Below are positions 1 through 64,000 of a stretch of DNA of 64,000 nt, piece after piece. Source of the DNA: Planctomycetota bacterium (lineage in GTDB: Bacteria > Planctomycetota > SZUA-567); assembly GCA_031254915.1 (NCBI GenBank), contig JAIRTL010000092.1, positions 1 through 64,000 of the forward strand, given 5' to 3'. Positions within the stretch are counted from its first letter, which is position 1; the number at the start of each line of letters is the position of its first letter. The notes under the pieces were generated by a model. That model saw nothing but the letters and a program-made list of their open reading frames with translations, had not been told where the DNA came from and did not search any database. The position numbers and the translations under genes were made by a program.

Positions 1-65
1 AGTCCCCGCGCTGCGTGGACGAATGTCCGTCGGGGGCGCTTGAATTCATGGAGGTCGCGACATGA
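1..65 (+). CDS. C-terminal fragment of a 4Fe-4S ferredoxin-type protein (cut by window edge)
   Basis: Only the last 20 codons are inside the window (frame from base 3). They read C-V-D-E-C-P-S-G-A-L, which is the C-x3-C-P end of a [4Fe-4S] cluster-binding motif, followed by a short tail. The TGA stop overlaps the ATG of the next gene (ATGA at 62-65), so the two are translationally coupled. The product is probably an electron-transfer subunit or domain feeding the downstream flavoprotein. Everything upstream, including the other cluster ligands, is missing, so the family cannot be named. Confidence 0.6.
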   Translation, partial: SPRCVDECPSGALEFMEVAT

Positions 66-1291
66 GACACGTCATCATCGGAGCCAGCGCCGCCGGCGTC
101 AACGCCGCCGGGCTGCTGCGCCAGTACGATCCGGACTCGGAAATCACCGTCGTCGCCAAGGACGACCGGGTCTATTCCCGTTGCATGCTCCATCTCAAGA
201 TCGCCGGAACCCGCGACGACGCCGGACTCGCCTTCGTCGACGCCGACTTCTTCGCCGCCAACCGCGTCGCCTGGCGCGGCGGAGAGACGGTCGCGGACAT
301 CCTCGTCGACGACAAGGCGGCCGCGCTCGAGTCGGGCGGAAAAATCCCCTACGACCGGCTCCTCATCGCCTCGGGCGCCCAATCCTTCATCCCGCCCGTC
401 CCTGGGCTGCGCGAGGCGAAAAACGTCGTTTCCCTGCGCAACATGGACGATGTCGAGAAGTTGACCGGGTGGGGCAGGCCGGGAACGCGCGCCGTCGTGA
501 TCGGCGCCGGCCTCGTGGGCATGGACGCGGCGGTCGCGTTGATCGAGAACGGCGTCAAGGTGACGCTTGTCGAAATGATGGACCGCGTGCTCGCGATCCA
601 GCTCGACGATTACGCCGCCTCGCGCTACGCCGACCTCCTCAGGGTCCACGGCGTCGAGGTCATCGTCGGCGCCAAGGTCCAGGCCGGCCGTTCCGGCGAC
701 GCCGGCAGGCTGCGCTCGCTCGAGCTCGCCGACGGCCGCGAACTGCCCTGCGACTTCTGCGTCGTCGCGGCGGGCGTGGCGCCGAACATCGGCTTCATCA
801 AGGACGGGCGCATCGCGCTCACCCAGAACAAGCGCGCGGTCGCCGTCGACCGCCGGTGCCGCACCTCGTGCCCGGACGTCTTCGCGGCCGGCGACGTCAC
901 CTTCCTCGCCCCCATCTGGCCGGAGGCGGTCCGCCAGGCGGAAGTCGCCGCCGCCAACATGGCGGGAAGGGAAGCCAGCCTCCCCGACCAGGACTGGGCC
1001 TGGACGAACTCGATGAACTTCTTCGGCCTGCCGACCGTGTCCTACGGTCACACAAGCATGGCCGACCCCTCGTTCATCCAGGAGACCTACATCGACGGCG
1101 ACGTCTACCGGAAGGTGATCCACAAGGACGGCGTCATACACGGCGCCGTCTTCCAGGGAGACATCGACAACTGCGGCGTCTACCTCCGCCTTGTCCGCGA
1201 CAGGATTCCCTTCGGCCATACGGGTAAAAACCCGCTCGACCTCAATTACGCCGACTTCTTCCAACAGGCCGCCAACGGCGAATTCGTCTGA
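62..1291 (+). CDS. FAD/NAD(P)-dependent oxidoreductase (pyridine nucleotide-disulphide class)
   Basis: 409 aa. The N-terminus carries a dinucleotide-binding fold with G-A-S-A-A-G (residues 7-12) for FAD. A second Rossmann motif, V-I-G-A-G-L-V-G near residue 145, is for NAD(P)H. The later F-A-A-G-D-V motif (about residue 278) is the second FAD-binding signature of this class. No CxxxxC redox disulphide is visible, so it resembles the NADH:acceptor oxidoreductases (NirB N-domain, rubredoxin or ferredoxin reductase types) rather than thioredoxin or lipoamide reductases. It overlaps the preceding ferredoxin-like gene by 4 bp, so it probably exchanges electrons with that iron-sulphur partner. The substrate is unknown. 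Confidence 0.85.
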   Translation: MRHVIIGASAAGVNAAGLLRQYDPDSEITVVAKDDRVYSRCMLHLKIAGTRDDAGLAFVDADFFAANRVAWRGGETVADILVDDKAAALESGGKIPYDRLLIASGAQSFIPPVPGLREAKNVVSLRNMDDVEKLTGWGRPGTRAVVIGAGLVGMDAAVALIENGVKVTLVEMMDRVLAIQLDDYAASRYADLLRVHGVEVIVGAKVQAGRSGDAGRLRSLELADGRELPCDFCVVAAGVAPNIGFIKDGRIALTQNKRAVAVDRRCRTSCPDVFAAGDVTFLAPIWPEAVRQAEVAAANMAGREASLPDQDWAWTNSMNFFGLPTVSYGHTSMADPSFIQETYIDGDVYRKVIHKDGVIHGAVFQGDIDNCGVYLRLVRDRIPFGHTGKNPLDLNYADFFQQAANGEFV

Positions 1292-1450
1292 TGCCGAGTC
1301 CCGTCGGGATTCCCCGATATGCTCCCGGTGGTGAAACCTTTTTGAAAGAGGTCTTCCCCCCGGAAGGGGTTCCCCCCCAGGGAAATATCGGAGCGCTGCA
1401 ACGGGATCCGGCATGATGCCGCCCCGGGAGCGGATTTTGCGTACCGTTTC

Positions 1451-1484
1451 GGGGGCCTTCCCAAAGAAGGCCCCCGCGGTTTTT
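1451..1484 (+). terminator. Rho-independent terminator after the oxidoreductase
   Basis: A perfect 10-bp stem (GGGGGCCTTC / GAAGGCCCCC) with loop CCAAA is followed after GCGG by a five-T run. It ends the plus-strand unit. On the minus strand the stem is followed by GAAACGG, so it is not a good terminator for uvrB. Confidence 0.75.
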
Positions 1485-1522
1485 GCGCCCCGCATTTTCG
1501 TCCGGGCGTGCGACAGGCAGGG

Positions 1523-3586
<2,064 letters not shown>

Positions 3587-3609
3587 GGGTGGTCACTCGG
3601 CAATCGTGC

Positions 3610-3640
3610 ATACCGTTCACGGTCCGGAATTGCGATGCCC
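3610..3640 (+). repeat. Truncated copy of dispersed repeat R1 (R1-D)
   Basis: The stretch beginning ATACCGTTCACGGTCCGGAA matches the 5' end of R1 copy B in about 27 of 31 positions, then similarity stops. On the minus strand it encodes the last residues and stop of cmk (R-G-H-R-N-S-G-P-stop). The other copies read R-G-N-R-N-S-G-P-stop (R1-B) and P-G-N-H-D-S-G-S-stop (R1-A) in the equivalent frame. It appears to be a remnant that replaced the end of cmk. Confidence 0.6.
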
Positions 3641-4309
3641 GCGGAGCTGCCGCAACACCGCCGCCGCCGCCCCGTCCAGCGCCATGCCGGTCGTGTCCAG
3701 GTAGACGATGCCGTCCGCCGCGAGCGCCCGGTCGCGGGCGTTGCGCAACGGGCCGACGGCGAAGTCCGACGCGTCCCGCTCCTCGACGTCCCGGACGACG
3801 CGTTCCAGGCTCGTCTCCCGGCCGGCGGCGATCAGTTCGTCGTAGCGGCGCTTCGCCCGCGCCTCCACCGACGCGGTGAGGAAAAACTTCCACCTGGCGT
3901 CGGGAAGGACGACGGTGCAGATGTCGCGCCCCTCCGTGACGGAAGGCCGCGAAACGGCGATGGCGCGCTGCTTGCGGGCGAGGATTTCGCGGAGCGCCGG
4001 CGCGCGCGCGACGAATTTGACGTTTTCCGTCACCTTCGGGTCGCGGATGGCGCGGGAGACGTCTTCGCCGTCGAGGAAAACCGTCGTGCCGGCTTCGTCA
4101 AAGCCGACGTCGGCGCCGCCGACGGCGGCCGTGAGCGCCTCGCCGTCGTCCGGGTCGACGGCGAGGCGAAGCGCCTTGAGGGCGAGCGCCCGGTACATCG
4201 CGCCCGTGTCGACGAACAGCCAGTTCCTGGCGCCGGCGACCCGGCGCGCGACGGACGACTTCCCCGCGCCGGCGGGACCGTCGATGGCGACGGCGGGCAA
4301 GTCCGGCAT
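3617..4309 (-). CDS. cmk: Cytidylate kinase
   Basis: 230 aa, the normal size for bacterial Cmk. It phosphorylates CMP/dCMP with ATP. The P-loop G-P-A-G-A-G-K-S lies at residues 11-18; the family signature G-R-D-I-C-T-V-V (about 133-140) and the D-x-R-D segment of the LID region are present. The ATG is one base after the rpiB stop, so rpiB-cmk-uvrB look like one transcript. The final nine codons and the stop coincide with the R1-D repeat fragment, so the native C-terminus was probably replaced, in a part of the protein that is usually variable. Confidence 0.95.
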   Translation of the reverse strand: MPDLPAVAIDGPAGAGKSSVARRVAGARNWLFVDTGAMYRALALKALRLAVDPDDGEALTAAVGGADVGFDEAGTTVFLDGEDVSRAIRDPKVTENVKFVARAPALREILARKQRAIAVSRPSVTEGRDICTVVLPDARWKFFLTASVEARAKRRYDELIAAGRETSLERVVRDVEERDASDFAVGPLRNARDRALAADGIVYLDTTGMALDGAAAAVLRQLRGHRNSGP

Positions 4310-4310
4310 T

Positions 4311-4760
4311 TCATTTTCCTTCCGGATGGTCGATATTCCAGATCCGGCGCCTGTGGCGTTCGTCGCCGGAGAAAGGAGCGTCCAGCCAGGCTTCGAGAAT
4401 CTTCCCGTGCGGGTCGACGGGAGAAACGCGGCCCGGCATGACGAGGATGTTGGCGTCGTTGTGGCCGCGCGCGAGTTTGGCGTATTCGACCGTCAGGCAC
4501 AGGGAGGCGCGGATGCCGGGATGGCGGTTGGCGGCGTAGCTCATGCCGAGGCCGGTGCCGCACAGAAGGACGGCGCGGTCATACGTCCCCGCCGCGACGG
4601 CCGCGGCGACCGGGTGCGCGACGTCGGGGTAGTCGCCCATGCCGTCCTTGACCTTGGTGAAGTCCTCGACCTCGTGACCGAGTTCCGCAAGGCGCTTTTT
4701 GATCCGTTCCTTGACCTCGAAGGCGGCGTGGTCCGAGCCGATGGCGATCTTGAATCCCAT
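4311..4760 (-). CDS. rpiB: Ribose-5-phosphate isomerase B
   Basis: 149 aa, the usual RpiB length. It interconverts ribose-5-P and ribulose-5-P (LacAB/RpiB family; some members act on allose-6-P). The start I-A-I-G-S-D-H-A-A-F is typical, the catalytic Cys67 lies in C-G-T-G-L-G, and the G-H-N-D-A-N segment (99-104) follows. It is the first gene of the rpiB-cmk-uvrB unit, with a clear AAGGAG ribosome site before the ATG. Its role in pentose phosphate balance could connect functionally to the HPS/RPE operon at 55-60 kb, though the genes are far apart. Confidence 0.95.
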   Translation of the reverse strand: MGFKIAIGSDHAAFEVKERIKKRLAELGHEVEDFTKVKDGMGDYPDVAHPVAAAVAAGTYDRAVLLCGTGLGMSYAANRHPGIRASLCLTVEYAKLARGHNDANILVMPGRVSPVDPHGKILEAWLDAPFSGDERHRRRIWNIDHPEGK

Positions 4761-4803
4761 AGCGTTTTCTCCTTACGAAATGAAGCGTCGACGCGCCGCG
4801 TCA

Positions 4804-4809
4804 AGTATA
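4804..4809 (-). promoter_or_regulatory. -10 box upstream of rpiB
   Basis: TATACT on the minus strand, 43 bp before the rpiB ATG. A matching -35 is poor (TTGGCT would be only 13 bp away). The same TATACT element recurs upstream of other genes in this window, which is the main support. Confidence 0.4.
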
Positions 4810-4849
4810 GCGCCGCCGCCGCCCAAGCCAAGGCGGGAATCGGCGGGCG

Positions 4850-5611
4850 TCACTTTTTCCGCTCGTCGAACTCGCGCCGGTTCCCCGGCGCCTCCGGGTG
4901 GTCGCGGAGGGCGCGGAAAAAATCGCGCAGCCATTCCTGCGCCCGCACGATCCGCACCATGAGCTTTTCGACCGCGCCCCGGCTCGGCAGGTCGATCCCG
5001 TAGCGTTGACGCAGCCTGACGACGTCCTTGGCGCGGCCGAGAAGAAAGGTGCCGCGGTTGGAGACGTCGATGATCTTCAGTCCGCCGTCGTCCTGGACGA
5101 TGATGTTGCGGGCGTGCACGTCGAGGAAGGCCAGCCTGTGCCGGTGCAGCTTCTGGACCGTCTCGATGATCGCGGGATGGTATTTGGCGATGCTGTCCTG
5201 GGCGGCGAGACATCCGCCGGGACAGAACTCGATGAGCGCGTACGTCTCCGGATAGGCGCGCTCGCCGATCTTTTCGGCGACGAGATAGATTTCCTGGATC
5301 ACGTCGCAGCCCTCGGCGGCGGCGCGGTCGACGCGGCGCATCAGCCTCGAATAGAATGGGCCGCACAGCCAGCGCCAGAGCCGGATTTCGAGGCGCGGAT
5401 CCTTTTCCCAATCATGCTTGAGGACGTACTTCCGGCCGCCGTCCGCGATGAAATAAACGCGATGGTCGGCGATCGTGTAGGGATAGCGTTCGGCCTCGAG
5501 CCGGCCGTCCATGAAGCGGCGGAGAATGTCCCAATAATCGCGGCCGTCGTCCTTGACGTAAACGTTGAAGCCGTCCCTCGTTTCATGGCGGATAATGGGC
5601 TTGCCTGCCAT
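4850..5611 (-). CDS. RfaY/WaaY-like LPS core kinase-fold protein
   Basis: 253 aa from an ATG that overlaps the upstream patatin stop (TAATG). It has a protein-kinase-like fold: a Lys in K-Y-V-L-K-H-D (about 64-70) for ATP, a catalytic-loop-like L-D-V-H-A-R-N segment (about 173-179) and a Mg-binding D in I-I-D-V-S-N (about 191). This arrangement is known from RfaY/WaaY heptose kinases and related lipopolysaccharide kinases. Coupling to a patatin-like lipase suggests an envelope-lipid or LPS-modification role. The exact sugar acceptor cannot be read from sequence. A longer frame begins at 5899, but the coupled start with its following conserved sequence is far more likely. Confidence 0.65.
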   Translation of the reverse strand: MAGKPIIRHETRDGFNVYVKDDGRDYWDILRRFMDGRLEAERYPYTIADHRVYFIADGGRKYVLKHDWEKDPRLEIRLWRWLCGPFYSRLMRRVDRAAAEGCDVIQEIYLVAEKIGERAYPETYALIEFCPGGCLAAQDSIAKYHPAIIETVQKLHRHRLAFLDVHARNIIVQDDGGLKIIDVSNRGTFLLGRAKDVVRLRQRYGIDLPSRGAVEKLMVRIVRAQEWLRDFFRALRDHPEAPGNRREFDERKK

Positions 5612-6507
5612 TACGCCCCCTTTTCCGCAAGGGCGCGGATCAGGGGAAGCGCCGCCTCGGCGGCGTCGCGGCCCCGGGAAACGGCTTCGTCGATGCGGCT
5701 GAAATCGCCCCAGAAAATATCCGAAACCTCCGGCTTGACGACAATGTCGGCGCCGGCGATTTCGGCCTGGTGGAGAAGGTCGCTTTGTATCGACAGAATG
5801 CGGCGTACGACGTCGAATCCCGTATCGGCGCGGTGGTCGCGGTCGAGCGGGTTGCAGATGTCGACGGCGATCACCTGTTCGGCGCCGAGTTTGCGGCACA
5901 GGGTGACCGGAACCGGGCAGATGGGGGCCGCGTCGGCGTAGTCGCGGCCATCGTGCCGGAAGGGCGCGAAGACGAGCCCCACCGCCACCGCCGCCTTGAG
6001 GAGCGGGTTGAGCGGCCCTTCCGCGAAGTCCCGCACCCGGCCCTCCGTCAGGTCGAGGGCGTTAAGGCCGAACGGAAGGGCGAGGGAGCCGATGTCGGGG
6101 CCGTTTCCCGGGAACAGGGCGTCGACCGCCCTGGCGACGGGGTGCAGTGTCCTCAGGCCGCGCCGGAGGGAGACGGCGGCGGCGACGGAGAGCGTCGCCA
6201 GTTTTTTCCCGACCCTGCCCAGGGGACCGCGCCGGCTGTGAAGGCCGTCGTTGCGGTTCGGGCGGGCAAGGGCTCCCAAAAGGGAGGATTTGCGGAAAAA
6301 GTCGAGAATTTCCGGGATCACGCGGTCGGCGCGCGGATCGCGCGCGTACAAGGCGCCGAGAACCGCCCCCATGCTCGAGCCGCTCAGGCAATACGGCGTC
6401 ACCCCCGCCTCTTCGAGTCGTGCGAGAACGCCCAGATGGGCGAAAGCCCTGCCGCCTCCGCCGCCGAGCGCGACGCCGATTTTCCGTTCCGCCTCCCGTC
6501 CGTTCAT
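5611..6507 (-). CDS. Patatin-like phospholipase (RssA/NTE family)
   Basis: 298 aa. The oxyanion-hole loop G-G-G-G-G-R-A-F-A-H-L-G begins at residue 15, the nucleophile Ser45 lies in G-S-S-M-G (43-47), and the dyad Asp is D192 in Y-A-D-A-A-P. The usual D-G-G/A around the Asp is D-A-A here. Likely a membrane-associated serine lipase or lysophospholipase. It is translationally coupled to the kinase-fold gene downstream. Start choice: ATG 6507 gives the family N-terminus. An upstream in-frame ATG at 6660 would cross the promoter and add a low-complexity leader, so it was not used. The -10 box ends only 7 bp before the ATG, suggesting a leaderless mRNA. Confidence 0.85.
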   Translation of the reverse strand: MNGREAERKIGVALGGGGGRAFAHLGVLARLEEAGVTPYCLSGSSMGAVLGALYARDPRADRVIPEILDFFRKSSLLGALARPNRNDGLHSRRGPLGRVGKKLATLSVAAAVSLRRGLRTLHPVARAVDALFPGNGPDIGSLALPFGLNALDLTEGRVRDFAEGPLNPLLKAAVAVGLVFAPFRHDGRDYADAAPICPVPVTLCRKLGAEQVIAVDICNPLDRDHRADTGFDVVRRILSIQSDLLHQAEIAGADIVVKPEVSDIFWGDFSRIDEAVSRGRDAAEAALPLIRALAEKGA

Positions 6508-6513
6508 TCCCCG

Positions 6514-6543
6514 ATTATACGGGTTGGCGAAGCGGGTTGGCAA
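6514..6543 (-). promoter_or_regulatory. Sigma70-type promoter for the patatin-kinase operon (leaderless)
   Basis: Minus strand TTGCCA (6543-6538), 18-bp spacer, TATAAT (6519-6514). The predicted start site falls at about the A of the ATG at 6507, leaving no 5' leader or usable Shine-Dalgarno. Confidence 0.65.
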
Positions 6544-6567
6544 GAGGGGCGAAAAGAAACGTGACCA

Positions 6568-6596
6568 TTGAGACGAAAGGGGGGAGCGTGTAAAAT
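6568..6596 (+). promoter_or_regulatory. Sigma70-type promoter for the UbiB-like gene
   Basis: TTGAGA (6568-6573), 17-bp spacer, TAAAAT (6591-6596). It sits back to back with the patatin promoter and about 42 bp before the TTG start of the downstream gene. Confidence 0.65.
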
Positions 6597-6637
6597 ACGG
6601 GGAACGGCGCCGGGGACGCCGGAAAGGGAGAAGCGCC

Positions 6638-8347
6638 TTGCGGGTTTGGGAGATGTACAAAACCTACGGCAACATCATGCGGCTCAGGCAGATACTGACC
6701 GTATTGGCCAAGCGCGGCTTTTCGCACTTCCTGGCCCGCATGCGCATCCACGACTACGCGCCGTGGATAGGCCGCCTGATGGATCCGGTGAAGGATCGGG
6801 GCGACCCGGTCGGCCGCGACCTTCCCAATCAACTCGCGCAGGCGTTCCAGGAGCTCGGCCCCGCGTTCATCAAGCTCGGCCAACTTCTCGCGACCCGCCC
6901 CGACATCGTCTCCGAGGATTTCCAGCAGGCGTTCGCGCGCCTGCAGGACAAGGTCGAGCCATTGCCGCCGGAGACGATCGTCCCCGCGCTCGAGGCGTCG
7001 CTCGGCCGGCCGCTCGACGGGGTGTTCCGGAAATTCGACCGGAACGCGGTCGCGAGCGGTTCCATCGGCCAGGCGCACAACGCCACCCTCCCGGGCGGCG
7101 AGGACGTCGTCGTGAAAGTCCAGCGGCCGGGCATCGGCAAGGTCATCCAGGATGACCTTGCGCTCCTCGAGTGGTTCGCGGAACTGATCGAAGACCATAT
7201 CCCGGAACTTTCCGTCGTGCGGCCCGTCTCCATCATTCAGGAATTCCGCCGGGCGATGGAGAACGAGCTCGATTTCGTCGGCGAAGCCTCATATACGTCG
7301 AAATTCCGTGAGATGCTGAAGGACGACGCCGGCATCGCGGTGCCGAAGGTTTATTGGGAATACGTCAGCCACAGCGTCCTCGTGCTCGAACGGTTGCGGG
7401 GAACGCCCCTCACCAGGGCGGGGGACCTTTCGGCGGAACATCGGGGGCGCATCGCCGCCGTCCTCGCCGACTGCTTCATGCGCCAGTGTTTCCTGGAGGG
7501 GTTTTTCCACGCCGATCCGCACCCGGGGAATATCTTCATCATGCCCGACGGCGGCGTCGGCCTGCTCGATTTCGGGCAGGTGGGCAGGCTGTCCGAGGAA
7601 CAGCGCCATGTCCTCGGCTTCATGCTCGTCGCGCTCGTCCGGGGCGAAACGGACGCCATGGCCGACCTGTACGCTGAAATAGGCGAGTTTTCCCCGGACG
7701 CGAACGCGGCGAATTTCCGCCAGGACCTGGCCGGTCTCGTCGACAGGTATTTCGGCATGCCCGCCGACAGGATCGATTTCGCCTCGCTCATCCAGGAGCT
7801 TCTCGCCGTCGCCCGCCGCAACGGCTTGCACCTGCCGCGCAGCTTCGTCATGCTGTCGAAAAGCCTGGTGACGATCGCCGGCGTCCTCCGCGAACTGTAT
7901 CCCGACTTTCGCCTCGACGCCGCCGTCAAGCCGTTCGCGCGCAAGCTCGTTCTCGGCATGGCCAATCCGGCGGCCGCCGCCAAGCGCGGCTGGAACACCG
8001 CTTCCCGCATCCTCGGCCTGCTCCGGCGCATGCCGGACGACGCCAAGGATCTGGTCGAAAAGGCGAAGGCGGGCAAATTCACCATCGTCTTCCACCATGA
8101 AAATCTCCACGACGTCGTCGAGCGCATCAGCCGTTCGTTCGACCGCTTCGCGTTCGGCGTCATCGCCGCCGCCGTCATCATCGGCTGTTCGATCATCCTC
8201 GTTTCCGGCCAGAACGCGATGCCGGCGAGCGACCTGCCCATAGTCGGCAGGGTGCCGCTGTCCGTGGTGGTGGCGTTTGTCGGCTTTTTCGGTTCGATTC
8301 TCGTGGTGCTGTACATGGCGTGGGGGATCTTCCGTGACAAAAGCTGA
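6638..8347 (+). CDS. ABC1/UbiB-family atypical kinase
   Basis: 569 aa. The family signature K-L-G-Q (79-82, in F-I-K-L-G-Q), the Ala-rich loop A-S-G-S-I-G-Q-A-H in place of a P-loop, the Lys of V-V-V-K-V-Q-R-P, the catalytic H-A-D-P-H-P-G-N and the metal site L-L-D-F-G-Q are all present. Two C-terminal hydrophobic helices (about 510-532 and 542-566) anchor it in the membrane, as in UbiB/AarF proteins of quinone or isoprenoid-lipid metabolism. No ubi or men genes are nearby, so its substrate is open. The TTG start is chosen because AAGGGAG lies 8 bp upstream; the ATG five codons later has no properly spaced site. Confidence 0.9.
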   Translation: MRVWEMYKTYGNIMRLRQILTVLAKRGFSHFLARMRIHDYAPWIGRLMDPVKDRGDPVGRDLPNQLAQAFQELGPAFIKLGQLLATRPDIVSEDFQQAFARLQDKVEPLPPETIVPALEASLGRPLDGVFRKFDRNAVASGSIGQAHNATLPGGEDVVVKVQRPGIGKVIQDDLALLEWFAELIEDHIPELSVVRPVSIIQEFRRAMENELDFVGEASYTSKFREMLKDDAGIAVPKVYWEYVSHSVLVLERLRGTPLTRAGDLSAEHRGRIAAVLADCFMRQCFLEGFFHADPHPGNIFIMPDGGVGLLDFGQVGRLSEEQRHVLGFMLVALVRGETDAMADLYAEIGEFSPDANAANFRQDLAGLVDRYFGMPADRIDFASLIQELLAVARRNGLHLPRSFVMLSKSLVTIAGVLRELYPDFRLDAAVKPFARKLVLGMANPAAAAKRGWNTASRILGLLRRMPDDAKDLVEKAKAGKFTIVFHHENLHDVVERISRSFDRFAFGVIAAAVIIGCSIILVSGQNAMPASDLPIVGRVPLSVVVAFVGFFGSILVVLYMAWGIFRDKS

Positions 8348-9095
8348 CTTCCCCCTCCGCCTCGCCGCCGCGATCCTCGTTTGCCTCGGGTTCGCCGGCT
8401 GCGGCAGCGAACCCGACGTCTTCCCGGAACCCGGCAACGCCACGGAATCCGCCGTCATCATGCGCGAGGCGGAACAGGGCGAGATCATCGTCGTGTACGC
8501 CTCCTACCCCCTGCGCCCGGGCGCCCCCCCGGACGGCGTGCGCCGCGCCGTGCAGCGGGCGATGGGGCGGGGGCCATGCTCCTCGGCCGCGTTCTACTGG
8601 TCCGAGCGCACGCTGTCGTCGCGCTGGATTCATTCGCAGATCGCCGAGCGGATCAGGCACGGCATAGCGCCGCGCGTCATCCTCGCCGGCCACGGCCTCG
8701 GCGCGACGACGGCGGCGGAAACGGCCCGGAGCCTGATGCGGGACCAGTCCGGCGCGGTCGTATCGCTTCTCCTTACCGTCGACGCGGTGAAAACGGGGAA
8801 GATCGGTTCCGCCGCCGGCGTCACGGGAACCGTCATCGCCAGCAGCCTGCCCGGCGTGAAGGCGAACTTCGTCGCCTACGACGCCGCGCCCGCCCCCGAC
8901 GGCGTCCGCCTGCTCGCGCACGTCAACTACTACCAGACGTCGGCCGGATACAACGGCGCGCCGATGCCGGGAGCGGAAAACCACCACCTGTTCGATCCCT
9001 CCGGGATGCTCAACCACGGCAACGCCGACGACTTCGCCTTCGCCATGCTTGCGGGCGATCTGCGCGGGACGCTGGGACGCGGAGGATGGCGATGA
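8334..9095 (+). CDS. Alpha/beta-hydrolase-like lipoprotein with altered nucleophile elbow
   Basis: 253 aa from GTG 8334, preceded by GGGGGAT. A lipoprotein signal ends in the lipobox L-G-F-A-G-C (about 14-19). The middle contains I-L-A-G-H-G-L-G-A-T, which looks like the nucleophile elbow of an alpha/beta hydrolase (G-H-S-L-G) with the Ser replaced by Gly. It ends with an H-x-x-L-F-D and L-N-H-G-N region. It may be a binding or inactive hydrolase relative anchored in a membrane. It overlaps ubiB by 14 bp and the next lipoprotein by an ATGA, indicating one operon. No named family was recognised. Confidence 0.7.
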   Translation: MTKADFPLRLAAAILVCLGFAGCGSEPDVFPEPGNATESAVIMREAEQGEIIVVYASYPLRPGAPPDGVRRAVQRAMGRGPCSSAAFYWSERTLSSRWIHSQIAERIRHGIAPRVILAGHGLGATTAAETARSLMRDQSGAVVSLLLTVDAVKTGKIGSAAGVTGTVIASSLPGVKANFVAYDAAPAPDGVRLLAHVNYYQTSAGYNGAPMPGAENHHLFDPSGMLNHGNADDFAFAMLAGDLRGTLGRGGWR

Positions 9096-9766
9096 TCGGC
9101 GGGGAACGGCTGGCGATCCTGGCGGCGCCGCTTTTTCTTCTCGTCGCCGGGTGCTACGACAACGTCTGGTGGGACTACCGCGACGACCCGTACCTGGCGG
9201 AGATGGCCCCCGGCGGCACGGCCGAGGCGCTGCGGAACGTCAACAGCGTGTACCTCGACACGCGGCAGGTGGCGCTGCGCACCCTCGCCGAGGCGGCGGG
9301 ACGCGCCCGCGCGAAGGGGAACGCCGCCGAGGCCGACCGGCTCACGGACGCCGTCATCCGCCGCTACCGGCAGGAAAAGGACGCTTCCGTCCGGATGTGC
9401 ATCGTTCTCGTCTGCGCGCCGGCGGTCGGCGGGGGGTCGACGCCGATGGCGTCGTTCCTCCGGGAGAGGATCGCCGCCGGCGAGTTCCCCGGTTACGCCG
9501 CCCTGTCCCTGGCGCACCTCTCGCCCGGGGGCGCGTACGAGGACATCGTCCCCCTCACCCGGCATCCCTCCCCGGAGGTGCGGCTGCAGTCGGCGGTCGC
9601 GCTCACGATTCTCGCCGATCCGCGCGGGCGGGACGCGGTGGCGCGGGTCCTCTGGAGCATGCGGAGTCCGGAATGGCCGGACGAAATCGCGGGCCGCGCC
9701 CTGGAAGAGGCCGGGACGTCCCTTCGCCAAAGGGCGGAACGGACTTACGGGCCGCTGTTCAACTGA
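9092..9766 (+). CDS. HEAT-repeat-like lipoprotein
   Basis: 224 aa. The lipobox L-L-V-A-G-C follows a short hydrophobic segment. Residues ~35-120 are helical, rich in Ala, Arg and Glu. The C-terminal part has H-P-S-P-E-V-R-L-Q-S-A-V-A-L-T, a good match to a HEAT/PBS-lyase repeat, followed by a second degenerate unit. The ATG at 9092 overlaps the previous stop (ATGA) and has GGAGG 6 bp upstream; an ATG at 9086 directly abuts the GGAGG and is disfavoured. Likely a periplasmic scaffold or protein-binding lipoprotein working with its neighbour; the partner is unknown. Confidence 0.65.
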   Translation: MIGGERLAILAAPLFLLVAGCYDNVWWDYRDDPYLAEMAPGGTAEALRNVNSVYLDTRQVALRTLAEAAGRARAKGNAAEADRLTDAVIRRYRQEKDASVRMCIVLVCAPAVGGGSTPMASFLRERIAAGEFPGYAALSLAHLSPGGAYEDIVPLTRHPSPEVRLQSAVALTILADPRGRDAVARVLWSMRSPEWPDEIAGRALEEAGTSLRQRAERTYGPLFN

Positions 9767-9784
9767 GGAATCGGGAACCGTCCC

Positions 9785-11050
9785 ATGACGCAGACAACCG
9801 CCGGAAAAAGAGGGCAGTCCGCGACATCGCGTTTTCCGGCGGATTTTGTCTGGGGCGCGCAGTCGGATCCGGTTTTCTCCGAGGGGGAGACGGTAAGCGA
9901 CTGGGCCGGGTTCGCCGGTCCGGACGGCAGCGTCCCGGACGACGGACCCCGCCATTGGCGGCGCTACCGCTACGATTTCCGCTCGCTCTCGAACCTCGGC
10001 TTCAACGCCTACCGCTTCGGGCTCGACTGGGCGCGGCTTCAGCGCAAGCCCTACGCTCCCTTCAGCCGCGAAGAACGCTACCGCTACCTCGAGATGCTCG
10101 CCGAGCTGCGGAGCCTCGGCATCGAACCCTGGCTTACCCTCCATCATCACGCGCTGCCGCGCTGGGCGGCGTCCAGGGGCGGATGGCTCAATCCGGAACT
10201 GCCGCGCCAGTTCGCCGATTACGCGGCGCGGGTCGCGGACCTGACGGACGGGGAGGTGGTGAACTGGGTCACGATCCACGAACCGCAGTTCTACGCCTGG
10301 AGTTCGCGCATATGGGGGTTGTTCCCGGGATCCGACTGGGGCCGCTTCGGTCTGGCGCACAAGACCCTCCTTCATCTCCGGGACGCGCATCGCCTCGCGG
10401 CGGCGGCGGTGCGAAGACGCCTCGAGAACGCCAGGATCGGCGTTTCCCTCCCCGGCGGGGGATACCTTCCGGAGCGCGCCTGGCACCCCGGCGACCGCCT
10501 GGTCGCCCGCCTCGCCGGCTGGCTCGTCAACCGGGCGCGGATCGGCCCCTTCCTCGGCGGAAGCGACTTCCTCATGATCGGCATGCGCGTCGTGCACCGG
10601 CTCAGGGCGGGAAACACGCTGTCGCTCACGACCGGGCTGGCGCCGCGCTTCGCGCACCGCGTCCACGAGGGCGGGGAGGCCGCGGAGAAAAACCGCGACG
10701 CGAGGCGTTCGGTTATCCGCAAGTGGCGGAGCAGGTTTTCCGGGCAGATCTACCTCGTCGGCTCGACGCCGCCCGACGCCGCCGACGACCCCGGTCTTCC
10801 CGGAACCGTCCGGGACTGTCTCGCCCTCGCATCCGGCGAGACGGGGCGCGCCCTGGGGATCGCCGGTTTTTTTTACGCGCCCCTGCTGGACCAGTTTTCG
10901 CCGATACGCGGCCTCGCCGGCGGGAGCGGCCTCCTGGAAGTCGATTTCCGCGATCCGGGGCGGCGGCGCGAGGTGCGCGGCTTCGCGAAAACCCTGGCGG
11001 AGGTGATCCGCCGGGGATCGTTGACGGAGGAGCATGACGATGGGGATTAG
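9785..11050 (+). CDS. GH1-family-like protein lacking the catalytic nucleophile
   Basis: 421 aa. The N-terminus F-P-x-D-F-V-W-G-A-Q-S and the segments N-A-Y-R-F-G-L-D-W-A-R and L-T-L-H-H-H-A-L-P-R-W are those of glycoside hydrolase family 1 (beta-glucosidase fold). The acid/base Glu166 is retained in T-I-H-E-P (family T-x-N-E-P). Where the nucleophile motif I-T-E-N-G is expected, the sequence has I-Y-L-V-G (about 322-326), so no Glu is present. The downstream region F-F-Y-A-P-L-L-D-Q-F still aligns with the conserved Y-W-S-L-x-D-N-F-E. It is likely a non-hydrolysing relative (binding protein, transferase or regulator). It overlaps the Memo gene by 17 bp. Confidence 0.75.
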   Translation: MTQTTAGKRGQSATSRFPADFVWGAQSDPVFSEGETVSDWAGFAGPDGSVPDDGPRHWRRYRYDFRSLSNLGFNAYRFGLDWARLQRKPYAPFSREERYRYLEMLAELRSLGIEPWLTLHHHALPRWAASRGGWLNPELPRQFADYAARVADLTDGEVVNWVTIHEPQFYAWSSRIWGLFPGSDWGRFGLAHKTLLHLRDAHRLAAAAVRRRLENARIGVSLPGGGYLPERAWHPGDRLVARLAGWLVNRARIGPFLGGSDFLMIGMRVVHRLRAGNTLSLTTGLAPRFAHRVHEGGEAAEKNRDARRSVIRKWRSRFSGQIYLVGSTPPDAADDPGLPGTVRDCLALASGETGRALGIAGFFYAPLLDQFSPIRGLAGGSGLLEVDFRDPGRRREVRGFAKTLAEVIRRGSLTEEHDDGD

Positions 11051-11930
11051 GCCGGACGCGCTTGCCGGATCCTGGTACCCGGGGTCGGCGTCGGCGTTGA
11101 AGGGGCTGCTGGCCGAATGCGTCGCCGAGGGGAGGCGTCTCCTGGCCGAAAGCGAACTGGGCGGCCGCGGACCGCCGGTCGCGATCGTCGCGCCCCATGC
11201 CGGGCTCGCCTTCTCGGGCGGCGTCGCCGCCTCCGCGTACGTCGCGGTGCGGGAAGCGCTCCCGAAGGTGGACGCTTTCGTCGTCTTCGGCGCGGCGCAC
11301 CGGGTTCGCCTCGACCGGGCGGGCATATGGGCAAGCGGAAGCTGGCGGACGCCTCTTGGCGCGATCGATGTGGACGAGGCGCTCGCGGACGCGCTTATCG
11401 GCGCGGGCGTCGGCGGGGAAAACGAGGCGGCCCACGCCGGAGACAACGCCGTCGAGCTGCATACGCCGTTCATCAAGGCGCTGTTTCCGGAAGCGAAAAT
11501 CGTCCCGGTCGCGATGTCGTTTTTCCCCGATTCGGCGGCGTTGGGAAAGAAGGCGTCGGCGGCGGTCCGCGCCGCCGCGCCGGACAAAACCGTGATCGCG
11601 GCCGCGTCAACCGATCTCACGCACTACGGCGCCGCCTTCGGCGTGCTTCCGGCCGGGGTGGGCGATCCGGCGCTCGAATGGACGCGGAAAAACGATTCAC
11701 GCTTCCTCGACGCCCTGGCCGCGCTCGACCTGGACGGGATCGTTCCCCGCGCCGAACGGGACGGAAGCGCCTGCGGCGCGGGAGCGGCGGCGGCGGCCGC
11801 CGGCTGGGCGGCGGAGCGGGGGGCGCGGGCGGGCGTCGTTCTCGCCTACGCGACGAGCCACGACATCGCCCCGTCCGGGACGGCGGAGCGCTTCGTGGGC
11901 TACGGATCCGTACTCTATGCGGCGCCCTGA
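11034..11930 (+). CDS. amrB: Memo-family protein (AmmeMemoRadiSam system protein B)
   Basis: 298 aa. The hallmark residues are A-P-H-A-G-L (about 58-63), G-A-A-H-R, V-E-L-H-T-P-F and the S-T-D-L-T-H-Y-G segment, which form a metal-binding pocket related to extradiol dioxygenases. In bacteria this protein often sits with an AMMECR1 protein and a radical SAM enzyme; neither partner is in the window. Two in-frame ATGs (11034 and 11040) follow GGAGG; the second has the better 9-bp spacing, but the longer form is listed. The function of the family is unresolved. Confidence 0.88.
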   Translation: MTMGIRPDALAGSWYPGSASALKGLLAECVAEGRRLLAESELGGRGPPVAIVAPHAGLAFSGGVAASAYVAVREALPKVDAFVVFGAAHRVRLDRAGIWASGSWRTPLGAIDVDEALADALIGAGVGGENEAAHAGDNAVELHTPFIKALFPEAKIVPVAMSFFPDSAALGKKASAAVRAAAPDKTVIAAASTDLTHYGAAFGVLPAGVGDPALEWTRKNDSRFLDALAALDLDGIVPRAERDGSACGAGAAAAAAGWAAERGARAGVVLAYATSHDIAPSGTAERFVGYGSVLYAAP

Positions 11931-11980
11931 CGGAACCATCCGGCGCGGGCGGCCGGGGCGCATTCCGACAAAGGTGAACA

Positions 11981-13435
11981 ATGAAAAAGCAGGGCATCGC
12001 GACGGTGGATCTGGGGGCGTCCGGCGGCAGGGTGAGCATTCTCGCGCGCGGCGGGGACGGCATGAGCCTCGAGGCGGTTCACGAGTTCAACCATCCCGTC
12101 CATGTCCTGTCGCAGCGGAATGCGGACGGCCTGGCGGTCCGCCGCTACTGGAATCCGGGCGTCATTTATGAAAACATCCTCGCCGGGCTGCGCGCCGTTC
12201 CGGGCGATGTGGAACTGGCGTCCGTCGGCGTCAACGGCTGGGGTTCGGACGGCGTCTGGCTCGACCGCGACGGCTGCCTCCTCGGCCTGCCGTCGCAGGG
12301 TCGCGAGACGCGCTGGATCGACGCCAACCGCGAAATAGAGGCCGTCATTTCCGACCGCGAGCGCTTCCGCCTCACCGGCGTCAGGAACGAACCCTTCTGC
12401 CCCGTCAACCTGCTCCACTGGTGCGCGCGCCACAACCCGAGGCTTGTTGAGCTGGCGGAAACGTTCCTGCCCATGCCCGCCCTCTTCAACTATTGGCTGT
12501 GCGGCGAAAAGACGGCGGAACGAACCTGGATCGGCGCCGGCCAACTGATGGGGCTGGACGGCGCGTATTCGGCCGAAATTTTCGGCAAGCTCGAACTTCC
12601 CCTCGGCAAAATGCCCCCCGTCATCGCCCCCGGCACGACGCTCGGGCCGCTTCATCCCCTCGCCGCCGAGGCGACGGGACAAGCCGGCTGCCTGGTGACC
12701 GTCCCGGCGCAGCACGATACCGCCTGCGCCTTCGCCGCCGCCCGCGCCCTCGCCGGCGCCGACGACGACACCCTGGTGATCAGCGCCGGCACCTGGTGGC
12801 TGTCGGGGGTCGAACTGCCGGACGCGGTCACGGACGACGCGGCGTACGACGCCGCACTCACCAACGTCCCGGGCGACTCCGGCTGGATTCTCCACCACAT
12901 CGGCTTCGGAAGCTGGCCGGCGCAGGAACTCCGCCGCCAATGGTCCCTGGAGGACGCAAAGACCATGTCCTGGGACGAATTCAACCGCTTGGCGCTGTCC
13001 GATTCCGGCGATGCGCCGGTGATCGACACCAACGACGCCCGCCTGCTGTCGCCGGAAAACATGAGCCGGGCGCTGTGCGATTGCGCGGGCGCGTCCTCGG
13101 CGGGCCGGCCGCGCCTGGCGCGCCTCGTCTATGACGGGCTGGTGGCGACGACGGCGAAATTGGTGGACAATCTCGCGGCCGCGTCGGGGCGCCGGGCCGG
13201 GCGCATCCTCATCATCGGCGGCGGCGCGAGGAACGACGCCCTGAGCCAGCGGCTGGCCGACGCGGTCGGGATCGAAGTCCTCGCAGCGCTCCCGAACGCC
13301 ACCACGGCGGGAAGCGCCCTCATCCAGGCGCGCGCCCTGGGCTGGATCGATTCGCTCGCCGACGCCGCAGGGTCGCTGCCGCTCGCCGCGATGCGGGTTT
13401 TCCGGAGTGGCGGGAACGGGCCGGAAGCGGTATAA
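11981..13435 (+). CDS. FGGY carbohydrate kinase, rhamnulokinase type
   Basis: 484 aa, the length of RhaB. The N-terminal phosphate-1 motif V-D-L-G-A-S-G-G-R-V closely follows rhamnulokinase (D-L-G-A-S-S-G-R-V), and V-N-G-W-G-S-D fits the RhaB I-N-S-W-G-V-D segment. The C-terminal half has I-S-A-G-T-W-W-L-S and the adenosine motif I-I-G-G-G-A-R-N. It phosphorylates a ketose such as L-rhamnulose or L-fuculose. No rhamnose isomerase adjoins; the nearest functional complement is the class II aldolase at 54.4 kb and the FBP-type aldolase at 17.5 kb. Substrate specificity is inferred only. Confidence 0.85.
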   Translation: MKKQGIATVDLGASGGRVSILARGGDGMSLEAVHEFNHPVHVLSQRNADGLAVRRYWNPGVIYENILAGLRAVPGDVELASVGVNGWGSDGVWLDRDGCLLGLPSQGRETRWIDANREIEAVISDRERFRLTGVRNEPFCPVNLLHWCARHNPRLVELAETFLPMPALFNYWLCGEKTAERTWIGAGQLMGLDGAYSAEIFGKLELPLGKMPPVIAPGTTLGPLHPLAAEATGQAGCLVTVPAQHDTACAFAAARALAGADDDTLVISAGTWWLSGVELPDAVTDDAAYDAALTNVPGDSGWILHHIGFGSWPAQELRRQWSLEDAKTMSWDEFNRLALSDSGDAPVIDTNDARLLSPENMSRALCDCAGASSAGRPRLARLVYDGLVATTAKLVDNLAAASGRRAGRILIIGGGARNDALSQRLADAVGIEVLAALPNATTAGSALIQARALGWIDSLADAAGSLPLAAMRVFRSGGNGPEAV

Positions 13436-13436
13436 T
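13431..13436 (+). promoter_or_regulatory. Possible -10 box for the lipoprotein-protease-STN cluster
   Basis: A perfect TATAAT at the stop codon of the FGGY kinase, 32 bp before the GTG of the next gene. No convincing -35 is seen 16-18 bp upstream, so it may be chance. Confidence 0.35.
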
Positions 13437-13467
13437 GCCCGGACCAAACCGGAGGACGGAGTTCGAC

Positions 13468-14529
13468 GTGCGGGGAATCGTTCGCAATACGCTGTTTTGT
13501 CTGCTTGCGCTTCCGCTTGTCCTGGCGGGGTGCTCGCTTGGCTACCGGAACCTTCATCCCGGCGAGGACGGAGCGCTGTACGAACCCATGTTCGAGGACG
13601 TCGTCAACCGTTTCGACGACCCGAAATGGCTCTGGGTCAGGGGCGTGGTGAACGGCGACTTCGACGCCAACGCCGCCGCCGACCAGGAGGCGGTGATCGC
13701 CACGATCCAGGGCGGCTCGCGGCGCGCGCCGGGTCCGATCGAAAGCGCCTACCTTCTGATCTGCCGGGTCGGGCCGGGCGGCAAACGCTCCCCGACCTCC
13801 AGAATCAAGCTGTTCGACAGCCACCCTGCGCCGACGGCTCCGCGCCCCGCGCACGACGCGACGCCGCTCGTCGTCGAACCGCTGATTCACGCCCGGGCTC
13901 AGGTGCTGCCGGACAAGCTAAAACTCGGCGATTCCGTGATGGTGTATTTTTGGGGCGGCTCGTACCCGACGACGGTCTGGTACGCCTGCTTCGCATCCGA
14001 GGACGACGCGCTGACGAAAACCTTCGAAGGCTGCTTCTGGCAGACGAACCGGGGCGTCGCCGCCCTGAACCTCGACAAACGCGGCGGGCGCGATTCCTTC
14101 GGCTATCAGTTCGTCCGTCCCGTCGCGCCGTTCCCCGAGGAACTCGCCCACAAAATCGGCGGCTGGCGGCGGGCGCCGACGTGGGGCCATGTCTACACCC
14201 CGCTTCGGGAAGGCGGATACGCCCAGGCCGACGCCCTTTACGGCGACCACTACGACCGCATCGAGAACGAGTGGAACGAGAAGTATCTTGAAGTCCTTTA
14301 CGGTGATCTGACCCAGTCGGAACTCGCCTGGTACGAATACCACCTCGGTCTGCTGGCCCATTACACGGGCAAGCAGGCGCTGGTGAAGCGCTATCTCGAC
14401 AAGGCGGCCCGGAACGCCGCCGACGACATCCTGTCCGAGGCCATCGCCAATGCATACGGCATCCTCGACCAGCCGATCGGCAAGGTGGGCGTGCCGTCGC
14501 CGGTGCCGGAAAACGCCGAAAAGCCCTGA
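13468..14529 (+). CDS. Lipoprotein of unknown function
   Basis: 353 aa from GTG 13468, which gives a compact lipoprotein signal (R-G-I-V-R-N, hydrophobic core, lipobox V-L-A-G-C). An ATG at 13435 overlapping the kinase stop would add a polar 11-residue leader. The mature part is rich in Trp, Tyr and Asp. Near residue 150 is a beta-rich region with M-V-Y-F-W-G-G-S, and the C-terminal third is helical with a TPR-like look (Y-E-Y-H-L-G-L-L-A-H-Y-T-G-K). It precedes the M48 protease by 15 bp, suggesting shared envelope work. No known family was recognised. Confidence 0.65.
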   Translation: MRGIVRNTLFCLLALPLVLAGCSLGYRNLHPGEDGALYEPMFEDVVNRFDDPKWLWVRGVVNGDFDANAAADQEAVIATIQGGSRRAPGPIESAYLLICRVGPGGKRSPTSRIKLFDSHPAPTAPRPAHDATPLVVEPLIHARAQVLPDKLKLGDSVMVYFWGGSYPTTVWYACFASEDDALTKTFEGCFWQTNRGVAALNLDKRGGRDSFGYQFVRPVAPFPEELAHKIGGWRRAPTWGHVYTPLREGGYAQADALYGDHYDRIENEWNEKYLEVLYGDLTQSELAWYEYHLGLLAHYTGKQALVKRYLDKAARNAADDILSEAIANAYGILDQPIGKVGVPSPVPENAEKP

Positions 14530-14544
14530 CCGAGGTTTCGCTTC

Positions 14545-16080
14545 ATGCTCATACCCTTCGACCTGATCGCGGCGATGCTGTACCTGGGCTACTATGTGGC
14601 CCGTCCCGTCCTGTCGCCGCCGCCGGCGACGTTTTCGCTCGCCGTCGTCGCCGGGATCGGCGTGCTTTTGGCGCTCGCCGGCGGCCTCGTCAACCTCGCC
14701 GCGCGGCGTCGCATTCGCCGACCCGGGCGGACATGCCTCGATCGCCGGCGCGTCGCCTGGACGGGCGAAACGAGCGCGAGGATACTCCTCGTCGCCGGCT
14801 ACGCCGCCGCGCTGAACCTGTCCGCATTTCCCTGGAGCCTGGGGGCCGCCTTCGGCTGGCCGCCCGTGCCGTCGGCCGGCGTGCAGCTCCTCGCGCTCGC
14901 CCCGTACGCCCTCTACTTCGTGTGCGTCTGGCCGCCGCTGTATACGCTCCACAAGGCGACCTCGCCGGGCAAATGGACGCGGGCGTCGTTTCTCGTCAAC
15001 AAGGCGAGATACAACCTGATGCTCCTTGTGATGTGGATCCCGTTCACGCTTTTTTCCGACTGGCTCGCCGACGCGCTCCTTCTGTTGCCGCTTCTTCTCT
15101 TCGGCTCCGCCTGGGTCTTTCCCCGGATCCTGACCAAATTGTGGGGCTGCGAACCGCTCGGGGACGAGGAGACGCTCGCCCTGGTGGACGAGCTCGGGAA
15201 CCGGGTCGGCGTGCGGTTTTCGGGGACGTTCGTTTGGGAACCGGGCGGGGGCAAGATGCAGAACGCCGCCGCCGTCGGCATTTTTCCGCCGTTCCGCTAT
15301 CTTTTTCTCACCCCGGCGCTGCTCGCCAACATGCGCCGGGACGAGTTGTCCGCCGTGATCCTTCATGAGCTTGGACACGTGAGGAAGCGCCACCTCCTGT
15401 TCTACATGATCACCACGCTCGCCGGCGTCAACCTCGCCGCCGTCGCCGGCGAACTTCCGCCCGTCGCCGGCGAATTCGAACGCTTCCTCGCCGTCGCCGC
15501 CCTCATCCTCTGCTACTTCCGCTTCGTCTTCGGCTGGCTGTCCAGGAACATGGAGCGCCAGGCCGATCTTTTCCCGCTCAGGATCATGGGATCGGCCGAC
15601 AGCATGGTGCGCGCGCTCGAAAAACTGGGCCTGTCCGCCGGGAATGTCAGGAACGCGAGCTCGTGGCATCACCTCGGCATCGCCGAGCGGGTCAGGTTCC
15701 TGCGCCTGGCGGAGCGCAATCCGGAACTCATGCGGCTGCACGACGGGTCGGTGCGCCGGCTCATGGCCGGCGGTTACGTGCTGTCGTTCGCGACGCTGCT
15801 GCTCATCGGGGCCGCTGTTTTCGAGTTCGGGCGCGCCGACCCGCCGCCGCTGTTCCGGGACCGCGAAATAGCGCATTGGCGGCGCGTGACGCATCTCCTG
15901 CCAGGCAGTCCGGTCGGCCGCCTCGAACTCGCGTACCGACTCGCCGCCGACCCGGGAACCCGCGACGAGGCGCGCCGCCTCGCGAAGGAGGCCGCTTCGC
16001 GCGCCACCGGAACGGAGGAGCGCGAGGCGGCGGAAAAACTGCTGCGCGACCTTTCGGGGGGCGAAAAATGGGACGGCTGA
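14545..16080 (+). CDS. Membrane M48-family zinc metalloprotease
   Basis: 511 aa. Four or more N-terminal hydrophobic segments (about 1-23, 30-52, 74-130, 155-195) precede the catalytic domain. Zinc ligands are H274-E275-L-G-H278 and, after a hydrophobic segment, E337 in N-M-E-R-Q-A-D, the E-x-x-x-D pattern of HtpX/Ste24-like peptidases. Another membrane segment lies at about 408-430, followed by a soluble helical tail with a TPR-like R-L-E-L-A-Y-R-L-A-A-D. Probably an inner-membrane protease for envelope quality control or for processing the adjacent exported proteins. Its stop overlaps the next start by 13 bp. Confidence 0.85.
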   Translation: MLIPFDLIAAMLYLGYYVARPVLSPPPATFSLAVVAGIGVLLALAGGLVNLAARRRIRRPGRTCLDRRRVAWTGETSARILLVAGYAAALNLSAFPWSLGAAFGWPPVPSAGVQLLALAPYALYFVCVWPPLYTLHKATSPGKWTRASFLVNKARYNLMLLVMWIPFTLFSDWLADALLLLPLLLFGSAWVFPRILTKLWGCEPLGDEETLALVDELGNRVGVRFSGTFVWEPGGGKMQNAAAVGIFPPFRYLFLTPALLANMRRDELSAVILHELGHVRKRHLLFYMITTLAGVNLAAVAGELPPVAGEFERFLAVAALILCYFRFVFGWLSRNMERQADLFPLRIMGSADSMVRALEKLGLSAGNVRNASSWHHLGIAERVRFLRLAERNPELMRLHDGSVRRLMAGGYVLSFATLLLIGAAVFEFGRADPPPLFRDREIAHWRRVTHLLPGSPVGRLELAYRLAADPGTRDEARRLAKEAASRATGTEEREAAEKLLRDLSGGEKWDG

Positions 16081-17252
16081 TTCTTCGCCTCGCCGCGCTC
16101 TGCCTTCCCTTATTCGCCGCGCCGTCCGGCGCGGGCGAGGAACTGGCGCTGCCGCCGTACGAGCGCCGGGTCAGGCTCGACGTATGGGGCGGAACGCTCA
16201 CCGACGCGGCGAACGCGCTGTATTCGCAAACCGGCGTGCAAATCGCCATTTTCCCGCCCGATTTCCCGGACGAGGTCGAAACGCAGCCGCTGTACATGGT
16301 AAGCGGCGACGCGACTCTGCGCCAGGCGATGGAGTGTCTTGCGCGGCGTTACGGCTTCCGCTACCGGCTGGCCGGCAATTCGCGCATCGAGGTGTCGCGA
16401 GGCTACGGCTGGGCCAACGCCAATTATCTGGTCCGCTTTCACAATACCCTGGATCCGCTTCTCGGCCCGGCGGGCGACCGGGAGGAGCTTTTCCGTCTGC
16501 TGACGTGCTTTCTTCGCGTGTTGCCGCTTCTTCCCGGGGACGCGTCCTTCCGGATCGAGGAGGCGGCGCCCGGGGAGGGGCAGGCCATCAAGGGCGTGAC
16601 CGTCCTTCCCGGCCCGCTTACCGGGTATTTCGAGCAGGCGGTCGCCGCGCTCGTTGGCGGGTCGGCGGCCGCGCCGCCCAGGATTCAGCCGGCGGCCCGC
16701 GCCCGAGTCCCGAGACGCACCGACTGGAACGCCATTTTGGCCTCCGACCTGGCGCTCCCGGCGACCGGCGCCCGGCCCCGCGAGGCGGCGATGATCGCCG
16801 CCAAGGCGCTTGAAGGCGTGTTGGCGTGGAAGAGCGAGCCTCCGGCGCACGCGCTGCAGCAGGAGACGGCCATGCGCGGCCGCACCGTCGGGGCGCTCAC
16901 CGGCGAACTCGGCTCCTGGTCCGGGCTCGGGAAGCGGGTGCTTCTGGACGGCGGCGTCATTGTCTTCGAACAGGGGCTCGACGGCGAGATCGAGGAAGTC
17001 GCGCGCGGCAGGGAGTTTTTCTGGGACGGTTTGACCGTCGCCGGGTTCGACGCCGTCCGCGCCGCCGCGCGTTCGGGAGGCGGCGCGGAACTGGTTCTCG
17101 CGCTGCGCCGCGACGTGTTTCCGGACATCTGGTTCGATCCGGCGTGCGGCATGGGCTATTCCCCCGTCACCGGCCGCATCGCCGTCGTCGCGCCGCAAAA
17201 CGTCGTCGAGGCGGTGGCGCACAGGCTCCGCGAACTGGCGGGGGAGGAATAA
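16068..17252 (+). CDS. Exported protein with secretin/TonB short N-terminal (STN)-like domain
   Basis: 394 aa with a signal peptide (about 1-22, cleavage near S-G-A-G). Residues ~33-105 (V-W-G-G-T-L-T-D-A-A-N-A-L then Q-T-G-V-Q-I-A-I and L-R-Q-A-M-E-C-L-A) fit the STN domain that begins secretins and TonB-dependent receptors. No secretin pore signature follows. The rest has a second alpha/beta unit at about 225-290 that repeats this pattern weakly (A-A-K-A-L-E-G-V-L-A-W). It is coupled to the M48 protease. It may bind an envelope machine, or be a diverged pilotin or secretin relative. Confidence 0.6.
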   Translation: MGRLILRLAALCLPLFAAPSGAGEELALPPYERRVRLDVWGGTLTDAANALYSQTGVQIAIFPPDFPDEVETQPLYMVSGDATLRQAMECLARRYGFRYRLAGNSRIEVSRGYGWANANYLVRFHNTLDPLLGPAGDREELFRLLTCFLRVLPLLPGDASFRIEEAAPGEGQAIKGVTVLPGPLTGYFEQAVAALVGGSAAAPPRIQPAARARVPRRTDWNAILASDLALPATGARPREAAMIAAKALEGVLAWKSEPPAHALQQETAMRGRTVGALTGELGSWSGLGKRVLLDGGVIVFEQGLDGEIEEVARGREFFWDGLTVAGFDAVRAAARSGGGAELVLALRRDVFPDIWFDPACGMGYSPVTGRIAVVAPQNVVEAVAHRLRELAGEE

Positions 17253-17262
17253 CCGAATCGGA

Positions 17263-17290
17263 TTGCGATTTACGGAAAACGCGGTAGCAT
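17263..17290 (+). promoter_or_regulatory. Candidate promoter for the class II aldolase gene
   Basis: TTGCGA (17263-17268), 16-bp spacer, TAGCAT (17285-17290). This leaves a leader of about 180 nt to the ATG at 17475; no riboswitch was recognised in it. Confidence 0.35.
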
Positions 17291-17474
17291 GGAATCGGAA
17301 TTGCGTTCGGGGTTGTACGCAGGGGCAATCGTTCCGCAATTTCGCGATCCGCGCGAAGGCGATATCCATATTCCCAAAATTGACTGTGAGCGAGCATGGA
17401 TTTCCCGCATGGCTCCCCGGGATCGGAACGGGAGCCGCATCCGACCAGATGACCAGACGAAAGGAAGTCAGGAA

Positions 17475-18380
17475 ATGGCCTATCTCTCAACCCGCGCCAT
17501 CGTCGACAAGGCTTGGAGGATGGGGATCGTCGTCCCCGCCTATAACGTTCCGCACCTGCCGATGATGGAGCCGATCGTGCGCGCGCTGCGCGACACCGGA
17601 TCCTTCGGCCTCATCCAGGTGGCGAGGCTGGAGACGGTCAAGTTCAAGGCGGAAAGCTTCGCCAGGATCGCCGGGGAGTACGAGAAATTCAAGGACGTCG
17701 GCTTCACCCGCCTCCATCTCGACCACGTTCCCGTCATCGACGAGGACGGCCTGAGGATCGACTATGTCGAGGAAATTACGGAAGCGATGAAGCTCGGCTA
17801 CGAATCGGTGATGGTGGACGGTTCGCGCCTGCCGTTCGAGGAAAACGTCGAGGCGACGCGCAGGGTGGTCGAGGCGGCCAAATCGTTCGATGTGCCCGTC
17901 GAGGGCGAGTTGGGCGCGGTCATCGGCCACGAAGCCGGCCCCATGCCGCCCTACGAGGAACTGTTCGCGAGCGGCAAAGGCTTCACCGATCCGCGCGAGG
18001 CGGCCGATTTCGTGAAAAAATCGAACGTTGACTGGCTGTCCGTGGCGATCGGCAATTTCCACGGCGCCGTCGCGCCCGGCCGTCGCGACGACAAGAAGAT
18101 CGCCGCGCGGCTCAACATCGAGCATCTCAAAAAGATCAACGAGGTCGCCGGCGCGCCGCTCGTTCTCCACGGCGGTTCCGGCATTCAGAAGGAATATCTC
18201 CGCGAAGCCTTCAAGAACGGCATCGCCAAGCTGAACGTCGGCACCAATATCCGCCAGCCGTACGAAAAGGGGTTGGAGGAATCGGTGGAAAAGGGCAGGG
18301 AGCTCGTCTACGCCGCGATGATCGACGTCATCAAGAACGAGCTCGGCGTCGAGGGCACGGCCGAAAAGCTGTTGGGATAG
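17475..18380 (+). CDS. Class II fructose-bisphosphate/tagatose-bisphosphate aldolase
   Basis: 301 aa. Zn-dependent aldolase of the Fba/GatY/KbaY superfamily. It starts with the typical helix (S-T-R-A-I-V-D-K-A) then V-P-A-Y-N-V. The family L-D-H segment is present (H-L-D-H-V-P, about 85-90), with G-E-L-G-A-V near residue 143, and the C-terminal part has V-L-H-G-G-S-G and K-L-N-V-G-T. Both the expected His in the first metal site and the second-site Glu are seen. The ATG at 17475 has AGGAA just upstream; the frame is open for 62 more codons, but that stretch looks non-coding. It cleaves a ketose-1,6-bisphosphate to DHAP and an aldehyde. The exact sugar is not decided. Confidence 0.88.
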   Translation: MAYLSTRAIVDKAWRMGIVVPAYNVPHLPMMEPIVRALRDTGSFGLIQVARLETVKFKAESFARIAGEYEKFKDVGFTRLHLDHVPVIDEDGLRIDYVEEITEAMKLGYESVMVDGSRLPFEENVEATRRVVEAAKSFDVPVEGELGAVIGHEAGPMPPYEELFASGKGFTDPREAADFVKKSNVDWLSVAIGNFHGAVAPGRRDDKKIAARLNIEHLKKINEVAGAPLVLHGGSGIQKEYLREAFKNGIAKLNVGTNIRQPYEKGLEESVEKGRELVYAAMIDVIKNELGVEGTAEKLLG

Positions 18381-18434
18381 GAACCGAAACGACGGCTTCG
18401 GAATTCAAGGAACCGGTTCGACCCGCATGACACT

Positions 18435-18468
18435 CCCCCGCCGCCCCGATCGGGCGCGGGGGATTTTT
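18435..18468 (+). terminator. Terminator of the class II aldolase gene
   Basis: Stem CCCCCGC / GCGGGGG with an inner palindrome CCCGATCGGG, followed by ATTTTT. It lies between convergent genes. Confidence 0.75.
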
Positions 18469-18492
18469 CGATCCGGCGCGCATCGCCGTCAG

Positions 18493-18816
18493 TCATCTGA
18501 CGATGACCGTGCCGCCGTAGTAGGGCTGGACCGGAGCGCAGTACGGCTGCGCGGGCACGGCGTAGTAATAATAGGTTGTGGGCGGGGGCGGCGCATAGTA
18601 ATACCCGTAGTAGCTTCCCGGGTACGGCCGATGATACCCGCCGCCGTAGCTGAACCATACGCCTCCGCGCCCGCGCCTGTGCCCGCGACGGCGGTTGCGT
18701 TCAACCAGTTCCTTCTTTTCCCCGAACCCGCGCGCGGGTTCCTCGGCGAACCCGCAGGTTGCGCTCCCGGCGATAAGCACGACCGCCGCCAGCGCCAAGA
18801 CGGAGACCTTTTTCAT
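18493..18816 (-). CDS. Small exported Tyr/Pro/Gly-rich protein
   Basis: 107 aa from an ATG with a strong AAAGGAG site 7 bp upstream (an ATG nine codons earlier lacks one). A signal peptide (K-K-V-S-V-L-A-L-A-A-V-V, cleavage after C-G-F-A) precedes a basic stretch R-R-R-G-H-R-R-G-R. A low-complexity tail follows, dominated by Tyr, Pro and Gly with runs such as Y-Y-G-Y-Y-Y-A-P-P-P-P. Such tails occur in small periplasmic or surface-matrix proteins. No enzyme motif is present. It is monocistronic and convergent with the aldolase gene. Confidence 0.7.
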   Translation of the reverse strand: MKKVSVLALAAVVLIAGSATCGFAEEPARGFGEKKELVERNRRRGHRRGRGGVWFSYGGGYHRPYPGSYYGYYYAPPPPTTYYYYAVPAQPYCAPVQPYYGGTVIVR

Positions 18817-19004
18817 GATCGACTCCTTTCGCATTCCGAACATGCCAGCGAGCGGTCCAGAAATTGCCGTGACCTTTTACCCGCTCCTATTATGTATGTG
18901 TCGCGAACGGGGCGGTTGTTACCCGGTTTTCTTTTCATACCGTCTTTTTGGGCAAAATTCCGGGAACGTCAAATTCCGCAGGGAGATGCGGATTTCCATA
19001 TTGG

Positions 19005-19124
19005 GCGCGGCCCGAAATTGTGAAAACGGGGGATGGGGGTTGCCCTGTTCCACATCCGCTTCCCTTGACCATTTCATGGCCGAGCACAGTCGAGGGAATC
19101 GCAACTCCGGACCGTGAACGGCAT
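19005..19124 (-). repeat. Dispersed repeat R1, copy B (120 bp)
   Basis: Read on the minus strand it begins ATGCCGTTCACGGTCCGGAG and ends TTTCGGGCCGCGC. It aligns without net gaps over 120 bp with copies A and C, most strongly in CATGAAATGG (with C), GCGGATGTGG (with A) and GTTTTCACAATTTCGG. The flanks are unrelated to those of the other copies. Confidence 0.85.
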
Positions 19125-19134
19125 ATTTTCCCAT

Positions 19135-19281
19135 GATCCTCGCCCCGCCGCCGGAAGTCGGTTCGGGAACGTGAACGGCGGGGACCTTGTCGATGCGGTT
19201 GCCGTCCAGATCGACCGCCTCCAGACGCCAACCTTCCCATGTTTTTGCGACGCCCGTGCGCGGAATGCGTACCGTTCCCGC
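19135..19281 (-). pseudogene. Possible gene remnant abutting repeat R1-B
   Basis: About 49 codons without a start codon read as ordinary protein (V-A-K-T-W-E-G-W-R-L-E-A-V-D-L-D-G-N-R). Third positions are G/C-rich and second positions are not, the codon pattern of the real genes here. Upstream there is an in-frame TAA and no ATG, GTG or TTG. Downstream the frame runs straight into R1-B. It may be the tail of a gene truncated at both ends. The family was not recognised; chance openness in GC-rich DNA is possible. Confidence 0.3.
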
Positions 19282-19457
19282 CGGCCGGGCATTTCCGGGG
19301 CTGCGGCAAAAGCGAGCGGCACGCGGAAGCGACGACGGCGATCGATCATTATTTTACCAATAATTCCCGCGTCGCGGCTATTTTCGCCGGTCCGCGCGTG
19401 GTATGCTCCCCGCCATCGATCGGTTTTGAACGGTTGACCTGCCGGAAGGAGACGAAC

Positions 19458-20465
19458 ATGGATTTACAGCAATGGCGAAAGGATCTGTTCGGAACAGGTC
19501 CGAAAAAGGCGATGCCGGTGTTGTCCTTCCCGGCGATCACGCTCATGGATATCAGCGTCCGCGCGCTCGTGTCCGACAGCGATCTCCAGGCGAAAGGCAT
19601 GAAGCTCGTGGCCGACCGCTGCCCGACCTCGGCCGCCGTGAGCATGATGGACCTCTCCGTCGAGGCGGAGGCGTTCGGAAGCGGGATTCGGGTTCCGGAC
19701 GACGAGGTGCCGACCGTGATCGGCAGCATCATCAAGAACGAGGCCGGCGCCGACGCGCTCAAGGTGCCCTCCGCAAACGCCGGCCGCACGGGATTGTACG
19801 TGCGGGCGATCGAGAAGGCGAAAAAGCTCATCGACGACCGCCCCGTCTTCGCCGGCGTGATCGGTCCCTTCTCCCTCGCCGGCAGGCTCATGGAGATGAC
19901 CGAAATCATGGTCAACTGCTACGACGAGCCGGACATGGTTCACAAGACCCTCGACAAGACGGCGGAATTCATCACCAACTACATTCTCGCCTACAAGTCG
20001 GTCGGCGCCGACGGCGTGGTGATGGCGGAGCCCGCCGCCGGCCTCCTGTCGCCGGACATCTGCGACGAATTCTCCTCGCGCTACGTCAAGCGCATCGTCG
20101 ACAAGGTGCGCGGCGACGACTTCCTCTTCATCTATCACAACTGCGGCAACACCGTCCCTCTCAAGGACACGCTGATGAGCTTCAACGCCGACGGCTACCA
20201 CCTCGGCAACGCCATCGACATCGAGGAGATGCTCAAGATCGCGCCGTCGGACGCGCTCATCATGGGGAACATCGACCCGGCGAACCTTTTCCGGCTCGGC
20301 ACGCCCGAAAGGATGCGCGCAGCGGTCCTCGCCCTTCTGGAACGGTGCTCGAAATACCCCAACTACGCGATTTCATCCGGCTGCGACATTCCGCCCCTCT
20401 CGCCGTGGGAAAACATCGACGCCTTTTTCGCGGCGATAGGGGAATACTATTCAGGGAAGGCGTGA
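19458..20465 (+). CDS. UroD-family corrinoid methyltransferase-like protein (MtaA/MtbA type)
   Basis: 335 aa, uroporphyrinogen decarboxylase superfamily. The zinc-site pattern of methylcobamide:thiol methyltransferases is present: H227-x-C229 in Y-H-N-C-G-N-T and C309 in S-S-G-C-D-I-P. True HemE enzymes lack these ligands. It therefore probably moves methyl groups between a corrinoid protein and a thiol or folate. No corrinoid-binding protein or substrate methyltransferase adjoins, so the partner is elsewhere. The ATG is preceded by GGAAGGAG. It is flanked by an R1 repeat upstream and a strong terminator downstream, so it is likely monocistronic. Confidence 0.85.
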   Translation: MDLQQWRKDLFGTGPKKAMPVLSFPAITLMDISVRALVSDSDLQAKGMKLVADRCPTSAAVSMMDLSVEAEAFGSGIRVPDDEVPTVIGSIIKNEAGADALKVPSANAGRTGLYVRAIEKAKKLIDDRPVFAGVIGPFSLAGRLMEMTEIMVNCYDEPDMVHKTLDKTAEFITNYILAYKSVGADGVVMAEPAAGLLSPDICDEFSSRYVKRIVDKVRGDDFLFIYHNCGNTVPLKDTLMSFNADGYHLGNAIDIEEMLKIAPSDALIMGNIDPANLFRLGTPERMRAAVLALLERCSKYPNYAISSGCDIPPLSPWENIDAFFAAIGEYYSGKA

Positions 20466-20506
20466 ATCGCCCGGCGTTCGCCCCGGCGCCACGCGTGACG
20501 CAATGC

Positions 20507-20547
20507 GCCGCGTCCCCCGCCGACGGCGGGGAACGCGGCCGTTTTTT
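20507..20547 (+). terminator. Terminator of the UroD-family gene
   Basis: 15-bp stem GCCGCGTCCCCCGCC / GGCGGGGAACGCGGC with one mismatch and loop GAC, followed by a six-T run. Confidence 0.85.
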
Positions 20548-20589
20548 CATCCCCAAGAACATGCCGGGGCGTTGCGGCTGGAATCGGCG

Positions 20590-22203
20590 CTACGCCGCCC
20601 CGGGAGGGCGGGAAGCGTAATATTCCGGCTTGCAGTCGGGGAAAATGTCGTCCGCGTAGCGGATCGCGGCGAACGCTTCTTCGTCGATGCCGTTGATCAG
20701 CATGTTTTCGAGCGCCCAGAAGCGGGAGAGATGGTCGCGAACCCGTTTTCCCGCATATTCGGGGCTGGTTCCCGTGCGCATGATGAACGGCCAATCCGAG
20801 GCCTGGGCCAGCATCAGTTCCCGCTGCATCTGCTTGAGCAGTTCGGGATCGAGGCCGGCCGCCTCGTCGCGGTCCACCGCCGCCGTGAAACGGTCGGCGG
20901 CCTGGTGCAGGGCGGGAATAATGTCCTGGTTCGAGCCGTTGACCCAGAATTCATAGGTGCCGTCGCCGCCCCAGCTCGAACCCGCCGGAAGGGAACGCTG
21001 ATTTTCCGGATGACGGAGCAAATACGCGCGCGGCGTCAGCGTTTCCACCGCGTTCTGGTCGTAATGGAGTTTTCTGAACACATACTCGAGGAACATCGGG
21101 CCTTCATGCCACCAGTGGCCGAAAAGCTCGGCGTCGTAGGGCGCGACGATGATGGGCGGCCGGTCGGTCATGGCGCGGGCAAGGTTTTCCGCCTGCCTGA
21201 CCCGGTTTTCGACAAAATGCCCGGCGTCGCGCGCCGCCTGTTCGCGCGCCCACTCGGGGTTGTACGCCGCCTTGTCGCCGCCTTCGCGCGAGGTGATTCG
21301 GTTCAACTTGAGCCCGGTGTTGACGCGGATACGCCCGTCGATGAGAAATTCGCCGAGTTCCTCCTCCGGGAGTTCGTAGCCAAGGTCGCGGTAGAATTCC
21401 CGGTAGTTCGGGTGGCCCGGATATCCCTGCTCCGCGGACCATACCTGATAGCCCGTTTCCCTGTCGCGTCCGAAAAACGCGACGCCCTCGCGGCTGCATA
21501 TCGGCGCGTACACGCCGTACCGCGGCGCGGTCCCGGCGTTTTCCACCGCATGGCTGTCCACCAGGGTGTAGGCGAAGCCGGCCTCCGCGAGGACGGATTC
21601 AAGCCCGGAATAATAGGCGCACTCGGGGGTCCAGATCCCGTCCGGCGCGGAGCCGAAGACGGCGGCGTGGTAGTCGCGGGCCGTTTCCGCCTGGGCGCGC
21701 ACCGCGCCGGGGTTTTGCTGGAGGATGGGCAGGAACCCGTGCGTGGCGCCGCAGGTCATGATCTCGAGATTGCCGTATTCCGCCAGGCGCGCGAACGCGG
21801 GCGCGAGGCGGCGGCCGCAGCGGTCCTCGAACCAGTGGAGGATGTCCCGGTAGCGGTCGGCGTAATGGATGCACAGCGCGCCCCGCTCCGAGCGTTTGCC
21901 CGAGCGGGCCGCCTCGCGGTCGGCGAGGCGGATGACGCGGCGGAGGTGGCGGACGAAGCGCTCCTGGAGCAGCGGGTTCTCGAACATCGACACCAGCGTC
22001 GGCGACAGGCTGAGGAGCAGGCGATACCCGACGCCGTCTCTTTCAAGCCGGTTGAGAACCTGCAGGAGCGGGATGTACGTTTCCGCCAATGCTTCGTAGA
22101 ACCACAATTCCTCGAGAAAATTTTCGTGCTCCGGATGTCTGACATAGGGCAGATGGGCGTGAAGAACCACCGCCAGGTAGCCTTTGGGCCGTGTTGAATC
22201 CAT
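20590..22203 (-). CDS. Glycoside hydrolase family 57 1,4-alpha-glucan branching enzyme
   Basis: 537 aa, the size of GH57 branching enzymes. The N-terminus V-L-H-A-H-L-P-Y-V-R is the first GH57 conserved region. The nucleophile Glu194 lies in W-T-P-E-C-A-Y, and the acid/base Asp358 in A-P-Y-D-A-E-L-F-G-H-W-W. The C-terminal helical DUF1957-type domain contains the Trp-rich S-D-W-P-F-I region. It forms alpha-1,6 branches in glycogen-like polymer. No glycogen synthase gene adjoins. Converges with the UroD-family gene. Confidence 0.93.
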   Translation of the reverse strand: MDSTRPKGYLAVVLHAHLPYVRHPEHENFLEELWFYEALAETYIPLLQVLNRLERDGVGYRLLLSLSPTLVSMFENPLLQERFVRHLRRVIRLADREAARSGKRSERGALCIHYADRYRDILHWFEDRCGRRLAPAFARLAEYGNLEIMTCGATHGFLPILQQNPGAVRAQAETARDYHAAVFGSAPDGIWTPECAYYSGLESVLAEAGFAYTLVDSHAVENAGTAPRYGVYAPICSREGVAFFGRDRETGYQVWSAEQGYPGHPNYREFYRDLGYELPEEELGEFLIDGRIRVNTGLKLNRITSREGGDKAAYNPEWAREQAARDAGHFVENRVRQAENLARAMTDRPPIIVAPYDAELFGHWWHEGPMFLEYVFRKLHYDQNAVETLTPRAYLLRHPENQRSLPAGSSWGGDGTYEFWVNGSNQDIIPALHQAADRFTAAVDRDEAAGLDPELLKQMQRELMLAQASDWPFIMRTGTSPEYAGKRVRDHLSRFWALENMLINGIDEEAFAAIRYADDIFPDCKPEYYASRPPGAA

Positions 22204-22462
22204 CGTCGCCTCCTCTCGAACCGTCTAGAGGGTTATATGCGTTTCACCCCGTCAGGTCCATACGGCGGTTCCGGCGGCGATCCGGCCGCTAACGCGGGGC
22301 GGCGTCCGCTAATCCGGCGCGGCGGCGGTTTTTCCGGAACAATCGTGCGGACGGGATGGTTTTTTTAAAAGAAGGACGGGTTGGACGGCAATATTAAACG
22401 TGGACGAAAACCAATTGCCGCCGACGGCTGGCGCCGGGCGGCGCGTCAGGAGGAACCTCGGC

Positions 22463-23479
22463 GTGGCCAAGAGAAAAAAGAAAAGCACGACGCTCGGACT
22501 CGACCTCGGCACGTACGCCGTCAAGGCGGTGGAAGTGGCGCGGTCCGGCGAGGAGCTTACCGTAACGGGCTATTCCTACGAACCGGTCACCGACGTCACC
22601 CAGTACGACGAAGTGATAAAGAACGTCATCGCCGCGGGTGGATTCAAGCTGGGCAAGGTGAAGGTCGTCGTCGGCTTCAGCGGACGCAGCACGCTCGTGC
22701 AGACCGTCACAATGAACCAGGACCGCCTGGCGGACCTCGACGTGGCGATGATAGAAGAGGCGGAGAAGTACATCCCCTACGACATCTCCGAGGCCCAGAT
22801 CGACTATCATGTCTTCGATCAGGGCGGTTCGCCGCAGGTCAAGGTGCTCCTGGTCGCCGTCCGCCAGCAGGACATCGAGGACAAGCTCGAGATCCTGTTC
22901 CGCGCCGGCGTCACGCCGTCCGTGATCGACGTCGAACTGGTCGCGCTCGCCAACGCCTACGAAACGGCGAACGTGGGCGCCTTCTTCCAGGGCGAGGGCG
23001 GTTCGGTGGCGCTCGTCGACTTCGGTTCCACGAAGACCCTCATCACGGTCACCGACGGCGAACGGAACGTTTTCCGGGAATTCCCCCTCGGCGGCACCGC
23101 TCTCACGGAAATGGTCGCCCAGCGCATCGGCGGCAACATGACCGAGGCCGAGACGGTGAAATGCGCCCCCGGAGACCAGATGGACGTGGTGAAGGACGCC
23201 GTCTATCCCGGGATCGAGGACATCGCCGGCGAGGTGCGGTCGTGCGTGGACAGCTTCAAAATAACCGGCGGCAGGGCTCCCGACCTCGTCCTTCTCTCCG
23301 GCGGCCTCGTGGCCTTCCCCGGCGTCACGCCGCTTTTCGGGCGCCTGACCCGCATGGACGCGCGCATTTTCGACAGCTTCGGGTCGGTGCCGGCCGGGGA
23401 CATGGAGGACGAGTTCCTTCGCAAGCACGCGCACGAGTTCCCGGTCGCTTTCGGCCTCGCCTGTCACGCGCGCGATTGA
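22463..23479 (+). CDS. pilM: PilM-like type IV pilus/secretion ATPase-fold protein
   Basis: 338 aa, actin-like ASKHA fold. The phosphate-1 motif is L-G-L-D-L-G-T-Y-A-V-K near residue 10. The middle has E-A-E-K-Y-I-P-Y-D-I, a PilM hallmark, and V-A-L-V-D-F-G-S-T-K-T is the second phosphate site. The adenosine region is L-V-L-L-S-G-G-L. It is a cytoplasmic ring protein that binds the N-terminus of PilN. The GTG at 22463 is chosen because AGGAGGA (22448-22454) sits 8 bp before it; another GTG at 22400 has no such site. First gene of pilMNOPQ. Confidence 0.92.
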   Translation: MAKRKKKSTTLGLDLGTYAVKAVEVARSGEELTVTGYSYEPVTDVTQYDEVIKNVIAAGGFKLGKVKVVVGFSGRSTLVQTVTMNQDRLADLDVAMIEEAEKYIPYDISEAQIDYHVFDQGGSPQVKVLLVAVRQQDIEDKLEILFRAGVTPSVIDVELVALANAYETANVGAFFQGEGGSVALVDFGSTKTLITVTDGERNVFREFPLGGTALTEMVAQRIGGNMTEAETVKCAPGDQMDVVKDAVYPGIEDIAGEVRSCVDSFKITGGRAPDLVLLSGGLVAFPGVTPLFGRLTRMDARIFDSFGSVPAGDMEDEFLRKHAHEFPVAFGLACHARD

Positions 23480-23569
23480 CGAAGGGACAGCATCGCCGCC
23501 GCACGGTGAACGCTCTTTGCCAGGATCGGGACGCGGAAAAGCGACGAGGAGCGTCCTGGAGGAAAAGAA

Positions 23570-24406
23570 ATGATCAACATCAACCTGCTGCCGGAAGTCA
23601 TGCGGAAAAAGGACAGTACGCCGACTCCGCAGTTTTTGATTGTTCTTGTCGGACTCGCGATACTCGGCGCCGTGGGATACTGCATTTTTCTGTACTCGAC
23701 GCAGGTGATCCCCGGATTGAACAACCGCATCGTCATGCTTGAGCGCGAAAAGCGGGATTTCGAGGCTCAGGCGGCGGAACTCAAGGAGATCCGCCAGGAG
23801 ATTGAGCGCCTCACCGAATACGTGGACACGGTGAAGGGGCTGTACCGGAGTCGAATAGTCTGGGCCAAGGTGCTCTCGGACATCAAGGAAATCATCAACT
23901 TCGACCCGAGCATGAGCGAATACAACCAGGAAATGCGCTATCTTTGGCTGATTTCGCTCAAGGGCGACAGGGACAAGCTGACCATGGGCGGGTATGCCAC
24001 CGCCGCGAACCCGGTACTCGCCATGCAAATGCCGGAATTGTTGCTGCAGGGGTTCCGCACGCATGCGCCGCGCGCCATGCCGGAACGCGACGAAGAGGAA
24101 CGTCTGAACGAGGAACTGCGCCAGGCCATCGCCGAAAACGACGCCATGCGCCGGGACAACCCCGATCTGCCGCTCCAGGGCGCCAGGGAAATCGCGCTCC
24201 GGGAACGTCTCACCGAGATCCGGGAGATCGAATCCGGCGGCGTCGCGATGCAGCCGTTCTCGTCCCTCCTCGTGCCCGGGACCCTGGGGCTCGTGAACGC
24301 GACATGGAGCCAGTTGCCGCGGATGGGCGCGCGGGGACAGGAAGCGGCTCCCGAACTCTTCCCCACGCAGGCGTGGTCGTTCAACATCTCGATGGAGCTT
24401 AAGTAG
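23570..24406 (+). CDS. pilN: PilN-like inner-membrane assembly protein, enlarged
   Basis: 278 aa, compared with about 180-200 for typical PilN. The cytoplasmic tail starts M-I-N-I-N-L-L-P-E, the PilM-binding I-N-L-L-P motif, followed by one membrane helix (about 22-43) and a coiled coil (about 48-88). A ferredoxin-like domain region follows. The extra length is a charged insert at about 165-235 with E-R-D-E-E-E-R-L-N-E-E-L, predicted helical. It pairs with PilO in the periplasm. The ATG is preceded by GGAGGAAAAG. Confidence 0.88.
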   Translation: MININLLPEVMRKKDSTPTPQFLIVLVGLAILGAVGYCIFLYSTQVIPGLNNRIVMLEREKRDFEAQAAELKEIRQEIERLTEYVDTVKGLYRSRIVWAKVLSDIKEIINFDPSMSEYNQEMRYLWLISLKGDRDKLTMGGYATAANPVLAMQMPELLLQGFRTHAPRAMPERDEEERLNEELRQAIAENDAMRRDNPDLPLQGAREIALRERLTEIREIESGGVAMQPFSSLLVPGTLGLVNATWSQLPRMGARGQEAAPELFPTQAWSFNISMELK

Positions 24407-24450
24407 GCCCGTCTCCGGATGCCAGTCCGGGGATCGACAGGGAGTGGATT

Positions 24451-25119
24451 ATGAATGCAAAAAAGCGCCTGCAGATATACGGGGTTCTGTTCCTGATCGC
24501 CCTGTCGGGCGGACTCTACTACCTGTACACGCAGATTTCTCAGGCAGGCGACCGGTGGCCGGCGCTCGACGCGCCAGGTTCGCTTACCGACACGGCCGCC
24601 CGCCTCACCAGGGATATTTCGGCGCTCAGGACCGAGGTTTTGCAGATCAACCCGGCCAGAGAGGAGCTCGCGGCCCTTCAGGTGGAATATGAACTGGCCG
24701 CCAGGGTTCTGCCGACCGAAAGCACCCCGGATCAGTTGATAGGCGCCATCAGAACGAAAGCGCAGCAGGCGGGCGTCACGCCTTCCAGCCTCACCCCCAC
24801 GGTGGCGAGGCAGGCACAGGCCCAGGGGGGGCGCGCACGCTCCGGACAGCGCCAGTCCGCACAGAAATTCGAGGAGTGGAAGTTCAGTCTCACCCTCAAT
24901 GGGTCGTACGACCAGATCGCCAACTTCATCAATCGGATGGAGGAGTTCGAAAGCAACGACGCGCAGCGTATGGGAGCCGAACGCCGCTTTTTCCAGGTTA
25001 GCAGCGTCGAAATCACGGCCGCGGACAACGGCATGGCCGCCTTGGGTGCCGCGGGAATCCAAGGCGGCCATGCCTGCAAGCTGGAAATGCAGACCTATAG
25101 ATATACAGGCGAGGATTGA
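24451..25119 (+). CDS. pilO: PilO-like inner-membrane assembly protein
   Basis: 222 aa. A short cytoplasmic tail, one membrane helix (about 9-27), a coiled-coil segment (about 45-80) and a C-terminal alpha/beta domain with W-K-F-S-L-T-L-N-G-S-Y-D-Q-I, which is the conserved PilO core strand-helix region. It forms heterodimers with PilN linking the inner-membrane platform to PilP and the secretin. A Gln/Arg-rich linker (about 115-138) is unusual. Position between pilN and pilP supports the call. Confidence 0.88.
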   Translation: MNAKKRLQIYGVLFLIALSGGLYYLYTQISQAGDRWPALDAPGSLTDTAARLTRDISALRTEVLQINPAREELAALQVEYELAARVLPTESTPDQLIGAIRTKAQQAGVTPSSLTPTVARQAQAQGGRARSGQRQSAQKFEEWKFSLTLNGSYDQIANFINRMEEFESNDAQRMGAERRFFQVSSVEITAADNGMAALGAAGIQGGHACKLEMQTYRYTGED

Positions 25120-25177
25120 CGGGTCGGGAATCCGATTGGGCGGCATAAGCTTGTACCCGGGCAACCAGGAGGAAGAA

Positions 25178-25867
25178 ATGACGGCTTTTTCATCCAAGAC
25201 GGGCGTCGCGCTGTGCCTCTTGGCCATGTTTGCGGTCGGGCATGCTTTTGCCGGACAGGCGCCGGCCGACCCATCGGAATCGATGAGCCTCGAGGAGCTT
25301 CGGGCGTACCAGGCCTTTTATTTCCGCTCGGGCGGCCGCGATCCCTTGACGATGAGGCTCCCCACCGCGCGCGAGCTCGGGCGCGAGACTTCCGCATCAG
25401 CCCAGAGAGTCGCGCCGACCTTGGCGCAAATGGAAAATAGCCTCAAGGGAGTGCTTTGGAACGTGGAAACAGCCCTTTCCGAAAGGAATTACGATGATGC
25501 GCTCAAGTTGTCCTCCGAGATGATCCGGGTGGTCGACAACGACTGGCCGCCATTGCAGGCCGATCCGCCGCACCTGCGCCGGATGGACGAACAGATTCGG
25601 AACTATAACCGGCTGGCCGGACGACTCAAGGCCAAGGAAGAGGTGAACCAGGAGTTCGTCCGCCTCGAACTGCGGGTCGAAGGCGTGTCGTGGTCGCCGA
25701 ACGGAGCGAGAGCGATGATCAACGGTCGGCTTGTCGAGCCCGGAGAAGCTCTTCTGCGCGAGCGCTCCGCCGGCGACCTCAGGGTGGAGGCGGTGGAGCC
25801 GCAGGCGGTGATCTTCCAGTACAAGGGGTTCCGGTTCCGCAAACAGGTTGTGCTTTATGCCGAGTGA
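25178..25867 (+). CDS. pilP: PilP-like pilot protein of the secretin complex
   Basis: 229 aa, start set by AGGAGGAAGAA just before the ATG. A signal peptide ends near H-A-F-A. The segment F-R-S-G-G-R-D-P-L matches the PilP G-x-R-D-P-F motif that precedes secretin binding. The C-terminal domain contains A-R-A-M-I-N-G-R-L-V-E-P-G-E and a beta-rich end, the GspC/PilP HR-like fold. No lipobox Cys is present, unlike classic PilP, so it is probably soluble or tethered through PilO. It is located directly before the secretin gene. Confidence 0.82.
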   Translation: MTAFSSKTGVALCLLAMFAVGHAFAGQAPADPSESMSLEELRAYQAFYFRSGGRDPLTMRLPTARELGRETSASAQRVAPTLAQMENSLKGVLWNVETALSERNYDDALKLSSEMIRVVDNDWPPLQADPPHLRRMDEQIRNYNRLAGRLKAKEEVNQEFVRLELRVEGVSWSPNGARAMINGRLVEPGEALLRERSAGDLRVEAVEPQAVIFQYKGFRFRKQVVLYAE

Positions 25868-25940
25868 TCGTCGGCGCTTGCCAAAAGTAAATACAAGAGC
25901 GTATTGTTGCAAAACGCCGTGAGATAAGGGAGGACAAGGA

Positions 25941-27692
25941 ATGAAGACGTATGCATTCGGGCGAGGAGGGCTCGCGGCGGTTCTGGCGGCGCTGACGCTG
26001 CTGGTCACCCTCCAGGGGGCGAGGGCGGAAAGCGCGATCGAGATCCTCAACCAGAGGGAAGAGGGACGGGCGTTCCGCATAGCCAGGCCGTACCGCCAGG
26101 TAAGGCTGGAACGGGTCCTCGCCGATCTCGAAAAGCTCTCCCCCGGCATCGCCTACCGGGTCAAGGCGCAAACAATCGAAGAGGAGGACGAACTCCTCGC
26201 CACCCCGGTCACCATGGAAATGGCCGGAGTGAATGTCGACACGGCGTTGAACTACCTCGCCGACCGGCTCAAGTTGATCATCAACCGCGACGACGCGGCC
26301 AACGGCGTCGTCTTTTTCGAGAAGGTCGCCCGGTTCACCGACATCTTCGACGGCGTCAGGCTCGGCGACGCCATCAATGAAATCACCCGCCGCGGCAGCG
26401 CCAACGTGGTGTTTTCGCCGATGGTGGATACCGACGCCCGCGTGTTCCTGACCTTCACCGACGTCCCCTGGCGCGAAGCGCTGGACAGCGTGCTGCGGGC
26501 GCACGGCTGCACCGTCCTTTTGGACGGCGGCGGCAAGATCATGCGCATCGCCACGACCGCCGAGGCGGATGTCCAGTTCGAGACGCGGTCCCGCCCGCTG
26601 CGCTACGTCCAGCCGGAAGGGTCGCATTTCCAGCCCGAGATCGTCAAGGCGGAGTTCAACGATTTTGTCGGGCGCAAGGGCGGCACCGGCATCGACGTCG
26701 GGAAATCCTTGATTCAGGTTCTCGAGCAGGTCAAGTCGGCGAACGGCAACGTCACCTACGAAAGCAGGACGAATACGCTCATCCTCCGGGATACGCCCGT
26801 GAAGATCCAGGAAATGCTCAAGCTTGTGGACGAGATCGATACGCCTCCGCAGCAGATTCTTATCGAAACGCGCATGCTCACTGTCGAAAGCGACCCGCAA
26901 TCGAAGCTTGGCGTTCGTTGGGGCACGGACGACGACGAGGGTCAGTACGCCGGCATCGGCGGCGGTGTGATGGGCGGATCGATGTGGGACGTCACCTGGC
27001 CGTGGGGGCCGAACAACAGCGGTCCCGACCTTTCTTCCGGGGATGTGGTGACCAAGGGAGTGATGGATCTCGCGGGGCTCCAGTTCTGGCTGCAGGCGGC
27101 CCAATTCGACAAGACCGTGAATATGGTCCAGGCGCCGCAGATTCTTGTGCTGGATAACGAGGAAGCTTCGGTGTTCATCGGCGATATCCGCACCTACGCG
27201 ACCATTTCGTCGACCCAGAACGAGACATCGACCAGCACGTCGATCACGGAAAAGGAAGTGCTTGTCGGCGTCCAGCTTCTGGTTATTCCGCATGTCTGCC
27301 GCGGAACGGACGAGATTATTCTCGAAGTCATTCCCAAGCAGAGCGACGATCCCGAGTTCCAGAGCATCACAGCCGGCACCTCAGCGCTGCGTATCCCGGA
27401 CAGGCTGCCCGTGAAGATGGTGCATACGAAGATGATGCTTCATTCCTCGGAGACGGGCGTCATCGCCGGCCTGTTCAAGGAAGAGACCCGCGAGGAGTCG
27501 AGGCGCGTCCCCGGCATCTCCAAGATTCCCGTGTTCGGCAAATTGTTCAATCATAGCGCCAACGACCTCAGGAAAATGAACAGCATGATCCTGGTGACGC
27601 CCACGATCATCCCGCCCCGCCATACCGAGGACTTCGACAACGAGATCGAATCCTTCCGCGAATCGCTGGCGGCGGCGATGAACTGCAGATAG
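25941..27692 (+). CDS. pilQ: PilQ-type outer-membrane secretin
   Basis: 583 aa with a signal peptide (about 1-30). There are STN/N0-like and N1 domains (about 35-270), including V-N-V-D-T-A-L-N-Y-L-A and V-P-W-R-E-A-L-D-S-V-L. The N3 segment ends in L-V-D-E-I-D-T-P-P-Q-Q-I-L-I-E. The secretin pore domain ends with V-P-G-I-S-K-I-P-V-F-G-K-L-F and the strand M-I-L-V-T-P-T-I-I. It forms the outer-membrane gate. There is a Gly/Met-rich loop at about 335-360. No pilB, pilT, pilC or pilin genes lie in the window, so pilus versus type II-like secretion cannot be decided here. Confidence 0.93.
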   Translation: MKTYAFGRGGLAAVLAALTLLVTLQGARAESAIEILNQREEGRAFRIARPYRQVRLERVLADLEKLSPGIAYRVKAQTIEEEDELLATPVTMEMAGVNVDTALNYLADRLKLIINRDDAANGVVFFEKVARFTDIFDGVRLGDAINEITRRGSANVVFSPMVDTDARVFLTFTDVPWREALDSVLRAHGCTVLLDGGGKIMRIATTAEADVQFETRSRPLRYVQPEGSHFQPEIVKAEFNDFVGRKGGTGIDVGKSLIQVLEQVKSANGNVTYESRTNTLILRDTPVKIQEMLKLVDEIDTPPQQILIETRMLTVESDPQSKLGVRWGTDDDEGQYAGIGGGVMGGSMWDVTWPWGPNNSGPDLSSGDVVTKGVMDLAGLQFWLQAAQFDKTVNMVQAPQILVLDNEEASVFIGDIRTYATISSTQNETSTSTSITEKEVLVGVQLLVIPHVCRGTDEIILEVIPKQSDDPEFQSITAGTSALRIPDRLPVKMVHTKMMLHSSETGVIAGLFKEETREESRRVPGISKIPVFGKLFNHSANDLRKMNSMILVTPTIIPPRHTEDFDNEIESFRESLAAAMNCR

Positions 27693-28050
27693 AAAAAGGA
27701 TATGCGCGAAAGCGCAGGGAAATTCGGATTCGAGAGAGGAAAGGACCGGCGCCCGCGGGACTCCCGCGAGCGCCGGATCCGCGTCCCGGGCGCGCGGAAG
27801 GGGACGAAAAATGCGGTTCAGGGTCATGTAATTCTGCCGATTGGCAAAGAGCGGGCAAGATGCTTTCCAATATATGGAGGTTGCCTGTCCTTTGGCCAAC
27901 GATATCCGGCGCGAGATCGGATAAAAAATCGGGAATCAAACGACCCTGGATGCGATTTGGCCCGCTTGACATGGAGCGTGCCGTTTCGGATAATGGGATT
28001 GCCTTGTCTTCCGCGAGTGGCGGAGGATCGCGGCGCGGAGATTCCCCCGT
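27693..28050. other. pilQ-lptD intergenic region
   Basis: No gene. It contains a very stable hairpin at 27746-27776 (15-bp arms CCGGCGCCCGCGGGA / TCCCGCGAGCGCCGG, one mismatch, 1-nt loop before fraying) without a T run. An AT-richer stretch follows, with the lptD promoter near the end. Confidence 0.6.
27966..27994 (+). promoter_or_regulatory. Sigma70-type promoter of lptD
   Basis: TTGACA (27966-27971), 17-bp spacer, GATAAT (27989-27994). The leader to the ATG is about 50 nt. This is one of the best promoter matches in the window. Confidence 0.8.
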
Positions 28051-30885
28051 ATGCCTAGAGCCGTGAAGAAGTGGGCGAACGCCTTGGCATCGGCCGTTCT
28101 GGCGGTCGCGATCGCCGTCGCCGCATCCTGTCCCGGCCATGCCCTGGATCTTGGGGGCGCGGGAGAGGGCGTCGGCGGCCTTCTCGGCGAAGGGCTTGAC
28201 TTCAAGGGCGGCATGCTCGACTGGGAGGAGGACGACGCCGGCCGCCGGGTCGCGATTCTGCGCAACTACGCTGTCATCATCCTGCCAAACCTCACCATTT
28301 CCGCCCGGAACATGGTGCTTAACGTCGAACTCCAGGAAGTATACGCGGAAGGGGACGTCGTCTTCGAGGAGAAGGACGGCAATTCCTTCATGTGCGACCA
28401 GCTTACCTTCAACTACCAGGAATGGAAGGGGTTGGCGAAAAACATCCGCTTGCGGGCGAAGATATCGTCCGGCGAAGCGCCGGTGCGCGATTTTCTGGAC
28501 GACGAACCGTCGATCAGCATGTCGCACGGCCAATCGCTCAACAACGCGATCGGCAGTCCGATCCGCCGGATGTACGTCTCCGCCGACGAACTTCGCGCCC
28601 ACGACCAGGACACCTTCGAACTGATCAACGCGAAAACCACCCCCGACGCCTTCGCGAAGCCGCACTGGCATTTCGAAACGCCCGCCGCGCTGCTGCGCCG
28701 GGACGAAAAAATCGAAGCCTACCACAACACCGTCAAGATCGGGCGTCTGCCTGTCCTCTATTTTCCGTATCTGATCCGCGACCTCCAATACGACTGGCCG
28801 TGGATGCGGGCCGAAGCCGGCCACAACTCCGACTTCGGCGTCTACGCCCGCACCCAATGGGCGTGGAGGCTCCGGGACAACCCGGGGGCCCTGTTCCAGA
28901 TGACGAAGATCATTTTCGATGTCGACTGGTTCAGCCGTCGCGGCGCCGGCCTCGGCATCGAGACGACCTACAAGGTCGGCGGCTGGGAGGACTCCCTCGG
29001 CAAGCTGAAGATATACGGCGTCTACGAGTACGCCATATCAAAAGGCCGGGACCGGAAGCGCGCCTTCGAAGACAACGACGACAAGATTTATTTCGATCAT
29101 TTCGATAACGGTCTTGCCCGGGTCGAACCCGACGCGCTCGGCAATAATCATCCCTTCAATCCCAGCCTGTACCGCAAGGACTTCCGCTGGGCGGTGGACT
29201 GGGAACACACGCAGCGCTTCAACGAATTGTGGGACATGCGCGCCGCCGTCCACCTGTACCACGACCGCGACTACCTGAGGGAATACGATTCCGCCAATTA
29301 CTGGAACGAAGTGGACCGCAAGAACATGTTCTCGCTGCGCCGGCTCGACAAGGACTGGGTGTTCGAGTTGGCCGCGGAGGCGCGGCTTTCGAACAAGTGG
29401 ATGGAGGGGGCGCAGTACTATCCGGAATTGCGCGCCGCCATTCCCGGCATGCAGTTGGGCGACCTTCCCCTGTTCCTGAAAAACGATCTTCGCGTCGGCC
29501 TGGTCGATTACGTCTTCGACGAGGACGAAGTCCGCTACACCCGCTGGCGCAACGACGGTCTTTGGGAGCGCGACCCGGAAACGAATCTTTCCACGAGCCG
29601 CCTCTGGAACGGCGATCATTACGGTTCCTTCTTCCGCGCCTTCAACGAGATCAGCCTGGAAGCGCCTCTGAAGCTGTTCGACGCGGTGACGGTCAAGCCG
29701 TGGGTCGGGCTCCGGACCGCCTATTACGAGGACACCCTCGGCAAGCCGCTCGACGCGGCCGCAATCGGGATGTTGCCGGGCACGTCCGACTATTATAACG
29801 CCATGGTCTTCACCCGCGACCAGATGCGCAGAAAAGGCGGCTCCGACACCTATCACGCCGTCCCCTTCGGCGTCGACATCGCGAGCCGCTTCTACACCAT
29901 CTTCGGCGCGAGCGACCAGTGGCGCTTCATCAGCGAACCGACCCTCGCCTATCTCGAAAACACCAAGCCGAGCCACGACTCCCGGCGCGAGTTGTACATC
30001 GTCGACGAACACGACGTCTACTTCCGGCAGCGCAAGCTGGGCTTCGACTTCCACGGCACCCTTCAGCGCCGCAATTACGGCGACGCCCCCGGCGCCGACG
30101 TCCCGCACCGGGACGTGCTCGACTTCAGCCTCGCCTTCAATTATTATCCGCGCCGCGACGACCGGCTCAGGTTCAACGCCGGCGAAAGCGTGAGCGACAT
30201 CGAGTTCGACATGACCTGGCGGCCGATGGACAGACTGTCCCTCGAAATGGGGTTGATGTACGATCCGGCCGAAGGGCGTCTCAAGCGCGGCCTTTTCCGC
30301 GCCGGCTGGCAGTTCTCGAACCTGATGCGCTTCACCGCCGCGCATTACCATTACAGCGAGGATTACTGGTACACGGGCGGATTCATGCCCTATACGCCCA
30401 AAGTCGAGTGGGAGCCGGACAACCCCGGCCAGCCCGGGCTTGGCGTTCATCCCGTGCTCGAACGCCTCGATCCGTCCGACCAGACGGTTCTCGCCGTGCG
30501 CACCAAACTGTGGAACGATTCGAGCCACTACTCTCTGGAAGCGGCCGCGACCTACGAATGGCGCGATTCCTCCGGGGATTGGCGTCGGGAACGCACCGGC
30601 GTCCGGCACGGCCTGAACAAATACCGCGTCACGCTTTATCGCGACGTCGACACGTTCGAAATGTCCCTGAGCTACGTCCGCAACCGCTACAAGAACGACC
30701 ACGGCGTCTACTTCTCGATCTCGCCGAAAAGCTTCATGGGCTTCGACCGTCCGCCCCCGACCTATTCCGGCGCGGTGGCGGAAATGGAGCAGGGGAGATA
30801 TTCGGACGCGGAATATTACTATGCGACCGAGTACCGCATCGACGCCCCGGTCTCCGACGCCGACCTCAAGGACGTGCAGTTCTAA
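28051..30885 (+). CDS. lptD: LPS-assembly protein LptD (OstA/Imp)
   Basis: 944 aa. Signal peptide (cleavage near G-H-A). The OstA-like N-domain has repeating strands (Y-A-V-I-I-L-P-N-L-T-I-S-A, V-Y-A-E-G-D-V-V-F). The LptD core follows with L-P-V-L-Y-F-P-Y-L (about 231-239), then a large beta-barrel rich in Trp, Tyr and charged turns. It inserts LPS into the outer leaflet with LptE, which was not identified here. The usual paired cysteines for disulphide maturation are scarce (C113 and few others), so an E. coli-like disulphide relay is unlikely. Confidence 0.92.
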   Translation: MPRAVKKWANALASAVLAVAIAVAASCPGHALDLGGAGEGVGGLLGEGLDFKGGMLDWEEDDAGRRVAILRNYAVIILPNLTISARNMVLNVELQEVYAEGDVVFEEKDGNSFMCDQLTFNYQEWKGLAKNIRLRAKISSGEAPVRDFLDDEPSISMSHGQSLNNAIGSPIRRMYVSADELRAHDQDTFELINAKTTPDAFAKPHWHFETPAALLRRDEKIEAYHNTVKIGRLPVLYFPYLIRDLQYDWPWMRAEAGHNSDFGVYARTQWAWRLRDNPGALFQMTKIIFDVDWFSRRGAGLGIETTYKVGGWEDSLGKLKIYGVYEYAISKGRDRKRAFEDNDDKIYFDHFDNGLARVEPDALGNNHPFNPSLYRKDFRWAVDWEHTQRFNELWDMRAAVHLYHDRDYLREYDSANYWNEVDRKNMFSLRRLDKDWVFELAAEARLSNKWMEGAQYYPELRAAIPGMQLGDLPLFLKNDLRVGLVDYVFDEDEVRYTRWRNDGLWERDPETNLSTSRLWNGDHYGSFFRAFNEISLEAPLKLFDAVTVKPWVGLRTAYYEDTLGKPLDAAAIGMLPGTSDYYNAMVFTRDQMRRKGGSDTYHAVPFGVDIASRFYTIFGASDQWRFISEPTLAYLENTKPSHDSRRELYIVDEHDVYFRQRKLGFDFHGTLQRRNYGDAPGADVPHRDVLDFSLAFNYYPRRDDRLRFNAGESVSDIEFDMTWRPMDRLSLEMGLMYDPAEGRLKRGLFRAGWQFSNLMRFTAAHYHYSEDYWYTGGFMPYTPKVEWEPDNPGQPGLGVHPVLERLDPSDQTVLAVRTKLWNDSSHYSLEAAATYEWRDSSGDWRRERTGVRHGLNKYRVTLYRDVDTFEMSLSYVRNRYKNDHGVYFSISPKSFMGFDRPPPTYSGAVAEMEQGRYSDAEYYYATEYRIDAPVSDADLKDVQF

Positions 30886-30939
30886 AACGCTCGAGGGACG
30901 CGTCATAGTCGCGCATTGCGCATAATTGACCGTTTGCCC

Positions 30940-30963
30940 GGCAGCTTCCCGCGCGAGGCTGCC
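30940..30963 (+). terminator. Weak terminator-like hairpin after lptD
   Basis: Stem GGCAGC / GCTGCC with a 12-nt loop, followed by AGTTTGTTTG. The T run is interrupted; ruvB begins 30 bp later. Confidence 0.35.
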
Positions 30964-30992
30964 AGTTTGTTTGCCAGGGGTGGCCGCCAGTC

Positions 30993-32000
30993 ATGACTTC
31001 GGACGCATTCAACCCGCAAACCGCCGAACGCGCCTTCGAAAACCGGCTGCGGCCGAAACGTTTCGAGGACTTCCCCGGACAGGACCGGATACGCGAGAAT
31101 CTTCGCATCTACATCGAGGCGGCGAAGCGGCGCGGCGAGCCGCTCGACCACATCCTCTTTTCCGGCCCCCCGGGTCTCGGGAAAACCACCCTCGCCGGCA
31201 TCGTCGCCGCCGAGCTGGGGGTGGAGTCGCATACGACCTCCGGTCCGGCGCTGGAGCGCCCGGCCGATCTCGCCGGGCTGCTGACCAGCCTCGGCGAGGG
31301 GCACATCCTTTTCGTCGACGAGGTGCACCGGCTCTCGAACGTGGTGGAGGAATATCTGTATTCAGCGATGGAGGACTGGGCGATCGACATCGTCATGGAT
31401 TCCGGCCTCTACGCGAAAAGCATCCATCTCACGATTCCACGCTTCACCCTCGTCGGCGCGACGACCCGCGAAGGCCTTCTTACGGCGCCCTTCCGCGCCA
31501 GGTTCGGCATCAGCGAGCGCCTGGACTATTACGCCCCGAACGAACTCCAGACAATCATCCGCCGCTCCGCCGCGATTCTCGGCGTGGAACTCGCGGACGG
31601 GGGGTCGCTCGAACTGGCGCGACGCTCGCGGGGAACGCCCAGAATCGCCAACCGCTTCCTCGCCCGCGCCCGCGACGTCGCCGAGGTGAAGGCGGCGGGG
31701 GTGATCGATATCGACGTCGCCGTCGAGACGCTGCGCATGCTCGGCGTCGATGAAAACGGCCTCGCCGAGATGGACCGGCGCATCCTCCATACCCTCGCCC
31801 AACACGACGGCGGCCCGGTCGGCCTCAAGACGATGGCGGTCACCGTCGGCGAGACCGAGGACACGCTTGAAAACGTCCACGAGCCCTTCCTTCTCCGCGA
31901 AGGCTATATTCTCAAGACGCCGGCGGGAAGAAAGCTCGCTCCCCTCGGCTGGAACGCCGTCCAGAACGGCCGCGCGGCCGGACCGGGCGCGCTGTGTTGA
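30993..32000 (+). CDS. ruvB: Holliday junction branch-migration ATPase RuvB
   Basis: 335 aa, the standard length. N-terminal R-P-K-R-F-E-D-F-P-G-Q, Walker A G-P-P-G-L-G-K-T (58-65), Walker B F-V-D-E-V-H-R-L, sensor A-T-T-R-E-G, arginine-finger region P-F-R-A-R-F-G, and a C-terminal winged helix with the normal ending (T-P-A-G-R-K-L). It drives branch migration with RuvA; ruvA and ruvC are not adjacent. The next gene follows after 40 bp. Confidence 0.97.
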   Translation: MTSDAFNPQTAERAFENRLRPKRFEDFPGQDRIRENLRIYIEAAKRRGEPLDHILFSGPPGLGKTTLAGIVAAELGVESHTTSGPALERPADLAGLLTSLGEGHILFVDEVHRLSNVVEEYLYSAMEDWAIDIVMDSGLYAKSIHLTIPRFTLVGATTREGLLTAPFRARFGISERLDYYAPNELQTIIRRSAAILGVELADGGSLELARRSRGTPRIANRFLARARDVAEVKAAGVIDIDVAVETLRMLGVDENGLAEMDRRILHTLAQHDGGPVGLKTMAVTVGETEDTLENVHEPFLLREGYILKTPAGRKLAPLGWNAVQNGRAAGPGALC

Positions 32001-32040
32001 GGCGTCGACGCCTTCGGCCTCTTTTCACTGGAGACACGCC

Positions 32041-32883
32041 ATGAGTGAAACGCTCCGCCAACGGATCGACGGCGCCGTCGACTACATCAAGGCCAGGACC
32101 GACATCGAACCGCGCCTGGCGATCGTTCTCGGCACCGGCCTGGGCAATCTCGCCTCGGCGGTGGAGGACAAGGTGGAAATCCCCTACGACGAGATTCCCG
32201 GCTTCGTGCGGTCGACGGTGAAAAGCCACAAGGGGCAGGTGATGCTCGGCCGTTTCGCCGGCGTGCCGGCGCTCATGCTCGAGGGCAGGTTCCACCACTA
32301 CGAGGGTTTCAGCCTGGAACAGGTCACTTTTCCCGTCCGCGTCGCCAGGGCGCTCGGCGCCGGAACGCTGATCGTCACCAACGCCTGCGGCAGCCTCAAC
32401 CCCCTGCACGACAAGGGGGACATCATGCTCATCGAAGACCACATCAACCTCATGGGCGTCAACCCCCTCGTCGGTCCCAACGACGACAGCCTCGGCCCCC
32501 GCTTCCCGGACATGGCCGAGCCGTATTCGAAAACGCTCACCGACCTCGCCGAGGGGATCGCGGTCGAGAACCGCATCAAGGTGCGGCGCGGCGTGTACGC
32601 CGCCATGACCGGACCCTGCCTCGAGACGAGGGCGGAATACAGGATGCTCCGGATTATGGGCGCCGACGGCGTCGGCATGAGCACGGTTCCCGAGGTGATC
32701 GTCGCGGTCCATGCCGGATTCAAGACCCTGGGCATTGCGGTGCTCACGGACGCGTGCCTTCCAGACGCGCTCAAGCCCTGCGACATCGACGAAATAATCG
32801 CAACAGCCAATTCCGCCGCGCCGAAACTTGAAAAACTCATCCTGGAATTCGTACGTACGGCCGGGGCCGGGGCGGTTATATAA
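32041..32883 (+). CDS. Purine nucleoside phosphorylase
   Basis: 280 aa, trimeric (PNP/MTAP) family. Phosphate-site V-L-G-T-G-L-G (about 29-35), the Y-E-G (H-H-Y-E-G-F) segment, T-N-A-C-G-S-L and M-S-T-V-P-E-V with the base-binding region near T-D-A-C. The usual T-N-A-A-G has Cys in place of the second Ala, and the base-recognition Asn (typically T-N) reads T-D, a change reported to alter 6-oxo/6-amino purine preference. It cleaves purine nucleosides with phosphate. Start is ATG 32041; the frame upstream belongs to ruvB noise. Confidence 0.92.
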   Translation: MSETLRQRIDGAVDYIKARTDIEPRLAIVLGTGLGNLASAVEDKVEIPYDEIPGFVRSTVKSHKGQVMLGRFAGVPALMLEGRFHHYEGFSLEQVTFPVRVARALGAGTLIVTNACGSLNPLHDKGDIMLIEDHINLMGVNPLVGPNDDSLGPRFPDMAEPYSKTLTDLAEGIAVENRIKVRRGVYAAMTGPCLETRAEYRMLRIMGADGVGMSTVPEVIVAVHAGFKTLGIAVLTDACLPDALKPCDIDEIIATANSAAPKLEKLILEFVRTAGAGAVI

Positions 32884-33001
32884 CGCGTTTTCGAAAATGC
32901 CGATCGAGCCTCGCGGTCTCCGGCGCGCCGGCGCCGGCCGCGCCCGGCGTGGAAAGATCAGTCGTAGATCAGTCGTTCGCGGGAACGCGACAGGGGCATG
33001 C

Positions 33002-33895
33002 GTGGCCAAACGACAACGGAGCCAGGTTGAGCGCTACCATGACCGAGTCGCCGGACTCTACGACACCATCTACGACGGCGATCCGTACTGGGAAGTCGTT
33101 TTTCAAATTACCTGGCGGCACCTTCTCCGCCACTTCCCGAAGGATATGGGGACGCGCTGCCTCGATGTCGGCTGCGGCACCGGCCGTTGGGGGATGCGCT
33201 TCGCGAAGGCGGGCTACCGCACCGACTTTCTCGATATCTCCCGGAAAATGCTCGACCAGGTCGGCGGCAAACTCGCCGCGCTCGGCCGGCCCCGCTCGGA
33301 CATTTTCGCCATGCCCGGCGCGCCGCGCCCGGACCTCCCCGACGACTCCCGCCCGCTTCTCTGGCATGCGGCGCTGGACGACCTGTCGGCGCTGCCGTCC
33401 GGGGCGTACGGGTTCATCGTCTGGCAGGGGGATCCGCTGAACTGCGCCGAAAAGCCCGGGAAGGCGTTCAGGGAAATGGCGCGGCTCCTCGCGCCCGGGG
33501 GCGTGATGGCGATGTCGGTGGACAACCGCCTGCAGGGAATTTACCACTATTTCAAGGACGGGGACGTCAAGGGGCTGGCGGAATTTCTGCGCACGGGAAA
33601 AACCAACTGGATCACCGACGACCCGGAAGAACGCTACCGCATCACCATGTTCACGCCGGGACAGATCCGCGCCATGTGCCGGGAGCGCGGACTTGAACTC
33701 GTCTCCCTTGTCGGGAAGACGGTTCTTCCCCTGCGCCGCTTCCGGGGGCTGTTGGACGATCCCGGGAAACGCGCCGAATTGACCCGCCTCGAGGAATCGC
33801 TGCACGCCGAGGAAGCGCTTTTCGCCAACGCCGCGCACCTCGAATTCATCGCGAGAAAGCCGGAGCGACACGTCTCCCGCCAATTTGACGCATGA
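33002..33895 (+). CDS. Class I SAM-dependent methyltransferase
   Basis: 297 aa from GTG 33002 (AGGGGC 5 bp upstream). The SAM motif C-L-D-V-G-C-G-T-G-R-W-G lies at about 53-64 and motif II F-L-D-I-S near 76. A post-motif region F-R-E-M-A-R-L-L-A-P-G-G-V-M-A-M-S follows. N-terminal Y-H-D-R-V-A-G-L-Y-D is common in UbiE/Methyltransf_11-type enzymes. Acceptor unknown (lipid, quinone or small metabolite). Its 3' end abuts R1-C, and it is convergent with lepB. Confidence 0.8.
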   Translation: MAKRQRSQVERYHDRVAGLYDTIYDGDPYWEVVFQITWRHLLRHFPKDMGTRCLDVGCGTGRWGMRFAKAGYRTDFLDISRKMLDQVGGKLAALGRPRSDIFAMPGAPRPDLPDDSRPLLWHAALDDLSALPSGAYGFIVWQGDPLNCAEKPGKAFREMARLLAPGGVMAMSVDNRLQGIYHYFKDGDVKGLAEFLRTGKTNWITDDPEERYRITMFTPGQIRAMCRERGLELVSLVGKTVLPLRRFRGLLDDPGKRAELTRLEESLHAEEALFANAAHLEFIARKPERHVSRQFDA

Positions 33896-33903
33896 GTGAT
33901 TGC

Positions 33904-34023
33904 ATGCTGTTCGCGCCTCGAGGCAGTGATTCCCCCGATTGCGCGCGGTCATGAAATGGCCAAGGGAAACGAATGCGGAGTGGGGCGACCCCCATACGCC
34001 GTTTTCACAATTTCGGACCGCGC
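33904..34023 (+). repeat. Dispersed repeat R1, copy C (120 bp)
   Basis: It begins ATGCTGTTCGCGCCTCGAGG and ends TTTCGGACCGCGC. It aligns over exactly 120 bp with copy B, sharing GATTCCC, CATGAAATGG, CAAGGGAA, GACCCCCATA-like and GTTTTCACAATTTCGG blocks. It fills the space between the convergent methyltransferase and lepB genes, ending 9 bp before the lepB stop. Confidence 0.8.
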
Positions 34024-34031
34024 CAGGGTTA

Positions 34032-35657
34032 TTACTCGGGGCGGGGGATGACGCCGAGGCGATCCGGCGGCCACCACACGAAGAGGGCGGGACCGCGCAG
34101 ATGATTGAGCGGCACCGGGCCCCAGCTCCGCGCGTCGTACGAACTGACGCAATGGTCGCCCATGGGGAAAAAACTTTCGTTGTTGATGTAGATCTCGCCC
34201 TGCGAACCGATCTGGTCGAACTTGTCGTCCTCGTACCGTTCCCAACCGCTGTAATAGAAGACGTCGCGGTCGATCTTGACGTTATACAACGACGCGCCGC
34301 TTCCGCCGGCCGACAGCCGCACCCCGGACGAACGCGGCAGGGAGCGCGGCGACGGCCTTCTGTCGTCCCATATCTGGACGTCGAGGAACAGCTTCCGCGA
34401 TTCGCCGACAAACACCCGCGCCCTGCCGTCCGCCACATAGAATTCAAGCCGTTCGCGCCGGCCCGGCGCGAGGTCGGCGAGCGCCCGGTGCTCCGGAAGG
34501 GACGGCGCGCCGTTGACGCGAAGTTCTATCCTGCCGTCCGCGTTGAAGCGCGCCTCGACGTTTCTGTTGTCCTCGGAAAGGCGCACGCCGAGCCACGAGT
34601 CGTTTCGCGACAGGGCGGCGTCCAGGACGGTACGCAGGTCCGGGACAATGCGGTAGTCGTATTGCCGGTAGGAGTCCTCACCCTGGCGGGCGTACATCGG
34701 GTTGACGGCGTAACGGCCTTCGAGCGGCAACCCCGACCGGCGATGGTAGAATACCGCCGCCGTTTCCGGCGCCAGCGTTCCGCATTCGGGGCAGCGGGCG
34801 GCCGCATTGTGGGTCTTGATCGTCTTGACGAAGATCGCGCCGCAGGGTTCGCCGTTTCCCTTCGTCGCCGGACAGCGGAACTGGACCGGCTGGCGGAGGG
34901 TGTAGCGGTCGGGAATCCCGGGAAGCTCGGGAAGGTTTTCCTTGCGCCGTCCGGCCGGGACGCGAGGCCGGTAATCGAGGGTGGTCTCCCCGTCGCCGGG
35001 GAGAAGCGTCAGCGGGCCGCCCCGGGGGAGCTCCACTTCCCCGTTGACGCGCCAGAATTCCGGCAGTTCGTTTTCCCGCAAGTCGGAGAAACACTCCTCG
35101 TAGACGTTGAGCCACATCCCCGACTGCACGGTATCGGGTTTGACGAGCCTGGCGTATTCCCGCTCGCCGTCCCGTTTTGCCCAGACGTCCCCCTTGGCGA
35201 TGGCGAGCGTTTCACCGGGCAGGCCGACCATGCGCTTGACGAAGTTCTGCCCCCGGTATTGTTCGACCTCGTAATCGGCGTCGCTGCGCTTGGCCGCCTC
35301 GTAGGGGAACTCGAACACCGCCACTTCCCAGCGTTTGATCGGTCGGAAGCGGTAGGACAATTTCGAGCAGAAGATGCGGTCGCCGCCGTCCGGCCTGCCG
35401 TGGAGCGCCGTTTCCATGCTGCCGGAGGGGATGAGGTAGACGTCGAAGACGTATGCCTTGATGACGAGCGCGATCGCGATCGCGCCCGCGAGGACGAGGA
35501 TGAAATCCATGCCCGCCTTGAGGGGGGAATCGGGCCTCTTGTCGTCCTTCTCCGGCGCCTTGCCGGGTTCGTCCCGCGTCGGGGCCGCCGCTTCGCGGAG
35601 CGCCGGACCTTTGGCGCCGCCGTCCGCGGCCGGGAATTTCTTTCGCTTTTTTGCCAT
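34032..35657 (-). CDS. lepB: Signal peptidase I with a large zinc-ribbon-containing insert
   Basis: 541 aa; usual LepB is 180-320. A basic, Pro-rich cytoplasmic leader (1-45), one membrane helix (about 50-70), then catalytic Ser80 in I-P-S-G-S-M and Lys141 in F-V-K-R-M-V-G-L-P-G-E. The final box with M-G-D-H and S-x-D-S/A-R-x-W-G lies about 360 residues later (M-G-D-H-C-V-S-S-Y-D-A-R-S-W-G). The intervening insert (about 190-480) includes C-P-x8-C and C-P-E-C pairs that can form a zinc ribbon, and a beta-rich part resembling a concanavalin-like domain. It processes exported proteins. The downstream end touches R1-C. Confidence 0.9.
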   Translation of the reverse strand: MAKKRKKFPAADGGAKGPALREAAAPTRDEPGKAPEKDDKRPDSPLKAGMDFILVLAGAIAIALVIKAYVFDVYLIPSGSMETALHGRPDGGDRIFCSKLSYRFRPIKRWEVAVFEFPYEAAKRSDADYEVEQYRGQNFVKRMVGLPGETLAIAKGDVWAKRDGEREYARLVKPDTVQSGMWLNVYEECFSDLRENELPEFWRVNGEVELPRGGPLTLLPGDGETTLDYRPRVPAGRRKENLPELPGIPDRYTLRQPVQFRCPATKGNGEPCGAIFVKTIKTHNAAARCPECGTLAPETAAVFYHRRSGLPLEGRYAVNPMYARQGEDSYRQYDYRIVPDLRTVLDAALSRNDSWLGVRLSEDNRNVEARFNADGRIELRVNGAPSLPEHRALADLAPGRRERLEFYVADGRARVFVGESRKLFLDVQIWDDRRPSPRSLPRSSGVRLSAGGSGASLYNVKIDRDVFYYSGWERYEDDKFDQIGSQGEIYINNESFFPMGDHCVSSYDARSWGPVPLNHLRGPALFVWWPPDRLGVIPRPE

Positions 35658-35664
35658 CCGCTCA

Positions 35665-36552
35665 CTACTTTCGGAAAAAACGTTGCGAACGCGGCGTGAG
35701 GAAGCGTCCGGAATCGGTCATGCCGAGCACCACCTTGGCGAGAAGATCGATGCCGCCCTCCCAAAGGGGCGGAAGCACCATGTCGACGTGTTCCACCAGG
35801 CGCCTGTCTCCGGACTCGAAGGTGATGGCGAAACCGGCGACCCGGAGCATGGGGAGGTCGTTGAGGCCGTCGCCCACCGCGACGCAGTCCTCCATGGGGA
35901 TGTCGGCCCAACGCGCGAGCTGGAAAAGGCCTTCGGCCTTGTCGGCGTCGGGGGGGAGGATCTCGATGAAGCGGCTGTTGCTTTCGGTGAGGTTGACCTT
36001 GTCGCCGAGCGCGTCGGCGAAAAGCCTGGTGATGCGTTCGTTGTCCTCGGTCTTGACGATGCAGAGGATCTTCGTCGGCAGGTCCATGGCGAGAATGTCG
36101 TCGAGGCTGTTTGCGAGGACGACGGGCGAGAACTGGGTCGAATACCAACCGCGGTCAGGGGTGTCGGAGACGGAATAGACCGTATTGTCGACGTAGTAGT
36201 TGACGTAGAGGCCGTGTTCCTTTTCGAGACTCGCCACGGCGCGCCTGACGTCGTCGGAGAGCTGCGCATGGAAGATCGGCGGCCGGCCGGGGAAACCGAC
36301 ATGGGCGCCGTTGCAGGTCGCCATAGGGGTGTCGAGACCGAATTTGCGCCAGAAAACCTCGCAACTCGGCTGCAGCCTGCCGGTGATGAGAAACACCTTC
36401 AGCCCGGAACGGGACATCAATTTGACCGCGTCCGCCACCTCGTCCGTCAGGCGGCCGTCGTAATCGAGCAGCGTGCCGTCGAGGTCGAAGGCGATGGCGC
36501 GCGGACGTATCGGCAACTTGACTCCGGTGACGCTGTATTCCTGGTTGTCCAT
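35665..36552 (-). CDS. HAD-superfamily (Cof-type) phosphatase
   Basis: 295 aa. Motif I F-D-L-D-G-T (Asp23, Asp25), motif II I-T-G-R, a Lys in motif III, and motif IV G-D-G-L-N-D-L-P-M-L, with a C2B cap. This fits sugar-phosphate or nucleotide phosphatases of the Cof/YbjI group. The ATG at 36552 is preferred because GGAG lies 6 bp upstream; the ATG four codons earlier has no site. It ends 7 bp before lepB, so the two may be cotranscribed. Substrate unknown. Confidence 0.85.
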   Translation of the reverse strand: MDNQEYSVTGVKLPIRPRAIAFDLDGTLLDYDGRLTDEVADAVKLMSRSGLKVFLITGRLQPSCEVFWRKFGLDTPMATCNGAHVGFPGRPPIFHAQLSDDVRRAVASLEKEHGLYVNYYVDNTVYSVSDTPDRGWYSTQFSPVVLANSLDDILAMDLPTKILCIVKTEDNERITRLFADALGDKVNLTESNSRFIEILPPDADKAEGLFQLARWADIPMEDCVAVGDGLNDLPMLRVAGFAITFESGDRRLVEHVDMVLPPLWEGGIDLLAKVVLGMTDSGRFLTPRSQRFFRK

Positions 36553-36612
36553 GCGTTGCTCCATGCGGTGTCGGTCGTCGGCTACGGCATTCGGGGCCCG
36601 CCTTTACGAAAC

Positions 36613-36639
36613 AACCTCCTCCACGAACAGGAGGAGGTT
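36613..36639 (-). terminator. Hairpin after the 35-aa basic protein gene
   Basis: Perfect 10-bp stem AACCTCCTCC / GGAGGAGGTT with a 7-nt loop. On the minus strand it is followed by GTTTCG, a weak T run. It separates the small gene from the HAD gene. Confidence 0.5.
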
Positions 36640-36666
36640 GGGCATGATCCGGCGACGCCGACCCGG

Positions 36667-36774
36667 TTATTTGCGGGCGGTGGTCTTTTCGGCCGGCAAA
36701 CTGCCCTTGCGGAGCTTGCGGACCTTGTGCTTGCCGCGATGGATGGCGCTGGGCTTGGCTCTGGAGCGTGCCAT
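36667..36774 (-). CDS. 35-residue Lys/Arg-rich small basic protein
   Basis: 35 aa, starting M-A-R-S-R-A-K-P-S-A and ending T-A-R-K, with about 40% Lys+Arg+His and no acidic residue except one Glu. The ATG has AAGGA 9 bp upstream. It sits alone between a strong sigma70-type promoter (36878-36850) and a perfect hairpin (36613-36639), the layout of an abundant, independently transcribed small gene. Composition suggests a nucleic acid- or ribosome-associated peptide, comparable in kind to small basic ribosomal proteins, but no family match is claimed. The transcript could also act as an RNA. Confidence 0.55.
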   Translation of the reverse strand: MARSRAKPSAIHRGKHKVRKLRKGSLPAEKTTARK

Positions 36775-36849
36775 AGTGGGAATCCTTCAATTCCGGAGAC
36801 GATAAAACAGAATCCGGCCCCAATACCCCGGGACCGGCCACATGCCCAC

Positions 36850-36878
36850 AGGATAGCCCGGACCGATATCGATGTCAA
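36850..36878 (-). promoter_or_regulatory. Sigma70-type promoter of the 35-aa gene
   Basis: Minus strand TTGACA (36878-36873), 17-bp spacer, TATCCT (36855-36850). The expected leader to the ATG at 36774 is about 70 nt. Confidence 0.75.
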
Positions 36879-36914
36879 GAATTTCCCGCGGAAGCGCCCC
36901 GACCCGCGCTTCCG

Positions 36915-38762
36915 TCATCCGGTCGTGATGTTGTACTTCCGCATTTTATTATACAGCGTCTTGCGCGACACCCCGAGGATCTTCGCGGCCTGTTCGCGCC
37001 GCCAGCCGCAACTCGCCAGGGCGGAAAGAATTTTTTCGCGCTCGTCGAGATCGGGCATGGCGGTTTTCGCTTCGCTCGACGGGAGAAAGCGGCCGCTTTC
37101 GCGCGGGGAAGGGCCGGGCGCGCGCGCGCCGGCCGCGTCCTGGATCGCCAGCGGCAGATGCTTGAGCCGGATGAGGAAGTCGGAGCAGAGGACGGAGGCG
37201 CTTTCGAGCGCGTGTTCGAGTTCGCGGACGTTGCCCGGCCAGGAATACCGTTGCAGCGCGTCGAGCGCCTCGGCCGCGACGCGACAGGGCGGCTGTTCGA
37301 ACTTGGCCGCGATCCGGCGGAGAAAAAACGTGATAAGCAGCGGGATGTCGGACATATGGTCGCGCAGGGCCGGCGTCCTGATCGAAACGACGTTCAGGCG
37401 GTAATACAGGTCTTCGCGGAATTTTCCCCTGAGAACGCTTTCCTGAAGGTCGACGTTGGTCGCCGCGATGAGCCTGAAGTCGAGCTTCACTACCCGGTCG
37501 GACCCGACGCGCGTCAGTTCGCGCTGCTGGATGACGCGCAGCAGCTTCGCCTGCGTTCCCATGGACAGCTCGCCGATCTCGTCGAGAAAAATCGTCCCTT
37601 TGTCGGCGAGCTGGAACAGGCCGATCCTGTCCTCCATCGCGCCCGTGAACGCGCCTTTCGTGTGCCCGAACAATTCGCTTTCGAGCAATGCCTCCGGGAT
37701 GGCGGCGCAATTGACCTTGATGAAAGGCTGGTTGCGCCGGGCGCTGTTGTAGTGGATCGCCTTGACGACGAGCTCCTTGCCGGTGCCGCTTTCGCCGGTG
37801 ATGAGCACGTTCACGTCCTTGTCCGCGACCTTGCTCACCACTTCGTACAGGTCCTGCATGACGCTGCTCTGGCCGACGATTTCGTCGAAGCCCTTCTTGC
37901 GTTGGAGTTCGCGGCGGAGTTCCTTGTTTTCGTGGCTGAGGTGGATGAGCTTCTTGTACTGCCCGGCGATCTCCTCCATGGCCGCGGCGGAGGGCAGGCG
38001 CTCGAACACGGAGCCCCCCATATAGCCGTCGGCGCCTGTTTCCTGCATGACCTTGTCGAGATTCTCCGGCGTCGAAATGGGACCGGCGACGTAGAACATG
38101 CGAAACAGCCCCGGCCGCCCCTTTTCGGCGGCGCGGAACATTCGATTGAAGGAGAAGGCGGCGTCCTCGGGGGTGGTGCAGCCGAAGGCGGTCGTGTCCG
38201 AGCCGACCGGCAGATTGAGGTTGGCGCACACCGCGTCGACGCCGGCCTGGGCCATCATCCCGGCCTCCTCCTCGGAGTAGACGAAGGCGAAGGTGAACAG
38301 GCCGAGCCTGGCCGCCTCAGCGAGGAATTCGACCTCCTTTTCATAGGAAAAGCCGGCTTTTTCGAGCGCCTGGCGGATCGGTCCGTCGTAAAAGCCGATC
38401 GAGGGGTAGTTGTTGACGCCGTGGAAGCCGGCGTCGCGCGCCTTTTCCAATAGCGCGCGCCAATCGTGGGTGGGGTCGGTCGGGCAAAAGCCGATGATGA
38501 CCGGCTTGTCGCCGGCGCGGGTGAGGATCTCCCGCCGCGCCGGTTCGAAAATCATGTCGTTGGCGTTCCCCATGGGAAGAAAAGACCCCAGGGAGGATAC
38601 GCCGGCGGTGCGGAAGCGCCCGCCCGTCGCGATGAGGAGAAAATCCGCGCCCCCGGCGAGCAGATGGTGGCTGGCCATGCCGGAGCCGACGGCGGCGCCG
38701 GTGAGTTTGTCGCCGGCGTTGAGGCGTTCCTGAAACAACATTCTGACCTGCTCGGATTTCAT
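36915..38762 (-). CDS. TIM-barrel sensor fused to sigma54-dependent activator
   Basis: 615 aa. Residues ~1-270 are a TIM-barrel of the PEP-hydrolase-like (TIM-br_sig_trns) family, with [10 protein letters not shown], the N-N-Y-P-S-I-G segment and V-A-G-P-I. A short coiled linker (270-290) leads to the sigma54 AAA+ domain: Walker A G-E-S-G-T-G-K-E (323-330), G-A-F-T-G-A (370-375), Walker B F-L-D-E-I. A Fis-type helix-turn-helix ends the protein ([12 protein letters not shown]). The barrel probably senses a small metabolite. The target genes are unknown; no -24/-12 promoter was clearly seen nearby. Start ATG 38762 fits the barrel N-terminus. Confidence 0.92.
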
Positions 38763-38823
38763 CCTGGCGTTTCTCCCGGGAATGCGTCGCGCAGCGGCGG
38801 GCGCCCCGCGGCGCGTTTTGCCA

Positions 38824-38851
38824 AGTATACCGCGAGTATCGGGGAGTGCAA
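38824..38851 (-). promoter_or_regulatory. Promoter of the TIM-barrel/sigma54 activator
   Basis: Minus strand TTGCAC (38851-38846), 16-bp spacer, TATACT (38829-38824), about 60 nt before the ATG. Confidence 0.65.
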
Positions 38852-39106
38852 GCCGCGTCGTTCGCGGGAGAAACGGGGAAGGGGGATCAACCGGCGGAAA
38901 CGGTGGCGTCTTGTCATATGATGGGTAATGGCGAAGAGTGTAAAAGTGGACGTTCGGCGATAATCGAACACACCGCAATTTATGATTATCCATGTATTGT
39001 CAATCGGTTATGGCGATGATGGCGGAAAACGGCCGTGTGCTGTGCGTGCCGCAAGACGAATCGTATCGACATTTTCATGCGTCTTCCCGCGTTCCGATGA
39101 ATATTC

Positions 39107-39135
39107 TTGACAATCCCCGGCTTCGGGAGCATAGT
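39107..39135 (+). promoter_or_regulatory. Promoter of the XRE-cupin gene
   Basis: TTGACA (39107-39112), 17-bp spacer, CATAGT (39130-39135). The leader to ATG 39301 is about 160 nt. Confidence 0.6.
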
Positions 39136-39300
39136 AATACCGTTGCCCCGCCGCGCCGGTTTCCCGACCGCGCGACGATTTTTCGCGGCTTTCAGAACAG
39201 CCGGATTCAAACTGCCCACGGTCGGCGGTTCCGCCGCCCGCATGGCTGTTTTTGTCATAGGGAAGGACGGCTCGCCGTTCCTTCTCCGGGAGGACGCGCA

Positions 39301-39855
39301 ATGCGGGAAAACGCCAGGGACATCGCCCAACGCATCAAGGGGCTCAGGGAGGACATGGGGATATCGGCGGCGGAAATGGCCGGGCACGTTCGGATCAGCC
39401 CCGAACAGTACGCCCGCTACGAATCCGCCGCCGAGGATATTCCGGCATCGGAACTGTCGGAGGTCGCGACCCGCCTCAATGTGGACCTCGGGCTCCTGCT
39501 CACCGGCGACACCCCGAAGATGAGCCTTTTCGCCGTCACCCGCGCCGGCACCGGCCCAGGCGTCGAACGCCGCAAGGGGTACAGGTACGAGAACCTCGCC
39601 GCCCCGTTCAAGGGCGCGAAGTTCGAGCCGTTCGTCGTCTCCCTGCCGGAGGCGGCTCCGGACGCCCCGATTCCGCAGAACGCGCACCCCGGACAGGAGT
39701 TCAACTACATGCTCCAGGGCCGCATGCTTCTCAAGATCCGGGAAAACGAGTTCGAACTCGGCCCCGGCGATTCGGTCATCTTCGACGCGTCGAAGCCCCA
39801 CGGCATGAAGGCCGTGTCCGGCCCCGTCAAGTTCCTGGCGATTATTACCGTCTGA
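39301..39855 (+). CDS. XRE-family HTH regulator with C-terminal cupin
   Basis: 184 aa. N-terminal HTH_3 (about 7-65: I-K-G-L-R-E-D-M-G-I-S-A-A-E-M-A) and a C-terminal cupin_2 barrel (about 115-184) with H-P-G-Q-E-F-N-Y-M-L and G-D-S-V-I-F-D-A-S-K-P-H-G. It is the SutR/PuuR-like layout, in which the cupin binds a small effector. It stands 136 bp ahead of the acyl-CoA synthetase in the same direction, so it probably controls the synthetase/oxidoreductase/aminotransferase cluster. Start ATG at 39301. Confidence 0.9.
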   Translation: MRENARDIAQRIKGLREDMGISAAEMAGHVRISPEQYARYESAAEDIPASELSEVATRLNVDLGLLLTGDTPKMSLFAVTRAGTGPGVERRKGYRYENLAAPFKGAKFEPFVVSLPEAAPDAPIPQNAHPGQEFNYMLQGRMLLKIRENEFELGPGDSVIFDASKPHGMKAVSGPVKFLAIITV

Positions 39856-39991
39856 TGCCGATTTCGACAAGCGGACGCTTCCGGCCGCTTGTCGAAGCGG
39901 TCGGTTTTTTTGCGCACAGCGCCGGAAAGGGAACGCCGCCGGCGCTTCCGCTTCGCGCCGAACGATTTTCGCCTTGTGCAAGGATGCAACC

Positions 39992-41722
39992 ATGTCTCTT
40001 CTCGAACGCTACTGTCCGCGCGTGGATTTCGCCTCCGCCGAGGATTTTCTGGAAAACTTCAGGCTGAACATCCCCGAGGACTTCAACTTCGCCCACGACG
40101 TCGTGGACTGGTACGCCGAACACGAACCGGAACGCATCGCGCTCGTCTGGTGCGACGACGGCGGCGACGAGTTGATCCTCAACTTCCGCGAGCTGCGCCG
40201 CCGCGCCGACCAGACCGCCAACTTCTTCAAGAGCAGGGGCGTGAGGAAGGGCGACGCGGTCATGCTCTGCCTCAAGGGGCGGTGGCATTTCTGGACCTGC
40301 CTGGTCGCCCTGCACAAGCTCGGCGCCATCGCCGTTCCCGCCACCCACATGATGCAGACGAAGAACGTCGTCTACCGTCTCGAGCGGTTGCGCTTCAAGA
40401 TGATCCTCGCCGCGCACGAGGCGACGCTTATGCAAAACATCAGGGCGGCGATCGAGGAGACCGGCCAGGACGTCTTCACCGCCTCGGTTGACGGCGCCAT
40501 CGACGGCTGGGACGACTTCAACGCCCTCGCGGCGGAAATGCCCGACCGCTTCGAACGTCCCGCCAAGGGAAGCCCGGAGGCGACCACGCTGCGCGAATTC
40601 ATCCTTCTCTATTTCACCTCCGGCACCACCGGCTTCGCGAAGATGATCCAGTTCGACCACGCCTATCCCCTGGCGCACATCGCCACCGCCGCGTTCTGGC
40701 AGGAATGCTTTGACGGCGGCCTGCACTACACCGTCGCCGACACCGGGTGGGCGAAATGCGCGTGGGGCAAGATCTACGGCCAGTGGCTGTGCGGCGCCGC
40801 CGTGTTCGCCTACGATTACGACACCTTCAACGCCGCCGAGATGTGCCGGAAAATCGCGCATTACAGGGTGACCACCTTCTGCGCGCCGCCGACCATCTAC
40901 CGCATGATGATCAGGGAGGACCTGACAGGGATCGATTTTTCGAATCTGCGTCACACGGTCATCGCCGGCGAGCCGCTGAACCCCGAAGTCTACCGCCGCT
41001 GGCTCGAAAAGACCGGCCACCGACTCTTCGAGGCCTACGGCCAGACCGAGAGCGTCGTCTCCGTCGCCACCACGCGCTGGATGGATCCGAAGCCGGGGTC
41101 GATGGGCAGGCCGATGCCGATCTACGAAGTCGGGCTCATGAGCACGGACGGCGAGGATCGCCTCTGCGAACGCGGCGAGACGGGCGAGATCGTCATCAAG
41201 GCCGATCCCCTCAACCCGCCTCCCGGGCTGTTCCGCGGCTACCGCGACGATCCGGCGCTCACGGAAAGGGCGTGGCACGACGGTTGGTATCACACAGGCG
41301 ACCTCGCCTGGATGGACGAGGACGGCTACCTGTGGTTCGTGAGCCGCGCCGACGACATGATCAAGTCGAGCGGTTACCTGATCGGCTCCTTCGAGGTCGA
41401 AAGCGCGGTGATGCAGCACCCGTCCGTCCTCGAATGCGCCATCACCGGCGTCCCCGACCCGATCCGCGGCCAGGTCGTGAAGGCCACGGTCGTCCTCGCC
41501 AAGGATTACCGCCCGCCGGAGGGATCGGCCGCCGCCGTCGAGGCGCACCACAAGAAGCTTATGAAAGAACTGCAGGATCACGTCAAATCCGTGACCGAAC
41601 CGTACAAGTATCCCAGGGTGGTCGAGTTTGTGGATGTGCTCCCGAAAACCATCAGCGGCAAGATCCGCCGGGTGGAAATCCGTCAGGAAGACAACCTCAA
41701 GGTCGCTCGGGAACAGGAATGA
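39992..41722 (+). CDS. AMP-forming acyl-CoA synthetase (medium/branched-chain type)
   Basis: 576 aa, ANL superfamily. The P-loop Y-F-T-S-G-T-T-G-F-A-K is near residue 208. Further motifs: the A5-type Y-G-Q-T-E, W-Y-H-T-G-D-L-A-W-M-D-E-D-G-Y, R-A-D-D-M-I-K-S-S-G-Y hinge, and the catalytic Lys in T-I-S-G-K-I-R-R. The layout follows the MACS subfamily (G-W-A-K-x-x-W-G). It makes an acyl-CoA from an acid, ATP and CoA. Context with a ferredoxin 2-oxoacid oxidoreductase and BCAA aminotransferase points to isobutyrate, isovalerate or similar acids. ATG 39992 has AAGGATG upstream. Confidence 0.9.
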   Translation: MSLLERYCPRVDFASAEDFLENFRLNIPEDFNFAHDVVDWYAEHEPERIALVWCDDGGDELILNFRELRRRADQTANFFKSRGVRKGDAVMLCLKGRWHFWTCLVALHKLGAIAVPATHMMQTKNVVYRLERLRFKMILAAHEATLMQNIRAAIEETGQDVFTASVDGAIDGWDDFNALAAEMPDRFERPAKGSPEATTLREFILLYFTSGTTGFAKMIQFDHAYPLAHIATAAFWQECFDGGLHYTVADTGWAKCAWGKIYGQWLCGAAVFAYDYDTFNAAEMCRKIAHYRVTTFCAPPTIYRMMIREDLTGIDFSNLRHTVIAGEPLNPEVYRRWLEKTGHRLFEAYGQTESVVSVATTRWMDPKPGSMGRPMPIYEVGLMSTDGEDRLCERGETGEIVIKADPLNPPPGLFRGYRDDPALTERAWHDGWYHTGDLAWMDEDGYLWFVSRADDMIKSSGYLIGSFEVESAVMQHPSVLECAITGVPDPIRGQVVKATVVLAKDYRPPEGSAAAVEAHHKKLMKELQDHVKSVTEPYKYPRVVEFVDVLPKTISGKIRRVEIRQEDNLKVAREQE

Positions 41723-41767
41723 CTCCGTTGAGCGGGAAGGCGCTCAACAAGCGCATGGGAAAAGCAC

Positions 41768-41995
41768 ATGGCGACAATCGAAGCGAAAAAGGCGAAGCGG
41801 GTGGTCAAGATCAGCGCGCTCGAATGCAAGGCTTGCGGCAGGTGCGTGCTGTCGTGTCCGGTGAAATGCCTCGAGATCGGCGACAAGCTCAACGCGAGGG
41901 GATATCGGAACGTGGCGTACAAGGGCGAGGGCTGCGTCGGCTGCGGCAACTGTTTTTACTCGTGCCCCGAACCGCTGGCGATAGAGGTATCGTGA
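41768..41995 (+). CDS. 2[4Fe-4S] ferredoxin, delta subunit of the 2-oxoacid oxidoreductase
   Basis: 75 aa. Two cluster motifs: C20-x2-C23-x2-C26-x3-C30-P and C56-x2-C59-x2-C62-x3-C66-P. Length and spacing match the delta (ferredoxin) subunit of KOR/VOR-type enzymes. The alpha and beta-gamma genes follow, but separated by 321 bp holding repeats R1-A and R2-A instead of the usual short gap. It accepts electrons from the TPP subunit. Confidence 0.92.
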
Positions 41996-42015
41996 AAACA
42001 AAGGACTAGCGCATT

Positions 42016-42146
42016 TTATGCCGTTCACGATCCGGAGTCGTGATTCCCCGGACTGCGCGCGGCAAGCAGGGTGTCCGTGAAACGGATGTGGGATGGGGCA
42101 ACCTCCGACCCCCCATTTTCACAATTCCGGGCCGCGCACGGCATAA
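42016..42146 (+). repeat. Dispersed repeat R1, copy A, with terminal inverted repeats
   Basis: The 120-bp core (42018-42137) begins ATGCCGTTCACGATCCGGAG and ends TTCCGGGCCGCGC. Perfect 9-bp inverted ends TTATGCCGT (42016-42024) and ACGGCATAA (42138-42146) surround it, which copies B and C have only in decayed form. No ORF longer than a few dozen codons lies inside. Confidence 0.85.
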
Positions 42147-42160
42147 CCGACTGTTGCGAA

Positions 42161-42238
42161 GACCCCGGCGTTTGGGGATGCGACGGCGCAAGCCGAAATG
42201 CGCAATGGGATGTCCATTCAACTCCGCAAAACGCCCTA
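42161..42238 (+). repeat. Dispersed repeat R2, copy A
   Basis: 78 bp starting GACCCCGGCG. It matches R2-B (46139-46215, opposite strand) at roughly 80% of positions, with identical blocks GGGATGCGA, CGAAATGCGCAA and TGTCCAT. It ends in CAAAACGCCCTA, the complement of the TAGGGCATTTTA-like terminus of R2-B. Confidence 0.75.
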
Positions 42239-42316
42239 TTGTCCGAGAAATCGAAGATGACGCCGCAACGCTCGGGCGTCGTGCGAAATCCAAACATAGA
42301 ATGGAAAAGAACACCC

Positions 42317-43381
42317 ATGGCGACGCAACTCTTGAAAGGCAACCATGCGGTCGTCGTCGGCGCTCTGTACGCCGGTTGCGACTGCTATTTCGGCTATCCG
42401 ATCACGCCCGCGTCGGAGATCCTCCAGGAGGCGTCGGAAAAGTTCCCGCTTCTGGGCAGGCGCTTCGTCCAGGCCGAGTCGGAGGAGGCGGCGGTGAACA
42501 TGCTCTACGGCGCGGCCGCCGCCGGGCGCAGGGCGATGACCGCGTCCTCCGGTCCCGGAATCAGCCTCAAGCAGGAGGGCGTCAGCTATCTCGCCGGCGC
42601 CGAACTCCCCTCCGTCATCGTCGACATCATGCGCGCCGGCCCCGGTCTCGGAAACATCGGCCCGGAGCAGGGCGACTACAACCAGATCGTCAAGGGCGGC
42701 GGCCACGGCAATTACCGCATGATCGTCCTGGCGCCGGCGTCGGTCCAGGAAATGTGCGACTTCACCTACAAAGCCTTCGACCTCGCCGACAAGTACCGCG
42801 GCCCGGTCGTGATTCTCGCCGACGGCGTCCTCGGCCAGATGATCGAGCCGCTCAAGTTCCCCGAAGTCGCGGTCGAGCCGGGACTCGACACGTCCTGGGC
42901 CGTCGCCGGCACGCCGGAGACGAGCGGCAACTTCATCAGTTCGATCGAACTCGATTTCGACCGGCTCGAAAAGCACAACATCAAGCTCCAGGAAAAATAC
43001 GCCTCCATGGCGTCCGAGGCCGACCGGGAGGAGCACCGCGTCGACGACGCCGACGTCATCCTCGTCGCCTACGGCATCGCCAGCCGCATCGCCAAGTCGG
43101 CCGCCGACGCGGCCAGGAACGAGGGAATCAAGGCCGGCCTCGTCAGACTGAAGACGCTGTACCCCTTCCCGGCGGAGCCGCTTCGCGCCCTCGCGGACAA
43201 GGCGGACAAACCCGCCTTTCTCGCCGTCGAGATGAGTAACGGCCAAATGATCGACGACGTCAAGCTGGCGGTCGAATGCCGCCGGCCGGTGCTGCTTTCG
43301 AACCGCATGGGCGGCAACGTCATCACCGGGGAGGAAATCCTCGGCAAGATCAGGGAGGCCGCGAAGCACGCGGGCAAATAA
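42317..43381 (+). CDS. 2-oxoacid:ferredoxin oxidoreductase alpha subunit (KorA/VorB type)
   Basis: 354 aa. The N-terminal pyrimidine-binding domain has [14 protein letters not shown] and [11 protein letters not shown], and the core has [14 protein letters not shown]. The C-terminal domain II ends before a typical K-I-R-E-A. It works with the beta-gamma fusion downstream to decarboxylate a 2-oxoacid with CoA and ferredoxin, or the reverse. The family separates poorly into 2-oxoglutarate and 2-oxoisovalerate enzymes; the neighbouring aminotransferase favours branched-chain substrates. Start ATG 42317, weak ribosome site. Confidence 0.9.
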
Positions 43382-43425
43382 CGGAACGAATCCGGCCCAG
43401 CCGGTTCGGAAAAAAGGTGAAAGAC

Positions 43426-44850
43426 ATGTCAGCGACGGCATTGAAACGTCCGGAATCCATCAACGCGGTGTTCACGCGCAAGGGCGGCGCCGCCCCCACC
43501 GCCACGCATTACTGCCCCGGCTGCGGGCACGGCGTCATCCACAAGCTCATCGGCGAGGCGATGGACGGCCTCGCGATCCGCGAGCGCACCATCATGATCA
43601 GCCCGGTCGGCTGCGCGGTGTTCGCCTACTATTATTTCAACTGCGGCAACCTCCAGTGCGCCCACGGCCGCGCGCCGGCGGTCGGCACCGGCCTGTCGCG
43701 GGCGCGGGACAACGCCGTCGTCGTCTCCTACCAGGGCGACGGCGACCTCGCCTCCATCGGCATGAACGAAACGATCCAGGCCGCCAACCGGGGCGAAAAG
43801 CTGGCCGTTTTCTTCGTCAACAACACGGTGTACGGCATGACCGGCGGCCAGATGGCCCCGACCACCATGGCGGGCGAGGTGACGGCGACGTCGCCGCGCG
43901 GCCGCGACACCCGCGAGGCCGGCTATCCCATCCATATGTGCGAACTGGTCAACCAGCTCGAGGCTCCGGTGTTTATCGAGCGCGTCTCGGTGTCCGACAT
44001 CCAGCATGTCAGAAAGGCGCGCACCGCCATCCGCAAGGCGCTCGAAATCCAGCGCGACGGCAAGGGCTACGCCTTCGTGGAAATCCTCTCGAACTGCCCG
44101 ACCAATCTGCGCCAGGACATCAAGGCGTCCACCGACTTCGTCAACAACCTGATGGAAAAGGAGTTCCCGCTCGGCAACTTCCGCGACCGCTCGGCGGAGA
44201 CGGAACCGTTCGCCCGGGCGGAACCGGTTTGGGACAAGACAAGGCTTGACGAAGCCTACGACCTCGCCGGCAACTCCGCCCCGGACGCGCCGGACAACCC
44301 GGCCGACAGGACCATGGGCGTCAAGATCGCCGGCTTCGGCGGGCAGGGGGTTTTGTCCATGGGCGTCGTTCTCGCCATGGCGGCGTGCAAGGCGGGGAAG
44401 CACACCTCCTGGTATCCGTCGTACGGTCCCGAGCAGCGCGGCGGCACCGCGAATTGCTCAGTGATGATTTCCGGCGTCGACGTCGCGAGCCCGGTCGTGC
44501 ATGACGCGGACATCCTCGTCGCCCTGAACCGCCCGTCCCTCGAGAAGTTCAAGGACGCGGTCAAGCCGGGCGGCATCCTCCTGTACGACGAACGAATCGA
44601 AGGCGTCGAGATTCCGGACGGTGTGAAGGCGTACGCGGTGCCGGCGACGAGGCTCGCCGTCGAGGCCGGCTCCGACCGCGCCGCCAACACGGTGATGCTC
44701 GGCGTCCTGCGCGGCCTCGACGCCACCGGCGTCGGCGAAAAGGAGTTCCTCGCCGCGATGGAGGAAAATTTCGCCGGCAAGACGAAGCTGATCGCCGTGA
44801 ATGAAAAGGCGTTCCGGGCCGGCATCGAGTGGCTGGACAACCGGGAGTAG
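43426..44850 (+). CDS. 2-oxoacid:ferredoxin oxidoreductase beta-gamma fusion
   Basis: 474 aa. Residues ~1-290 are the beta (TPP) subunit: [16 protein letters not shown] (Mg-TPP motif) and [13 protein letters not shown] Pro/Asp-rich linker (about 270-296) leads into a complete gamma subunit from Met297 ([25 protein letters not shown]). Many related enzymes encode beta and gamma separately; here they are one frame with no stop. TAA-to-ATG distance from alpha is 44 bp. It forms the catalytic core with the alpha subunit and ferredoxin. Confidence 0.92.
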
Positions 44851-44859
44851 CGCATTTTA
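44848..44859 (+). repeat. Isolated R2-type terminus
   Basis: TAGCGCATTTTA, identical to 42007-42018 and 11 of 12 to the R2-B end at 46139-46150. The first three bases are the stop of the beta-gamma gene. No matching partner end was found before ilvE. Confidence 0.35.
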
Positions 44860-44981
44860 GGATCAACCCAAAATTGGAATTTATGCCCGGGTTTGCCCGG
44901 ACAGGGAGTATGGAGGCGATTTCTGAGAGCCGCCGTAACGTTTATTTTTGGACAAACCCTTACCCAATAGGAGCGAAGAAA

Positions 44982-46079
44982 ATGAACATTCGCCTCGAAT
45001 TGCTCGACAAGCCGCAATGGCGCGCGCTTCCCGAGACGGACGAACCGCTGCCGTTCGGACAACTGCGCACCAACCACATGTTCCTCATGAATTACCGCGA
45101 CGGCGCGTGGACCGATGCGCGCATCGTCCCCTACGGCGAGATAGCCCTCATGCCCGGCGCCACGTGCCTGCATTACGGCCAGACCATCTTCGAGGGCGCG
45201 AAGGCGTTCAAGCACGACGACGGGGGGATATACCTCTTCCGCTACGAGAAGAACTGCGAGCGCCTGAACCACTCGGCGCGCAACCTGTGCATGCCGGAAG
45301 TTCCCGCCGCCGACCAGATGGAGGCGACCTTGCGCCTGCTCGACATCGAACGCGACTGGTGCCCGAACATGCCGGAATCCTCCCTCTACGTCCGGCCGTT
45401 CATGTTCGCCACCCAGGACTCCCTCGGCGTCAAGCCGTCTGCCGGGTACATATACTGCATCATGCTGTCCCCCGCCGGCCCATACTATCCCGGCGGCTTT
45501 TCGAACGCGGTGCGGCTTCTCATCACCACCCGCTATCATCGCGCCGTGTCGGGTGGAACCGGCACCGCCAAGTGCGGCGGCAATTACGCCGCCTCGCTGC
45601 AGGCCCAGGAGTACGCCAAGAAGCTGGGGTGCGGGCAGGTGCTGTACCTGGACGCCGCCAACAGGACGATCGAGGAAGTGGGCACCATGAACCATTACCA
45701 TGTCGAGTCCGACGGGACGTTCGTCATTCCGGCGTTCAACGACTCGATCCTCAAGTCCGTCACCTCCCGGTCGGTTCTCGAGTTGGCGGAGATGGGCGGC
45801 CTCCCGCTCGAGATCAAGGCGAGGCAGGAGACGATTTTTCTGGACAAGTTCATCGCCGACGTGAAGGCGGGGAAGATCGTCGAGGCCGGCGGGTTCGGCA
45901 CCGCCGCCGTGATCAGCCCGGTCGGGGCGTATCTGCTGGAGGACGGAACCGAGATCGCGATCGGCGACGGTCGGGTCGGCCCGCATTCTCGCGCCTTGTA
46001 CGAATACTACGCCAATATGCAGATCGGCCGCCGTCCGGCGCCCGCCGGCTGGCTGCGCAAGGTTGAAAAGTACGGCTGA
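44982..46079 (+). CDS. ilvE: Branched-chain amino acid aminotransferase
   Basis: 365 aa, class IV PLP aminotransferase of the larger (eukaryote-like, BCAT2) subgroup. The ends of the pattern are L-H-Y-G-Q-T-I-F-E-G-A-K-A-F (substrate loop) and the PLP Lys in G-T-A-K-C-G-G-N-Y-A (about 198). E-V-G-T-M-N and the phosphate-binding S-V-T-S-R-S-V follow. It interconverts Val, Leu or Ile with 2-oxoacids. AGGAG stands 9 bp before the ATG. Placement after the oxidoreductase suggests a path linking branched acyl-CoA, 2-oxoacid and amino acid. Confidence 0.94.
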   Translation: MNIRLELLDKPQWRALPETDEPLPFGQLRTNHMFLMNYRDGAWTDARIVPYGEIALMPGATCLHYGQTIFEGAKAFKHDDGGIYLFRYEKNCERLNHSARNLCMPEVPAADQMEATLRLLDIERDWCPNMPESSLYVRPFMFATQDSLGVKPSAGYIYCIMLSPAGPYYPGGFSNAVRLLITTRYHRAVSGGTGTAKCGGNYAASLQAQEYAKKLGCGQVLYLDAANRTIEEVGTMNHYHVESDGTFVIPAFNDSILKSVTSRSVLELAEMGGLPLEIKARQETIFLDKFIADVKAGKIVEAGGFGTAAVISPVGAYLLEDGTEIAIGDGRVGPHSRALYEYYANMQIGRRPAPAGWLRKVEKYG

Positions 46080-46101
46080 ACGGGAAGCGCGATTCATGCT
46101 T

Positions 46102-46139
46102 CATGGCCGGAGCGCGTCGATGCCCCGGCCATGCTTTTT
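46102..46139 (+). terminator. Terminator of the ilvE transcription unit
   Basis: Perfect 9-bp stem CATGGCCGG / CCGGCCATG with a 14-nt loop, then CTTTTTA. The R2-B repeat starts at its last base. Confidence 0.8.
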
Positions 46140-46215
46140 AGGGCATTTTACGAGGTTGGATGGACAAGCCGTTGCGCATTTCGTCTTGTCCCATCGCATC
46201 CCGGAGCGCCAGGTC
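46139..46215 (-). repeat. Dispersed repeat R2, copy B
   Basis: Reverse-oriented relative of R2-A. A further inverted match (AAAATGCGCC at 46233-46242 against TAGGGCATTTTA at 46139-46150) could bound a 104-bp element. It lies between the ilvE terminator and the bidirectional terminator. Confidence 0.7.
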
Positions 46216-46281
46216 CTTCGATGCAACCGGTCAAAATGCGCCAAGCTGTGCGCCGCACGCCGGAATCGGCATAAAACGAAG

Positions 46282-46306
46282 GTCCCCGGACCGTCGATCC
46301 GGGGAC
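46282..46306. terminator. Bidirectional terminator between ilvE and greA
   Basis: 9-bp stem GTCCCCGGA / TCCGGGGAC with a 7-nt loop. GTTTTG follows on the plus strand and CTTCGTTTT on the minus strand, so it can end both convergent units. Confidence 0.75.
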
Positions 46307-46341
46307 GTTTTGCGCGTTCTCCTTCCGGTCGTGCGTCGAAT

Positions 46342-46821
46342 TCAGATGAATTCGATCTTTTCGATTTCGAGCTCCTGCGCGCCGCCCGGCAGTTCCGCCG
46401 TGACGACGTCGCCGACGGCGTGGCCGACCATCGACTTGGCGAGGGGCGAGGTGACGAGGATCTTGCCGGCGGCGGGGTCGGCCTGGCCCGCGCCGACGAT
46501 GGTGCGGACAAGCGACTTGCCGTCGGACTTGCGTTTGAAGGTGACGGTGCAGCCAAGCACGACCTTCCCCTTGGGCGCCTTCGAGGGGTCGATGAGGACC
46601 GCGTTGGCGAGGAGCCCGTTGAGCTGCGCGATCTTGGCGTTGAGCATCGCCAATTCCTCGCGCGCCGCGTGGTAGTCGGCGTTTTCGCGCAGGTCGCCCT
46701 TTTCGCGCGCCTCTTCGATGGCGAGCTTGATCGCGGGGCGCTTCTTTTCGAGCTCCGACATCTCGGCCTTGACCTTGGCCATCCCCTCTTCGGTCATGGG
46801 TACCGCTTCGTCAGCTGACAT
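46342..46821 (-). CDS. greA: Transcription elongation factor GreA
   Basis: 159 aa, the standard length. An N-terminal coiled coil with the catalytic tip region A-R-E-K-G-D-L-R-E-N-A-D-Y-H-A-A (about 38-53) and the C-terminal FKBP-like domain containing S-P-L-A-K-S-M-V-G-H and G-D-V-V. It rescues backtracked RNA polymerase by stimulating transcript cleavage. It follows the aminotransferase gene by 38 bp on the same strand and probably shares its promoter. Confidence 0.97.
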   Translation of the reverse strand: MSADEAVPMTEEGMAKVKAEMSELEKKRPAIKLAIEEAREKGDLRENADYHAAREELAMLNAKIAQLNGLLANAVLIDPSKAPKGKVVLGCTVTFKRKSDGKSLVRTIVGAGQADPAAGKILVTSPLAKSMVGHAVGDVVTAELPGGAQELEIEKIEFI

Positions 46822-46859
46822 CGCATATCCTCCTACCGGCGAAAACGGAGCCTCGCGGC

Positions 46860-48068
46860 TCAGGCGCCATCGCCTTTTTCAATCAGGTTCTTGAATCTCC
46901 GGCACCCCTCCTCGATGTTCGCGGCGCTGGTGGCGTACGACATGCGGATATGCTCCGGGGCGCCGAACGGCCCGCCGGGGACGCAGGCGATGCGCGCCTT
47001 GTCGAGCAGCAGGCCGCAAAGGTCGTTGGGCGTCGCCACCTTGACGCCGGCAATGGTCCTGCCCAACAGGTCGGAGACGTTCGGAAGGACGTAAAACGCG
47101 CCCGAAGGCATGGAGCAGGAAAGGCCGTCGATGTCGTTGAGCAGGCCGTGAATGATGACGCGGCGCTTTTCGAATTCGGCGACCATCTCGCGGACGCAAT
47201 CCTGGGGACCGTCCAGCGCGGCTGTGGCGGCGGCCTGGGTGATGGAGGTCGGATTGCTCGTGGTCTGGCTCTGGAGATCGTCGATCGCCTTCGCCATCGC
47301 CTTCGGCGCGCCGATCCAGCCCATGCGCCAGCCGGTCATGGCGTAGGTTTTCGAACAGCCGTTGACGATGACGGTGTGCTCGCGGCAGTAGTCGGAGACG
47401 GTGGTGATGGATTTGTGCTTGCCGCCGCCGAAGATCAGGTGGTTGTAGATTTCGTCGGAAATGCACCAGAGGCCGCGCCTCTCCATCACGCGCCCGATCG
47501 CCTCGATCACTTCCGGCTGATAGATCTGTCCGGTCGGATTCGACGGCGAGTTGAGGATCAGCACCTTGGTGCGGTCGCCGACGGCGGCGGCGAGCGCGTC
47601 GGGCGAGAGGGCGAAGGCGTCTTCCTCGCGGCTGGCGACGACGACCGGCTTGCCGCCGCAGAGCTGGACCATTTCCGGGTAGCTCACCCAGTACGGCGCC
47701 GGGATGATCGCCTCGTCCCCCTCGTCAAGAAGCGCGAGAAGGGCGAGGTAGATGGAGAATTTCGCGCCGGTGGAGGCGACGACCTGGTCGGGGGCGTACT
47801 CGACGCCGGTGTCGCGGCTGAGCGCCCGGGCGATCGCCTGTTTGAGTTCAGGCACGCCGCCGTTGGGGGTGTAGGCGTGCCAGCCGTCGTCGATCGCCTT
47901 TTTCGCCGCGTCGCAGATATGCTTCGGGGTTTTGAAATCGGGTTCGCCGACGCTGAAGGAAATGACGTTCTTCCCCTCGGCCTCGAGCTTTTTGGCGCGC
48001 ATGTTCATCGCCTGCGTGGCGCTTGGCGCCAATTCCCGCACACGCCGGCTCAAATACCCCTCTGCCAT
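46860..48068 (-). CDS. aspC: Aspartate aminotransferase (class I, subgroup 1-gamma)
   Basis: 402 aa. V-G-E-P-D-F-K-T-P (about 41-49), N-S-P-S-N-P-T-G, D-E-I-Y-N-H and the PLP Lys in N-G-C-S-K-T-Y-A-M-T-G-W-R, then R-M-S-Y-A-T near the end for carboxylate binding. It is the thermostable-type AspAT common in bacteria, some members of which also act on prephenate. AGAGGA precedes the ATG. The promoter with TATACT lies inside the 3' end of the upstream gene. Confidence 0.94.
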   Translation of the reverse strand: MAEGYLSRRVRELAPSATQAMNMRAKKLEAEGKNVISFSVGEPDFKTPKHICDAAKKAIDDGWHAYTPNGGVPELKQAIARALSRDTGVEYAPDQVVASTGAKFSIYLALLALLDEGDEAIIPAPYWVSYPEMVQLCGGKPVVVASREEDAFALSPDALAAAVGDRTKVLILNSPSNPTGQIYQPEVIEAIGRVMERRGLWCISDEIYNHLIFGGGKHKSITTVSDYCREHTVIVNGCSKTYAMTGWRMGWIGAPKAMAKAIDDLQSQTTSNPTSITQAAATAALDGPQDCVREMVAEFEKRRVIIHGLLNDIDGLSCSMPSGAFYVLPNVSDLLGRTIAGVKVATPNDLCGLLLDKARIACVPGGPFGAPEHIRMSYATSAANIEEGCRRFKNLIEKGDGA

Positions 48069-48162
48069 TTAGTATCCTCTCGACTGCCGTTCACTTGGAC
48101 GCAAAAAAATCTCCCGCCTTTCCCATGCGGAAAAGCGGAAGCCGGAAATACGCATTTCGTCT

Positions 48163-49047
48163 TCATTTCAGCGCCACAAGTCCCGGCGCCGCCGCCCGCG
48201 ACCGGGCGTAAGCATCGTAATGCGCCAAGTATACGGCAAGGTCGCCCGGTTTGGCAAGACCCAATGCCAACGTTTGCGCTTCCATGGCGCGGGTGCGGTC
48301 GCCGACGGCGAACCAGGCGGCGGCCAGGGTGTCGACCAGCGCCGCGGAACCGGAGGCATAGTCTCCGGAGCCGATCCTGTCCCTGGAGGAGATCATGGCC
48401 TGGGCCAGATGCAGGGCGCGGCCGGGATTGCGGCCCTTGCCCTCCGGCGCGGTGGCGAGGAGATAGCTTTGCAGATTGACGAGGTGCAGCCGGAGCGCCC
48501 GCGCCATCGGTCCGTCCGGCATGGCCGACAGGGCGCGGTCCGCCCGGACGAGGGCGGCGAAAGCCTCCGGGTGGCGGTCGAGTTCCGCAAGGACGGCGGC
48601 GTGGAGCGTTTCCGCCCTGAACGCCGACAGCGGCTTTCCGGCCAGGCGTTCGCCGACGCCGTCGAGGACAAGCGCGAGATTGCCGTAATATCCCGCCTGC
48701 CTCGGCGCCAGCTCCGACGCCATCATCGCCGCTTCGGCGTAGGCGAGCAAGGCGCCGGGATTATCCGCGACGGCGATCGCGGTCGGCCGCTCGCTCGCGA
48801 GCAATCCCGGCCCGGCCGACCGTCCGACCCGCTGCAGGCGGAAGGGCAGGGATTCAATCCGCCTGACCCGTTCGGCGGCGACGAATTCCCCCGCGAGCCA
48901 GCCGGCGCCGAAGAGGGCCAGGACGATCGCCGCGCCCTTGACGAGCGTCCAGAGGACGCCGCGGCGCTTGCCGGCGTCCGCCGGCGGGAGGCCCATCGCC
49001 TCCCTGGTGAAACGGTTGAATACGAGGGATCCGCGTTGTTCCGACAT
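48163..49047 (-). CDS. Membrane-anchored helical protein of unknown function
   Basis: 294 aa from ATG 49047. A short cytoplasmic segment and one membrane helix (about 36-57: V-K-G-A-A-I-V-L-A-L-F-G-A-G) are followed by an all-helical, Ala/Leu-rich periplasmic domain. That domain looks like tandem TPR-like pairs (Y-G-N-L-A-L-V-L-D-G-V-G, A-L-H-L-A-Q-A-M-I-S). A TTG 12 codons upstream overlaps the pentapeptide gene stop but has no ribosome site. It follows that gene by 32 bp. No family was recognised. Confidence 0.65.
   Translation of the reverse strand: MSEQRGSLVFNRFTREAMGLPPADAGKRRGVLWTLVKGAAIVLALFGAGWLAGEFVAAERVRRIESLPFRLQRVGRSAGPGLLASERPTAIAVADNPGALLAYAEAAMMASELAPRQAGYYGNLALVLDGVGERLAGKPLSAFRAETLHAAVLAELDRHPEAFAALVRADRALSAMPDGPMARALRLHLVNLQSYLLATAPEGKGRNPGRALHLAQAMISSRDRIGSGDYASGSAALVDTLAAAWFAVGDRTRAMEAQTLALGLAKPGDLAVYLAHYDAYARSRAAAPGLVALK
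48228..48257 (-). promoter_or_regulatory. Promoter of aspC-greA, inside the upstream CDS
   Basis: Minus strand TTGCCA (48257-48252), 18-bp spacer, TATACT (48233-48228). About 160 nt lie between it and the aspC ATG, and it overlaps the last codons of the membrane-protein gene. Confidence 0.55.
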
Positions 49048-49079
49048 GACCGGATCGATTCCTTCGCCGGCGTCCGGCG

Positions 49080-49829
49080 TCAAGAGATGACGAAAACCAC
49101 GCTTTCAATTTCCGGCATGCCGGTTTGGGTCAGGAGGCCGGCGTACTTCCGGTTCAGGCGGACGCGGAAGAAGTCGGCGCCGGTGACGGCGGCGCCGTCG
49201 AGATTGGTGCGCGACAGGTCGGCGCCGGCGAGGATCGCCCCGGTGAGGTCGGCGCCGGAAAGGTCGGCGCCGGAAAGGTTGGCGTAGCAGAGGTCGAACC
49301 CCGAGAGATCGGCGTGTTCGAGGTTGATGCCGCTGAGGTCGATGTGGTCCTTGATTTCCTGGCACCAGCGGTTCCAGCCGGCGGCGTCGATGCGCTCCAC
49401 GCTTTCGCGCAGCTTCTGACCGGGGGTTATCGTCACCCGGCGGGTGTCGGAGACGTCGACGGTGATTTCGTAGCCGCCGCGCACGCGCTTCATGCCGCTC
49501 ACCATGCCGGTGATGATCGCGCTCGTCTCGCCCCGCCCCGTCTTTCCCGCCCGCACCGTGACTTCGATCGTCATGAGCCGGACGAGTTCCGTTTTCGGGG
49601 TGCGCATGACCATGCGGTCCGCCGTCAAATACACCGCGTCCGCCGCCTGGGCCTTGCGGTCCACGGCGTTGGCGGCGTTGCCGATCGGGCGGTACACCGC
49701 CTTCTTCGGCTGATCCGAGTAGGAGATGGCGATCGGCGCCTCCTCGGCATCGGCGATCATTTTTTCCAAACGCGCGATGAGGTCGTCGAGGATCTCGAGG
49801 TCGCCGGTCGCAGCCGTCGCTTCGGGCAT
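49080..49829 (-). CDS. Pentapeptide-repeat protein with N-terminal beta-rich domain
   Basis: 249 aa. A helical start (about 10-30), a middle beta-rich domain (about 70-140) with R-L-M-T-I-E-V-T-V-R-A and I-I-T-G-M-V-S-G-M, possibly PilZ-like but without a clear R-x3-R, then about 12 pentapeptide repeats (L-S-G-A-D-L-S-G-A-D-L-T-G pattern, about 168-225). The repeats form a right-handed beta-helix. Role unknown; such folds mediate protein contacts. A perfect dyad and a strong promoter lie upstream. Confidence 0.75.
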   Translation of the reverse strand: MPEATAATGDLEILDDLIARLEKMIADAEEAPIAISYSDQPKKAVYRPIGNAANAVDRKAQAADAVYLTADRMVMRTPKTELVRLMTIEVTVRAGKTGRGETSAIITGMVSGMKRVRGGYEITVDVSDTRRVTITPGQKLRESVERIDAAGWNRWCQEIKDHIDLSGINLEHADLSGFDLCYANLSGADLSGADLTGAILAGADLSRTNLDGAAVTGADFFRVRLNRKYAGLLTQTGMPEIESVVFVIS

Positions 49830-49841
49830 GGGCGAATTCCG

Positions 49842-49854
49842 ATACAGACTGTAT
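49842..49854. promoter_or_regulatory. 13-bp dyad before the pentapeptide gene
   Basis: Perfect inverted repeat ATACAG-A-CTGTAT, 13 bp before the start codon. It could be an operator or a short hairpin over the ribosome site. Confidence 0.4.
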
Positions 49855-49960
49855 TCGGCAAGAGGAAAACGGGACCGCCCGTTCTTCCCCGATCCCTCTA
49901 TTTCAGGGACCGTGCATTATGCCGTTCAAGGCCGCGCCCATACCGCGGCGCCGTATTCCA

Positions 49961-49989
49961 AGTATACCCGCAACCCCCGGAAAGGGCAA
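49961..49989 (-). promoter_or_regulatory. Promoter of the pentapeptide/membrane-protein pair
   Basis: Minus strand TTGCCC (49989-49984), 17-bp spacer, TATACT (49966-49961). The leader is about 125 nt and contains the dyad at 49842-49854. Confidence 0.65.
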
Positions 49990-50052
49990 TCCGGATGCGC
50001 GCCCGGAATCATGCGCGCATGCGTTCAGCGAATGCCGCCCCGTCGCGGCGGT

Positions 50053-53000
50053 TTATCCTTCCCGGAGCAGGCGGAGCATCTCATCCATGTCGAGCCGCGC
50101 CGACTGGTCGGAGCCGGACAGGAGGTCCTCGGCGAGTTCGCGCTTGCGCCTGTGCAGGTCGACGATCCTCTCCTCGATCGTGTCGGCGGCGACCAGGCGG
50201 TACACCGTCACGGGCCTTGTCTGTCCGATGCGGTGGGCGCGGTCCGACGCCTGGTCCTCCACGGCCGGATTCCACCACGGATCCATATGGATGACGTAGT
50301 CGGCGGCGGTGAGGTTGAGCCCGAGGCCGCCTGCCTTGAGGCTGATCAGGAAGACGTCGCCGTCGCCATTCTGGAAGGCGCTTACCGCCTCCTTGCGCCG
50401 CTTCGCCGGCGTGGAGCCGTCGAGGTATTGGTAGCGCACGCCCCTGGCGTCCAGCCGCCGGCGGATGATCGCGAGGTGCGAGACGAACTGGCTGAAAACA
50501 AGCGCCTTGTGGTCGTTTTCGAGGAGTTCGCGCAGGGTCCCGTCGAACTGCTCCTGTTTCGCGGACGGCAGCGCCTGGTCGCCGGCGACCAGTTCCGGGC
50601 TGCAGCACGCACGCCTGAGGCGCATGATTTCCGCCAGCACCTGCATCCGCTGCTGCTCCGCGCCGCCGCCGGCGTTGTCGAGTCGTTCCAGCGCCTCGCG
50701 CCTGAGCGCCTCGTAGAACGCCCGTTCCTTTTGGCCCAATTCCACCTGGAGGGTGATTTCCGTCTTCGGCGGCAGCGCGTCCAGGACCTGGCGCTTCAGC
50801 CGGCGCAGGACGAACGGCCTGATGATGCGCTGCAGCCGCTCCCGCGCCGCCGAGTCGGCGCCGCGTTCAATCGGGTTGGCGAAGCGTTCCTGGAAATGCC
50901 GCCACGATCCCAGAAGGTGCGGGTTGATGAAGCGGAACAGGTTCCACAGTTCGCCGAGATGGTTTTCGATCGGCGTGCCGGTCGTAATGAGCCGGAAGTC
51001 GGCCTTGAGGCTCATGGCCGCCTTGGAGCGTTTGGCCGCCGTGTTCTTGATCGCCTGCGCCTCGTCAAGGACCGCCGTCGCCCAGAGGACGTCGGAGAAA
51101 AGGCGTTCTTCCTGTTGCAGGAGGCCGTAGCTGGTGATGAAGAGGTCGCCCGGCTTCAGTTTTTCGAGGGTCTTGCGCCGGTCGCCGTCGCCGAACCCGA
51201 GCGGGCGCAGATCGGGGGCGAAACGCCGCGTTTCACTTGTCCAGTTGTGGCAGACGCTTGTCGGCGCGACGACGAGCGCGGGCCCGAGATCCGCCCGGCG
51301 GGTGAGCAGCGCGAGTGCCTGCACCGTTTTGCCGAGGCCCATGTCGTCGGCGAGGCATGCGCCGGCGCCCCATTCCGCCAGACGGGCGAGCCATTGGTAA
51401 CCCCCGAGCTGATAGTCGCGCAGGTCGGCGAGGAAGCCCCCGGGCGGAGCTGGCGCGAAATCGGCGAGCGCCTTGCGTTTGGCCAGCGTCTCCCGCCAGG
51501 CGCGGTCGGCGCGCATGTCGGCGCCGAGATCGGCGAACTCCTCCAGGACCGCCCCGGCGAGGCTCGACACGACGAGGCCGCCGTCCTGGCGCCGGGAGAG
51601 CGATTCGAGATCGCGAAGCTGGCGCGACAATTCCTCGGTGAGCGCTACGTATTCGCCTTCGGCGATTTCGACAAACCTGCCCGAAGACCGTTTCACGGCC
51701 GCCAGGAGGTCGGCCATGCCGACGACCAGGTTCTCGTCCATCCGAAGCGCGCCGTCGATTTCCAGCCAGTCCGCGCCGCCGGCGATGCGCAGGCTCAGGT
51801 TGTTCGCGCCGCGCAAGCGCCGCACCCGGAATCTGCCGCCCTTGGGCCAGGCGAGCACGACGCGGTCGCCGAGGGCCTCCGCCTCGGCGAGGAAGCCGAG
51901 GCACGCTTCCGGGTCGTCCATGCGCCAGGACAGGTCGCCTTCGCTGTGCTCGGCGAGGCTTGGACAGGAAAGGACGGCCTCCGCCGCCAGGTCCTTCTCC
52001 CGGTCGAGGCAGCGTATCGCCGTAACCGCGCCGGATTCGTTTTCCGACGACAATATGCGCCCGCCCCGCCCGGGACGGTACGCCGGCCCGTCGTCGCCGA
52101 GAGGATGCGCCCAGAGTTCGACCTTGAGCCCGGGGTGGCGCGGCATGAGGTGAAAGCGCGGCCGCGGATCCGCATCGAGGCGGACGCCGCCGTTTTCCAG
52201 TTCCGGGAGGTCGGAGTGGACGCGAACCCTGCCCGCGAGGCTGCCAAGCGCGCGCAGCGCCTCTTCGCGGCCGGCCGCCGGAACGGTCAGCGCCTGGCCG
52301 ACCACCATCGCCAGCTCCCGCGAGCGCTCGTCCAACATGTATACCCTGAGCCGCGTCGGCGACTCGAATCTGGCGAGGACGGGCGGCAGGTCGTCGTCGG
52401 AGGCGTTCCCGTCGTCGGGGCGGAAATCGGAAAGCGGCGGCTCGAGGGTGATTTCGCAGCCGCCGTCGCGGTCGAGGGCGGACAGTTCGAACTCGCCGCG
52501 CACGACGTCGATCCTGGCGCCGCCGTCGTCGTCGCGAAAAACATGCTGGTGCCCGACCAGCGCCTCGAGGACAAGCCCCGGCTCGAAGGAAAAGCCGGCG
52601 CCGTGCCCGTCGCTCCTGAGCGCCGAAAACGCCAGCCGGTCGCCGATGCCGGCGTGCGGGAACGCTTCCGGACGGTGGAATATTTTGCTGAGCGAGATGT
52701 TCCTGCCCTTGCTCCATGTCCCGGTCTTGCCCCTGGTTTGCTCCACCGGCTGCACGGTGAACGCTTCCGCCCGTCCGCCGCCCCAATCGCCGGAGCCGAC
52801 CAGCCAGGCGATCCGCTTTTCCGATTCCTCCGCCGGTTCCCCGCGAGCCAGTTTTTCGATCGCGACGAGGCTGCGCCGCCATTCCTCCTGACCGGGGAAG
52901 GCGTCGGCGAGAAGCGGCCAGGAGGCGTCCGGGACATGTCCGGGGATGACTTTGGCGGCGAGCCGGGCGAACTGCGATTCGAACCAGCGCCAGCCTGTTT

Positions 53001-54207
53001 CGCCGGCCCGCAGCGCCAACTCGCGCGTTTCCGGGTAAATCGCCTTGAGCCTGACCGGGTCGATCCAGTGGGAGGCGAGCGCGTGCGACAGGCGCGTCAG
53101 CGGATGCCGTCCGCCCGGAAGTTCTTCCGCGAGGGCGGGAAGGCTTTTGGCCGGAACGGTCTGGCCGAGGAGGTACAGGGCGGCGTGACGGGCCGCCTGG
53201 AGCGCCCCCGCGAAGGCGTGGTTGTTCACGGACGGCGAGAGCAGGGTTTTCGCCGTCTGGTCGAGGTCGTCGCGCGAGCCGGAGCGGACGGCGGCCAGCG
53301 CCTGCGCCACGCCCTCGATTCCCTCGAGGACGGCGTCGCGGTTGCCGAGCCGGCGCCGCTGTTCGCCAAGCGCCTGGCGGACGCACTGCGCCGCCAGGGC
53401 GTCGTCGCCGGAACGGAAGGCGAACAGCAACCGGGCGCGTTCGCGCGCTTCGGCGAACAGCCCGTCGGCGGGCGGGGCGTCTTTTCCCCTGAAGCAGTCG
53501 ATCCGCGCCCGCCACAGGAGGACGCCGGCGCTCCCGACCGGCATTTTCGCGGCCGTTCGGAGAAGAACGGCCGGATCGAGCATCCCGGCGAAAATGTCGG
53601 CGAGGGCCGCTTCCATAAGCAGCGCCAGCGCCTCCGGGCGACCCCGGCGCAGCCACAGGTCGTCCGGCTGGGCGGAAATCAGGTCGGAAAGAAAGCCGCC
53701 TCCATCGCCCGGAGACCCGGAAAGCCTGACGCATTCCTTCCGGGCCGACTCCCAGTCGCCGCCGTGAAACGCGAGGCGGAGATTGCGGCGCGCGCTTTCC
53801 CCGGCCCCTTCGTCCCGCCAGTCGCGTCCGCGCGCCGCCGAAAGCGCGGCGCGGGCGAGAATGACGAAGTTGCCGTCGCGGAAGGCATGGCGCAGCGCGA
53901 GTTCGGCCTCCTTCGGCCTGGCGCGCCAAAGGCGGGGCGCGTCCTTGACGGCAGCTTCCCCAGCGACCTCGACGAGGCCGGCTTTCACGAGCCGGCGCAA
54001 GCGGACAAGCACGTTTTGCGGCGTAAAGGCGCGGATCGGCGATTCGCGCAGGCCGGCTCCGTTCAGCACCGCCGTGACCACCACGGCGGCGGCGGGTTCG
54101 TAGAGTATGGACAGCGCCTGGAACACCGATTGGTCGGGAACGCTGAGCGCATTGTAGCGGGCGAGCGGATCGCCCCCGGGCGTCGACGCTTTCAGTGTTT
54201 TCTCCAT
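50053..54207 (-). CDS. SNF2/Rad54-family helicase with long N-terminal extension
   Basis: 1384 aa. The C-terminal third is a complete SWI2/SNF2 motor: D-D-M-G-L-G-K-T (Walker A, about 954-961), D-E-A-Q (about 1056), T-G-T-P-I-E-N, F-S-Q-F-V-S, and motif VI D-R-A-H-R-I-G-Q. The first ~900 residues have no recognised motif. They begin with a winged-helix-like region (about 25-85), continue as helical repeats, and end with a beta-rich segment. It is an ATP-dependent DNA translocase, perhaps for chromatin-like protein removal or recombination. The neighbours do not indicate a defence island. Confidence 0.92.
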   Translation of the reverse strand: MEKTLKASTPGGDPLARYNALSVPDQSVFQALSILYEPAAAVVVTAVLNGAGLRESPIRAFTPQNVLVRLRRLVKAGLVEVAGEAAVKDAPRLWRARPKEAELALRHAFRDGNFVILARAALSAARGRDWRDEGAGESARRNLRLAFHGGDWESARKECVRLSGSPGDGGGFLSDLISAQPDDLWLRRGRPEALALLMEAALADIFAGMLDPAVLLRTAAKMPVGSAGVLLWRARIDCFRGKDAPPADGLFAEARERARLLFAFRSGDDALAAQCVRQALGEQRRRLGNRDAVLEGIEGVAQALAAVRSGSRDDLDQTAKTLLSPSVNNHAFAGALQAARHAALYLLGQTVPAKSLPALAEELPGGRHPLTRLSHALASHWIDPVRLKAIYPETRELALRAGETGWRWFESQFARLAAKVIPGHVPDASWPLLADAFPGQEEWRRSLVAIEKLARGEPAEESEKRIAWLVGSGDWGGGRAEAFTVQPVEQTRGKTGTWSKGRNISLSKIFHRPEAFPHAGIGDRLAFSALRSDGHGAGFSFEPGLVLEALVGHQHVFRDDDGGARIDVVRGEFELSALDRDGGCEITLEPPLSDFRPDDGNASDDDLPPVLARFESPTRLRVYMLDERSRELAMVVGQALTVPAAGREEALRALGSLAGRVRVHSDLPELENGGVRLDADPRPRFHLMPRHPGLKVELWAHPLGDDGPAYRPGRGGRILSSENESGAVTAIRCLDREKDLAAEAVLSCPSLAEHSEGDLSWRMDDPEACLGFLAEAEALGDRVVLAWPKGGRFRVRRLRGANNLSLRIAGGADWLEIDGALRMDENLVVGMADLLAAVKRSSGRFVEIAEGEYVALTEELSRQLRDLESLSRRQDGGLVVSSLAGAVLEEFADLGADMRADRAWRETLAKRKALADFAPAPPGGFLADLRDYQLGGYQWLARLAEWGAGACLADDMGLGKTVQALALLTRRADLGPALVVAPTSVCHNWTSETRRFAPDLRPLGFGDGDRRKTLEKLKPGDLFITSYGLLQQEERLFSDVLWATAVLDEAQAIKNTAAKRSKAAMSLKADFRLITTGTPIENHLGELWNLFRFINPHLLGSWRHFQERFANPIERGADSAARERLQRIIRPFVLRRLKRQVLDALPPKTEITLQVELGQKERAFYEALRREALERLDNAGGGAEQQRMQVLAEIMRLRRACCSPELVAGDQALPSAKQEQFDGTLRELLENDHKALVFSQFVSHLAIIRRRLDARGVRYQYLDGSTPAKRRKEAVSAFQNGDGDVFLISLKAGGLGLNLTAADYVIHMDPWWNPAVEDQASDRAHRIGQTRPVTVYRLVAADTIEERIVDLHRRKRELAEDLLSGSDQSARLDMDEMLRLLREG

Positions 54208-54249
54208 GTGGTCAACGTCGGCCGACCCCTCGGAATGGCCGAAGCTCGC

Positions 54250-54255
54250 ATTATA
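54250..54255 (-). promoter_or_regulatory. -10 box of the SNF2 gene
   Basis: Perfect TATAAT on the minus strand (54255-54250), about 43 nt before the ATG. The -35 position reads TTCCAT, a weak match at 17 bp, so activation or repression may set the output. Confidence 0.5.
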
Positions 54256-54270
54256 CCGTTAGTTAACGGT
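54255..54270. promoter_or_regulatory. Operator-like inverted repeat in the SNF2 promoter
   Basis: Seven-bp arms ACCGTTA / TAACGGT around GT, lying in the spacer between the -35 and -10 of the SNF2 gene. Positioned as a repressor site; no second copy was found in the window. Confidence 0.5.
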
Positions 54271-54335
54271 TGATGGAAGTGATGCGATTCGGACGGATGC
54301 GGATCGGGGGACGTGCGGCGCGGTAAAGCACGAAG

Positions 54336-54361
54336 CAAAACCCCCTCCGGGCATGGAGGGG
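54336..54361 (-). terminator. Terminator of the FucA-like aldolase gene
   Basis: Minus-strand stem CCCCCTCC / GGAGGGGG with a 6-nt loop, followed by TTTTGCTT. It ends the minus-strand unit. Confidence 0.8.
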
Positions 54362-54410
54362 GCTGATCGCGTTCGTGCGTATGCGCGGACGTCGTTGGCG
54401 CGCGTTTTTT

Positions 54411-55049
54411 CTACCAGAATCCCTTCTCGATTTCCGAGAGGTTGTCGGGGGTCAGGGGGGAACAGGAGTTCATGGTGTGGGTGATCCAGGTCATTTTGGC
54501 GGCGTTTTCAAGAACCTCGATGCGGTCGAAGGCCTTGAGCATGGTCGGGCCGACGGTGATGACGCCGTGGTTCTTCATGATCGAGGCGTCGGCTTCCTTG
54601 AGGCTCTCGGCGACGAGTTCCGCCAGGCCCCTGCTCCCCATGATGCTGTAGCCGGTGTATTTCACCCTGCCGATGACCGCGTGCGCCTCGGCCGTAAGAT
54701 CGCAGCGGATCTTCACCTCCATCGCGGCGAACGAGGTGGCGGTGACGGGGTGGGCGTGGACGACGGCGCTGACGTCCGGGCGGTTGCGCAGGATCGAGAG
54801 GTGCATGTCCGTTTCGATGCTTCCGCGCAGACTGGGCGTCAGGTTTTCGCCTTCGAGCGTGAACAGGCCGATCTGGTCGGCGACGATTTCGCCCTTGTCG
54901 AGGGAGGAGGGGGTGATGAGCGCGCGGCCTTCGTCGACGCGGAGGCTGAGGTTGCCCCCGGAGCAGGTGGTCAGGCCCTGGCGGTAGAGGCGGCGCATCC
55001 AGTAGGCGACTTCCTCGCGTTCGGCGGCGAGTTCTTCATAGGTTTTCAT
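54411..55049 (-). CDS. Class II aldolase/epimerase, L-fuculose-phosphate aldolase-like
   Basis: 212 aa from ATG 55049 (GAGGAATT upstream). The zinc ligands of FucA line up with a constant offset: Glu79, His98, His100 and His161 (in E. coli FucA 73, 92, 94, 155), in S-I-E-T-D-M-H, V-V-H-A-H-P and K-N-H-G-V. N-terminal S-G-G-N-L-S binds phosphate. It cleaves or epimerises a ketose-1-phosphate (FucA, RhaD or AraD relatives). It lies downstream of the sugar operon, but a terminator (55152-55175) intervenes, so it may be a separate or attenuated unit. Confidence 0.88.
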   Translation of the reverse strand: MKTYEELAAEREEVAYWMRRLYRQGLTTCSGGNLSLRVDEGRALITPSSLDKGEIVADQIGLFTLEGENLTPSLRGSIETDMHLSILRNRPDVSAVVHAHPVTATSFAAMEVKIRCDLTAEAHAVIGRVKYTGYSIMGSRGLAELVAESLKEADASIMKNHGVITVGPTMLKAFDRIEVLENAAKMTWITHTMNSCSPLTPDNLSEIEKGFW

Positions 55050-55151
55050 CGGCAATTCCTCACCAAAACGGAAACGGCGTTCTTTCAAACACCGTGCATT
55101 CCGATGACGGCCGAAGGGCCGGAGATCGGCGACGCGGAGTCGAAAACAGCC

Positions 55152-55175
55152 AAAAAAAGAGCGCCCCTTTGGGCG
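55152..55175 (-). terminator. Terminator or attenuator between RPE and the aldolase gene
   Basis: Minus-strand stem CGCCC / GGGCG with loop AAAG, followed by CTC and a seven-T run. Either the sugar operon ends here or the aldolase is attenuated. Confidence 0.6.
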
Positions 55176-55360
55176 ACATACGACAATTAAGCGCCAAAGC
55201 GGCCGGCGTGTCAAGGCGATTCGCCGACCGGCGATCCGTTATAGGAGCCCATCACGCCGCCTGCTCGGACAGGTTCCAAACGGGAAATCCCGCGCGCCGC
55301 GTTTTTCTTCCGCTTTTCCGAAAAGGAAATGAGCCGGCCGTGCGCGTCGGAGCGGGCGCT

Positions 55361-56032
55361 CTACGCTATCCGCTCCTTGAACAGGCGGATATTCTCGGCC
55401 AGGGGCCGGTCGCCCGAGAAGAAGCACGAGGAGCCCGCCACGAACACGTCGCCGCCCGCCGCCCGCAGCTCCTTCAAATCCTCGGTCCGCACCCTGCCGT
55501 CCAGTTCGATGCGAACGTCGAGGCCGCGTTCCAGGATTACCCGCTTCAGATCGCCGATCTTCCCGAGCATGAAATCGTACCTGGCCTCGCCGCCGTGGCC
55601 GGCGTAGCCCGGATTGATCATCATGAGCAGCACGAAGTCGCACAGTTCGAGGGCGTAATCGAGCGCCGTCAGCGGCGTCGCCGGCGCCAGCGCCACCCCC
55701 GGCCTGACGCCGCTCTTGCGCAGCTGGCCGAGCCGTCTCGCGATGTGGCGTTCTGTCTCCACCTGGAAGCACAGGCTGGAGACGCCGATGTCCACCAACT
55801 GGTCGACGATGTAGCCGTTCTCCATGGCCATGACATGGGAATCGAACGACAGGCGGGTCTTCTTCCGCAACTGCCTGACCACGTCCAGGCCCATGGGCAA
55901 GCTGGGACTGAAATAGCCGTCCACGATGTCCACATGGAGCATGGAGAGGCCGGCCTCCTCCAAAATCTTGACGTCGCGCTCAAGGTTGCACAGGTCCATG
56001 CAAATGAGCGAAGGTGAAATCGTCTCCAACAC
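55361..56032 (-). CDS. Ribulose-phosphate/allulose-6-phosphate 3-epimerase family protein
   Basis: 223 aa. I-S-P-S-L-I-C-M-D-L matches AlsE (allulose-6-P 3-epimerase) more than Rpe. The metal/catalytic set is His33 and Asp35 (H-V-D-I-V-D-G), His66 (D-S-H-V-M) and Asp178 (E-L-D-G). Usual D-G-G/S-V at the last site reads D-G-R-V. The GTG at 56032 is preferred because AAAGGAG stands 8-9 bp upstream; an ATG at 56062 overlaps the PHI stop. Last gene of the sugar operon. Substrate: a ketose phosphate, pentose or hexulose. Confidence 0.85.
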   Translation of the reverse strand: MLETISPSLICMDLCNLERDVKILEEAGLSMLHVDIVDGYFSPSLPMGLDVVRQLRKKTRLSFDSHVMAMENGYIVDQLVDIGVSSLCFQVETERHIARRLGQLRKSGVRPGVALAPATPLTALDYALELCDFVLLMMINPGYAGHGGEARYDFMLGKIGDLKRVILERGLDVRIELDGRVRTEDLKELRAAGGDVFVAGSSCFFSGDRPLAENIRLFKERIA

Positions 56033-56058
56033 GATGAGCGCTCCTTTCAGAAGCCGGT

Positions 56059-56628
56059 TCATTCGAGATTCGCGTGCCGCCGCCACAACGCGTGCAGATC
56101 GAGCCCCTTCCGGCGGGAATAGGCAAGCGCGACGATGTCGCCGTACAGCAGCACCGACTGCTCGAACAGGCTGCTCATTATCTGTCCGGAAGGCACTTCG
56201 TCGGGAAGCGCCAGCTTCGTGCCGACTGGAATCCTCACCTTGACGGCCGCCATCCGCGCGACGCGGCTGTTCATGTTGGAGCCGATGTAGGCGATGGGCA
56301 CGCCTTTTCCCCCGGCGACGGCGGCGATGGCGACGGGGATGGCCGATTCGCCCGATCCGGAGGCGATCACCAGGAGATCCTTGTCCGTCGCCGCCGGCTC
56401 GGACAGATCGCCCACCATATACGCCGACAGTCCGAGGTGGTTCAACCGCTTCACCATGGCGGACACGGCCAGGCCGACCCTGCCCACGCCGAGGCAGAAA
56501 ATCGTCTCCGCCCTCTCCAGGGCCGCCATGAACGCCTCCGTTTCGGCGTCGGCGACGCTTTCCAGGGCGGTGCCGACTTCGCGCAGTACGAGTTCCCTGC
56601 ATTCACGCACTATTTCGCCGTCATTCAT
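56059..56628 (-). CDS. 6-phospho-3-hexuloisomerase-like SIS protein, paralogue 2
   Basis: 189 aa. SIS fold with G-V-G-R-V-G (47-52), S-G-S-G-E-S (90-95) and a C-terminus ending H-A-N-L-E, the characteristic end of PHI (HxlB, H-H-A-N-L-E). The catalytic-position Glu156 lies in S-S-L-F-E-Q. It keeps the PHI phosphate-loop S-G-S-G-E-T type motif, while paralogue 1 has changed it. PHI converts 3-hexulose-6-P and fructose-6-P. Strong AAGGAG site before ATG 56628. It overlaps the alternative RPE start. Confidence 0.85.
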   Translation of the reverse strand: MNDGEIVRECRELVLREVGTALESVADAETEAFMAALERAETIFCLGVGRVGLAVSAMVKRLNHLGLSAYMVGDLSEPAATDKDLLVIASGSGESAIPVAIAAVAGGKGVPIAYIGSNMNSRVARMAAVKVRIPVGTKLALPDEVPSGQIMSSLFEQSVLLYGDIVALAYSRRKGLDLHALWRRHANLE

Positions 56629-56672
56629 TGCCAAACCGCTCCTTTTCCGAAAACCGTCCGCTCCGGCGCGCC

Positions 56673-57896
56673 TCAGGACACTCCCGGCATGAGCAGTTCG
56701 GTGGGGTGGCTGTACGCGTAGTCGATGGCGATGGCGGCCGAGCCGAGCAGGACCAGATCGTCGCCGGGGTCGGCCAGGACGATCCGGGGTTTTTTGTAGA
56801 ACCGCGACAGGGATCGCCCGAGGACCTCGTCTATGCCGGCCAGGAGGACGTCGCCTCCGTACGCCATCAAATCGCCGATGACGATGAGATCGGGATCGAA
56901 AATCGGGATCAGCGACGCGAAGCCCCGCCCCATGTGGACGCCGGCCTCCCGGACCAGCCCAACGGCCACCTCGTCGCCGCGGCGCATGGCGGAGAAGACG
57001 TCCGCGACGCCGACGCGGCCCTTCCCCGCCAGGGCGCTGCCGGGGTGCTCGGGCAACACCCTGTGCGCGCGCTTCTCGACGGCGATGCTGCTGGCGTAGG
57101 CGTCCAGGCAGCCGCGGCCGCCGCAGACGCATTTCCTGCCGCCGAACTCCACGATCATGTGGCCCATCTCCGCCGAGTGCCCGCGCTGTCCGGTGATAAT
57201 CTGGCCCTTGGACACCACACCGCCGCCGATGCCCTCGCTGGCGAGAAGATAGAGAAGCGCCATTCTGGCGTCGCAGTTGGTGCGGAACCACCAGTACCCC
57301 AGCGCGCCGGCGTTGGCGTCGTGGTCGATGACGACGGGAAGCGCGACGCGTTCGCGGATTTTTTTCAGAAAGGGGAAGTAGACCCTGCCCTCGCGGCCGT
57401 CGGCGGTGACGTAGACGGAGCCCTCGCCCCGGTGGAGCGGGCCGGGCGCGGCGACGCCCACGGCGATGACGCCCGGATGCCGGGCCTTGAATTTTTCGAC
57501 GTATTGGGCGATCAGAGCGACCGCGCTTTCGGCGTTGGCCAGGTCGAGATAATCGAAGGAGCAGGTGAAGATGTCGCCGTAAACCCGCCCGCACAGATCG
57601 AAAACGCCGATGCTCAAGCGTTCCCAGGCGACCTTCACGCCGATCACCATGTACTTCGAGTAGTTCAGCGACAACCCGATGGAGCGGCGTCCCTTGAGGC
57701 CCTCGGTGAAACCGGTTTCGGCCACCACGCCGTTCTCCACCAGGGCGCGCATGATTTTGGTGATGGACGCCTGCTTGAGGCCGGTCACCTTGGCCAGTTC
57801 GACGCGCGAGCAGCCCTCGTGCATGGCGAGGTGGCGGATGACGGAGGACCGGTTCAGATCCTGCAGATCGTCCAGGTTTTTTCCGTTTTTATCCAC
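56673..57896 (-). CDS. ROK-family HTH regulator/kinase
   Basis: 407 aa. N-terminal winged helix (about 15-65, L-A-K-V-T-G-L-K-Q-A-S-I-T-K) as in NagC/XylR. ROK domain with the catalytic-type Asp in D-H-D-A-N-A-G-A-L-G and the zinc motif C-V-C-G-G-R-G-C-L. It is a transcription repressor that senses a sugar or sugar phosphate, or a bifunctional kinase, since the active-site Asp is intact. It sits inside the operon, between PfkB and the second PHI, and probably controls it. Confidence 0.92.
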   Translation of the reverse strand: MDKNGKNLDDLQDLNRSSVIRHLAMHEGCSRVELAKVTGLKQASITKIMRALVENGVVAETGFTEGLKGRRSIGLSLNYSKYMVIGVKVAWERLSIGVFDLCGRVYGDIFTCSFDYLDLANAESAVALIAQYVEKFKARHPGVIAVGVAAPGPLHRGEGSVYVTADGREGRVYFPFLKKIRERVALPVVIDHDANAGALGYWWFRTNCDARMALLYLLASEGIGGGVVSKGQIITGQRGHSAEMGHMIVEFGGRKCVCGGRGCLDAYASSIAVEKRAHRVLPEHPGSALAGKGRVGVADVFSAMRRGDEVAVGLVREAGVHMGRGFASLIPIFDPDLIVIGDLMAYGGDVLLAGIDEVLGRSLSRFYKKPRIVLADPGDDLVLLGSAAIAIDYAYSHPTELLMPGVS

Positions 57897-57941
57897 GCTG
57901 TCGGGTCTTCCACAGTCGGGGCGTCCCGATGCGCGCCGACG

Positions 57942-58934
57942 TCACATGACGGACGGGGCGCAGGGAACGGCGGCCATGATCCGCTCCGCCTCCTCCCGGT
58001 CGGGCATGGCCAAAAGCGCCCCGCGCCGGGTTGTCGAGACGGCGGCGCAGGCGTTGGCGAATTCCGCGATGCGGCCAAGCTCGTCGGCCCCGAGCGCATC
58101 CATATCCACGCCCGTCCGGGTCAGACAATACAGAAGCGCGCCCATGAAGGAATCTCCCGCTCCGGTTGTGTCGACCGCGTCCACGGCGTAGGCGGGCCGA
58201 TAGGCGTGGCCGTTCCGGGTGCGGACGAAGCTTCCGTCCCTGCCCATGCTCACGGCGACGACGCGGGCGTTCCCCTCCAGCAGCCGTTCACTGCCGCGCA
58301 TGACGTCGGCTTCGTCCAGGTAGTAGGCGAATTCCTCGGAGGTCATTTTCAGGATGCGCGCCCGGAGGATGGTCTCCAGGTCGAGCCGGCGGAGCCTGTC
58401 GTCCATGTAGGGGAAACGGTAGTTGGCGTCGAAGGCGAGCGGGACGCCGTACCGCTCCGCCTCGGCCAGGGCGCGGCGGGCCGTTTCGAATATGGGCCTG
58501 TCGTAAGTGTTGCAAAGGGGAGACGCCAGGAGCGCTCTGGCCCGCCCGATCACTGAAAAGTCGATTTCGTCGGGCGGGATCTCGAGATCGGCCCGCGGCC
58601 CCCGGTAGTCGGTGAAATACCTTTCGCCCCCGTCCCTGAAATAGACGAACAGGATCCGGGTTCCCTGCCCCGCGCAGGAGCGGACGTTGGCCGTATCCAC
58701 GCCCAGGTTGTGCATGGCGTCCCTGAGAAAATCGCCGTGCTCGTCGGCGCCGACGCAGGCGATGGCGGCGGCCTTCCCGCCAAGGCGGGAGAGCTGGGCG
58801 GCGGCGTTCATCGGCGCGCCGCCGGGATTGCGCTCGAACCGGAGCATTCCCGAATCGTCCGCGCCGACGCAGATGAAGTCGATCATCAGATCGCCCAGGG
58901 ACACCAGATCGAGGCTTGTATCGCTATCGGACAA
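57942..58934 (-). CDS. PfkB-family sugar kinase
   Basis: 330 aa. PfkB motif 1 N-P-G-G-A-P-M-N-A-A (about 37-46) and motif 2 D-T-T-G-A-G-D-S-F with the catalytic Asp near residue 264. The N-terminal G-D-L-M-I-D-F is typical of fructokinase-like members. It phosphorylates a ketohexose or similar imported by the RbsBAC system. Located between PHI-1 and the ROK regulator, with short intergenic gaps of 28 and 45 bp. Confidence 0.92.
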   Translation of the reverse strand: MSDSDTSLDLVSLGDLMIDFICVGADDSGMLRFERNPGGAPMNAAAQLSRLGGKAAAIACVGADEHGDFLRDAMHNLGVDTANVRSCAGQGTRILFVYFRDGGERYFTDYRGPRADLEIPPDEIDFSVIGRARALLASPLCNTYDRPIFETARRALAEAERYGVPLAFDANYRFPYMDDRLRRLDLETILRARILKMTSEEFAYYLDEADVMRGSERLLEGNARVVAVSMGRDGSFVRTRNGHAYRPAYAVDAVDTTGAGDSFMGALLYCLTRTGVDMDALGADELGRIAEFANACAAVSTTRRGALLAMPDREEAERIMAAVPCAPSVM

Positions 58935-58962
58935 CGATCGTTCTCCACGGAAAGGGGTCGGG

Positions 58963-59529
58963 TCACTCGAGGTTGGCGTGGTTGCGCATGATCACCGATT
59001 CGTCCAGCCCCTCGCGTTCCATGATTCGGGCGATCAATCCGTCGCCGACGACGATGCAGGCTGTCTCGAAGAAATTGCCCGGCAGGTTGCGCTTCATGAA
59101 GACTGCTTCCGCCGCGTCCTCCCCATCCGCCGACGGCGGCGGGACGGCCAGGACGACGTCCGCCTCGGCGGCAATGCCGCCGTCGGGGTTGCCGGTGATG
59201 AGGGCGGTCCGGGCGCCGTTTTTCCTCGCTTTCCGCACCATTTCCAGGGTCACCGGAGTCGCGCCCTTTCCCGAACTGACCACGAGCAGATCGCCCCGCC
59301 CGATGCTCGGGGTGCACACCTCGCCCACCATGAACGCGGCGTGGTTGGTCTGCATGAGGCGCATGGCGAACATCTTCATGGAAAGCAGGCTGCGGCCGGC
59401 GCCGCCGACGAAGACGCGTCTCGCCGCCCGCAATTCGTCGACGAATGCCTCGCAGGCTGCCGGATCGACGCCGGCGGCCTGCCTGCGGATGACGTCGAAC
59501 TCGGCCAGGGCGTACAGCACGGCGTTCAT
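58963..59529 (-). CDS. 6-phospho-3-hexuloisomerase-like SIS protein, paralogue 1
   Basis: 188 aa. G-A-G-R-S (43-47), F-A-M-R-L-M (54-59) and the end N-H-A-N-L-E match PHI (HxlB). The phosphate loop is S-G-K-G-A-T (86-91) instead of S-G-S-G-E-T. The Glu of the catalytic region is present as Glu155 in F-F-E-T. Its ATG overlaps the HPS stop (ATGA at 59529-59526). Two PHI copies in one operon suggest different substrates or a heteromer. Confidence 0.88.
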   Translation of the reverse strand: MNAVLYALAEFDVIRRQAAGVDPAACEAFVDELRAARRVFVGGAGRSLLSMKMFAMRLMQTNHAAFMVGEVCTPSIGRGDLLVVSSGKGATPVTLEMVRKARKNGARTALITGNPDGGIAAEADVVLAVPPPSADGEDAAEAVFMKRNLPGNFFETACIVVGDGLIARIMEREGLDESVIMRNHANLE

Positions 59530-60164
59530 TGGGCGCCCTCCATGACGCCGCGCATGGCGAGAGCGACCGCGCGCGGATCCGCGGAGTTGGCGATGGCGCT
59601 CCCGACGATGACCAGGTCGGGGCGGTGGGGAACGATTTTCGCCAGCGCTTCCAGGGTGATGCCGCCGGCGACGGCGATTTTCACCCTGCCGACCGCGTCG
59701 CGGAGAATCCGCAACGGCCCCTCGGGGCTCGCCGCGCCCTTGACGCTCACCGCCCGGTGGACGCAGATGTAGTCCGCCCCCAGCGCCTCGATCTCCCTCC
59801 CGCGCCGCGCCATTTCGTCGTCGGGAACGCCCATCATGTCCACCAGCACCTGCGCGCTCCTCGACCTGGCTTCACCAATCGCCTCCTCGATGGTGCCGTC
59901 CCAGGTCCTGGCGGAAACGGTGGCGATGTCGGCGCCGGCGTCGAAGGCGATTTTGGAAATAACCGCTCCGCCGTCCATGATCTTGTAGTCGGCGAGGATC
60001 CGCACGCCGGGAAGCGCACGCTTGAACTCGCCGATGGCGGACAGCGGGTAGGTGAAGACGAACGGGGTGCCCAGTTCGAGAACGTCGATGAGATCGCCGA
60101 CGGCGGCGGCGACTTCCATCCCTCGTTTGTCGGTTATGACGTCAAGCGCCAATTGCAGTTCCAT
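59526..60164 (-). CDS. 3-hexulose-6-phosphate synthase (HPS/KGPDC family)
   Basis: 212 aa, with M-E-L-Q-L-A-L-D-V as in HxlA. Metal/catalytic residues Asp59, Lys61 and Asp64 (A-D-Y-K-I-M-D-G-G), Asp109 (L-V-D-M) and His136. The HPS V-H-T-G-Y-D segment is V-H-R-A-V-S, bringing an Arg beside His136 as in 3-keto-L-gulonate-6-P decarboxylase (Y-H-R-S-R-D). Asp109, however, is the HPS-like choice, where KGPDC has Glu. It could therefore be HPS (ribulose-5-P and formaldehyde) or a retro-aldol or decarboxylase variant. Directly ahead of PHI-1. Confidence 0.85.
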   Translation of the reverse strand: MELQLALDVITDKRGMEVAAAVGDLIDVLELGTPFVFTYPLSAIGEFKRALPGVRILADYKIMDGGAVISKIAFDAGADIATVSARTWDGTIEEAIGEARSRSAQVLVDMMGVPDDEMARRGREIEALGADYICVHRAVSVKGAASPEGPLRILRDAVGRVKIAVAGGITLEALAKIVPHRPDLVIVGSAIANSADPRAVALAMRGVMEGAQ

Positions 60165-60200
60165 GAGCGGCGTTCCTTTGAGAGAAAACGATGGTGAAAA

Positions 60201-61190
60201 TCACGCCCCTTCACGGCTCCGGCGTGTGCGCAGGGTGTCGACGTAGACGGCGATGACGATGATGACGCCCAGGATGATCCGCTGCCAGAACGAGTTGATG
60301 CCGTTCAGGTTCAGGCCGTTTCTGAGCAGCGCTATCACGCAGGCTCCCACCAGGGATCCCAAAATGGTGCCTTCACCGCCCGCCATGCTGGTGCCGCCCA
60401 CCACCGAGGCGAAAATGCCTTCGAACTCGTAGCCGTCTCCCGAATTGGCCTGCACGCTGACCATGCGCGCGGCCAGCAGCACGCCGGCCAGTCCGGCCAG
60501 GGCGTCGCCGAGGACGAAGGACTTGAAGATGGTCCATTTGTTGCTAATGCCCGACATGCGAGCTGCCTCGGGATTGGAACCGACGGCGTAGAGGCTGCGC
60601 CCGAAGGTCGTCCGCCGCAGGATGAACGAGAGGATGACGGCCAGGATGACGAATATGTACACGGGCACCGGAATGCCCAGGACTCGGCCGCTGCCGAGGA
60701 ACTGGAGGCTTTCCAGGATCTGCTTGGGAATGGCGCGGCGGACGGTGACGGTCTGCCCGCTGGAAACCACCTGCAGAGCCCCCCGGAAAATCCACATGCT
60801 GCCCAAGGTGGCAATGAAGGAGATAAGCCCCATTTTCGTCACCATGAAGCCGTTGACGGCGCCGCAAATCATGCCGGCGATCACGCCTGCCACGACCGCG
60901 ACCCACAGCGGGGCCTGGAACTGCCTGAGCACCAGCAGGCAGACGGTGCCGGAGAGACCGACGATCGAGCCCATCGACAGGTCGATGCAGCCGCCGACCA
61001 TGACGAAGGTCATGCCCATGGCCAGCATCACGTAGACCGACGCCGACAGCAGCACCTGGAGAATGTTGTTGGGGTCGCGGAAGGTGGGCGTCGAAACAAG
61101 CAGGATGACGAAAACGGCGATCAGGATGGAGAAGGGGCCCAACGCCTTCAACGCCCTGTTGTTCAGGATTTTGGCGAATAGTTCTTGCAT
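60201..61190 (-). CDS. Ribose/allose-type ABC transporter permease
   Basis: 329 aa, RbsC family with about eight to ten membrane helices. Hallmarks: G-M-T-F-V-M-V-G-G-C-I-D-L-S-M-G-S and the EAA-like N-P-E-A-A-R-M-S-G-I-S. It forms the channel dimer for the binding protein at 62.8 kb and the ATPase at 61.2 kb. GGGAG lies before ATG 61190. Imported sugar is presumed to be a pentose or hexose; AlsC and RbsC cannot be told apart here. Confidence 0.93.
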   Translation of the reverse strand: MQELFAKILNNRALKALGPFSILIAVFVILLVSTPTFRDPNNILQVLLSASVYVMLAMGMTFVMVGGCIDLSMGSIVGLSGTVCLLVLRQFQAPLWVAVVAGVIAGMICGAVNGFMVTKMGLISFIATLGSMWIFRGALQVVSSGQTVTVRRAIPKQILESLQFLGSGRVLGIPVPVYIFVILAVILSFILRRTTFGRSLYAVGSNPEAARMSGISNKWTIFKSFVLGDALAGLAGVLLAARMVSVQANSGDGYEFEGIFASVVGGTSMAGGEGTILGSLVGACVIALLRNGLNLNGINSFWQRIILGVIIVIAVYVDTLRTRRSREGA

Positions 61191-61228
61191 TTTCCAATGC
61201 TCCCGACTGACGGATCTGCGACAAAAGG

Positions 61229-62725
61229 CTACCGCTTTTTCACCCCGGTGGCGTATCGCATTATCAATTCGGAATCGGCCTCGGTCCTGTCGAGGGTGGC
61301 GGCTATCCGCCCTTCCCGGTATACCACGACCCGGTCGCTCATGCCCAGGATCTCGGGAAGCTCCGAGGAAATCATGATGATGCCGATCCCCTGATCGGAC
61401 AATTCGTTCATCAGCTTGTAGATCTCGTATTTGGCGCCGACGTCGATGCCGCGCGTCGGCTCGTCGAACACCAGTACCCTGGCCTTTCGCGACAGCCATT
61501 TGGCCAAAATCACCTTCTGCTGGTTGCCGCCGGAGAGGTTCTTGGCCTTGACCCTGATGCTGGGCGTCTTGATGGCGAGACGGGAACGGAAGCTTTCGGC
61601 ATTGTCGGCCGCCCGCCGCTCGTTCATCACCGCCGCGCTGGACAGCTGCCTGAGCGAGGCCAGGTTGATGTTGGACTCGACGTCCAGAGTGAAGCACAGG
61701 CCGAAGAGCTTGCGATTCTCGGTCATATAGACGAACCCCTCGTCGATCGCCTCCCCGGGCGTGCGGAAGTGCATGGTCTTGCCGAAGAGGACAGCCTCCT
61801 TTTCGTCGGCCGGATCCACGCCGAAGAGCGCGCGCATGGACTCGGTTCGACCCGCGCCCACCAAGCCGGCCAGGCCGACGATCTCGCCGGCGCGCACCGT
61901 CAGGCCGCCGATGTCCAGTTTGTTCCGGCAGCGGAGGTTCTTCACCTCGAAAATGATCTCCCCGATCTTCCGTTCGTACTTGGGGTACTTGCTGGTGAAT
62001 TCGCGGCCGACCATGAGTCTGATCAACTCGTCGCTGCTGGTGTCCTTGTAGTCCATGGTTCCGACGCGCCGGCCGTCCCGGAGCACGGTGACGCGGTCGG
62101 CGATGCGCGGCAGTTCCTCCAAACGGTGGGATATGTAGATGATCCCGACGCCCTGCCGCTTCAAGTCGAGGATGATTTCGAACAGGTGTTCGATCTCGTT
62201 TTCGGTAAGGCTCGAGGTTGGTTCGTCGAATACGATGATGCGGCAGCCGCGGGAGACCACCTTGGCGATCTCCACCATCTGCTGCTCGGCGATGCTCAGG
62301 TGCCTGGTGAGCCGCGCCGGGTCGATGTCCAGCTTGATGGCGTCGGCGAGGATCCGGCCCGCCTCCCGGCGCATCCACCTTTCGTCGATGACGCCCAGGG
62401 TGTTTTTCGGGCGGCCCAGGAAGATGTTGTTGGCGACGTCCAGGTGGGTGCAGATGTTGAGTTCTTGGAAGACGACGCCGATGCCCAGCCGGGTGGCGTG
62501 CTGCGCGTCCTCGACGTGCACCCGCCTGCCGTCGATGCGGATACTTCCGGCATCCGGCCGGTACACGCCGTACAGCACCTTGATGAGCGTGGACTTGCCG
62601 GCGCCGTTTTCGCCCAGCAGCGCGTGGACCTCGCCCGCCCGCAGTTCCAGCGATAGATCGTCCAGCGCCGTGACGCCCGGAAATTGCTTGGTGATGCCTT
62701 CCATGCTGAGGAGCGGTTGTTCCAT
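61229..62725 (-). CDS. Ribose/allose-type ABC transporter ATPase (two ABC domains)
   Basis: 498 aa, RbsA layout. First domain Walker A G-E-N-G-A-G-K-S, signature L-S-I-A-E-Q-Q and Walker B I-I-V-F-D-E-P-T-S. The second domain has the degenerate loop G-L-V-G-A-G-R-T, signature L-S-G-G-N-Q-Q and V-L-V-F-D-E-P-T-R-G-I-D. Degeneration of the second Walker A (Arg for Lys) is normal in this family. GGGAG precedes ATG 62725. Confidence 0.95.
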   Translation of the reverse strand: MEQPLLSMEGITKQFPGVTALDDLSLELRAGEVHALLGENGAGKSTLIKVLYGVYRPDAGSIRIDGRRVHVEDAQHATRLGIGVVFQELNICTHLDVANNIFLGRPKNTLGVIDERWMRREAGRILADAIKLDIDPARLTRHLSIAEQQMVEIAKVVSRGCRIIVFDEPTSSLTENEIEHLFEIILDLKRQGVGIIYISHRLEELPRIADRVTVLRDGRRVGTMDYKDTSSDELIRLMVGREFTSKYPKYERKIGEIIFEVKNLRCRNKLDIGGLTVRAGEIVGLAGLVGAGRTESMRALFGVDPADEKEAVLFGKTMHFRTPGEAIDEGFVYMTENRKLFGLCFTLDVESNINLASLRQLSSAAVMNERRAADNAESFRSRLAIKTPSIRVKAKNLSGGNQQKVILAKWLSRKARVLVFDEPTRGIDVGAKYEIYKLMNELSDQGIGIIMISSELPEILGMSDRVVVYREGRIAATLDRTEADSELIMRYATGVKKR

Positions 62726-62838
62726 GCCGATCTCCCGAGAGGGCGCACGCACGCCCTTTCCAGGCAACGTTGAAACACGTCGGATTCCAATCGAATGGAG
62801 CGGGCGGTTCCGGGGCTGGAACCGCCCGCGGAGCGGCG

Positions 62839-63810
62839 CTACAGGAAGTTCAGCGGGAACAGGAGCTTCTGAATGTCCTCGTCGTTGACCTTTTCCTTGG
62901 GCACGACGGTGCAGCCGGTATCCTGGATGCCGTAGGGAGCCTCGTCCAGCTTCAACTCGCCCCTGAAGAAGCGGGCGGCGGCCTCGGAGCCGAGTTCACC
63001 CATCTTGACGGGCTGCTGCACCATCTGCGCATCGACGACACCATCCTCCATCAGGGCGACGATGTCCTCGTTGGCGTCGAAGCCGACGATTTTGATGTCG
63101 GTGCGGTTGGCTTGGATGAGCCCGTTGCCGCAGCCGGATGTGGAATAGTCGTTGATGCAGTAGAAGCCGGCCAGATCGGGGTTGGCCATGATGATGTCGA
63201 GGGTCTGGGTGGTGGCGACCGACATGTTGCCCTCATGGTAGAAAGAGCCGATGACGTTGATTTCGGGGTAGGCCTCCTTCATCCGTTCGCGGAAGCCGCG
63301 CTCGCGGGCGGAGTCGGAACTGGCGGCGGCGTTGGTAGAGAGGATGAAAATCTTGCCCTTCTTGCCGGTGAGGTCCGCCATGGTGTCGGCGGCCATGCGG
63401 CCGGCGGTCTCATTGTTGGTGGCGAAACCGATGAGGTAGTCGTCGGTGCTGATGGTGGTGTCGACGAGGATGACGGGAATGCCCTTTTTCATGGCGTCCT
63501 GGCAGGGGGCGACCAGGGCGTCCATCTCGACTGGCGCCAGGATGATGGCGTCGGGATTTGTGGCGATGGCGTCGAACATGTAGGTGACCTGACGCTCGGC
63601 GTTGTCGGACTTGTCGGGGTGGAGAATGGTGTAATCGAGGCCGTTCGTGTCGGCGCCGTGCTCGACGCCGCCGGCGACCGTGGTCCAGAAGGGGTGTACG
63701 CCCTTGGAGACGAACACGACCTTCTTCTTGCCGTCGGCCGCGAAGGCGGTTCCGGCCAGGAACGCCATACCGAGGATGACGGCGACAACCGATGTAGCTC
63801 TCATTTTCAT
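62839..63810 (-). CDS. Periplasmic sugar-binding protein (RbsB family)
   Basis: 323 aa. Signal peptide (about 1-24, cleavage after A-F-A). Type I periplasmic-binding fold starting K-K-V-V-F-V-S-K-G-V-H-P-F-W. Binding positions include P-F-W (about 40-42), D-T-T-I and F-D-A-N-E-D. First gene of the operon: GAGGAG stands before ATG 63810. It delivers the ligand to the RbsC-like permease. The ligand is unknown; the operon content favours allose, allulose or a related sugar over ribose. Confidence 0.93.
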   Translation of the reverse strand: MKMRATSVVAVILGMAFLAGTAFAADGKKKVVFVSKGVHPFWTTVAGGVEHGADTNGLDYTILHPDKSDNAERQVTYMFDAIATNPDAIILAPVEMDALVAPCQDAMKKGIPVILVDTTISTDDYLIGFATNNETAGRMAADTMADLTGKKGKIFILSTNAAASSDSARERGFRERMKEAYPEINVIGSFYHEGNMSVATTQTLDIIMANPDLAGFYCINDYSTSGCGNGLIQANRTDIKIVGFDANEDIVALMEDGVVDAQMVQQPVKMGELGSEAAARFFRGELKLDEAPYGIQDTGCTVVPKEKVNDEDIQKLLFPLNFL

Positions 63811-64000
63811 GGCTTCTCCTCGCAAATGATCGGCAAAAACGCGGTTCATCGCGCGGAGGTCGACTGTTTCGGCCACCCGGCATTTGCGGCGGCGGATTCC
63901 GACGCGGCGGGACGCGTTTTCGACGCGATCCAATGGGACTCCGCGCAAACAATGCACGGACTCGATTACGACGCGGGCAAGAGCGGTTCCAAACGAATGC
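63811..64000. other. Upstream region of the sugar operon (window edge)
   Basis: 190 bp with no intact gene and no convincing promoter. The rbsB frame stays open to about 63957 without a start-codon context. The operon promoter and any ROK operator probably lie here or beyond the edge. Confidence 0.4.

Follow-up and report, generated by a model that had tools for sequence, protein, structure and literature searches.

An open reading frame in a planctomycete genome bin (2.75 Mb, 137 contigs) codes for a protein that is, by descent and predicted fold, a homologue of the glycoside hydrolase family 1 (GH1) enzymes and carries glycine in place of the catalytic nucleophile. The stretch of DNA analysed, referred to as the window, is 64,000 nucleotides long. 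Most plausibly (probability roughly 0.6), the protein is a pseudo-glycosidase that arose from an active GH1 enzyme of the same gene block and whose barrel now serves as a binding or scaffold module of conditional benefit. With Gly326 in the nucleophile position and the sugar-binding (-1) site largely gone, the GH1 double-displacement mechanism would no longer be available, and hydrolysis by this mechanism is judged very unlikely from the aligned residues. The protein and its relatives represent a GH1 derivative, conserved and probably non-catalytic, that is found in a small group of planctomycetes.

The reading frame was found exactly at the position and on the strand given in the first-pass annotation. 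It starts with ATG and codes for 421 amino acids, the stop codon being included in the coordinates (Table 1). The Pfam family PF00232 (Glyco_hydro_1) matched with 96.8 bits against a cut-off of 22.6 (E 1.3e-27), residues 15-224 alone being covered, and the score with the NCBIfam beta-glucosidase model TIGR03356 was 109.6 against a cut-off of 478.5. An AlphaFold2 model built from 48 sequences (pLDDT 83.9, pTM 0.87, low confidence in residues 34-55) predicted a whole (beta/alpha)8 barrel across the chain. A structure search with this model matched 1vff (Z 39.7, 2.9 A, 373 residues aligned, model residues 13-417), and this near-full-chain match to a GH1 structure indicates that the C-terminal half, too, is GH1 in a diverged form and not a different domain. 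The GH1 fold proposed earlier is thus upheld by both the Pfam match and the predicted barrel. No signal peptide was visible on inspection of the window protein by eye. Among the best 80 of 156 relatives, locus L002 of a Planctomycetota MAG came closest (83% identity over its best segment), though the comparison may have excluded records from the genome to which the window belongs.

Table 1. Positions of the putative pseudoenzyme gene, its key codons and the neighbouring genes in the window.
Feature	Coordinates	Strand	Basis or remark
UbiB/ABC1-like protein, first gene of conserved block	6638..8347	+	
C2, lipoprotein-like, alpha/beta-hydrolase-like elbow GHG instead of GHS	8334..9095	+	fold tentative
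C4, lipoprotein-like, weak HEAT-repeat similarity	9092..9766	+	start 9086 or 9092
Putative GH1-fold pseudoenzyme	9785..11050	+	ORF, PF00232, AF2 model, match to 1vff
Codons 33-64 EGETVSDWAGFAGPDGSVPDDGPRHWRRYRYD, candidate binding surface	9881..9976	+	inside most conserved family stretch
Codon 166, Glu in acid/base column, I-H-E-P for N-E-P	10280..10282	+	alignment; Arg/Asn in three clade members
Codon 326, Gly in nucleophile Glu column	10760..10762	+	family alignments; end of model strand
Memo family (AmmeMemoRadiSam protein B)	11034..11930	+	ORF as called overlaps GH1 gene by 17 nt
Rhamnulokinase-like FGGY sugar kinase	11981-13435	same as GH1	3' of Memo

Originally, the I-T-E-N-G nucleophile motif was set against I-Y-L-V-G in the window protein. 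The catalytic Glu is indeed gone, but this register is wrong by two residues: in alignments with family intermediates, Y-I-T-E-N-G aligns with Y-L-V-G-S-T and the Glu column falls on Gly326. The intermediates that set the register read PVYITGHG, PLYVTGNG, PVYLVGHG and PVYFMGRG, together with the intact PIYVSENG. In the model, Gly326 stands at the end of strand 321-326. Alignment A2, made without most of the family intermediates and used as the structure predictor's input, has a gap at the Glu column.

One alignment combined the window protein with 10 full-length relatives from f1, the taxonomic family to which it belongs, and with 11 further planctomycete GH1s, all 11 of which have the nucleophile Glu. 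The position is Gly in 8 of the 11 full-length clade members (window, G003, G013, G015, G009, G002, G008 C27 and G007 C96), so that the homologue search recommended earlier did recover the same substitution; Glu is kept in the other three (G004, G008 C41 and G007 C89). Outside the clade, both catalytic Glu residues were kept in 85 of 85 GH1s (the 11 comparison sequences and 74 further relatives), which are not a random sample, since the further relatives were drawn from the best 80 of 156 retrieved with six query-derived peptide patterns. Five of these 80 loci were left out because they were truncated (L002), cut by a contig end (L010 and L046) or over-long (L039 and L042), and L003 was not counted among the 85 as it is the G009 member of the clade. 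A chance origin of the glycine is unlikely, given that all 85 sequences counted outside the clade have Glu and 8 of 11 inside it have Gly. Among the ten planctomycete sequences outside f1 that are nearest to the clade profile, one of which (G033) is also among the 85, the nucleophile is Glu in nine and Ala in one. The exception is a GH1 of another planctomycete family (G066 C279; L173:7363-8880, minus strand) with the motif VFITANG, in which all nine other active-site residues considered (listed below) are kept; this single genome bin offers an independent case of a glycosynthase-type arrangement.

In the trees, all 11 full-length members fall together (100/100), and the window protein groups with planctomycete GH1s, the trees containing no Klotho sequence. 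A phylum search covered 392 genomes drawn evenly from a larger group, with at most four candidates per genome and E up to 1e-60. The f1 members had E values of at most 1.6e-108, against 2.7e-77 for the best-scoring genome from outside f1, a gap from which the clade appears to be confined to this planctomycete family. A match is present in 10 of the 16 f1 genomes, in one of them (G001) in truncated form. At its C-terminal end, the family profile also matched 43 residues at G007:C6:49096-49224 (E 1.3e-8), with an internal stop; this match is perhaps a GH1 remnant and was left out of the member count. The eight nucleophile-less members group together, weakly (93/65, 71/75 and 80/76). In an unrooted 10-row tree of UbiB, G004 (GH1 intact) and G007 (GH1 nucleophile-less) separate together from the other rows at 100/100, and this pairing was not rejected when imposed on GH1 (p-AU 0.14 and 0.165), so two losses of the nucleophile are possible, one being the minimum.

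Gene order was followed at 12 places with a simple gene caller and tblastn. The order UbiB-like, C2, C4, GH1 occurs at seven of them (G000, G001, G003, G013, G009, G007 C96 and G004), and an eighth, on a 3.3-kb contig of G015, has GH1 between the end of C4 and Memo. Memo lies downstream of GH1 in G000, G001, G003, G013, G015 and G009. The other four places are outside the block (the nucleophile-less G002 C64 and G008 C27, and G008 C41 and G007 C89), and neither C2 nor C4 found a match in genomes G002 and G008. As the intact GH1 of G004 sits inside the same block as the nucleophile-less copies, catalysis was most simply lost in place. The genes of the window from C2 to Memo overlap or nearly touch, which suggests a single transcript. 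The first-pass annotation had described the gene as lying between lipoproteins and a Memo gene and not in a sugar-utilisation cluster; both neighbours are as described, but the second half of the statement has to be qualified in view of the FGGY sugar kinase beyond Memo. This kinase is 76% identical to the copy in G001 (L141), the sole holder among the 11 relative regions searched.

Selection was estimated as dN/dS by the Nei-Gojobori method with 1000 bootstraps and 95% confidence intervals. Two close pairs of nucleophile-less relatives are under purifying selection: the GH1 values are 0.103 (0.072-0.146) for G003/G013 and 0.172 (0.127-0.228) for G015/G009, and they are low in both halves of the gene (0.09-0.20). 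Memo gave values close to these (0.139 and 0.158 respectively), and UbiB gave 0.083 in G003/G013. In distant pairs, in which silent sites are near saturation, the GH1 value was 0.359 for window/G003 (0.430 in the C-terminal half) and 0.285 for G013/G009 (0.375 in the C-terminal half); in the same two pairs, Memo gave 0.420 and 0.231 and UbiB 0.388 and 0.160. For the window lineage, the genomes compared offered no close partner with an intact gene. Against the truncated gene of G001, dN/dS was 0.117 (0.073-0.171) for the N-terminal piece and 0.223 (0.096-0.467) for the 64-codon C-terminal piece.

The gene is also repeatedly broken or absent. The copy of the sister species G001 (L002:6001-6838; L141) has lost about 0.4 kb out of frame, which leaves a product of 237 aa. 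In G012 and G014, about 105 and 115 nt separate the C4 match from that of Memo; no GH1 match lies in this interval, and PF00232 matched nowhere in either incomplete bin. The incomplete bin G005 keeps UbiB-C2-C4 and has no GH1 or Memo match. Truncation in G001 and absence beside UbiB-C2-C4 in the other three genomes mean that any function is dispensable. They are also what a decaying relic would leave behind, that is, a gene that drifts to deletion after the loss of catalysis and whose product is useless, and the higher values of the distant pairs, raised further in the C-terminal half, point the same way. Such decay is nevertheless considered unlikely: the upper bounds in the two close pairs stay at 0.146 and 0.228 with both halves low, the N-terminal piece shared with G001 has a low value too, the open frames are full-length and the predicted fold is complete. 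The GH1 protein is thus kept under constraint in some lineages and yet expendable. The non-hydrolytic role proposed in the first-pass annotation remains likely on these grounds, with the nucleophile lost, the gene conserved in place in related genera and low dN/dS in two close pairs of relatives.

For the pseudo-glycosidase reading, residue losses, a conserved block, purifying selection in two pairs, an intact relative within the block and repeated absence or breakage can all be read directly from the sequences. The ancestor would have been an active GH1 encoded in the same gene block, which lost catalysis and retained the (beta/alpha)8 barrel. The barrel may then have become a binding or scaffold module that works through its conserved face, chiefly residues 21-60 and 101-140, and may act together with the UbiB, lipoprotein and Memo products of the block, with a benefit that would be conditional and not essential. 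Within the five-member sub-clade of the window, mean pairwise identity is 0.80-0.81 for residues 21-60, 0.74-0.75 for residues 101-140 and 0.68-0.70 for residues 61-80 and 361-400, and it falls to 0.38-0.50 for residues 241-360, which include the nucleophile strand. The most conserved stretch overlaps the region of low confidence in the model. Among the points against this reading, besides the truncated and missing copies, are that the nucleophile-less genes G002 C64 and G008 C27 lie outside the block in genomes that have no C2 or C4 match, and that the distant nucleophile-less pairs show the higher, near-saturated dN/dS values given above. A complex across the membrane is not obvious either, since the protein has no visible signal peptide and its two upstream neighbours are lipoprotein-like.

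Most of the rest of the active site has been dismantled as well. The positions given here follow Thermotoga numbering. In the window protein, eight of the ten residues considered are lost: besides the nucleophile, Gln20 is replaced by Phe, Asn165 by His, Asn293 by Gly, Tyr295 by Arg, Trp398 by Ala, Glu405 by Ser and Trp406 by Pro. His121 and Glu166 alone remain, and of the glycone subsite (Gln20/His121/Asn293/Tyr295/Trp398/Glu405/Trp406, here F/H/G/R/A/S/P) only the His is kept. The N-terminal motifs, earlier called intact, are so only in part, with Phe in the place of Gln20 and His in that of the Asn of N-E-P. The acid/base Glu166 was correctly located (T-I-H-E-P, residues 163-167), but for the most part it does not hold up as a clue to function. 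Among the nucleophile-less members, the acid/base Glu is present in the window protein, G003, G013, G002 and G008 C27, and its column is occupied by Arg in two others (G015, G009) and by Asn in G007 C96. With seven further active-site losses and sisters devoid of the acid/base, Glu166 may be a leftover. Of the nucleophile-less members, G008 C27 is the least changed; in it the nucleophile is Gly, Asn165, Glu166, Gln20, His121, Asn293, Trp398 and Trp406 are kept, Tyr295 is replaced by Cys and Glu405 by Asp.

Glycine at the nucleophile together with a retained Glu166 could also describe a natural glycosynthase-like enzyme or an inverting transferase, with Glu166 acting as the base on an alpha-configured donor. 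Glycosynthases retain the acid/base and the sugar site, and residue 358 of the Agrobacterium beta-glucosidase Abg presumably corresponds to the column of Gly326. The E358G variant of Abg is an engineered glycosynthase with the same change from Glu to Gly (PMC6151457). The window protein has the Gly and Glu166 but a dismantled sugar site, with seven other residues changed, three of its sisters have no acid/base, and most of the site is kept in G008 C27 only; such an activity would be most improbable for it. A related proposal makes the glycine a gain at first, with a glycosynthase-like ancestor that would have built glycosides from alpha-configured donors and whose properties would persist in G008 C27 (and, independently, in G066), the window lineage having later turned to binding only; it is given very little weight. 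That the protein is still a hydrolase with a relocated nucleophile is barely credible on the alignment, for although the window protein has acids in its loop behind strand 7 (STPPDAADD), and Asp stands in the Trp398 column of G003 and G013 and in the Glu405 column of all four sub-clade sisters, that loop has no acid in G015 and G009, the window protein has Ala and Ser at the two Asp columns, and the 18 newly invariant residues of the five-member sub-clade include no acid. A displaced Glu that takes over the nucleophile position, which the first-pass annotation had named as what would refute its own reading, is therefore not apparent among the newly invariant residues.

Pseudo-glycosidases of this kind can be compared with several known GH1 proteins. 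The window protein has the fold and the N-terminal half in common with GH1 beta-glucosidases (TIGR03356, e.g. that of Thermotoga maritima) but has lost their active site and scores far below their model. Plant myrosinases are GH1 proteins that have lost the acid/base and kept the nucleophile; one catalytic Glu is replaced, which is the reverse of the case described here. The best-known GH1 pseudoenzymes are the animal Klothos, which are extracellular and have tandem GH1 domains. Klotho chains were among the PDB sequence matches of the window protein. The GH1-like domains of Klotho, which have no catalytic glutamates, bind FGFs, and in beta-Klotho the Glu retained as acid/base (Glu693) touches the FGF21 peptide when this is bound (PMC10628560). 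An acid/base left over from catalysis can therefore take part in binding, which speaks for the argument of the first-pass annotation on this one point. By analogy, Klotho would be the closest functional parallel, as a GH1 fold that lost its catalytic glutamates and took on a binding role, the role being putative in the window protein; the window clade appears to be a separate case. Unlike Klotho, the bacterial protein of the window consists of a single domain of 421 aa and shows no signal on inspection by eye. No bacterial nucleophile-less GH1 was found, by title or abstract start, among the open-access papers listed.

The f1 clade places side by side an intact enzyme in the block, a version with few changes, versions in which nearly the whole site is gone, and repeated loss of the gene. 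As these stages coexist in one bacterial family, the path from enzyme to non-enzyme becomes testable in small single-domain proteins. It would be misleading to annotate the genes as beta-glucosidases on the strength of the Pfam match. G008 C27 and the GH1 of G066 are of interest in their own right because their change equals the engineered glycosynthase type, whereas the window protein is without the sugar site that this would need.

Two further proposals concerning partners of the protein were set aside. A role as regulator of an active GH1 paralogue is unsupported for G000, G001, G003, G009 and G013: no other PF00232 match was found in these incomplete bins (83-88% complete), the nucleophile-less copy (truncated in G001) being the sole one, so no active paralogue to regulate is seen there. 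Other GH1 matches do exist in G015, G002, G007 and G008. A strict joint loss of nucleophiles in GH1 and C2 is likewise unsupported as a rule: the C2 elbow has Ser (GHS) in 3 of the 10 genomes with a C2 match (G004, G007 and G014) and Gly (GHG) in 7 (G000, G001, G003, G009, G013, G005 and G012). In the window, the barrel adjoins this hydrolase-like lipoprotein with a Gly likewise at the nucleophile position, an observation made in connection with the glycosynthase-like ancestor. The Pfam matches of C2 were below cut-off (Abhydrolase_3, E 0.0013, in G007; Thioesterase, E 0.047, in the window), and its model, with a pLDDT of 50.6, was too poor for a structure search. HEAT_2 matched C4 with 22.0 bits in the window, below cut-off, and with 32.7 bits in G007, above it. 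In G007 (L138:6001-8781) and G004 (L134:1680-4628), a large protein of 926 and 982 aa respectively, with a signal-like N terminus and no Pfam match at E up to 1, is encoded between C4 and GH1; the two genomes belong to different genera. A second Memo-family match lies in a longer open frame (442 aa) at G000 C113:3598-4482, so that the Memo of the block is one of two.

Follow-up and report, generated by a model that had tools for sequence, protein, structure and literature searches.

The dispersed repeat R1 is very probably a non-autonomous MITE of the IS630/Tc1-mariner type. Bacterial MITEs are shorter than 200 bp, present in high copy number and non-coding, with terminal inverted repeats, a target-site duplication and a composition that is A+T-rich compared with the host. 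R1 is a dispersed, non-coding element of 129 bp with at least 150 copies, inverted repeats that match at 20 of 27 positions, a GC content below that of its host, and a TA-like duplication of two bases which is seen in nested empty sites and in the composition of the ends. Insertion at TA with duplication points to derivation from IS630, and so does the right end, which is similar to that of an IS630 element from the same clade. Judged from these features of its sequence, R1 was very probably spread by an IS630 (Tc1/mariner) kind of transposase. We conclude that R1 represents a new family within a kind of element that is well known, and not a new kind.

Structure and distribution of R1

The window, i.e., the whole stretch of 64,000 nucleotides that was analyzed, holds three copies of R1 and a solitary remnant of its left end (Table 1). 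The initial annotation described the copies as three 120-bp segments, one of them (copy A) bounded by perfect 9-bp inverted ends. These segments align over their whole length with a pairwise identity of 74-78% and alignment scores of 52-65, whereas none of 300 shuffles scored above 11.5, and the starts, ends and common blocks given for them are right. However, while the 120-bp block is real, the true ends as taken from 100+ copies define an element of ~129 bp, and the block stops ~8 bp short at the right terminus. Similarly, the 9-bp perfect ends exist (42016-42024 and 42138-42146) but are private to copy A, and the inverted repeat of the family is ~27 bp and imperfect.

Table 1. Positions of R1, R2 and sister elements in the window (plain coordinates) and in other fetched sequence (L numbers).
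Feature	Position	Strand	Remarks
R1 copy A	42017..42145	+	129 bp, TA...TA; divergent subfamily with R1b-like interior CCCCGGACTGCGCGCGGCAAGC
Copy A, left terminal inverted repeat	42017..42043	+	TA included
Copy A, right terminal inverted repeat	42119..42145	+	TA included
R1 copy B	33903..34031	+	Gap of convergent genes (methyltransferase / signal-peptidase-like)
R1 copy C	18997..19125	-	Nearest of the three window copies to the genome-wide consensus
Solitary R1 left-end remnant	3609..3643	+	Overlaps 3' end of cytidylate kinase gene (3617-4309, - strand)
R2	42144..42238	+	Directly abuts copy A
R2	46138..46244	-	
R2 elsewhere	L093:10734-10836, L096:19183-19288, L082:19140-19243, others		
R2 nested in R1	L096:9710-9941, L097:16881-17111, L164:637-872		232-bp forms
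MITEs of 74-78 bp	L122, L123, L132, L121, L130, L141, L142		Motif TATACTG...AATTGTGA; genomes G011, G012, G014

The 129-bp consensus (TATACCGTTCACGGTCCGGAGTTGTGATTCCCTCAACTGTGCGCGGCCATGAAATGGCCAAGGGAAACAGATGTGGAACAGGGCAACCCCCATCCCCCATTTTCACAATTTCGGGCCGCGCCCAGTATA) usually has TA at both ends (YA to TR), and its terminal inverted repeats begin with TATACYG and finish with AATTGTGA, which gives the end pattern TATACYG....CGCGG..CCG.AATTGTGA. R1 contains no recognised gene, and one frame on each strand of the consensus is open throughout. The interior of the element seems to have no role other than to be carried along in transposition. Copy A is located between a 4Fe-4S ferredoxin gene and the gene for a 2-oxoacid:ferredoxin oxidoreductase alpha subunit, and the interior of its subfamily is also found in other copies and in relatives. 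At the solitary remnant, the cytidylate kinase gene ends within the R1 sequence, and its stop codon thus derives from the repeat.

The window belongs to a MAG of 2.75 Mb in 137 contigs, which is 87% complete. A DNA query with one copy returned 40 scored matches among 244 candidates in this genome, and a sequence profile from 32 copies returned at least 150 R1 matches on both strands, which bears out the expectation of further copies genome-wide. The copies are moderately old, with a median distance of 11.5% from the consensus, and the GC content of the consensus is 54%, compared to 62% in the flanks. Genomic context was analyzed in a sample of ~434 kb of completely read sequence, which is rich in R1 copies and not random, and in which a simple codon-usage gene finder found 341 genes covering 83% of the sequence. 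Even though the sample is 83% coding, none of 64 R1 matches was located mainly within a gene, and this near-absence may be the result of purifying selection. Some copies adjoin one another (L159:1331 onwards; L166:1201-1331 and 1387-1516), one of them apparently tail-to-tail with a common terminal TATA.

R1 is denser in convergent gaps than in tandem gaps (2.3/kb vs 0.9/kb, p=0.02), as expected where insertions are least harmful. The same enrichment could also indicate that R1 functions as a structured RNA or as a regulatory element (a terminator, an attenuator or an RNase target), formerly mobile and now selected at its sites. Such a role would agree with the folding of the consensus as a single long hairpin and with the number of pairs changed on both sides (26 vs 17.9 in shuffles). 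However, pairing is hardly maintained, as 88.7% of cells are paired compared to 88.1% in shuffles, and the pairs changed on both sides mostly go from UA to CG or from AU to GC, as would be the case if the copies merely differed in GC content. The orientation relative to neighbouring genes in tandem gaps is mixed (13 same, 17 opposite), Rfam gave no match within the window, and no match to R1 was found in the congener G001. The long hairpin is nothing other than the inverted repeat, and no evidence of a maintained RNA function was seen; we therefore consider a selected RNA or regulatory element highly unlikely.

Insertion sites and target duplication

The boundaries of R1 were compared in 100 copies. 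The first base is T in 73% and C in 25%, the second is A in 97%, and the last two bases are T in 88% and A in 78%. The flanks are AT-rich for ~3 bases and then random, and no excess of a target duplication beyond 2 bp was found among these 100 copies except for a marginal 3-bp signal (6 vs 2.1 expected). A counterpoint to insertion at TA is that ~25% of the left ends are CA, which requires either T-to-C decay, as the substitution pattern supports, or a looser target.

In the nested-site test, the flanks of each R1 copy were joined and compared with all fetched sequence, and uninterrupted counterparts matched three R1 junctions. In one of these (L029), R1 is found within a copy of the R1b subfamily. 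In the other two (L180 and L177), it is found within a third repeat, R3, with the ends GCGTTTTCGGGC / CGAGAAAACGCC and an intact counterpart at L093:4133-4228. At all three sites, one TA-like dinucleotide in the intact counterpart is present as two in the filled site. The insertions in L180 and L177 occupy the same R3 dinucleotide in opposite orientations and are thus probably independent. In our reading of the alignment, L177 appears to have an additional 8-bp slip duplication of the R1 end.

These nested sites also bear on whether R1 was spread by another class of transposase, e.g., an IS200/IS605 or REP-associated tyrosine transposase (HUH). REP palindrome families have been reported in Planctomycetes (PMC3733652), and R1 resembles REPs in being palindromic and intergenic, while its terminus matches that of an IS630 element. 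Repeats of the REP and IS200/IS605 type have units of 20-40 bp and subterminal hairpins, and they are not flanked by a target duplication; R1 has a 129-bp unit, its inverted repeats are truly terminal, and it duplicates two bases at TA. HUH elements are not known to make a two-base target duplication, and the nested empty sites mostly refute this type of spread, the probability of which we regard as almost negligible.

Copy A can be compared with its orthologous operon junction. The ferredoxin and oxidoreductase genes are 323 bp apart in the window, compared to ~50-140 bp in the genomes of genus g3 that were compared, where both R1 and R2 are missing at this junction, and the excess is accounted for by R1 and the neighbouring R2. 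In the congener G001, the junction (L192) contains ~300 bp of different, R1-free DNA, and the junction thus seems to have been enlarged twice independently.

R2 is a dispersed repeat of ~95-105 bp (GCGCATTNTAACCAA...CGCAAAACGCCC). Its position directly beside copy A, and the three 232-bp forms in which it is found inside R1, raise the question of whether R1 copies are fragments of a longer composite of R1 and R2, from which R1 alone is derived. However, R2 is also found by itself at unrelated sites and is missing from more than 100 R1 copies. It thus has the look of an independent element inserted into R1, and the common insertion point suggests that one R1 with R2 was subsequently copied. A composite origin accordingly has only a very slight chance of being correct.

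Relation to IS630 and to known elements

An IS630 sequence is found in the congener G001 (Planctomycetota MAG Nc350_bin156), which has a broken IS630 gene with a DDE_3 match (E=1.2e-14) and a match to the NCBIfam IS630 model that falls below the cut-off of that model despite E=1.5e-20. The right end of R1 matches the 3' end of this remnant (TTTTCACAATTACAGGTCGCGTGAAGTATA) at 24 of 30 positions in register. When the terminal GTATA is excluded, 19 of 25 positions still match, compared to 12 or fewer for most GTATA sites in the fetched sequence. The left end of R1 matches the congener's IS630 end at only 17 of 30 positions, and since the element is a remnant, the comparison is limited to one end. 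No match to a DDE_3 (IS630/Tc1-mariner) transposase was found in the window genome, an absence that is not final as the assembly is 87% complete and fragmented. Neither this genome nor the fetched sequence of relatives yielded an autonomous IS630 whose ends are exactly those of R1.

Other relatives also contain IS630 elements or short elements with similar ends. Genome G010 has complete IS630 copies of ~1.16 kb with TATACY...GTATA ends and unrelated flanks. Among the candidates that were rejected, the IS630 elements of G012 belong to another subfamily with ends unlike R1 beyond GTATA, a G011 sequence with a fitting end (L116) is merely a ~95-bp 3' remnant, and a weak R1 match in G027 (L064) has no end motif and is probably due to chance. 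Elements of 128 bp resembling R1b, with TATACT....GAATTGTGA-like ends, are found in G012 and G014, and the 74-78-bp sister MITEs (Table 1) have the same ends. Based on these ends, R1, the R1b-like elements and the 74-78-bp elements make up a clan of IS630-type MITEs within this bacterial family.

The MITE-like reading in the initial annotation is supported by the copy number, the terminal inverted repeats and the TA duplication in nested empty sites, and also by the extra length at the orthologous operon junction and the terminal similarity to IS630. The ~27-bp ends are predicted to be the sites where an IS630-family transposase binds and cuts, and R1 would insert into TA by cut-and-paste, leaving TA duplicated. 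The transposase of the congener's IS630, or of a sister element, may have moved R1 in trans, and this source would since have been lost from the window genome or be absent from its assembly. MITEs usually share their genome with an autonomous partner, although this is not strictly defining, and they can outlive it.

In ISY100, an IS630/Tc1-mariner element, 30 bp per end is sufficient for transposition, and TA is duplicated (PMC2170065). R1 is similar to ISY100 in TA insertion with duplication and in imperfect end repeats, which are ~24 bp in ISY100 (PMC2170065), but R1 encodes no transposase and has no autonomous partner with identical ends among the sequences searched. The closest known elements are RUP, Correia/NEMIS and ERIC. 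RUP (repeat unit of pneumococcus) is a 107-bp intergenic non-autonomous element with ~108-110 copies, a TA target and ends that resemble an IS630 element, which is thought to be mobilised by IS630-Spn1 (PMC2229807, PMC3049150). As compared by description, R1 shares with RUP its short length, non-autonomous nature, intergenic location, TA target and IS630-like ends, and differs in its length of 129 bp, its ~27-bp imperfect repeats and its GC-rich planctomycete host without a detectable IS630. Correia/NEMIS elements of Neisseria have forms of ~107 and 155 bp, 24-26-bp terminal repeats and terminal TA (PMC2229807), and their longer form with internal sequence is similar to the R2-bearing form of R1, although the host differs. 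ERIC (RU-1) of enterobacteria is 127 bp with TA termini, an intergenic location and frames open throughout (PMC2229807). It thus resembles R1 in all four respects, with near-equal length, while it differs in host and in its terminal repeat of only 7 bp compared to ~27 bp in R1.

A search of open-licence papers, largely by titles and abstracts, returned no description of IS630-type MITEs in Planctomycetes. The statement in the initial annotation that no named element with these ends is known also holds within the databases searched, as Rfam has no match in the window and an exact R1 core pattern is unmatched in the GTDB species genomes, from which the window's genome and its near relatives are possibly absent.

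Decay of R1 copies and GC content

The R1 copies are numerous, non-coding and dispersed, which makes them a natural set of neutral clocks. Per-site substitutions relative to the R1 consensus are 15.5% for A-to-G, 12.9% for T-to-C, 5.4% for C-to-T and 5.0% for G-to-A. AT-to-GC transitions are thus 2.5-3x more common per site than GC-to-AT, a bias that we treat as a lead since a majority consensus and subfamily structure could inflate it. The bias is strongest where TG or CA becomes CG, and twice as strong when a CpG is created. The GC content of the copies correlates with that of their flanks (rho 0.53) and is higher in copies that have diverged further (rho 0.42).

Two mutational causes of this pattern were rejected. 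TG sites almost never show CA, nor do CA sites show TG, and CG is therefore the derived and not the ancestral state, which rejects CpG deamination. Loss of mismatch repair is likewise rejected, as the window genome encodes both MutS and MutL. It is possible, if rather unlikely, that the GC content of this genome is set not by mutation alone but by GC-biased fixation, either through biased gene conversion or through selection.

Our results show that a planctomycete lineage without cultured members is heavily loaded with IS630-type MITEs, and they tie these MITEs to the end of an IS630 element from the same genus. R1 also accounts for repeats which sit within operons and can break assemblies. 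The larger value of R1 may be in its ~150 decaying copies, which act as neutral reporters for the GC question. If GC-biased fixation is true, the GC bias arises despite MutS and MutL, and the R1 copies would bear on why GC-rich bacteria stay GC-rich.
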